From a virus, in the IMG/VR virus record IMGVR_UViG_3300048929_000309, positions 1-27,526 of that record: a stretch of DNA of 27,526 nucleotides. One strand, written 5' to 3'. The notes under the pieces were generated by a model. The model saw nothing but the letters and a program-made list of their open reading frames with translations. It made no database searches and was not told where the DNA came from. The position numbers and the translations under genes were made by a program. Shown here in pieces: positions 1-27,526 of the stretch (its first letter is position 1; each line of letters begins with the position of its first letter).

Positions 1-19
1 TGTCGTCTACTCTTTAAGT

Positions 20-124
20 TGTACGGCTTAACCGCCTGCATTAATGCCAACTTTTAGCGCACGGCTCTCTCCCAAGAGCCATTTCCCTAGACCGAATATA
101 GGAATCGTATTCGGTCTTTTTTTT
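20..124 (+). ncRNA. sdsR: SdsR (RyeB) small regulatory RNA
   Basis: The sequence from about base 28 onwards matches the SdsR/RyeB RNA as I know it: the GCCTGCATTAATGCC segment, the internal hairpin GGCTCTCTCCCAAGAGCC at 63-80, and a terminator with eight T. SdsR is a SigmaS-dependent, Hfq-binding sRNA of about 104 nt that represses several envelope and mismatch-repair mRNAs in enterobacteria. A -10 like TACTCT at 7-12 would start transcription near base 19-20, which gives the usual length. The first ~15 nt of the RNA differ from E. coli, so the 5' end is inferred. The prophage integrase ends 69 bases further right, so the insertion is at the 3' side of this gene. Confidence 0.88.
90..124 (+). 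terminator. SdsR rho-independent terminator
   Basis: GACCGAATA (90-98) pairs with TATTCGGTC (108-116) and is followed by eight T. On the opposite strand the stem is not followed by a T tract, so leftward transcripts coming from int are not obviously stopped here. The attachment core most likely lies in or just to the right of this hairpin. Confidence 0.9.
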
Positions 125-192
125 GAATATTTCTTAAATCAATAACTTATCGTTAAAACAATCACTTACATCACTTCCTGTTACCTTCAATG

Positions 193-1248
193 CTACTGAT
201 TTGGACTTTCTGCCGCCACTTTGTCGCCACCCATTTGAGCCAGCGGATTCAGGTGAATAGCGTCTTCCAGGTGATCCGGAGCGAAGTGCGCGTAGCGCAT
301 TGTGACGCGGATATCGGAGTGCCCGAGGATGCGTTGCAACACGATAATATTGCCACCGGCCATCATGAAATGACTGGCGAACGTATGCCGCAGAACGTGC
401 GTCATCTGTCCTTCTGGTAGCTCGATACCGGCCAGCCTGATCACCCGATAGAACTGTTTATAGCAGGGCGAGAAGGGCGCACCTTTGCGGGCGATCAGTT
501 CGTCATACAAAGGGCGGGAAAGGGGAACGGTACGGTTCTTTTTACCTTTGGTATTGATAAAGGTGAGTTTGTAGGGCGAAATCTGCGAGCTTTTGATTTT
601 GGCCGCCTCGTTCCAGCGTGCGCCGGTCGAAAGGCAGACTTTAACGATAAGCGTTAATTCGTCATTTCCATGTTGTTCACATGCCGCCATGAGCAGCAGA
701 ATTTGTTCCTGAGTCAGCCATGCCATTTCCCGTTCCGGCTGATCAAACTCGCGGATATTCTCGAGAGGGTTAGGCAGCGACCATTCCCCCAGTCGTTTCA
801 GTTCATTGAACACCGCCCGCAGAAAAGCATGCTCACAGTTCACCGTGCCGGTGGAAACTTTACGGGTCGCCAGACTGGTACTGTAGCCATTATCAATCTC
901 GCCACGCAGCCGCTGATCACGATAGTGCGCCCAGTCCTTCGGTGTGATCGTGCTGGCAATCGGATCGCCCATTCCCGCGCTGATAATCTTTAGTTTTCCC
1001 AACCGTCCCTTTTTATCATTCAGAGAACAGCCGTGCAGGCTGTACCAGAGATCGACCAATTCGCTCAGCTTCCGCCGGTCCTCCTTTTCTCCCTGCCAGG
1101 GTTTGTTCTTCGCCTGTTCCATGGTGTAAGTCTCAAAGGAAACGGCTTCACCCTTGGAATCAAACTGCCTGCGGCATCGCTTGCCCTCGCGTCCGTTCGG
1201 GTAGCATTCACATAACCATTTGCCGGTAGACAGTTTTCTTACACTCAT
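193..1248 (-). CDS. int: P2-type tyrosine integrase
   Basis: This 351-residue site-specific recombinase catalyses integration and excision of the prophage. The N-terminal 60 residues form the arm-binding domain typical of P2 Int (KLSTGKWLCECYPNGREGKR). The catalytic residues are visible: Arg211 in STGARWNEA, a Lys in TKGKKNRT near 234, His284 and Arg287 in HVLRHTF, His310 in LGHSD and the nucleophile Tyr319 in MRYAHFAP. P2 Int is 337 residues. The ORF can be extended upstream, but the ATG at 1248 has an excellent AAGGAGG six to seven bases before it, and translation from there aligns with P2 Int. The gene reads leftward to the chromosome/SdsR junction. Its promoter carries a LexA-like box (1279-1298). 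No repressor or cox gene lies next to it, unlike in P2. Confidence 0.95.
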   Translation of the reverse strand: MSVRKLSTGKWLCECYPNGREGKRCRRQFDSKGEAVSFETYTMEQAKNKPWQGEKEDRRKLSELVDLWYSLHGCSLNDKKGRLGKLKIISAGMGDPIASTITPKDWAHYRDQRLRGEIDNGYSTSLATRKVSTGTVNCEHAFLRAVFNELKRLGEWSLPNPLENIREFDQPEREMAWLTQEQILLLMAACEQHGNDELTLIVKVCLSTGARWNEAAKIKSSQISPYKLTFINTKGKKNRTVPLSRPLYDELIARKGAPFSPCYKQFYRVIRLAGIELPEGQMTHVLRHTFASHFMMAGGNIIVLQRILGHSDIRVTMRYAHFAPDHLEDAIHLNPLAQMGGDKVAAESPNQ

Positions 1249-1274
1249 CACATCCTCCTTTTTTGAGAATGTGA

Positions 1275-1302
1275 ATTTTACTGTGTATAAAACCAGTGTA
1301 AA
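1275..1302 (-). promoter_or_regulatory. int promoter with LexA-like operator
   Basis: On the minus strand TTTACA (1302-1297) and TAAAAT (1280-1275) are separated by 16 bases, each five of six to the sigma-70 consensus. TACTGTGTATAAAACCAGTG (1279-1298, plus strand) fills the space between them. It agrees with the LexA consensus at 15 of 20 positions and closely resembles the E. coli dinI box (half-sites CTGT and CCAG, 8-base spacing). Transcription would start near 1268, 20 bases before the int ATG. LexA binding here would block RNA polymerase and make int SOS-inducible. This is a prediction from sequence. Confidence 0.6.
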
Positions 1303-1493
1303 TGTTTGTTTTCGAGTATTGTATACATCTGGCACAAACTGCTTATAATTTATTTATGATTGGGAAAAAGTATTCTTCTGTGCGGCAGTGATTAATTTTT
1401 CCCGAACCCAATCTATATTGTTAGCCTGATAATAATTCCAACATGCTGTTTTTAGATAACGTCGATCTTATTTATTTTAACTTAAGGTTTGTT

Positions 1494-2381
1494 ATGAACA
1501 CAGAAATTGAAAAATTCAAAGCTCTCTTCGATACTTTTACACCTCAACAAATAGATGAAAACAATAGGAAGATGACTGAGGAAAATCAGCGACAGGCGAA
1601 ACTTTTTGTTGATCATTATGAAAATAATAGCTGCTACTTATGCGGTAAACCTTTTAAAACGATCAGTCGAGAAGAACCATGCTTACACTGGTTGTTAAGA
1701 CAATGTAAGTTTAAAGCTAAAGATTTTTCTCTGATATATAAAAAATATGGCTATCATAATATTGCAGCTTTTTTAAGATGGACAGCTAACCAAGAGAGAC
1801 TATTATCCAATATCAATGACTTGGATGCCGAGCGTTCTGAGAGAAAATTAATATCCTACACAATTAAATGGAAAAACATTGAATGGACATTTGATTGTGG
1901 TAAAAGTGACTTTACTGGCCATATAGGAACTAAAATAGAGTACCCTCATTATCATTTCCAAATGAGAATTGATGGAAAACAGTTTATTAACTTTAACGAC
2001 CATCATCTTCCTTTCAGCAATGAGGATTTATTAGTATTGAATTTAAAAGAGAGTAATCAGAATTTTCATGTCGATTTTGGTGCTATTGGTTCTGGAATGC
2101 AAGATGCTGTTTCCCTTGATCCAGAGATAGCGATTGAGCATATGAGTAGTTCTGATGAAGAAGATGCTACTTATCATCTATCAACTATTATTGATGCTTC
2201 AGAAAATCCAATTACTGGTGAGGAAATAAATGAGATTATGGAAGAAGCTAAACGCACGAATAGATCTTTTTCATATGTAGCACAAAAGAAGTTAGCAAAT
2301 AGAGCAGTTGTTAAAACGATAATATCACCAGCAGATTCCATTCCCGATATTGCAAGCAGAACGGAACATAAAACACGCTGA
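1494..2381 (+). CDS. Cys/His-rich cargo protein of unknown function
   Basis: A 295-residue soluble protein that I do not recognise. The ATG at 1494 is preferred over the one at 1443 because AAGG lies six bases before it. Residues 47-71 hold a probable zinc site: Cys47-X2-Cys50, then Cys63, His65 and Cys71. A central His-rich stretch contains His152, His154, His170 and His171 (YPHYHFQMR, FNDHHLPF), followed by an acidic region (220-224). No signal peptide or membrane segment is seen. The gene is clearly more AT-rich than the phage structural genes, stands between int and ogr where P2 has only attP, and has its own intergenic region with TATAAT at 1344-1349 but no convincing -35. This is a typical prophage cargo (moron) gene. 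Anti-phage or host-modifying activity is possible but unproven. Confidence 0.75.
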   Translation: MNTEIEKFKALFDTFTPQQIDENNRKMTEENQRQAKLFVDHYENNSCYLCGKPFKTISREEPCLHWLLRQCKFKAKDFSLIYKKYGYHNIAAFLRWTANQERLLSNINDLDAERSERKLISYTIKWKNIEWTFDCGKSDFTGHIGTKIEYPHYHFQMRIDGKQFINFNDHHLPFSNEDLLVLNLKESNQNFHVDFGAIGSGMQDAVSLDPEIAIEHMSSSDEEDATYHLSTIIDASENPITGEEINEIMEEAKRTNRSFSYVAQKKLANRAVVKTIISPADSIPDIASRTEHKTR

Positions 2382-2411
2382 ATTACAGGGTGCTCAATAT
2401 ATTATCAATAA

Positions 2412-2449
2412 TGCTAGATGAAAATAATTAACAATAAATTCATCTAGCA
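2412..2449. terminator. Inverted repeat between convergent genes
   Basis: TGCTAGATGAA (2412-2422) and TTCATCTAGCA (2439-2449) form a perfect 11-bp stem with a 16-base loop. It lies between the cargo gene (+), which ends at 2381, and ogr (-), which ends at 2459. It probably ends transcription from both sides. T-rich sequence follows only loosely on each side, so it is not a textbook intrinsic terminator. Confidence 0.55.
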
Positions 2450-2458
2450 GTTTCGATC

Positions 2459-2680
2459 TCAGTGCATTTGCAACGACTGCTGGCTATGTTTATCCGGATG
2501 TAGCTGAACAGCATGAACGGTGCCAGGTTCAACAATGATGTCCGCAATGGACTCATGCGTTTTGAACGTGCAACTGCAGTTAATGTTCTGGCACTGGTGA
2601 TAACGTTCTTTGGTATTGATGCTCAGATAACGGCTTGAACGGGCGTGTGCTGCGTGCTGGCATTTAGGGCAGTGCATCAT
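2459..2680 (-). CDS. ogr: Ogr/Delta zinc-finger late gene activator
   Basis: This 73-residue protein matches P2 Ogr (72 residues) over nearly its whole length. CPKC near the start and CQNINC about 22 residues later provide the four Cys ligands (C-X2-C...C-X4-C) of the zinc finger, and the signature HAAHARSSRY...TKERYHQCQN is present. Ogr binds about 55 bp upstream of late promoters and contacts the RNA polymerase alpha subunit to turn on head, tail and lysis genes. The ATG at 2680 follows GGTGA at a good distance and gives the family's usual N-terminus. An in-frame ATG at 2692 is possible. In P2, ogr directly follows D. Here an oppositely oriented GNAT gene separates them, so it probably needs its own promoter in the 2693-2767 region. 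Confidence 0.93.
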   Translation of the reverse strand: MMHCPKCQHAAHARSSRYLSINTKERYHQCQNINCSCTFKTHESIADIIVEPGTVHAVQLHPDKHSQQSLQMH

Positions 2681-2767
2681 AATAATCACCATGTAATCAT
2701 TTTCAATCAGATGCGGTTATTGTATATTATGATGAAAAACATACATGTGAAATTACAGTGATTTACA

Positions 2768-2796
2768 TTGCAACGTAATAATAACAATCCTATAAA
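2768..2796 (+). promoter_or_regulatory. Promoter of the GNAT gene
   Basis: TTGCAA (2768-2773) and TATAAA (2791-2796) are 17 bases apart, with a predicted start near 2803, 25 bases before the ATG at 2828. A private sigma-70 promoter fits a cargo gene expressed from the silent prophage. Confidence 0.55.
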
Positions 2797-2827
2797 TAAT
2801 AACTCTACTTATTGAATTGGATGTTTT

Positions 2828-3241
2828 ATGACTCTTCTGATTAAAAAATTACTTCCTTCAGAGTGGGAAAGCGCATTCCCGATCATTGCTCAGCTAAGAA
2901 ATATCACCAAAGACGAATTTTTAAAAAGCATAAGAGTGCAGACTCTGAATGGGTATGAGCTTGTTGCTGCTGTTCTCGAAGAAAGAATTATCGGTGTGAT
3001 GGGCATAAGGCCTGTACACACGCTGGCACGAGGTTCTCACCTGCATATTGATGATCTGGTCGTTGACGAGCATGAGCGCCATTCGGGAACGGGTAGGTTA
3101 CTTCTTGATTTCGCTGTCAGTGAGGCTAAAAGCAGGGAGATGAATTTTGTTTTTCTTGATGCAAGAAAAGAAGCAATTCCCTTCTATGAAAGGAATGATT
3201 TCATTTTCCACACTTCTCCTTCAATGAAAAAGATCCTTTAA
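2828..3241 (+). CDS. GNAT-family N-acetyltransferase
   Basis: A 137-residue protein with the GNAT fold pattern: a central strand (HIDDLVVDEH, 72-82) leading into the acetyl-CoA pyrophosphate loop RHSGTG (84-89), then helix LLLDFAVSEA, strand NFVFLDA and the C-terminal FYERNDF motif (119-125), which is usual in this family. It should transfer an acetyl group from acetyl-CoA to an amine; the substrate cannot be told. The gene is encoded against the direction of the late operon, between D and ogr, with its own promoter, and is absent from this place in P2, so it is cargo. No antitoxin-like small gene precedes it, which argues against a TacT/AtaT-type toxin. Confidence 0.85.
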   Translation: MTLLIKKLLPSEWESAFPIIAQLRNITKDEFLKSIRVQTLNGYELVAAVLEERIIGVMGIRPVHTLARGSHLHIDDLVVDEHERHSGTGRLLLDFAVSEAKSREMNFVFLDARKEAIPFYERNDFIFHTSPSMKKIL

Positions 3242-3254
3242 TTTTCCCTATCCG

Positions 3255-3300
3255 CAGGCATGTTCAATCCCTGGTCTTATAATGGAATTGAACATACCTG
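3255..3300. repeat. Inverted repeat between GNAT gene and D
   Basis: CAGGCATGTTCAAT (3255-3268) and ATTGAACATACCTG (3287-3300) can form a 14-bp stem with one mismatch and an 18-base loop. It lies between two convergent genes. No T tract follows on either strand, so it may work as a weak bidirectional terminator, an RNA end protector or a protein site. Confidence 0.5.
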
Positions 3301-3322
3301 ATTGCTCTAACTCTAATGTTGT

Positions 3323-4483
3323 CTAGGAACCATCATCCTCGGCCGACTCGTAATTTATATCCGACAGCAACACCTCAAGATTCAACATCGTCACAAATCC
3401 ACTGCCGCCCAGGCTGTGTGTCACCTTGCTGATTATCCAGGGCTGCGCGTCGATCACTGACTTAAAGCCGGACACCGCCACCGGCGTCTCAGGAAATAAA
3501 TCTGCCCGCCCGCGAGCCAGAGAAATCGAGAACTCTGCGACACCGCGCTGGAGTTTGTCCCACTTCGCCTGGGCTGCCCGCATGGCGGCCTTTTGCGTGG
3601 CGTAGATGGTGGTGAGGGCAAACACGTTTTCATCGCTGCCCGCCAGGTAATCTCCCTCTTTAGCTTCCGGCGTTTTCTGCACTTTCGCGCTGGTCTTCTT
3701 CGCCTTTGGATGTTGCAGGGCACGCAGGTACTGCACTTTCGGTTTCCGCTGCACCTTCACCTTTTTTGGCTTCGGGTCTTTGGTATGCAGCCAGCTTGCC
3801 GACACGCCGGTGTATGCCCCACGGTCAGCAATATTGAACGTGTGCCCGTCGCCGTCGCTGCGGACAATCGTCATCTGCGGAATGGGCTTCCCGCTGGCGG
3901 TCTTTGCCGCACCGGGTTTGATAAACAGCAGGCTGCCCGCCTTGATGGCGACAACCGCGCCGTTCAGCTCCGCCAGGCGCGTGATAAATTTCGCGTCCGT
4001 TTCCTGGGTCTGGTCGATGTGCGACACCGGCACGCCCCTGAAAGGTTCAGCAATCGCGGGTTTGAGGTTGTTGCGCGTCGCCACGGCAGACACCACCGCT
4101 TCCAGCGTCGTGTCGTGATAGGAGTTATCACGGCGGGAATTCAGGCTGCCGCGATAGTCCGCGCTGCGGGCGCGGATGGTCAGCGTGTCCGGCGTGCCGC
4201 GATGCTCCACCTCATCCACGGTAAAGTCGCCTTTGTTCGTCAGCGCCTGGCCTTTCCAGCCGAGCGCGATATTTATCACCGCGCCGCGTGGCGGCATCTC
4301 CAGCAGGCCGTCGCTGTCGCTCAGTTCGATGTCGAGCTGGTCAGCCTCAAAGCCACGGTTGTCCGTGAGCGTGAGCGAAATCAGCCGGTTGCTGACGTCC
4401 TGCGTGATGTCCTTACCGCCGACGGTCACCGTAAAATCCGGCGCAAACTGCGCACCGGCACCGATGGTCATATCCGTAATCAC
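3323..4483 (-). CDS. D: Tail protein D (baseplate hub)
   Basis: This 386-residue protein matches P2 gpD (387 residues) throughout, with conserved blocks LISLTLTDNRGFEADQLDIE, FTVDEVEHRG, RSADYRG, SHIDQTQETDAKF and QAKWDKLQRGVAEFS. GpD forms the hub of the baseplate, the equivalent of T4 gp27, below the tape measure and on top of the spike. The start is a GTG at 4483-4481, preceded by GGGAGG with six bases between, and overlaps the TGA of U. A Lys-rich linker (about 230-275) is present as in P2. It is the last structural gene of the F-E-T-U-D transcript. Confidence 0.95.
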   Translation of the reverse strand: MITDMTIGAGAQFAPDFTVTVGGKDITQDVSNRLISLTLTDNRGFEADQLDIELSDSDGLLEMPPRGAVINIALGWKGQALTNKGDFTVDEVEHRGTPDTLTIRARSADYRGSLNSRRDNSYHDTTLEAVVSAVATRNNLKPAIAEPFRGVPVSHIDQTQETDAKFITRLAELNGAVVAIKAGSLLFIKPGAAKTASGKPIPQMTIVRSDGDGHTFNIADRGAYTGVSASWLHTKDPKPKKVKVQRKPKVQYLRALQHPKAKKTSAKVQKTPEAKEGDYLAGSDENVFALTTIYATQKAAMRAAQAKWDKLQRGVAEFSISLARGRADLFPETPVAVSGFKSVIDAQPWIISKVTHSLGGSGFVTMLNLEVLLSDINYESAEDDGS

Positions 4484-4950
4484 AACAAGCCTCCCAGTTG
4501 GCCGGTTAAACCTCCGGCCTGGTTGAGCAGTCCGTCGGCCTGGGCTTTCATATCGCCGAACATGGCCGCCAGGGATTCATCCACGCGGGTCAGCGTCAGC
4601 GTAAACTCTATCTTTCGCGGCGCGCCGTTGGAGAAGAATTCCGTGTGGGTTTCGCTGACGCTGTTCACCACGAACATCCCGTAAATGGTGCCGCTGCCTT
4701 CGAGCAACGGCCACGCCTTACCCTCGTCGGCCATCAGGTTCAGTGCCATCAGTGACAGCCTTCCGCCGGTGATTTCCGGCATCAGCACGCCGGACAGGGT
4801 AATTTTCTCCTCATTCACGCCGAGGAACTGCGGCAGCGGACGCAGGCCGACGCGGTTGTTTACCGGCCATCGGTAATCGACATCACGTTGCAAACTTTGG
4901 TAAGGGACGGTCTGCAACTGAAACACAAACAGCCCAAGCGTTAACATCAT
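4480..4950 (-). CDS. U: Tail protein U
   Basis: A 156-residue protein matching P2 gpU (159 residues): PYQSLQRDVDYRWP near the N-terminus, RVG...FLGVNEEKITLSG, DEGKAWPLLEGSG and FTLTLTRVDESLAAMFGD. It is a minor tail structural component required for tail assembly. AAGGAG lies upstream of the ATG at 4950; a second ATG follows directly. The gene sits 12 bases after T and overlaps the D start, so T, U and D are translated as one unit. Confidence 0.94.
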   Translation of the reverse strand: MMLTLGLFVFQLQTVPYQSLQRDVDYRWPVNNRVGLRPLPQFLGVNEEKITLSGVLMPEITGGRLSLMALNLMADEGKAWPLLEGSGTIYGMFVVNSVSETHTEFFSNGAPRKIEFTLTLTRVDESLAAMFGDMKAQADGLLNQAGGLTGQLGGLL

Positions 4951-4962
4951 GCGGACATCTCC

Positions 4963-7437
4963 TTAATCGTTATCCATGCGGGAACGTTGCTGGGCGGCGC
5001 GGGCGCGGTCACGGGCTTCCAGCTCGGCGCGGATCTGGCGGCTGGTGTCCTGGACGCCTAAACCGGCACCGGCGGCAATGGTGTAATTGTGCGTGCTGCG
5101 GTCGATATAGCTGCGCCCGCCGCCGACCGACACCGGCGTGTAACCGCCGCCCAGCAAGCCACCCGGCGGCGGGACAATGGGGGCAGGATTATCCAGCGGA
5201 TGTGCTTGCGGATCCCCGTCGCCGGATTGCTTCGAACGCCGGTCAGCCTTATCCGCCGTTTTATCAATGTCAGCCGATTCATCCTTGATGATGCCGAGCT
5301 TCTCCAGCAGCCAGACCACACTGCTACGCAGCTTATTAGCCACCTGCAACGGTGCGGTCAGTGCGTTAGCGACCAAATGACCAAAGGACACCCCCGCATC
5401 TTTACAACTGTTCAGCGTTTCCTGCGTGGATTTCACCGGTTGGATCAGGTCTTTGAACCACTGCCACAAGACTTTGAGCCTGTCCCCAAGCCAGTCAAAC
5501 ACCGGCTTAAGCGGCGCAAACATCTCTTTTACCGGTTCGAATGCCACCCCCAGCCCTTCAATGACGCCCGCAAAGAAGGCGCTGATCGGCTCCCAGTGTT
5601 TACGGATAAGCAGCGCACCGGCGACAATGGCGACACCGACGGCAATAATCGGCCATGTCAGCCCACCGATCACCGTCGCAATCGCGCCGCCCACCGTGCC
5701 GAGAATGGTCCAGAGCATCCCCGCAGCGGCGACAATCAGATTAATCCCGCTGATAACCGGACCGGCCACCAGGCCAAACACGCCCAGCGCACCGATAATC
5801 AGCAGCGCACCGCCCGCAATTTTACCGAGCGTGGCCGCCAGGGCTTTATTGTTCACCACCCACTTATCCAGTTTGAGCACGTAGCCGGTGGCGGTTTGCA
5901 CCAGTTTGCGCAGTGACGAATCCTGTTGATCAAACAGGTCAGTCCCGACCGCCTCATAGGCGGATTGAAATTCCTTAAAGTCGCCGCCGAGGTTGTCCTG
6001 CATGATCGCCACCAGCGCCTCGGTTTTGCCGTCCGAGGTTTTGAACGCCTGGGTAAGCGTGTCGAGCTTGCCCGACGTTGCGCCGTCCATCAGCACCATC
6101 GCCGACGAGCTGGCCTCTTCACCAAAGATGGCTTTCATGTACTGCGCACGCTGCGCATCGCCGAGCTTGTTTTTCGCAAAGCTCTTTTGCATTTCTTTCA
6201 GGATGACAAACAGCGGGCGCATGTTGCCTTTGCTGTCCGCCGTTTTCACCTTCAGCTCACCGAGCGCGGCAGCGGCGGTGCCCGTCGGTGCCTGCAGGCG
6301 GGTAATGACCGCACGCGCACCGGTGCCCGCCATCGAGCCGGTGATTTTGGCATCCGCCAGGGCGGCGGCCATGGCCGCCGTTTCTTCGACGCTGATACCG
6401 GCCTGCTTTGCCACCGGTGCGGCATAGGTCATGGTGTCAGACAGCCCCTCAAAGGTGGCGGCAGACTTATTCATGGCCGATGAAAGTACGTCACCGATGT
6501 GTGACACAGTGTCATTGGTCATGCCAAACGCGGACTTCACGCCCATCAGCAGCGTGGCGTTCTCCTCCATGGTGCGCTTGTTCGCCAGGGACAAATTCAG
6601 GATGGTCGGCGTCGCCGCCAGAATGCCGTCCTTGTCCGCGCCGGATTTCGCCACGATGATTTGCGCGGCGGCCGCATCATCGGCAGAGGCGGCGGTGTTG
6701 TCGCCGAGCTGCCGGGCCTGGGTGCGCAGCGCGGTCATATCGGCGGAATCTTTTTCCAGCCCTAACGTCGCCTGCAATTCAGAGTTTTTCTGCGCAAAGT
6801 TAAATCCGGGCATCAGCAGCCCGACACCCGCCGCCGTGCCCGCTGTCGCAATGCCGACACCGGCCGCCCCTGCGCCGGTCACGCTACCGGCGAACTGTTT
6901 GCCCGCCTGATACCGGCCTTTCACGGCGTTGAGCTTGGCCTGCTGCGCGCTCACCCGTGCCAGAGATTCGCGCTGCCGGTTGAGCTGCGCGGTGGTTTCG
7001 CTGATGGAGGCTTTCAGGCGGCGCTCAGAGTCAGACAGCGTGCGCGTGCTGATGCCCGCCTGGGTAAGTTCGGTGCGCTGCCGCTGCACCGACTGCCGCA
7101 GCCCGTTGAACTGGGTCTGCAACTGCGCGGCGGTGCGCTTCGCGGACTCCATGGCCTGCGCCTGGGCGCGGGTCGGGCTGGCGGTGTTTTTAAACTGAAT
7201 CGCCAGCGCCGCCGCTTCCGCTTTGGCGTCTTTCAGTTTCTGGCCGGTGACGGCGAGCTGCGCGCTGGATTTACGGAAGCCGTCAATCTTTCCGGCCTGG
7301 GCGTTCAGGTCTTTGAGGCTGTTTTGTGAGTTGCGAATATCCCCAGACAGCGCCCTGCTGGCATTCTGCACAGCCTTAAACGGGCGGGTCGCCTGGTCAA
7401 CCGCCTTTAACAACACCTCTAACTTTAAGTTACTCAC
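4963..7437 (-). CDS. T: Tail tape measure protein T
   Basis: At 824 residues this is the largest gene in the window, close to P2 gpT (815). It sets tail length and is threaded through the tail tube. The N-terminal 170 residues are rich in Ala, Gln, Lys and Arg with heptad-like spacing and should be coiled coil. A TP901-type tape-measure domain follows (about 230-450: SADMTALRTQARQLGDNTAA and later). Several hydrophobic Gly/Ala/Val/Ile segments at about 529-609 look membrane-inserting, as expected for a protein that helps DNA cross the inner membrane. The start is GTG at 7437 and overlaps the end of E' by eight bases. Long ORFs on the opposite strand here are shadows. Confidence 0.95.
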   Translation of the reverse strand: MSNLKLEVLLKAVDQATRPFKAVQNASRALSGDIRNSQNSLKDLNAQAGKIDGFRKSSAQLAVTGQKLKDAKAEAAALAIQFKNTASPTRAQAQAMESAKRTAAQLQTQFNGLRQSVQRQRTELTQAGISTRTLSDSERRLKASISETTAQLNRQRESLARVSAQQAKLNAVKGRYQAGKQFAGSVTGAGAAGVGIATAGTAAGVGLLMPGFNFAQKNSELQATLGLEKDSADMTALRTQARQLGDNTAASADDAAAAQIIVAKSGADKDGILAATPTILNLSLANKRTMEENATLLMGVKSAFGMTNDTVSHIGDVLSSAMNKSAATFEGLSDTMTYAAPVAKQAGISVEETAAMAAALADAKITGSMAGTGARAVITRLQAPTGTAAAALGELKVKTADSKGNMRPLFVILKEMQKSFAKNKLGDAQRAQYMKAIFGEEASSSAMVLMDGATSGKLDTLTQAFKTSDGKTEALVAIMQDNLGGDFKEFQSAYEAVGTDLFDQQDSSLRKLVQTATGYVLKLDKWVVNNKALAATLGKIAGGALLIIGALGVFGLVAGPVISGINLIVAAAGMLWTILGTVGGAIATVIGGLTWPIIAVGVAIVAGALLIRKHWEPISAFFAGVIEGLGVAFEPVKEMFAPLKPVFDWLGDRLKVLWQWFKDLIQPVKSTQETLNSCKDAGVSFGHLVANALTAPLQVANKLRSSVVWLLEKLGIIKDESADIDKTADKADRRSKQSGDGDPQAHPLDNPAPIVPPPGGLLGGGYTPVSVGGGRSYIDRSTHNYTIAAGAGLGVQDTSRQIRAELEARDRARAAQQRSRMDND

Positions 7438-7866
7438 TGTCGGTGGCTCCGCTGCGCTGCATGGCCTTATGACGCCACACCAGCAGCTCGGTCAGCGTCA
7501 TCGGGTTCAGTTCTGACGGCGGCCAGTGAAAAATCACCGCCACGTCCGCCATCAGGTCATCAACGGTCAGGGTAGGGGGAAGCTTTACTGTTCCGACTTC
7601 GGCGATAAAAAACCAATCACCTTGCCGGCCATGGCAATCAGGTCGGGCAGGTTCAGGCTTTTGCAGTCCTGGGCGGTGAGGTTCGGCACGGTAATGCGCG
7701 GCAGAATGACGGTCAGCGCGTCAACGTCGGCATTCGCCAGCGCCGCCAGGCCAATCCCGCGCAGGTGTCCGGCGTTCGGCTTGATGATTTCAACCTGGTC
7801 GATCAGGGTGTCGCCGCGTTTGATCGGTTCTTCCAGGGTAACGATGTTTTCATTGTGTTCTGACAT
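7430..7866 (-). CDS. E': Tail assembly chaperone E+E' (-1 frameshift product)
   Basis: Reading E to the slippery heptamer T TTT TTA (minus strand, plus positions 7612-7606) and slipping back one base opens a second frame that runs to the TAA at 7432-7430. The fusion has 87 residues of E plus 58 of E', 145 in total, close to the 142 of P2 E+E'. The E' part reads IAEVGTVKLPPTLTVDDLMA and ends in TELLVWRHKAMQR..., which is typical of extended tail chaperones. The long form should load T, the short form the tube protein, as for lambda G and GT. E' has no start or ribosome site of its own, and its end overlaps the T start. Confidence 0.88.
7585..7866 (-). CDS. E: Tail assembly chaperone E (short form)
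   Basis: A 93-residue protein similar to P2 gpE (MSEHNENIVTLEEPIKRGD, LIDQVEIIKPNAGHLRGIGL). It is the zero-frame product, ending seven codons after the slippery site. It acts in tail assembly as a chaperone and is not expected in the mature virion. It lies 57 bases after FII in the same transcript. Confidence 0.92.
   Translation of the reverse strand: MSEHNENIVTLEEPIKRGDTLIDQVEIIKPNAGHLRGIGLAALANADVDALTVILPRITVPNLTAQDCKSLNLPDLIAMAGKVIGFLSPKSEQ
7606..7612 (-). promoter_or_regulatory. -1 frameshift slippery heptamer TTTTTTA
   Basis: The minus strand reads GGT TTT TTA TCG in the E frame, a canonical X XXY YYZ heptamer of the P2 FETUD type. Slipping by -1 enters the E' frame exactly where that frame is open to the T start. 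Programmed frameshifting at this place is established for P2. Confidence 0.88.
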
Positions 7867-7923
7867 AGCGGTGTCTCTTCTTCAAAAGGGAGTGAAGCGC
7901 CGGTGTCCGGCGCGGGTTACGGG

Positions 7924-8433
7924 TTACAGGCCGATGTTTTTGCGGTGTTCCGCCACGCGGTCAACGCCGCCGACGATTTCCACCATGTTCACGGTATCGA
8001 CTTCAATCACGTCTTTGCCGTCAATCACCAGCTTGAAATAGGTACACTGGGTGGTGATTTTGGTTTCGGTGTCTTCGCCCTGCTTGTACTCGCCGAAATC
8101 CATCTCCTTATGACGTCCGCGCAGGGTGACTTCCACGGCGGAGGTGTTGCCGGTATCGTCGCGCTGGAAGGAACCGGCAAAGCGCAGCGGCACGGCATCG
8201 ACTGCGCCCCATTGTTTCAGCACCAGTTCATCCAGCCCGCCCACCGTCCACTCAAAGGTCAGCGCGTCGTCGTCCAGGCCGAAATCAATGGCGGCCGAAC
8301 CGGTCATGCCGCCGCCGCGATAGTTCTCCAGCTTGCGGGTCAGCTTCGGCAGCGTCAGCGCGCTGACCGTGCCGAGGTAGCTGTTCCCGTCGTTAAACAG
8401 GTTCAGGTATTTCAGTTTCTTAGGCAGTGCCAT
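7924..8433 (-). CDS. FII: Major tail tube protein FII
   Basis: A 169-residue protein matching P2 gpFII (172): MALPKKLKYLNLFNDGNSYLG at the start, LPKLTRKLENYRGGGM, GLDDDALTFEWTVGGLDE and the C-terminal VNMVEIVGGVDRVAEHRKNIGL. It polymerises into the inner tube of the contractile tail, inside the FI sheath. It follows FI by 13 bases. Confidence 0.95.
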   Translation of the reverse strand: MALPKKLKYLNLFNDGNSYLGTVSALTLPKLTRKLENYRGGGMTGSAAIDFGLDDDALTFEWTVGGLDELVLKQWGAVDAVPLRFAGSFQRDDTGNTSAVEVTLRGRHKEMDFGEYKQGEDTETKITTQCTYFKLVIDGKDVIEVDTVNMVEIVGGVDRVAEHRKNIGL

Positions 8434-8446
8434 GTTTTAGCGCCTC

Positions 8447-9616
8447 TTAGCTGTTGATGGCCGTGGCAAACGTCGCCAGGTATTGATCGGTGATGCGCTG
8501 ACGCAGGGTTAAATCTTCCAGCGGCGGCACCGGCGTGTAGTCGTAATCAATGAACAGCTTGCCCGCCTTGAGGGTCTCAACGGTGTTCGCCTCTGCGTCA
8601 TACCAGCAGGTGCCGTCAATGATCAGGCCGGCGGTTTTCATTTCGCGCAGCTTGGCGTTAATGCCCGCAATCATGTCCTTGATAAGCGTCGGGGTCATTG
8701 GCCTGTCCATCGCCCACAGGTGCGCTTCCGCCATCGTGTCGGCCAGCACCTGCGCGGTGCGGGTGTAGTTCTCAAACAGGAACAGCGGATCATCCGAGCA
8801 GGTACGCTGCCCCCAGAACTTAAAGCCGTCTTTGCGGATAAGGGTGGTCACACACGCCTGGTTCAGCAGGTCGGCATCGGTGCCGGGGGTCTGCAAATCC
8901 CAGTACACGTTGGCAGACAGGCCGGTGACGCCGTTGATCCCGACGTTAGAGAGTGTTTTATGCCAGCCGGTTTCGGCGTCGATTTTGGCACGCAGGCCGA
9001 GGGCGTAAGCCGTTGCAGGGGCGATGTCGCTGGTGTTGGTGGTGGTGTTCCAGGCCACGAAATCCGGCCAGACCACCATCAGCTCACGCTGGCTGAAATT
9101 GTCGCGGTACTTGATGGCGTCAGAGACGGTTTTGCAGCCGTACGCGCTGACGTAGCCGAATGCGCGCAATTGCTGACTGACGGCGGCGAGTGCGGTCGCA
9201 ACCTCCTGGTTATCCAGACCCGGTACGCCGAGAATGCGCGGCTTTACGCCGAGTTCAGTCTGCGCGGATAGCAGGGCTTTCATACCGGTATACATGCCGG
9301 TGTCGTCTGACCCACCGATGATGTTGGAGGTGGTTTCCGCTTCGGTTTCGCCTTGGGCGACGCGCACCACAACGACAACCGGTTTAGCCTGGTTGGCGAT
9401 AGCCATCAGGGAGGCGCGCAGCGTGCCGGTTTTACCGGTCTTACCGGCGGCGGTCAGCACATTGGTAATGAGTACCGGCGTATCCAGCGGGAAGGTCGCC
9501 GCATCAGCATCGTCGCCGGTGCAGACCATCCCGATGATGGCGGTGGAAACGGTGGAGATAACGCGGGTGCCGTCATTGATTTCAACAACGCGCACACCGT
9601 GATGATAATCAGCCAT
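8447..9616 (-). CDS. FI: Major tail sheath protein FI
   Basis: A 389-residue protein close to P2 gpFI (396). It forms the contractile sheath. MADYHHGVRVVEINDGTRVI matches the P2 N-terminus, so the ATG at 9616 is chosen. The open frame continues 37 codons upstream, but that part runs through the promoter region and has no homology. AGGA lies at the right distance from the chosen start. The C-terminal domain (TWQRTC-like WGQRTCSDDPLFLFENYTRTAQ, IDYDYTPVPPLEDLTLRQRI) is the conserved part that joins neighbouring sheath subunits. It is the first gene of the FI-FII-E-T-U-D transcript. Confidence 0.95.
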   Translation of the reverse strand: MADYHHGVRVVEINDGTRVISTVSTAIIGMVCTGDDADAATFPLDTPVLITNVLTAAGKTGKTGTLRASLMAIANQAKPVVVVVRVAQGETEAETTSNIIGGSDDTGMYTGMKALLSAQTELGVKPRILGVPGLDNQEVATALAAVSQQLRAFGYVSAYGCKTVSDAIKYRDNFSQRELMVVWPDFVAWNTTTNTSDIAPATAYALGLRAKIDAETGWHKTLSNVGINGVTGLSANVYWDLQTPGTDADLLNQACVTTLIRKDGFKFWGQRTCSDDPLFLFENYTRTAQVLADTMAEAHLWAMDRPMTPTLIKDMIAGINAKLREMKTAGLIIDGTCWYDAEANTVETLKAGKLFIDYDYTPVPPLEDLTLRQRITDQYLATFATAINS

Positions 9617-9686
9617 GGTGTTTTTCCTGTGATTAATAAGCCAATCAATCATCGCGTGTTGGGGACAATCAGGCACGGCGGGCGGG

Positions 9687-9711
9687 GTGTGTGGGAAATG
9701 GCACAACGTGG
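9687..9711 (-). promoter_or_regulatory. Ogr-binding site of late promoter PF
   Basis: The minus strand reads CCACGTTGTGCCA and then TTTCCCACACA, giving a TTGTG...CACA dyad. The same 13 bases stand before V and O. The site is centred about 83 bases before the FI start, which fits Ogr/Delta activators bound near -55. Confidence 0.72.
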
Positions 9712-9726
9712 GAGGATACAGAGACA

Positions 9727-9746
9727 AAAAAGCCCCTTTCGGGGCA
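9727..9746 (-). terminator. Rho-independent terminator after the G transcript
   Basis: On the minus strand TGCCCC-GAAA-GGGGC is followed by TTTTTT. It stands after the 47-residue ORF and just before the FI Ogr site, so it separates the V-to-G transcript from the FI transcript. Confidence 0.88.
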
Positions 9747-9773
9747 GTGAGTGTTCTGAGGAAGGTCGTGGCG

Positions 9774-9917
9774 TCAGGCGCTGTCTAGTCCCAACTTTTC
9801 AGCCAGCCGGTGAAGCGCGTTGACCGTCATCACTTCCTCAGCAACCTGTGAAAAGGCAGACCAGTTGGCCGCCAGAAATCCCGCGATAATCTCCGCTTCC
9901 TCTTTATTTAATTCCAT
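9774..9917 (-). CDS. 47-residue protein in the fun (Z) position
   Basis: A short ORF (MELNKEEAEIIAGFLAANWS..., ending ALHRLAEKLGLDSA) with a perfect AGGAGG before its ATG and an intrinsic terminator 28 bases after its stop. It is acidic and mostly helical, with no membrane segment. It lies between G and FI, the place where P2 carries the exclusion gene fun(Z). Good translation signals and clean borders argue that it is real. I do not know a function. Confidence 0.65.
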   Translation of the reverse strand: MELNKEEAEIIAGFLAANWSAFSQVAEEVMTVNALHRLAEKLGLDSA

Positions 9918-9999
9918 TTCATCCTCCTGAATAGTTTGGGGATATCCTTGGGCATCGGCGGGACATGTTCAAATAGTTACTACTGATCAATTATCCGTC

Positions 10000-10022
10000 A
10001 TTGATCGTTTTCAGCGATCAAT
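10000..10022 (-). repeat. Stem-loop directly after G
   Basis: ATTGATCG (10000-10007) and CGATCAAT (10015-10022) form an 8-bp perfect stem with a 7-base loop that begins at the base next to the G stop codon. No T tract follows, so it may stabilise the G mRNA end or partly terminate transcription. Confidence 0.5.
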
Positions 10023-10541
10023 TTATTCAGGTACAGCAGGCCAGTCGATATCCGGCGCAGCGGATAAATTCAGGCGGTTCAGCGCCACGCGGAATGTCTT
10101 CCAGGCTTTCAGGCGTTCCCGCTCCGCGTCAGTCACGTCATCGATATCAACGGCATCCTGCAAAGGCGCAATGGCGGCGGCGGCCTGACTGAGCAGTGCG
10201 CTTTTGCGCTGCTCAGCCACCTCAGCAGCGGGCTGCACGAACGGAATAAACTGGCCGTTCTGATAGCGGTATGCCAGCGTGCTGATATCCTCCGGCAACG
10301 CGGCGGTATCCAGTTCGTAAATGCTGACGCCTTCGGACAGCGTTAAAAAGTTGGGATTTTCCGCCCAGGTGGAAACAAAACCGTCAGCGCCGACGGCGAT
10401 AAAACAGTTTTCTCCCTGCCATTCCCGATCGCGGAGTTCGTACCAGTCCGTGCCGTTCTCATCTTCAAAATAGAGCACCGGCAGCGGCAAACCCTCTTCT
10501 AAAACCTGTCGGGTCATTTTGATATTTTTGAAAGCAATCAT
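10023..10541 (-). CDS. G: Tail fibre assembly protein G
   Basis: A 172-residue protein of the Caudovirales tail fibre assembly family (P2 gpG, 175 residues). The C-terminal signature AERERLKAWKTFRVALNRLNLSAAPDIDWPAVPE is characteristic. The N-terminal 90 residues are variable in the family and adapted to the paired fibre. It acts as a chaperone for folding and trimerisation of H. The gene follows H after one base, so the pair moves together in exchange. Confidence 0.93.
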   Translation of the reverse strand: MIAFKNIKMTRQVLEEGLPLPVLYFEDENGTDWYELRDREWQGENCFIAVGADGFVSTWAENPNFLTLSEGVSIYELDTAALPEDISTLAYRYQNGQFIPFVQPAAEVAEQRKSALLSQAAAAIAPLQDAVDIDDVTDAERERLKAWKTFRVALNRLNLSAAPDIDWPAVPE

Positions 10542-10542
10542 G

Positions 10543-12855
10543 TTAGTTACCCACCTGTCGCCAGCTTCCGCTGGCTGTTCGTACCATTAACGCGCGGTAA
10601 TATTTCCCCAGCGTGCGGGCGTCCCCCAAATCCGGCCTGACACTTAAGCCCGTCATAAAGCAACCCGTCGGGGCTTCCCAGCCTGTTTGTGTTGTCCAGC
10701 CTGCATTCTCCAGCGCCTGACTGCCGCGCTGGACGTCATAAATAAAACGCGAATCCGACCAGTCGCGGGTTGCCAAAGAAACGACCGCATTGCTGCTGAG
10801 ATGACGCATATAGGGATTGGTCACATCGCCAGCCGCGAATCCCGCATACGTTGCGCCATCACGCATCAAAAACCTGTCATTGGTTTCTGCTTTCGTATAG
10901 GAATCGCGCTGCGGCGGCGGGAAATTGGTGGTGTACACCTCCCCCATATCCGACGCATCCACCTGAATTTTCACCTTTGATCCCGTCCAGCCGATATAGA
11001 CTTTATTGGACTGCATACCGGCACCGCCGCCTTGCTGCACGGCGGCAAAGTTCCCGACATTTCCCAGCCCGACATTCGCGTTACTGAGATTGATATCCGC
11101 AGTGCCATCAAATGCTACACCGGCAATTTTGCGGGCGGTGGCGAGTTTTGACGCTGCGACTGCCGTCCCGCCCGCCGGTAACGCGCCGACGTCTGCTGGT
11201 GTCGGTTTGTTGGCCTGGCAGTAAATTTCATTCCAGTTAGTCCACGGACCATCGACGCCGTTCCATGCCCCCGACGCGCCACGGGTAAACTGTCGTCCGT
11301 TGTTGTTAAAGGCAATCTGCTGCGTCGCATTCGGTCCCCAGGTCACGAAAATCACGCCGACAAAACCGTTCATCGGATAGCCTTTGTCCGTGGTCGCGGC
11401 GGCGGCACCGGGCACGCCGTAATGCCCGAACATGGCCGTGCCATGCAGCGCGTTGGGGGAATCCGTTGCGGTCAAATTGGCGCGGATTTTAAAGGCTGTC
11501 GCAATTTCATCCGCCAGCGCCTTTTCACTGGCGGCGCTTTGCGCGGCCGTCCACGCGCCCACGTCGGCGGCGGTGGGTTTGTTATTCGCGCTGTACGTCG
11601 GCACCCACTCTTTCCAGGGACCATCCACGCCGTTCCAGTCAGCGGACAACCCGCGATTCCAGATATTGCCCGTGAACGTGACGTACATCTGCTGACAGCC
11701 GTAGGCGCTTGGCGTGACATACAGCGTGCCTGCGATGCCCTGCGGATAGTGCAACGCCGCCGTGGCGTTGGCATTTTTAGGCTGCGCGTACAGGGCGGCA
11801 CTTCCGGCTCCGCTGGCAAAGCCCAGGGTATTAATATCCGTGGTTGTCAGGATGGCCGACGGCACCGCGACGGAATTCACCGCGCTGGCCTGCACCCAGT
11901 CACGCCAGGGTCCGTCCGTGCCATTCCAGGACGCATTCAGCGCACGCGTCCACACCATGCCGGTATTTTGCATCGTGTAACGCTGCAACACGCCGCCCGT
12001 CCAGGACGCGGGGATAACCTCCAGCACGCCCGCCGCCTGGGAGCCTGGCGGGTAGCCATTGGCGACGGTGGCATTCGCGCCGGTGCTCTGCACGTAAACC
12101 CCGATTTTTGCCAGATTAAACGTATTGATATTCGCAGTGCCGAGAACGGCGGACGCGACAGGCAGCGCCCCCACATCTGCCGCCGTCAGGGTAATGTCAG
12201 CGCTCAGCGCTTTACTGTTCACCTTACGGGTGGACGGCACGCGGGTGTTGGCATTATCGTTGGCGGCCTTGACCGCTTTGGGCGTGGCGGCCAGCGCTTC
12301 GCTGGTACTGCTGACCGCGCTGTTAAGCTGGACAAAACCTTTTGCCGTCAGCGTGCCGTCGGGGTGGTTGCGGGATTTTTCATGTGCGGCCAGCAGGTCA
12401 TTCACATACTGTTCGGTGGCCATAATCACCGAGTCGTCGATCAGCAGGCTGATGGCCTCGGTGTTGCTGACCGCAATCACCATCCGCAAAGTTTGCGTGC
12501 GGCCGGAACCTTCCGCCAGAGTCGGCTTGTAGGTGTCAGCCATATTGCACACAGCAATCAGCGTGCCGTCGTCGGCAAACAGACCCATTTCACGCATCCA
12601 GAAACCGCCGACGCTCGCAGAAATCACCGCCTCGGCAATGGCCCAGTTGCCATGAGTCGGGTCGAGCTTTAAAGAGTTGAGCGGCGTGCGGTACACCTCT
12701 TTAACCAGTTTTGTCTGCGTGGCAACCGGCGTGGTCGCCTTGCCGTTGCCGTCACCGACGGCAAGCTGCGTAATGTTGATGTCAGTCCCCGCCGCAATGG
12801 CCGCCGCAATGCGCGCCTGGCCAAGCGTGGTGACAACGGATTTAAATGTGCTCAT
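10543..12855 (-). CDS. H: Tail fibre protein H
   Basis: A 770-residue receptor-binding fibre (P2 gpH is 669). Residues 1-200 are the conserved P2 baseplate-attachment domain (MSTFKSVVTTLGQARIAAAI, GGFWMREMGLFADDG, NHPDGTLTAKGFVQLNSA). The shaft carries three related modules, each ending in WNGxDGPWxxW (310-320, 407-417, 531-541) and joined by KPTxADVGA linkers. The C-terminal region (about 645-770: TRDWSDSRFIYDVQRGSQALENAGWTT and the rest) is a knob that should contact the host surface. Longer than P2 H because of the modules. No invertase gene or inverted fibre cassette is seen nearby. Confidence 0.94.
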   Translation of the reverse strand: MSTFKSVVTTLGQARIAAAIAAGTDINITQLAVGDGNGKATTPVATQTKLVKEVYRTPLNSLKLDPTHGNWAIAEAVISASVGGFWMREMGLFADDGTLIAVCNMADTYKPTLAEGSGRTQTLRMVIAVSNTEAISLLIDDSVIMATEQYVNDLLAAHEKSRNHPDGTLTAKGFVQLNSAVSSTSEALAATPKAVKAANDNANTRVPSTRKVNSKALSADITLTAADVGALPVASAVLGTANINTFNLAKIGVYVQSTGANATVANGYPPGSQAAGVLEVIPASWTGGVLQRYTMQNTGMVWTRALNASWNGTDGPWRDWVQASAVNSVAVPSAILTTTDINTLGFASGAGSAALYAQPKNANATAALHYPQGIAGTLYVTPSAYGCQQMYVTFTGNIWNRGLSADWNGVDGPWKEWVPTYSANNKPTAADVGAWTAAQSAASEKALADEIATAFKIRANLTATDSPNALHGTAMFGHYGVPGAAAATTDKGYPMNGFVGVIFVTWGPNATQQIAFNNNGRQFTRGASGAWNGVDGPWTNWNEIYCQANKPTPADVGALPAGGTAVAASKLATARKIAGVAFDGTADINLSNANVGLGNVGNFAAVQQGGGAGMQSNKVYIGWTGSKVKIQVDASDMGEVYTTNFPPPQRDSYTKAETNDRFLMRDGATYAGFAAGDVTNPYMRHLSSNAVVSLATRDWSDSRFIYDVQRGSQALENAGWTTQTGWEAPTGCFMTGLSVRPDLGDARTLGKYYRALMVRTASGSWRQVGN

Positions 12856-12864
12856 AACGTCCTC

Positions 12865-13392
12865 TTATGCGGGGTAAACGGTCAGCAGTTCGCCCAGGTA
12901 GTGCGCTGCGCCGGTGTAAACGTCGCCTTTAATGTCCTGGGTGATGGTCAGGCCAATCAGATGGCGGCTGGCCGGTTTGGCGTCGGCAATCAGCCGCTCC
13001 ATCTCTAAATACATGTCTTCTGTGATGCCGGTTTCCAGCACGCCGATATCCAGGCGAAACGTGCCGGGTTCGTCATTCGTTTCCCACCACTCGGTCACGT
13101 TAATCAGGTAGCCGAGCGGCTCCACCACGCGCCGGATGGCTCCGATGGTTCCCTTATGGCAGTGAATGAACCAGGCCGACTGAATCACGCGGCGCTTAGT
13201 CGCGACAGGCCAGTTTTCATCCCAGCGGTCAACCGACAGCGCCCACGCCAGGTACGGCAAAAACTTCGCCGGACAGGTCAGCGGATCCCAGAGCTGCCGC
13301 AGCGGCACCAGCACGTTTTCAAGCGCGGCGCAGGCCTCGGCGGCGGCAACCTCAAGAGCCGAGGAACCGGCGGGCAGCAGGCGATCACTCAT
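12865..13392 (-). CDS. I: Baseplate/tail protein I
   Basis: A 175-residue protein equal to P2 gpI (176): LLPxGSSALE near the start, LWDPLTCPAKFLPYLAWALSVDRWDENWP, and a WFIHCHKGTIGAIRRVVEPLGY motif. It is a baseplate wedge component that joins J to the tail fibres. Its start overlaps the J stop by eight bases. Confidence 0.94.
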   Translation of the reverse strand: MSDRLLPAGSSALEVAAAEACAALENVLVPLRQLWDPLTCPAKFLPYLAWALSVDRWDENWPVATKRRVIQSAWFIHCHKGTIGAIRRVVEPLGYLINVTEWWETNDEPGTFRLDIGVLETGITEDMYLEMERLIADAKPASRHLIGLTITQDIKGDVYTGAAHYLGELLTVYPA

Positions 13393-14293
13393 CGTAGCCG
13401 CCCACTTTCAGGGTGTAGGCGGTGCAGAATGACGCCTGCGTTTTATCCAGCTCGATGTCAGCGGCGGGGCTTTTCAGCTCCACCCGTTGCACACCTTCAA
13501 CGTGCAGCGCGGCATAAATGGCGGACAGCCGGATGTCGCGGCCTAACCGGTGCTGCGCGGTGGTGTAGGCGATAAGCTTGGCTTCGGCGGCTTCGCGGAT
13601 AGGTTCAGCTTCCGGACCCGGAAACAGATACAGCACGGCGTCAATGGTGTAATTCACCACGGTGGCAGACTGGACGGTCACGCGGTCAGCCACGGGGCGG
13701 ACGTTCTCGTCATTGAGCGCGGCCTGAACCACCGCCAGCAGGTCAGCGGGGGCGGTGCCGTTGCCGGTCTGTGCCAGCACGGAAATTGTCACGCAGGCGG
13801 GCGACGGACTGATGACCGAAATGTCCGCCACCCGCCCGTCAGCCGAGCGCCCGTGATACTCATAGGAACCCACCGGACCCGCCACGCTCAGCCCTTCAAA
13901 CGCCTGCTGCGCCCGGATACGCAAATCCGCATCGCTTTCCATCACTGCTGCCACGGCGGGCACGCTGACCGTATCCGCAGGGGTGATGGTCAGGCGCTCC
14001 ACGCTGAACGTCGCCGCGATATTGTCCAGGTCTGTGCCGGTGGCATAAGCCAGCATCACCGCCTGCGCCGCCTCGTTAACCCGCTGACGCAGGATCACTT
14101 CGCGGTAGGCGTTCTCTTCCAGCAGCTTCACAATGGGTTCTGACTCCAGCGTTAGCGTGCGGGCGATGGCGGCCTGCTGGTCTTCGGGGTACAAGGAGAC
14201 CAGCGTGGCTTTGCGTTCTGCCAGGAGGATTTCGTAATCCAGCACCTCCACCACGTCGGGGGCGGGTAACTGGCTCAGGTCGATAGTTGCCAT
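13385..14293 (-). CDS. J: Baseplate assembly protein J
   Basis: A 302-residue Baseplate_J family protein (P2 gpJ is 302). The N-terminus MATIDLSQLPAPDVVEVLDYE and the block LYPEDQQAAIARTLTLESEPI...EENAYRE are typical, and the central part carries SADGRVADISVISPSPACVTI. It corresponds to T4 gp6, the clamp-shaped wedge subunit at the baseplate edge. Two bases separate it from W. Confidence 0.95.
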   Translation of the reverse strand: MATIDLSQLPAPDVVEVLDYEILLAERKATLVSLYPEDQQAAIARTLTLESEPIVKLLEENAYREVILRQRVNEAAQAVMLAYATGTDLDNIAATFSVERLTITPADTVSVPAVAAVMESDADLRIRAQQAFEGLSVAGPVGSYEYHGRSADGRVADISVISPSPACVTISVLAQTGNGTAPADLLAVVQAALNDENVRPVADRVTVQSATVVNYTIDAVLYLFPGPEAEPIREAAEAKLIAYTTAQHRLGRDIRLSAIYAALHVEGVQRVELKSPAADIELDKTQASFCTAYTLKVGGYDE

Positions 14294-14295
14294 GG

Positions 14296-14646
14296 TTAGC
14301 TCACAGGAAGGGTTAAGGAAATGGCGGCGGACGTGTCTTTGCGGGTGCCGGTGAGTTCAACCACCGCTTTCCCGTCGAACGTCGTTTCAAAGGTGATGCC
14401 GGTCAGGCTGACACGCGGCTCCCATTGGAGGATCGCGCTGTAGCAGGCCGCCATGATTTGCAGGCGCAGCGCCGCATTTTGTGGGCGGTCAGTCAGTATC
14501 GATAGCAGTGAACCATAATCACGGCGCATGACGCGGGAACCGACGGGCGTGCGCAAAATATCGCTGACCGACTGCTGAATGTGCGCCAGGTCTTCGACGC
14601 TGCGCCCCGTGTCGCGAGCCAGGCCGGTGTATTTCGCGTTCGTCAT
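14296..14646 (-). CDS. W: Baseplate wedge protein W (gp25-like)
   Basis: A 116-residue protein of the gp25/lysozyme-like baseplate family, as P2 gpW (115). Visible motifs are LAHIQQSVSDILRTPVGSRVMRRDYGS and RLQIMAACYSAILQWEPRVSL. It joins the baseplate wedge to the sheath. The start overlaps the V stop by four bases (ATGA). Confidence 0.95.
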   Translation of the reverse strand: MTNAKYTGLARDTGRSVEDLAHIQQSVSDILRTPVGSRVMRRDYGSLLSILTDRPQNAALRLQIMAACYSAILQWEPRVSLTGITFETTFDGKAVVELTGTRKDTSAAISLTLPVS

Positions 14647-15284
14647 GATGGCACCTGCGTCTGACCGCCGCCCGTCTGGACGCCGCCGTGTTTATGGGTG
14701 TGAACAACCACGCCGTTTGACGTCAGGCTGCCGCCGGAATGGGTGAGGTTCCCGGTCATCGTGCCGCCTTGTTTCACCTCCAGACTGCCCGTGGTGAGCT
14801 TTTTCGTGCATACCACCTCCGGCGTGTCGAGCGTAATGCGGGTTTTCGCCGTGCAGGTGATTAGTGGGGCGGTGACAGCCACCTGATCGGCAGCGTTCAC
14901 CGTTGCAGACTTAATGCCGGTTGCCAGCAGCGCGCCGGTTTTGGGTTCGTACTCGATCACCGCGCCGTCAGGGAATGACACATGCAGCGCATCGGCTGAT
15001 GCAGAAGGCGCAGGAAAGTCATCAGAGAAAACGCCTGGCATCACAAAGGCTGTGTCGAGTTCCCCGCCCAGACAGAACAGCAGAACCTGTTCGCCAATGG
15101 ACGGTGCCCACCAGGAACGGGCGCTCCCTGCGCGGGAGGTCAGCCAGTGCAGCCAGTCGGTGACGTTGCCGCCGGTGTTCACGCGGCAGGTACCCGCAAC
15201 TAAGTCCACCTCGGCAACGGTGCCAATGCGGATCAGATTGCGCAGCAGGCGCGGAATGTCGTTGTTGGGGATGGATGTATTCAT
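14643..15284 (-). CDS. V: Baseplate spike protein V
   Basis: A 213-residue membrane-piercing spike like P2 gpV (211). The N-terminal OB-fold region has RIGTVAEVDLVAGTCRVNTGG and WLTSRAGSARSWWAPSIGEQVLLF. A beta-helix with alternating Thr/Val follows (about 120-185). The C-terminal tip has VHTHKHGG (195-201), where HxH side chains of the trimer bind an iron ion in the P2 spike. The first gene of the V-W-J-I-H-G transcript. No clear Shine-Dalgarno sequence precedes the ATG. Confidence 0.94.
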   Translation of the reverse strand: MNTSIPNNDIPRLLRNLIRIGTVAEVDLVAGTCRVNTGGNVTDWLHWLTSRAGSARSWWAPSIGEQVLLFCLGGELDTAFVMPGVFSDDFPAPSASADALHVSFPDGAVIEYEPKTGALLATGIKSATVNAADQVAVTAPLITCTAKTRITLDTPEVVCTKKLTTGSLEVKQGGTMTGNLTHSGGSLTSNGVVVHTHKHGGVQTGGGQTQVPS

Positions 15285-15295
15285 GGATAAAAGAA

Positions 15296-15315
15296 TGCCG
15301 CCCTGTCAGGCGGCA
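15296..15315 (-). terminator. GC-rich hairpin with T tract just before V
   Basis: On the minus strand TGCCGCC and GGGCGGCA form a 7-8 bp stem followed by TTCTTTTA. It looks like an intrinsic terminator closing the transcript from upstream, but it sits between the Ogr site of PV and the V start codon. Confidence 0.65.
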
Positions 15316-15330
15316 TACAATTTGAGGCAG

Positions 15331-15355
15331 GTTGATGGCGGGTGGCACAACGTGG
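15331..15355 (-). promoter_or_regulatory. Ogr-binding site of late promoter PV
   Basis: The minus strand reads CCACGTTGTGCCACCCGCC and then ATCAAC. The first 13 bases are identical to the sites before FI and O. The centre is only about 59 bases before the V ATG, 25-30 bases nearer than at FI and O. Confidence 0.72.
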
Positions 15356-15372
15356 AGAACACTGACAAGTCG

Positions 15373-15398
15373 GTATTAGCTCAAAATTGAGCTGATAC
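15373..15398. repeat. 26-base near-perfect palindrome
   Basis: GTATTAGCTCAAA and its mirror half TTGAGCTGATAC form a palindrome with one T/G pair off the perfect match. It lies in the gene-free stretch between the cargo gene and the PV site. It may be the cargo gene's transcript end or a protein operator; it lacks a T tract. Confidence 0.55.
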
Positions 15399-15439
15399 AT
15401 TTCGTGGAACAATAAATATCATCAAATCTTACAGTGTGG

Positions 15440-15478
15440 TTTTAGCGAGAAGCGGGGAGTAAGCAAGTAACGCTAAAA
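15440..15478. repeat. Inverted repeat TTTTAGCG / CGCTAAAA
   Basis: TTTTAGCG (15440-15447) and CGCTAAAA (15471-15478) are perfect inverted copies with 23 bases between. Together with the palindrome at 15373-15398 this fills most of the 238-base gene-free region from 15285 to 15522, which otherwise holds only the PV site and hairpin. Confidence 0.45.
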
Positions 15479-15522
15479 ATTATTTAATAGCTGGTAATAA
15501 TAAAGAAAATACAACCCCTATT

Positions 15523-16548
15523 TTAGTTGCTTTTATCAATTTTAAGGAAAGTATTCCCAATCTCATCTGAATAATCTTTTATTATCTCTGAAATTACCAC
15601 GTGATCGATAGTTGGTTTTAAAAATAAAAGCGCCACAGTAATTTGCATCAAACTAATAGCAGTCGCATGAGCTGGATCAGTCATTCCTGAATTACTTTGA
15701 CCAACTAGTAAGATATCCTCATCAGTTTCACATAGACCAAGCCTATTTCTCATTGCTTTAGACCCAGTGTGTACATTCTGACTCGCCCACTTATAATAAG
15801 GGCGCATGTGTTCTAACTGAACATCTTTCTCAATAGCTCCAAACCCTACTTTAGTATGGTTTGGAAAAAGAAATGATGCCCATCCATAATTATCCGCATA
15901 TTTTTTACCATATTTTTTTATTAATTGATCAAATTGAACCTTACACTCAGCTACTTCTTCATCAGTTGGACCTTTTGCTTGTAATCGGTGCTCGTACTTT
16001 TTGTGTTCAATCATGCCATTGTATGAGTCAACAACTTCGTGGTGGTAAAAGCGCTCAGCACACTCTTTTCCATGCTTTGCTATAAACATGGCTGTAGCAG
16101 CTACTTCATGGAGTGCTCGCCATCTAGCATGCGCAGCATCTGCAAATCCATTTTTTAGGAGACACAATATTTCATTGGCGATATGACAAGCTCTGGCATG
16201 ATGACGAACGACTAAATCAAAAACTAAATCAGCTTCAGAGACAGCTTGTGGTCTATAAGAGCTATTGAATTCTTCACCGGACTCAGTACATATCACTAGG
16301 AATGTTTCGAGCAAATCAAAAGCTTCTGCCCATCTTGAAATATTTCTTGCAACAAACTCTTCTGAAAGAGAGCGGTGTTCTCTAAGCATTGCATTAGTCG
16401 AATCAATAAAACATTTTTTAACGCTGACTGCCATTTTTGGAATTAAGTTATTAATTATTTTTTCGATGTCAATATCGCCAGCTAATTCAGGATTCTCATT
16501 GACAAGACTATCAATGTGCTCAAATAAAATTTTATTTAAAGTATCCAT
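15523..16548 (-). CDS. DUF5677-like cargo protein
   Basis: A 341-residue, mainly helical soluble protein. The middle part (ANEILCLLKNGFADAAHARW, followed by RALHEVAATAMFIAKHG and then AERFYHHEVVDSY) resembles the DUF5677 family, in which an RxxHE-type helix pair recurs; no biochemical activity of that family is known to me. The N-terminal 90 residues are a variable helical region. No membrane segment or signal peptide is seen. The gene is AT-rich and splits the S-V border, where P2 has no gene. It has its own AT-rich upstream region (16549-16634) but no clear promoter. It is in the same direction as the late genes, so read-through from S is also possible. Likely a conversion or defence gene. 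Confidence 0.7.
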   Translation of the reverse strand: MDTLNKILFEHIDSLVNENPELAGDIDIEKIINNLIPKMAVSVKKCFIDSTNAMLREHRSLSEEFVARNISRWAEAFDLLETFLVICTESGEEFNSSYRPQAVSEADLVFDLVVRHHARACHIANEILCLLKNGFADAAHARWRALHEVAATAMFIAKHGKECAERFYHHEVVDSYNGMIEHKKYEHRLQAKGPTDEEVAECKVQFDQLIKKYGKKYADNYGWASFLFPNHTKVGFGAIEKDVQLEHMRPYYKWASQNVHTGSKAMRNRLGLCETDEDILLVGQSNSGMTDPAHATAISLMQITVALLFLKPTIDHVVISEIIKDYSDEIGNTFLKIDKSN

Positions 16549-16634
16549 GCCATCTCTTAATTAATTTTATGTTGAACTATCTATAAAAAGATAAACAGTA
16601 AGTCAGTCTAAGTCTAGCAATTTTGTGCATAGTA

Positions 16635-17087
16635 TTATCTAAAACTAATACACAACAGCAATTCATCTTCCACAATTCTCATATCCTCCGCGTCCAGTCC
16701 CAACAGCGGGCGCGCCGGATACTGTATTTCTTTTGCGCGGACAGACGGGCGATCCCGCAGCCCGTACTGATGCACTTTCGCCATGCGCTGAACCTGACCG
16801 GTGAATTCCACCACTGCGTCATCAGCGGTGTCTTTGGCTTTCATGTATTTTGCCGCGCGCAATTTGACGAACATTTCCCGCTTAATTCGGCCTTTCTTTG
16901 CCCGCAATGGCTGCGGACGTCGCGGTGTGAACTGCTGACCTCCCGGTGTGACCTGCTGCTTAATTCGCTGCTGCTGATGTTTGCGCAGACGCTTCGCAAT
17001 GGTCGCCGCCATCGCCTTCCGGCTTTGCGGTGACAGCGCGGCAATCAGCCCCGCCAGGCGGGTATCAAACGCTGACAACTCACTCAT
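16635..17087 (-). CDS. S: Tail completion protein S
   Basis: A 150-residue protein equal in length to P2 gpS. ARLAGLIAALSPQSRKAMAATIAKRLRKHQQQRI and GGQQFTPRRPQPLRAKKGRIKREMFVKLRAAKY are conserved, and LLGLDAEDMRIVED near the end fits the family. It is needed for tail completion and sheath assembly. The last six residues (LCISFR) may have been altered by the insertion of the neighbouring cargo gene. The start overlaps the R stop by eight bases. Confidence 0.93.
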   Translation of the reverse strand: MSELSAFDTRLAGLIAALSPQSRKAMAATIAKRLRKHQQQRIKQQVTPGGQQFTPRRPQPLRAKKGRIKREMFVKLRAAKYMKAKDTADDAVVEFTGQVQRMAKVHQYGLRDRPSVRAKEIQYPARPLLGLDAEDMRIVEDELLLCISFR

Positions 17088-17547
17088 TCCACTGGCTCAC
17101 TAACTCGCCGTGCAGATACAGTTCACGCGGCCTTTCCACCGGCTCCGGCAACGGCGGTTCCGGAAAATGCTCCACATACAGACCAGCATCAATCTGTTTC
17201 ACGATCACGTGCTCGGTGAGCTGCACATCAATAGCGATATCGTAGGTACCATCATCCAGCATATCGGCCTTAAATTTAAAGCCGGTCTGCTGCTTTTCCG
17301 GCGTCGCCATGATGTCCGGCTGGTTCTCCCGCAGCCACGCCAGGATAGGGACAATAATCAGATCGCAGTCCTGGGCAAAGTTGGTGATCAGCAGCTCGGT
17401 CTGATACTGATATTCAAACGACAGCGAGCTGGCTAATGTGGAAACGATGCGGCCATTATCCACAAACATCCGCAAGGTGTCGGGGCTGGTTTGCAGCACC
17501 GGCACGGCATCAGTTAACGCTTTTCGAAGCTGTGCGGGTTTTAACAC
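17080..17547 (-). CDS. R: Tail completion protein R
   Basis: A 155-residue protein equal in length to P2 gpR: MLKPAQLRKALTDAVPVLQTSPDTL, RIVSTLASSLSFEYQYQTELLITNFAQD and LVSQWNE at the C-terminus. It joins tails to heads together with S. The start is GTG at 17547, with GGAGGAA upstream, and lies inside the end of lysC (38-base overlap). Confidence 0.94.
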   Translation of the reverse strand: MLKPAQLRKALTDAVPVLQTSPDTLRMFVDNGRIVSTLASSLSFEYQYQTELLITNFAQDCDLIIVPILAWLRENQPDIMATPEKQQTGFKFKADMLDDGTYDIAIDVQLTEHVIVKQIDAGLYVEHFPEPPLPEPVERPRELYLHGELVSQWNE

Positions 17548-17800
17548 GGTGTTCCTCCTGGCATTGTTTGACCGCTTCCACCTGGAGGCCGCAGGCCGTC
17601 AGCGCGGCCTCCAGGTTTCTGACGTCACTGCTTAAGTCGCCGTTAGTGACCGGTGCGCTTACCGGTATCGGGCAGCTCGTCACCGTCGGACAGCCAACGT
17701 AAATAATCTGCGGCGCTGGCAAAGGCTGGACGCGCGTGCATCCGGCCAATATCGTCAGGCAGACGAGCGCTGTACCAGTCGCGCATTTCCTGATTTTCAT
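17510..17800 (-). CDS. lysC: LysC, Rz1-like outer-membrane spanin lipoprotein
   Basis: A 96-residue protein, the same length as P2 LysC. A lipoprotein signal ends in the lipobox LTILAGC; after cleavage the Cys is lipidated and the Pro-rich segment (VQPLPAPQ...CPIPVSAP) reaches through the periplasm. It is the outer-membrane spanin that pairs with LysB to fuse the membranes at lysis. The ATG at 17800 is chosen over the longer reading from 17845 because it gives the signal peptide directly and has AAGG upstream. The gene is embedded out of frame in lysB, as in P2 and lambda Rz/Rz1. Confidence 0.9.
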   Translation of the reverse strand: MKIRKCATGTALVCLTILAGCTRVQPLPAPQIIYVGCPTVTSCPIPVSAPVTNGDLSSDVRNLEAALTACGLQVEAVKQCQEEHRVKTRTASKSVN

Positions 17801-18068
17801 TGAGTAACCTTTGAATGTGAACTTCACGGACGCGTGCCTGCTCACCCGCCCGTGAGAGCTGGATGCGCAGGCTTTGTTCCTGGCGTTCGCGCCTCAGTGC
17901 CTCATTGTTCAGGCGGTGAATGGCGTTATCGCGGCTTTCAATACCGGCGGACAGCGTGCCGATAATGCGCTGTGCCTGGTCGGCTTCATCATGCAGGCCA
18001 CCGATACGCCAGGTTTGCAGCCCCGCCAGCGCGCAGGCTGCCAGCAGTAATAAAATTAAAATGCGCAT
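17643..18068 (-). CDS. lysB: LysB, Rz-like inner-membrane spanin
   Basis: A 141-residue protein equal in length to P2 LysB. One N-terminal membrane helix (ILILLLLAACALAGLQTW) is followed by a long charged helix (about 25-110: RDNAIHRLNNEALRRERQEQ and on) of coiled-coil type. It is the inner-membrane spanin. The ATG shares one base with the K stop codon (TGATG), so lysA, which lies between K and lysB in P2, is missing. Confidence 0.9.
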   Translation of the reverse strand: MRILILLLLAACALAGLQTWRIGGLHDEADQAQRIIGTLSAGIESRDNAIHRLNNEALRRERQEQSLRIQLSRAGEQARVREVHIQRLLNENQEMRDWYSARLPDDIGRMHARPAFASAADYLRWLSDGDELPDTGKRTGH

Positions 18069-18577
18069 CAGACTCCCTGCAGGCAGTAGGCCAGCTCATT
18101 AGCGCGGCGGCGCTCCAGGCCGGTGACGGGGACACCGTTCACAAATACCCAGCGTGGCAACTGTTCGCAGGCGTCCCGCCATTGCCCTTTGTTGATGAAA
18201 AACGACAGCGTGGACTTGCACGCCGCCGTCACGCCGACGTTGAACGCAAAGGACACCACGGCGTCATACACCGGCTGCGGCATGGCAACCGGCATACAGC
18301 GCGCAATGCCTTTCTCCACCCGCATCACGTCTTCCACCAGATTCGCGGCGGCCTGGTGTTCGCTGATGTGCGTCTGCGGCTTCACGCCTGCGGTGTGCCC
18401 GATGCCGTTTGTCCAGACGCCCGCACTGCACTGATAGGCCGACAGACGGCAGCCTTCAAAATCGGCAATCAGTGCCAGACCGGCGGCGGACGTTTTCAAC
18501 GTTGGCGTTTGCGGCAGCAGCGCGGCAATCGCAAGTACAGCGGTGACGGCGCAGCGCCTAACGATTGATGGCTGCAT
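18068..18577 (-). CDS. K: Endolysin K (SAR-type GH24 muramidase)
   Basis: A 169-residue lysozyme that cuts the glycan strands of peptidoglycan. The N-terminal hydrophobic segment (CAVTAVLAIAALLP) is weakly hydrophobic and looks like a signal-anchor-release helix. The catalytic motif is E41-X8-C50-X5-T56 (FEGCRLSAYQCSAGVWTNG); Cys takes the place of the usual Asp. GIGHTAGV and AFNVGVTAACKSTL are typical GH24 segments. The Cys residues may support the disulfide exchange that activates SAR endolysins. AGGGGGG lies upstream of the ATG. The start overlaps the holin end by 20 bases. Confidence 0.92.
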   Translation of the reverse strand: MQPSIVRRCAVTAVLAIAALLPQTPTLKTSAAGLALIADFEGCRLSAYQCSAGVWTNGIGHTAGVKPQTHISEHQAAANLVEDVMRVEKGIARCMPVAMPQPVYDAVVSFAFNVGVTAACKSTLSFFINKGQWRDACEQLPRWVFVNGVPVTGLERRRANELAYCLQGV

Positions 18578-18773
18578 TAATGTCCCCCCTGACGCCCATG
18601 GTTTTCAGCAGGCGGTACGTTTTGCGCCGGTAGTACCAGTTCACCAGGAAGGTGGCGACGCCGACGCCTGCCCCCACCAGAAAGGCGATATCCTGCGGTG
18701 ACATTGCGCCGAGCCAGGCAAGAAAGGCCGCGACGCAGTAACAGATAAACGAGGTGATGCGCTCCATGGTCAT
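18558..18773 (-). CDS. Small two-helix holin
   Basis: A 71-residue protein in the holin position (P2 Y). Two hydrophobic segments are visible: ITSFICYCVAAFLAWLGAM and AFLVGAGVGVATFLVNWYY, followed by a basic tail RRKTYRLL. It should open the inner membrane to time lysis and, with a SAR endolysin, may be a pinholin-like class II protein. It does not resemble P2 Y (93 residues, three segments), so the lysis cassette has exchanged its holin. ATG 18773 shares one base with the X stop; a TTG at 18782 would add three residues. Confidence 0.85.
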   Translation of the reverse strand: MTMERITSFICYCVAAFLAWLGAMSPQDIAFLVGAGVGVATFLVNWYYRRKTYRLLKTMGVRGDINAAINR

Positions 18774-18976
18774 CAGTCCCAAAGTGAGACGGTTTCACTG
18801 ACTGCGGCCTGAGTAATATCCGGCAGTTCCACCGCGTAGCCATGGGGCAGGATTGCCCCCTGTGCGGCTAACCCAACGTTAGCCGCGTAAACCTGTTCAA
18901 CCACCGACTCGGTGCGCCCGTAGTACCGCCAGCAAAGCGAATCTACGGTGTCGCCTTGTTCGGCATAGACTTTCAT
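18773..18976 (-). CDS. X: Tail protein X
   Basis: A 67-residue protein equal in length to P2 gpX. The LysM-like motif (MKVYAEQGDTVDSLCWRYYGRTESVVEQVYAAN) is typical; such proteins are thought to act in the baseplate hub or in peptidoglycan contact. The ATG shares one base with the L stop, and the TGA shares one base with the holin start. Confidence 0.93.
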   Translation of the reverse strand: MKVYAEQGDTVDSLCWRYYGRTESVVEQVYAANVGLAAQGAILPHGYAVELPDITQAAVSETVSLWD

Positions 18977-19446
18977 CAGAGAAGCCCGATCACACAGTGC
19001 GATACACCGGCGACATCACTGATCGCGTTTCGGGCATCACGCCACAGTTCATCTACCGTGCTTTCAACAATTTCGGCTTTTTTGCTGCCAGCATCGGTGG
19101 TATCGCTGTTCGGATATCGTTCCGCCAGAATGGCAGCCGTAAGGGATGAAACTGCCCGCAGGTAGGCGCAGACTTTGATACTTTCATCATCAATCTGGTC
19201 AGCCGGGACATCAGCGAGAGTTTTGTATCCCTGAACCAGCTGTGCGACGCGGTAGCTGTAAAGCTCGGCATTCACTTCGGTCAGAGCGTACTTAATGACG
19301 GCGCGCAGACGTTTGGCGGTCACCGTTCCTTCCAGGCGCAGCGTGTCGCGTAACTCCACCGGATTGATATCCGGCCAGAAATGCGTGTTTTTAATCGCGG
19401 GTTCCGTCGCGGCATCCGGCTTTGGTGCAGGTACAACAAGAGACAT
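18976..19446 (-). CDS. L: Head completion/stabilisation protein L
   Basis: A 156-residue protein matching P2 gpL (169) in FWPDINPVELRDTLRLEGTVT, RLRAVIKYALTEVNAELYSYR and the C-terminal DELWRDARNAISDVAGVSHCVIGLL. It closes the filled head and prepares it for tail joining. AGAGG lies six bases before the ATG. Unlike its tightly packed neighbours, L follows a 95-base gap that can fold into a structure covering this ribosome site (19448-19522). Confidence 0.93.
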   Translation of the reverse strand: MSLVVPAPKPDAATEPAIKNTHFWPDINPVELRDTLRLEGTVTAKRLRAVIKYALTEVNAELYSYRVAQLVQGYKTLADVPADQIDDESIKVCAYLRAVSSLTAAILAERYPNSDTTDAGSKKAEIVESTVDELWRDARNAISDVAGVSHCVIGLL

Positions 19447-19447
19447 A

Positions 19448-19522
19448 GTGACCTCTGAATAGGGGACGGTGGACGCCAGCGTTGAACGAGGTCACAGACC
19501 TGTCGCGGCTGGCGTGCCGTCC
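19448..19522 (-). promoter_or_regulatory. Predicted RNA pseudoknot covering the L ribosome site
   Basis: On the M-L mRNA, GGACGGCACGCCAGC (19522-19508) pairs with GCTGGCGTCCACCGTCC (19480-19464) in 8 + 6 pairs around a small internal loop. The 27-base loop holds GTGACCTC (19495-19488), which pairs perfectly with GAGGTCAC (19455-19448), the Shine-Dalgarno region of L. Both stems together make an H-type pseudoknot. Inside the loop AGGTC-TGT-GACCT could form a competing small hairpin. Translational control of L is an inference. Confidence 0.5.
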
Positions 19523-19541
19523 GGCGCGGGGCGCGTTCTGT

Positions 19542-20198
19542 TTAGCGGCTGGCTGCCTTTTTGATGGCAGACTCCAACCGCTCAATATCCTTTTTAACGC
19601 CGCAGTTACTGTTCAGCTGGAAGGCGCGTTTCAGGTGTTGCAAGGCGAGTGGCAGTTTCTCCGCATCGCGATACAGGTAACCGGTGATTTTGTGTAGCTT
19701 GGCGCGTACCTGATCCGGCATGTCCTGACTTTCCGTTAGTTCCATCGTGGTCATGAGTACATCGAGACTGACCGGCTCACCGGCAGCATGAGCACGGGTG
19801 CTCATGTCGGCGATTTCCTCCGCCAGCGCATAACCGGCGGGGCGTTTGCCGAACGGCATCGCCAGCTTGTAATGCAGCGCATAGCGGGCGATTTCCAGCG
19901 CACCGGCGTAGTCACCGGCATCAATACGCCAGATCATGATGGTCATCAGGATGGCGTCCTGCGCACCTTTACCTTCGGCGAGGACGCCCGCCACCCACGG
20001 CGCATATTCGGGCAGCATCTTGCGTTTGAGTTCTGCCTTTTTCTCTGCGGAATAGGCTTTCTTCAGGGCTTTCTGGTCAGCATTAAGCTTTTGCAGCAGC
20101 AGTTCATAGCCGGTGGCATGACGCAGCAGGCTGGTATCCTGCTGCGCGGCTTCGATAGCTGACTGCCACAACAAATGACGTCGGGCAGGGCTGGTCAT
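19542..20198 (-). CDS. M: Terminase small subunit M
   Basis: A 218-residue protein of the P2 gpM family (247). MTSPARRHLLWQSAIEAAQQ, KRKMLPEYAPWVAGVLAEGKGAQD and MIWRIDAGDYAGALEIARYAL are characteristic. With P it forms the terminase that recognises and cuts cos; the small subunit also carries the nicking activity in P2. The C-terminal half is predicted helical and repeats TPR-like spacing. It follows N after three bases. Confidence 0.94.
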   Translation of the reverse strand: MTSPARRHLLWQSAIEAAQQDTSLLRHATGYELLLQKLNADQKALKKAYSAEKKAELKRKMLPEYAPWVAGVLAEGKGAQDAILMTIMIWRIDAGDYAGALEIARYALHYKLAMPFGKRPAGYALAEEIADMSTRAHAAGEPVSLDVLMTTMELTESQDMPDQVRAKLHKITGYLYRDAEKLPLALQHLKRAFQLNSNCGVKKDIERLESAIKKAASR

Positions 20199-20201
20199 GG
20201 C

Positions 20202-21341
20202 TTACTCCTGAGCTGCCGGTGCAGTGGTACCGGATGCAGTTTTGATGGCATCAACGATCGCCGAGGCGAATTTGCTGAGTTCAGCTTTTTCAGCTGTGTC
20301 GTCTTCTCCGGCTGTCACTTCGATGTTCTCGATCAGACAGCCGCAGCCGTAATCTTCCACCACGTAATCCTCGTTAATGGATTCGTAGTTTTCGATACGG
20401 TCACGCTTTGGTACTTCCTCAACGTGGCGGCGGTGCGTGCCGTCCTGCCAGTAAATGGACAGGTTATCCAGACGGGTGATCAGCATGGAGTTAGCAGGGA
20501 AGCCGGGCACACGCACGGCGGCCAGATTGCCGATGCGTTTCTGGCTGATGATCAGATCGGCAGCCATTGCCTCAGTGTTCGGCTGCTGCTTATTGATCAG
20601 CGGGAAATACTTATCTGCGAGCAGCTTGCGGCCGCAGATAACAACCAGTTCGGTGTCGTCCTGATAGATTGGGTCGATCAGTTCGTTGACTGCATCAAAG
20701 ACAAGTGCGTCGAGGTTTTTGTACTCACCTTTGCCACCGACTTTCACCGCCTCATTGGTCACGGTGCCGTCTTCGGCGACAATCATGCCCATCACTTTGG
20801 TCGGGGCATTCAGCCGGTATTTTTGCAACCAGCCCACGCCGACATCCTGCAACAGCGGATTCTGAACCCGGTTAGACGTCGGTGCGCGTGAAACGCCGTT
20901 AAAGCCGACCAGGATGCGGTCCAGCGCCTGACGCTTGATAATGGCGTCACGCAAACGGGTCTGAAAATCGTTATAGCGCGCCCACAAATCCAGCTTGCTG
21001 TACATCCAGTGGAAGTCGTAGTTGGTTTTGGTGCAGTGATAGCCTTCCTGATCCAGCTTGGTGAAATCAGCGGTTTCACGTTCATCACCGGCGTCAGTGT
21101 TGGTGGTACTGGCAATCGTGCCGGTGACGCCGACGCCAACTTTCGCGCCCATCATTTCGTCCACCGGAATGATGTTGATACGGGTCAGGAACTCTGAGGA
21201 TTCCTGTAATCGGGTCATCAGCGTCTGCGTGACGGACGGCTCGACGTTAAATTTCTTGTCCAGCGTACCGACGTCAACGTTGTTGAGTTTGGCGAGCTGG
21301 GAGAGGAACGCATTAAATTTAAAGCGCGTTTCTTTTTTCAT
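20202..21341 (-). CDS. N: Major capsid protein N
   Basis: A 379-residue HK97-fold capsid protein like P2 gpN (357). FNAFLSQLAKLNNV at the start, the LQESSEFLTRINIIPVDEM block, WMYSKLDLWARYNDFQTRLRDAI and YFPLINKQQPNTEAMAADL identify the family. In P2 the first ~31 residues are removed by the O protease during head maturation. The C-terminus (KFASAIVDAIKTASGTTAPAA) is longer than in P2. Confidence 0.95.
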   Translation of the reverse strand: MKKETRFKFNAFLSQLAKLNNVDVGTLDKKFNVEPSVTQTLMTRLQESSEFLTRINIIPVDEMMGAKVGVGVTGTIASTTNTDAGDERETADFTKLDQEGYHCTKTNYDFHWMYSKLDLWARYNDFQTRLRDAIIKRQALDRILVGFNGVSRAPTSNRVQNPLLQDVGVGWLQKYRLNAPTKVMGMIVAEDGTVTNEAVKVGGKGEYKNLDALVFDAVNELIDPIYQDDTELVVICGRKLLADKYFPLINKQQPNTEAMAADLIISQKRIGNLAAVRVPGFPANSMLITRLDNLSIYWQDGTHRRHVEEVPKRDRIENYESINEDYVVEDYGCGCLIENIEVTAGEDDTAEKAELSKFASAIVDAIKTASGTTAPAAQE

Positions 21342-21376
21342 GACTTATTTCCTGAGGGTAAATTAAAGATGTCGGA

Positions 21377-22225
21377 TCAGCAGTCGGTCACTGTCTCGTC
21401 AGCGCCTGTACCGCCGGTTGCGTGTGGGCGCTGGTTAAAGTTCTGCGCCGGTGTCTGCGCAAGCTTGCCTTTCAATTCAATGAGGGCGTCATGTTCGGCA
21501 GCGGTGGATTTTTCCAGGGTATCGACGCGGCTCAGCAGATCGGTCAGGCTGGTTTCATGTTTATCGAGTTCGGTCTGAGCGTATTGAGCTACCTCACCTA
21601 CGGCTTCGTGAACATCTGCCAGGCGGGCATCGTCTGATGCCTGTTTACGTGAAAGCTTTTGTTTCACCAGGGCGAATAGAGAAGGAGCAGTTTCCGGCGC
21701 ATCTTCAAACTCAATCAGTGCTTCGGTGGCGACGGTGAAGAGACTTTCCGGATCGGTTTTACGACCGGCGAGCGGGTTCTGTTTTGCCGTACGGCTGAAC
21801 TCCAGCATTTCAGTGCCGAGGCTTGCGGGGTCATCGGTGACGGCCAGACCGACCAGGTAGGATTTATTGGAATTGGCGAAATTGCGTTTGATCTCCATCG
21901 AGGTGTAAACCTTCTGCCCGTCGCCGACCATCTGCGTTAAATCCGCGGTAGGGCTGATCATCGCGTAGAGCGCCCATTTGTCATGCAGCAGCGGTTCAGC
22001 CGCATCATCAATCTGTTCGGCTTTAAGCTGGATCACGTCGCCATAGCGGCGGAAATCGCTGGTTGGTAATACGCCTTTGATGTGCTCCAGATTGATGCGG
22101 GCACCGTAGGCTTTCGCGCTGTACGTCTCTGCCATTTGCTTGATGTCGTTAGCATCAATTTCGCGGCCATCGCAGGTGTCGCCTTCGACCCCGATGCGAA
22201 ACCATTTAGATACTTTCTTTGCCAT
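21377..22225 (-). CDS. O: Capsid scaffold and maturation protease O
   Basis: A 282-residue protein matching P2 gpO (284). The serine protease triad is visible as Asp19 (GDTCDG), His48 (INLEHIKG) and Ser109 (VYTSMEI). The second half (from about 190) is the helical scaffold domain. It directs capsid assembly and cleaves itself, N and Q. First gene of the O-N-M-L transcript, preceded by an Ogr site. Confidence 0.95.
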   Translation of the reverse strand: MAKKVSKWFRIGVEGDTCDGREIDANDIKQMAETYSAKAYGARINLEHIKGVLPTSDFRRYGDVIQLKAEQIDDAAEPLLHDKWALYAMISPTADLTQMVGDGQKVYTSMEIKRNFANSNKSYLVGLAVTDDPASLGTEMLEFSRTAKQNPLAGRKTDPESLFTVATEALIEFEDAPETAPSLFALVKQKLSRKQASDDARLADVHEAVGEVAQYAQTELDKHETSLTDLLSRVDTLEKSTAAEHDALIELKGKLAQTPAQNFNQRPHATGGTGADETVTDC

Positions 22226-22302
22226 GTGACTGACTCCGGTAATGAGTGTTGAGAACGGGAGTTAGTTTCCAGACAGTTACCGCAGGCCGCCAGCCGATGC
22301 GG

Positions 22303-22327
22303 GTTGTTGCCCGATGGCACAACGTGG
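22303..22327. promoter_or_regulatory. Ogr-binding site between divergent O and P
   Basis: TTGTTGCCCGATGGCACAA is a near-perfect dyad (TTGT...ACAA), and its right part with CGTGG is identical to the sites before FI and V. It lies about 90 bases from the O start and 53 bases from the P start, so the same box could serve both late promoters, PO and PP. Confidence 0.72.
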
Positions 22328-22367
22328 GCAGCGCGAAAAACGGCTGTATGGCCGGTAACGTGGCGGC

Positions 22368-24131
22368 ATGAATATTTCAAACTCCACCATCATCAGCGAC
22401 CCGCGCCGACAGGCGGCACTGCTTTACTGGCAGGGCTTTTCCGTGCGGCAAATCGGGGAGATGCTGAGCCAAAAAACGCCGACCGTGCAGAGCTGGAAAA
22501 CTCGCGATCAGTGGGAGGCCATTGCGCCTATTTCTCGCGTGGAAACCAGCATGGAAGCGCGACTGATCCAGCTCATCATGAAAGATGTAAAAGAGGGGAA
22601 GGACTACAAAGAGATCGACCTGTTAGGCCGACAGATTGAACGCCTGGCAAGGGTAAACCGTTACAACCACACCGGCAGCGAGGCTGATTTAAATCCGAAC
22701 GTTGCCAATCGTAATAAGGGCGAACGAAAGGCACCCGATAAGAATGTGTTCAGTGATGAGGCCATTGAGAAACTCGGCGACATTTTCATTGAAACGTCGT
22801 TCGAGTATCAGCGCGGATGGCATCAGGCAGGGCTTCAGCACCGTATTCGCAACATCCTCAAGTCCCGCCAGATTGGCGCAACCTTCTACTTTGCCCGCGA
22901 AGCTTTGATTGATGCGCTGACCACCGGCCGCAATCAGATTTTCCTGTCGGCCAGTAAGGCGCAGGCGCACGTCTTCAAGAACTACATTATCGACTTTGCC
23001 CGACAGGTGGACGTCGATTTAAAAGGCGACCCGATTGTGCTGCCTAACGGCGCACGGCTGATTTTTCTCGGTACCAACGTCCGCACCGCGCAGAGCTATA
23101 CAGGCAATCTGTACCTGGACGAATACTTCTGGATCCCCAAATTTCAGGAGCTGCGCAAAGTGGCTTCCGGTATGTCGCTGCATAAAAAATGGCGAAGCAC
23201 CTATTTTTCCACGCCGTCGAGTCTGGCACACAGCGCCTATCCGTTCTGGTCGGGTGAACTGTTCAACAAAGGCCGTCGCAATAAAGCCGACAGGATTGAC
23301 CTGGATTTAACTCACGCTCACCTGTCGAAAGGCGTGCTGTGCGATGACGGCCAGTGGCGGCAGATTGTGACGGTGGAAGATGCGCTGTCAGGCGGCTGTA
23401 ACCTGTTCGACCTGGAGCAGCTGAAACTGGAATACAGCCCCGCCGAATATGAAAACTTGCTGATGTGTGAGTTCGTGGACGATCAGGCGTCGGTGTTCCC
23501 GTTCGCCGAGTTGCAGGGATGCATGGTGGACAGCCTGGACGAGTGGGAAGACTTCGACCCGTACCTGAAACGACCGTTTGCCTATCGTCCCGTCTGGATC
23601 GGTTACGACCCGTCGCACACCGGCGACAGCGCAGGCTGTGCAGTGATTGCCCCGCCGGTAGTTTCCGGCGGCAAATTCCGCGTTCTCGAGCGTCACCAGT
23701 GGAAGGGCATGGACTTTGCCGCGCAGGCCAGAAGTATCGAGGAACTTACAAATCGTTATGCCGTTGAATACATCGGTATCGATGCGACTGGCATCGGGCA
23801 GGGTGTATTCCAGCTTGTTCAGCAGTTCTTTCCGGCGGCGCGTGAGATCCGTTACAGCCCGGAGGTGAAAACCGCGCTGGTACTTAAGGCGAAAGACACC
23901 ATCAGCTCCGGCCGCCTGGAATATGACACCGGCCATACCGATATCACAGCCTCGTTTATGGCGATCCGCAAAACGATGACCGCCAGCGGCAACCGTTCGA
24001 CCTACGAAGCCAGCCGCAGTGAAGAGGCCAGCCACGCCGACGTCGCGTGGGCAATCATGCACGCCCTGTTAAACGAACCGCTGACCGCCGCCAACGGCGG
24101 ACAAAGCCCGAACATTCTGGAGTTCTACTAA
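22368..24131 (+). CDS. P: Terminase large subunit P
   Basis: A 587-residue packaging motor, close to P2 gpP (590). Residues 10-45 form a helix-turn-helix (RQAALLYWQGFSVRQIGEML...VQSW). The ATPase domain has a degenerate Walker A in LKSRQIGATFYF (about 160) and an acidic Walker B in NLYLDEYFWIP. The nuclease domain has the RNase H-like acidic residues in GYDPSHTGDSAG (near 410) and IGIDATGIG. It hydrolyses ATP to pump DNA into the prohead after cos cutting. It is transcribed away from O, and its stop touches the start of Q (TAAATG). Confidence 0.96.
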   Translation: MNISNSTIISDPRRQAALLYWQGFSVRQIGEMLSQKTPTVQSWKTRDQWEAIAPISRVETSMEARLIQLIMKDVKEGKDYKEIDLLGRQIERLARVNRYNHTGSEADLNPNVANRNKGERKAPDKNVFSDEAIEKLGDIFIETSFEYQRGWHQAGLQHRIRNILKSRQIGATFYFAREALIDALTTGRNQIFLSASKAQAHVFKNYIIDFARQVDVDLKGDPIVLPNGARLIFLGTNVRTAQSYTGNLYLDEYFWIPKFQELRKVASGMSLHKKWRSTYFSTPSSLAHSAYPFWSGELFNKGRRNKADRIDLDLTHAHLSKGVLCDDGQWRQIVTVEDALSGGCNLFDLEQLKLEYSPAEYENLLMCEFVDDQASVFPFAELQGCMVDSLDEWEDFDPYLKRPFAYRPVWIGYDPSHTGDSAGCAVIAPPVVSGGKFRVLERHQWKGMDFAAQARSIEELTNRYAVEYIGIDATGIGQGVFQLVQQFFPAAREIRYSPEVKTALVLKAKDTISSGRLEYDTGHTDITASFMAIRKTMTASGNRSTYEASRSEEASHADVAWAIMHALLNEPLTAANGGQSPNILEFY

Positions 24132-25148
24132 ATGAGCAAACGTAAATACCGTAAAACCACGCAGACAACGACAGCTGAAAGCCAGCAGGGCGCGGAGGTA
24201 TTCAGCTTCGGTGATCCGACGCCGGTGTTAGACCGCCGTGAGATTCTGGATTACATCGAGTGCACCGGCAATGGTCGCTGGTATGAGCCGCCGGTCAGTT
24301 TCGACGGACTTGCCCGTAGTCTTCGTGCCGCCGTACATCACAGCTCCCCGATTTATGTGAAGCGCAATATCCTCGCCTCAACGTTTATTCCGCACCCATT
24401 GCTGAGTCAGCAGGAGTTCAGCAAATTCGCGCTGGATTATCTGGTGTTCGGGAATGCGTATCTGGAACTGATCCGCAACCAGTTCGGCGAACCGCTGCGA
24501 TTTGAGGCTGTGCCGGCTAAATATGTGCGTCGCGGAGTGGAAGAGGGGACGTACTGGTTTGTACAAGGCTGGAAAGAACCGCACCAATTCGCAGCAGGCA
24601 GCATCTTTCATCTGATCGAACCGGACATTAACCAGGAGATTTATGGCCTGCCGGAATACCTCAGCGCGCTTAACTCTGCCTGGCTGAACGAGGCCGCCAC
24701 ACTGTTCCGCCGCAAGTATTACCAGAACGGCGCGCATGCGGGTTATATCCTGTATATGACCGACGCCGCGCAGAGCAGCAGTGATATTGATTCAATGCGT
24801 AAGGCAATGCGGGATACGAAAGGCCTGGGCAACTTCCGAAACCTGTTCATGTACGCACCAAACGGTAAGAAAGACGGTATTCAGATCCTGCCGCTAAGCG
24901 AAGTCGCCACCAAGGATGATTTCTTCAACATCAAGAAATCCAGCCGTGATGACCTGCTGAGCGCGCACCGCGTTCCGCCGCAAATGATGGGGATTATTCC
25001 TGATAATGCCGGAGGGTTTGGGGATGTGGAGAAGGCGGCGCAAGTGTTCGTGAGGAACGAGCTGACGCCGCTGCAGGAGAGAATGAAGGAGATTAATTTT
25101 ATAGCATCCTTTGAGATGATTTCATTCAAGTCATATAACCTCGACTAA
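24132..25148 (+). CDS. Q: Portal protein Q
   Basis: A 338-residue phage portal protein (P2 gpQ is 344). FDGLARSLRAAVHHSSPIYVKRNIL, DYLVFGNAYLE, YQNGAHAGYILYMTD and HRVPPQMMGIIPDNAGGFGDVEKAAQVF are family motifs. It forms the twelve-subunit ring at the head vertex through which DNA enters and to which the tail binds. The last ~20 codons (after LQERMKEIN) change abruptly to AT-rich codons while keeping the family's closing pattern. Confidence 0.95.
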   Translation: MSKRKYRKTTQTTTAESQQGAEVFSFGDPTPVLDRREILDYIECTGNGRWYEPPVSFDGLARSLRAAVHHSSPIYVKRNILASTFIPHPLLSQQEFSKFALDYLVFGNAYLELIRNQFGEPLRFEAVPAKYVRRGVEEGTYWFVQGWKEPHQFAAGSIFHLIEPDINQEIYGLPEYLSALNSAWLNEAATLFRRKYYQNGAHAGYILYMTDAAQSSSDIDSMRKAMRDTKGLGNFRNLFMYAPNGKKDGIQILPLSEVATKDDFFNIKKSSRDDLLSAHRVPPQMMGIIPDNAGGFGDVEKAAQVFVRNELTPLQERMKEINFIASFEMISFKSYNLD

Positions 25149-25167
25149 TATGTAGTCCTCAAAATCC

Positions 25168-25857
25168 CTAGCGCTTCATTTCTTCAAGATCTTGCTTAAT
25201 TTGCAATAAGTGTTTAATCAAATCATGGATTTTTGAGCTCGGATTGTCAGTGTTGTTTTTTAATGAGGTGTTATACGCTCTCTCACTATTTTTCATCGCT
25301 GTATCAATCAATCCAGATAACTTAGTGAAAAGGCCATGTTGGCCTTTCTCATATTTTGGAATGTATTTTTTTAAATCCTGCAAAACTTGAGCGCCGGAGC
25401 TTTTTCTAGGGGTTTTTGCATATGCCTTTGTAGTATACGTATAATGTAATAATAACCAATATTCGAAGCAAGGTACTGATGATATCGCAGTGAAAACACC
25501 CTTTGGGGATTTTTTATTTATAGCATCTAGAGTTTCTAAATAGTTAGGGTGGGCGTCTCTATCTATAACACAATATACCTTGTCGAACGGAGCGCAATTA
25601 TTAACTGATGATTGATAAAGTTCCTTGGCTTTATTAAAAACACTCCGAGGATCAGATCCGCAATCTCCTGTCACTTCAATTACTTTCGCAGTTTCAAGCT
25701 TATGAAAACTTCGGCACTCCAAAAAGTAAATTGGCTCAGTTTTAGAACCTTCACAAACAATTAAGATTTTATCTAAAGAGCGTTTATTCTTCTCCTTACG
25801 AGAAAGTTCTTTGTTCTTCTTTGCTGTGCGTTTTCTAAATAAATCTTCGCTACCCAT
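25168..25857 (-). CDS. rloB: RloB-family Toprim-like protein (AbiLii-like)
   Basis: A 229-residue protein of the RloB family. The Toprim-like acidic positions are visible: Glu36 in ILIVCEGSKTEP, Asp99 and Asp101 in VYCVIDRDAH, and SSVPCFEYWLLLHY (127-139), a hallmark of RloB. The N-terminus is Lys/Arg-rich. RloB always pairs with an AAA ATPase; AbiLi/AbiLii of Lactococcus is such a pair and aborts phage infection. The nuclease role is inferred from the Toprim fold. The ATG shares one base with the rloA stop (TAATG), and GGAGG precedes it, so translation is coupled. It converges with Q, 19 bases away. AT-rich. Confidence 0.88.
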   Translation of the reverse strand: MGSEDLFRKRTAKKNKELSRKEKNKRSLDKILIVCEGSKTEPIYFLECRSFHKLETAKVIEVTGDCGSDPRSVFNKAKELYQSSVNNCAPFDKVYCVIDRDAHPNYLETLDAINKKSPKGVFTAISSVPCFEYWLLLHYTYTTKAYAKTPRKSSGAQVLQDLKKYIPKYEKGQHGLFTKLSGLIDTAMKNSERAYNTSLKNNTDNPSSKIHDLIKHLLQIKQDLEEMKR

Positions 25858-27122
25858 TAAAGGACCTCCAAGTCTTTAATAAACGGAAGTGCACCATATC
25901 TACCATCAAGATATGCAGCTTCAAGGCTTTCTCTACCTTTTCTAGGACTAAAGTCAGTGAGAGGATAGATTCTTGTTGAATTCCCTTCATCTTTCTCACA
26001 AAACCAGATTTGATCCCTTCGGAAAGTATTTTGATTTAAAATTGATGTTTCGTGAGTCGTGAAAACAAGTTGTGCATTATTTGGGTTTGTCAGAGGGTTA
26101 TTAAACAACCCTACTAAAAACTTAACAAGTTTAGGATGTAAATTATCATGAAGTTCATCGATAAAAAGAATATATCCTTTTTCTAAAGAATTAATCCACG
26201 GACCAGCGAAATTAAACAACTTCTGTGTCCCATCCGACTCCTCACCAAATCTAAATTCAATGAGTTTGCCATTTTTATTTTTATGAAAAGTCTTGATGTC
26301 AAACTTGTCAGTATCCTTCATTTTATCTAAGACGAGTTTTTTGACTTCCATTGGCATATCTTCAGGCAAATCACTTGGATCAAATTTTTCTTTTGTAACA
26401 GAAATATCATCAATTCCAACGTCGGCGGCCTTTAAAAATCGAAGAACATTATCTTTCATATCCTCAGTGCATAATTTAGCACTATAGTTGTGACTCCATC
26501 CCACCACGTTTGAAAAACGTAGTTTATTTTTAAAGAAATTAAAAATAGGAGCTAATTGTTTGCTGTTTAGCTGGACTGCAGTAGAAAGGAAAAGAGCATT
26601 TTCCCTCGTTGCATTTTGCCAAACCTGCTTTTCACCTAAGAGATAATTCCCCATATCCCAGGCGTATTCATTTTTTTCATTATCCCAGGCACGGGCAAAC
26701 CATCGTTGTGGACGACCTTTAGGATAAGCAAAAAGCCATTCATCATGAATTTTATCAAATGTGGCACTGAAGCCATATTGGTACCTAACGTTATCAATTA
26801 TAAAGGACGTTTCAAATTCACTTGGACTATTCTCAAATTCAGGGTCTAGTTTAAATGATTGAATTGGTAGTGCTTCATCATTTTGATACGTTGAAGCAGA
26901 TTCAACAACAATTTCAACCATCTTTCTTAGACTGAGCATAAAGTTGGTTTTGCCAGCAGCGTTAGGACCATAAATGACTGATGAGCGTAATAGCTCAAGA
27001 TTCGCAGGAGCATCAACTTTAATGACGTTTTCATCCAACTCTTTGTTTTTGGTAGCATTCATAGAAAAAACTTGTTTTTCAGAGATGGATAAAAAGTTTT
27101 GCACAGTGAATTCAATAAGCAT
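25857..27122 (-). CDS. rloA: RloA-family AAA/ABC-type ATPase (AbiLi-like)
   Basis: A 421-residue OLD/SMC-like ATPase. MLIEFTVQNFLSISEKQVFSM is the typical start of this family, so ATG 27122 is chosen; ATGs at 27140 and 27185 are possible. Walker A is GPNAAGKT (52-59), an ABC-like signature is SDGTQ (296-300), Walker B is ILFIDELHD (318-326, Asp322 and Glu323), and the switch His is in TTHE (357). It should sense infection and license RloB. It is the first gene of the pair; TATACT at about 27172-27177 (minus strand) may be its -10. It sits between cos and Q, a known P2 cargo hot spot. Confidence 0.9.
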   Translation of the reverse strand: MLIEFTVQNFLSISEKQVFSMNATKNKELDENVIKVDAPANLELLRSSVIYGPNAAGKTNFMLSLRKMVEIVVESASTYQNDEALPIQSFKLDPEFENSPSEFETSFIIDNVRYQYGFSATFDKIHDEWLFAYPKGRPQRWFARAWDNEKNEYAWDMGNYLLGEKQVWQNATRENALFLSTAVQLNSKQLAPIFNFFKNKLRFSNVVGWSHNYSAKLCTEDMKDNVLRFLKAADVGIDDISVTKEKFDPSDLPEDMPMEVKKLVLDKMKDTDKFDIKTFHKNKNGKLIEFRFGEESDGTQKLFNFAGPWINSLEKGYILFIDELHDNLHPKLVKFLVGLFNNPLTNPNNAQLVFTTHETSILNQNTFRRDQIWFCEKDEGNSTRIYPLTDFSPRKGRESLEAAYLDGRYGALPFIKDLEVL

Positions 27123-27278
27123 TTTTTCTCGTTTCCCCATTGTAGTTGAGATGAAAAATTCAACTAAAAAACCAGTATAGTCCATTTATTGGCTTGATTT
27201 TGACATTTTTTTCCAAAAATAGCTTTAAAATTATGTTCTACTTCGATTCAAATTATTACAAACAAAAATGTGATGAAT

Positions 27279-27491
27279 TTATGAAATTTGAGAGCCGTCG
27301 CGCAATGCTATCCCCGCCACGCCTGCCCGCTTTATAGGTCGCTTTTGATGCAGTTGCGTGATCCACTGTGATCCACGCCAGCATTGGTCTCGTGGGGGGA
27401 AAAGAGCAGGGCGATCACCATGCAAAATCATGCACTCACTGCATGCAGAGCTATCAAAGAGCGCGCGCCCGCTTTCCTGGCTATTCTTCAT
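27279..27491 (-). CDS. Possible 70-residue ORF across cos
   Basis: An ORF of 70 codons (MKNSQESGRALFDSSACSEC..., ending GIALRDGSQIS) runs over the cos site. It has no clear ribosome site, and part of its frame is set by the cos sequence itself. It may be a real small gene of the old/tin region or only the shadow of conserved cos DNA. I give it low weight. Confidence 0.25.
   Translation of the reverse strand: MKNSQESGRALFDSSACSECMILHGDRPALFPPRDQCWRGSQWITQLHQKRPIKRAGVAGIALRDGSQIS
27305..27323 (-). other. cos: cos site (packaging end)
   Basis: The minus strand reads GGCGTGGCGGGGATAGCAT, nearly the same as the 19-base P2/P4 cohesive end as I recall it (GGCG-GGCGGGGAAAGCA-). It is followed by TGCGCGACGG. 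Cos lies beyond the Q-side cargo genes, as expected. M and P should cut here. In the prophage the site is uncut and continuous. Confidence 0.8.
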
Positions 27492-27526
27492 CGTCGTAAA
27501 CAGAGAATGGTTCTGACGGCGTGTCT

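Follow-up and report, generated by a model that had tools for sequence, protein, structure and literature searches.

Each half of the integrase promoter described here has precedents: LexA acts on integron integrases (PMC3108266) and on the tum gene of phage 186, and CII acts on lambda int (PMC7708051). In 186, the SOS response induces the prophage by releasing the LexA-repressed tum gene (PMC7708051), and the antirepressor activity of PSP3 has been reported to reside in its upstream gene (PMC3121763). The 186 p95-tum promoter is similar to the arrangement studied here in that a LexA box covers a phage promoter for SOS induction, and relatives of our phage carry tumA together with such a box. 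It differs in that LexA acts on tum, while 186 int directly follows cI and has no box (best upstream score, 2.3). The 186 record also annotates ATGTTTGATTTTCAGGTTTCCAAACATC (ATGTTTG-N13-CAAACAT) as the CII site activating pE, which reads cI and then int; here the same type of operator occurs, but as a second copy at int, joined to a LexA box.

In lambda, CII directly switches on int from pI at lysogenisation (PMC7708051). A CII-activated int promoter at lysogenisation is also predicted here, but the CII proteins of lambda and 186 are unrelated. Lambda pI is not known to have a LexA operator, and lambda Int for excision comes from pL. The integron intI promoter bears an E. coli-type LexA operator directly on the promoter of a tyrosine recombinase (PMC3108266), as in the present case, but it is not a phage promoter and has neither a CII site nor coupling to an antirepressor. 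Similarly, KplE1 intS has its own, separately regulated promoter (PMC2951348), but its regulators are IntS and TorI rather than LexA. Literature matches for LexA and integrases concerned integrons (PMC3108266, PMC3948777), intS autoregulation (PMC2951348), and an integron-like element (PMC4542609). A phage integrase under LexA control was not found described in the open-access literature, and a prior description elsewhere is possible; nor did that literature yield the union of LexA and CII sites on a phage int promoter, recurrent in Peduoviridae whose int is uncoupled from the repressor.

The window, by which we mean the whole 27.5-kb virus record analyzed, begins in the host small-RNA locus SdsR/RyeB-RyeA (Table 1). 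From the left, it contains att, int (reading leftwards), a 312-aa gene (+), ogr, a GNAT acetyltransferase gene (+), and gpD. The P2-like genes for tail and head come next, then those for terminase and portal, an RloB/AAA cassette of two genes, and, at the extreme end, the final codons of tumA. The SdsR/RyeA site is occupied in 10/10 relatives tested (L002, L007, L011, L013, L016, L047, L084, L092, L107, and L120) and is known to be used by Salmonella phage PhiW104 (PMC7380047). Because integration falls within an antisense sRNA locus, these prophages may alter a host sRNA pair. Among named genomes, Rahnella has the nearest integrases (94% to 95% identity) and is the probable host genus; when the first 8 kb were compared with phage records by megablast, only ogr fragments matched. 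The 312-aa gene between int and ogr (1443-2381) has no match in Pfam, PHROGs, or PADLOC and occupies a cargo spot where relatives have other content or none. Next to the portal gene, a minus-strand cassette (25168-27185) encodes an RloB-like protein (PADLOC AbiLii) and an AAA_21 ATPase (PADLOC AbiLi, AriA-like), which probably act as a pair in anti-phage defence and occupy a cargo spot of the P2 type.

Table 1 Features of the window that bear on integrase control
Feature	Position	Strand	Details
Host attachment end	1-127		SdsR/RyeB (24-123, +) and SraC/RyeA (1-127, -); Rfam RF00111, RF00101
int, tyrosine integrase, 351 aa	193-1248	-	Reads towards att end; PF00589, PF24624, phrog_1
int ribosome-binding site	1254-1258
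Predicted int promoter	1275-1302	-	-35 TTTACA (1302-1297), spacer 16, -10 TAAAAT (1280-1275); consensus scan
Predicted LexA operator (SOS box)	1279-1298		TACTGTGTATAAAACCAGTG; spacer of int promoter; matrix score and conservation
Alternative -10 TATACA	1289-1284	-	Inside LexA box
Putative 186-type CII operator	1302-1328		ATGTATA-N13-CAAACAT on int strand; overlaps -35
ogr-like late activator	2459-2692	-	PF04606, phrog_603; int lies between ogr and att
tumA 3' end	27481-27526	-	Ends DTPSEPFSVYDDEE stop; cut by window end; aligns to tumA end of L134 and L136

A LexA matrix scan of the whole window identified a single strong site, TACTGTGTATAAAACCAGTG, at 21.3 bits, with the runner-up at 11.8. 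The matrix, which is symmetric and approximate, was built from 25 E. coli operators; scored by leave-one-out, these operators range from 7.1 to 26.1 bits (median, 18.7), a range that includes the new site. Under dinucleotide-preserving shuffling, neither the window (200 shuffles) nor the intergenic region (5,000 shuffles) ever gave an equally good site, which excludes a background-level score and indicates that base composition does not explain the site. TACTGTGTATAAAACCAGTG fits the CTGT-N8-ACAG format except that its last half-site is CCAG in place of ACAG, as in several known operators. A first-pass annotation of this DNA had placed the box at the same position, with 15 of 20 bases agreeing with the LexA consensus, and both particulars hold. 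The likeness to the dinI operator that it also proposed is surpassed by that to recN operator 1 and a colicin E1 operator, which differ from TACTGTGTATAAAACCAGTG by 2 bases each. Host genomes also carry canonical LexA sites, including TACTGTATGAGCATACAGTA, a match to the E. coli recA operator.

The box is enclosed by the promoter that had been proposed with it, TTTACA-16-TAAAAT on the minus strand, and lies between the predicted -35 and -10 elements, that is, where a bound protein would block the promoter. The -10 is 26 bp from the int ATG (1248). Relatives keep TTGA at the -35 and have a TAAATT-like -10 after the box, and the choice between TAAAAT and TATACA as the -10 in the window is uncertain.

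To follow the box beyond the window, genome and viral collections were searched for integrase relatives by protein similarity. In nearly all loci where int lies next to ogr (int identity, 71% to 99%), a LexA box of ~14 to 28 bits is kept 25 to 36 bp before the int start. In a set of 33 integrases, dereplicated at 90% identity, both triplets of the box, CTG and CAG, are invariant or almost invariant (1.8 to 2.0 bits per column), compared with ~0.1 to 0.4 bits in the distal flanks outside the promoter. An Aeromonas int (L037) with a LexA-like site of 17.6 bits 101 bp upstream was left out since the position differs. In L109, the int LexA box, ~30 bp before 8001, has one extra T (TACTGTTTTTTATATACAGTA), a natural spacing variant that should weaken LexA binding.

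The viral collection was also scanned blindly, with the composite pattern AAACATTNANNACTGN10CAGT and no information on int. This yielded at least 114 pattern sites, and among the matches listed, 105/114 have int downstream, starting ~30 bp from the box in nearly all and sharing ~54% to 100% identity with a reference integrase. The 9 listed matches without int look like chance occurrences, most of them scoring well short of genuine LexA sites; six have LexA scores of 4 to 9 bits and three have 14.6 to 16.0. The arrangement also occurs in three isolated phages, Escherichia ESSI2_ev040 (LexA box 23.2 bits, perfect CII repeat), Klebsiella 4LV2017 (21.5 bits, 3 mismatches in the CII repeat), and Yersinia vB_YenM_31.17 (26.6 bits, 1 mismatch). 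The ESSI2-type promoter region is present in 18 of 5,426 E. coli genomes.

The neighborhood of the box bears on which gene it would serve. A promoter-like sequence on the plus strand, TTGAGA-17-TATAAA (1263-1291), overlaps the box and could instead read rightwards into the divergent cargo gene at 1443-2381, and cargo genes such as those for colicins are often LexA-controlled. However, the 312-aa gene is absent from all relatives screened, while the box and its spacing to int are constant, and int is the constant neighbor in the 105/114 blind matches listed, making it very unlikely that the box belongs to the cargo gene rather than to int.

The presence of the box largely follows the position of int. 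In P2, the order is ogr - attP - int - C, where Pc precedes int and C and the two genes share a strand. The P2 layout, with int directly downstream of the repressor gene, does not occur in the window, where int lies between att and cargo/ogr, and in the complete relatives int and cI occupy opposite ends of the prophage, which would fit an inversion of the int-attP segment with respect to P2. Since int and the att end lie on the ogr side, at a distance from the repressor operon, the repressor transcript cannot supply int as it does in P2 and 186, and int needs a promoter of its own. Among homology-drawn representatives, the box accompanies a lone int in 19 of 24 cases (absent in 5) but an int fused to the upstream gene in only 2 of 43 (absent in 41). 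The Fisher test gives P = 3e-10 for this difference, a value that is indicative because related sequences are not independent. The fused loci, which with few exceptions have no box, include those of P2, 186, and PSP3. Across all 79 representatives, a gap of 78 to 80 bp separates int from the upstream gene in every boxed "fused" case except L070.

Mapped onto an integrase tree, the box undergoes 8 changes and the layout 10, with boxed integrases spread over several separate clades, which indicates more than one common origin. The LexA box is no oddity of one phage: direct LexA control had been called unusual for this phage type, and the CII+LexA composite recurs across these clades. A tree-based sign test had too few pairs for significance (median p 0.125), and nearly all differing pairs point in the same direction. 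L213, a boxed lone integrase that is sister to the unboxed fused 186/ENT90 clade, is a candidate for an ancestral or exchange state.

The box is not indispensable, since some lineages whose layout is identical or similar have lost it (L073, L074, L077, L079, L080, L082, L083, and L010). A decayed box among these lone int lineages reads GACGATTTATATACCCCGTA, and in some of them the CII repeat has decayed too. Both full records examined from box-lost lineages retain the tumA box (L128, 26.6 bits; L151, 22.0 bits). That some related lineages keep int without the box would fit a chance match or a functionless relic, a reading made extremely improbable by the matrix score, the shuffles, the conservation, and the repeated association of the box with a lone int on separate branches. 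The matrix score, position, conservation, and near one-to-one link with a separate int promoter instead strongly support the predicted LexA control of int.

Upstream of the box, boxed groups share an ATGTTTG-N12/13-CAAACAT inverted repeat that lies over the -35. A CII-type repeat with at most 3/14 mismatches is present in 32/33 boxed representatives versus 0.8% of shuffled upstream sequences. The repeat in the window has 2/14 mismatches to ATGTTTG-N13-CAAACAT; in the Rahnella group to which the window belongs, the half-site farther from the -35 (ATGTATA) is weak. Most complete relatives have the repeat at the int promoter and a second copy at the start of cII, and the gene at this second repeat is CII (PF06892). 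The cII copy is also coding sequence, so conservation there alone proves little, and more weight rests on the site annotated in 186. The window, a fragment, has no cII of its own, and a PF06892 CII gene is found in close relatives. We also considered the inverted repeat as an Ogr box and rejected this assignment, since spacing and position do not match Ogr sites, while the annotated 186 CII site matches exactly. The geometry of the CII site depends on which -10 is used: with TAAAAT, the site is centered near -47, approximately one helical turn farther upstream than at 186 pE, and with TATACA, inside the box, it roughly fits the pE geometry.

The lysogeny control region of the window phage, including its cI, cII, and tumA operator, was inferred from relatives with ~92% to 97% identity over most shared segments. 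In the complete relatives examined, the sole other consistently strong LexA box precedes a gene of 58 to 64 aa homologous to PSP3 TumA (phrog_1993; 41% identity over 53 aa), which, according to the PSP3 record, resembles the 5' end of 186 tum. L152 has a further LexA-like site (3597-3616; 19.6 bits) before an unassigned 93-aa gene, one that the other full records do not share. The repressor of the relatives is a 186/PSP3-type CI (PF07022+PF16452). The complete relatives therefore contain the 186-type SOS induction set, that is, CI and a LexA box before a tum homologue, of which the window shows only the tumA 3' end. The first-pass assignment to a P2-type phage is thus right for the structural genes, which are P2-like, and not for the control region of the near relatives, which is of the 186 type (CI, CII, and TumA) without the C repressor of P2. 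Given this control region, SOS induction itself is expected.

Temperate phages often govern int themselves, and the box sits in a phage promoter, so it might be bound by a phage-coded repressor that shares the LexA motif by chance. We rate this reading as very improbable: the CI of the relatives is not LexA-like, the motif is also that of host LexA in host genomes, and it stands before tumA as well, the 186 counterpart of which is under LexA control (PMC7708051).

Taken together, 1275-1328 is very probably a dual-control int promoter, in which a 186-type CII operator covers the -35 and an operator for host LexA covers the spacer. The first-pass annotation had recognized the LexA box and missed the adjoining CII-type operator, the tumA box of the relatives, and the position of int and att on the ogr side. 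From the two operator sequences as observed, their conservation and position, the tumA box in near relatives, and the link to layout, we infer binding by the two regulators, the direction of regulation in the window phage, and a role in excision. After infection, CII, produced only as lysogeny is being established, would activate int together with cI (from pE), leading to integration in a manner comparable to lambda pI. In the lysogen, CII would be gone and LexA would repress int. Upon DNA damage, LexA cleavage would release int and tumA at once; the TumA antirepressor would disable CI, and the released Int, needed with Cox/Apl, would serve excision, so that one signal would trigger both excision and induction.

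Alternatively, the box may be a true LexA operator that mainly tunes integration at infection, providing more Int in cells with an active SOS response, rather than powering excision. The site for the lysogeny activator on the same promoter indicates that int is clearly used at establishment, as this alternative supposes, but the only other strong conserved LexA box in complete relatives sits at tumA, the induction gene, and we regard a role confined largely to infection as unlikely. Under the preferred dual-control reading, with LexA release serving excision, Peduoviridae have probably evolved repeatedly, or exchanged as a module, an autonomous CII+LexA int promoter, through which integration and excision would be fired by opposite signals and excision synchronized with a LexA-controlled antirepressor. 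The 1-bp spacer insertion in L109 and the loss of the int box in a lineage keeping the tumA box are natural variants of this arrangement. If true, the circuit would explain how int expression is timed in P2/186-type phages whose int lies outside the repressor operon, and phage integrases would join the small number of recombinases under direct LexA control. Prophage excision would then be an SOS function in its own right, not a by-product of repressor loss.
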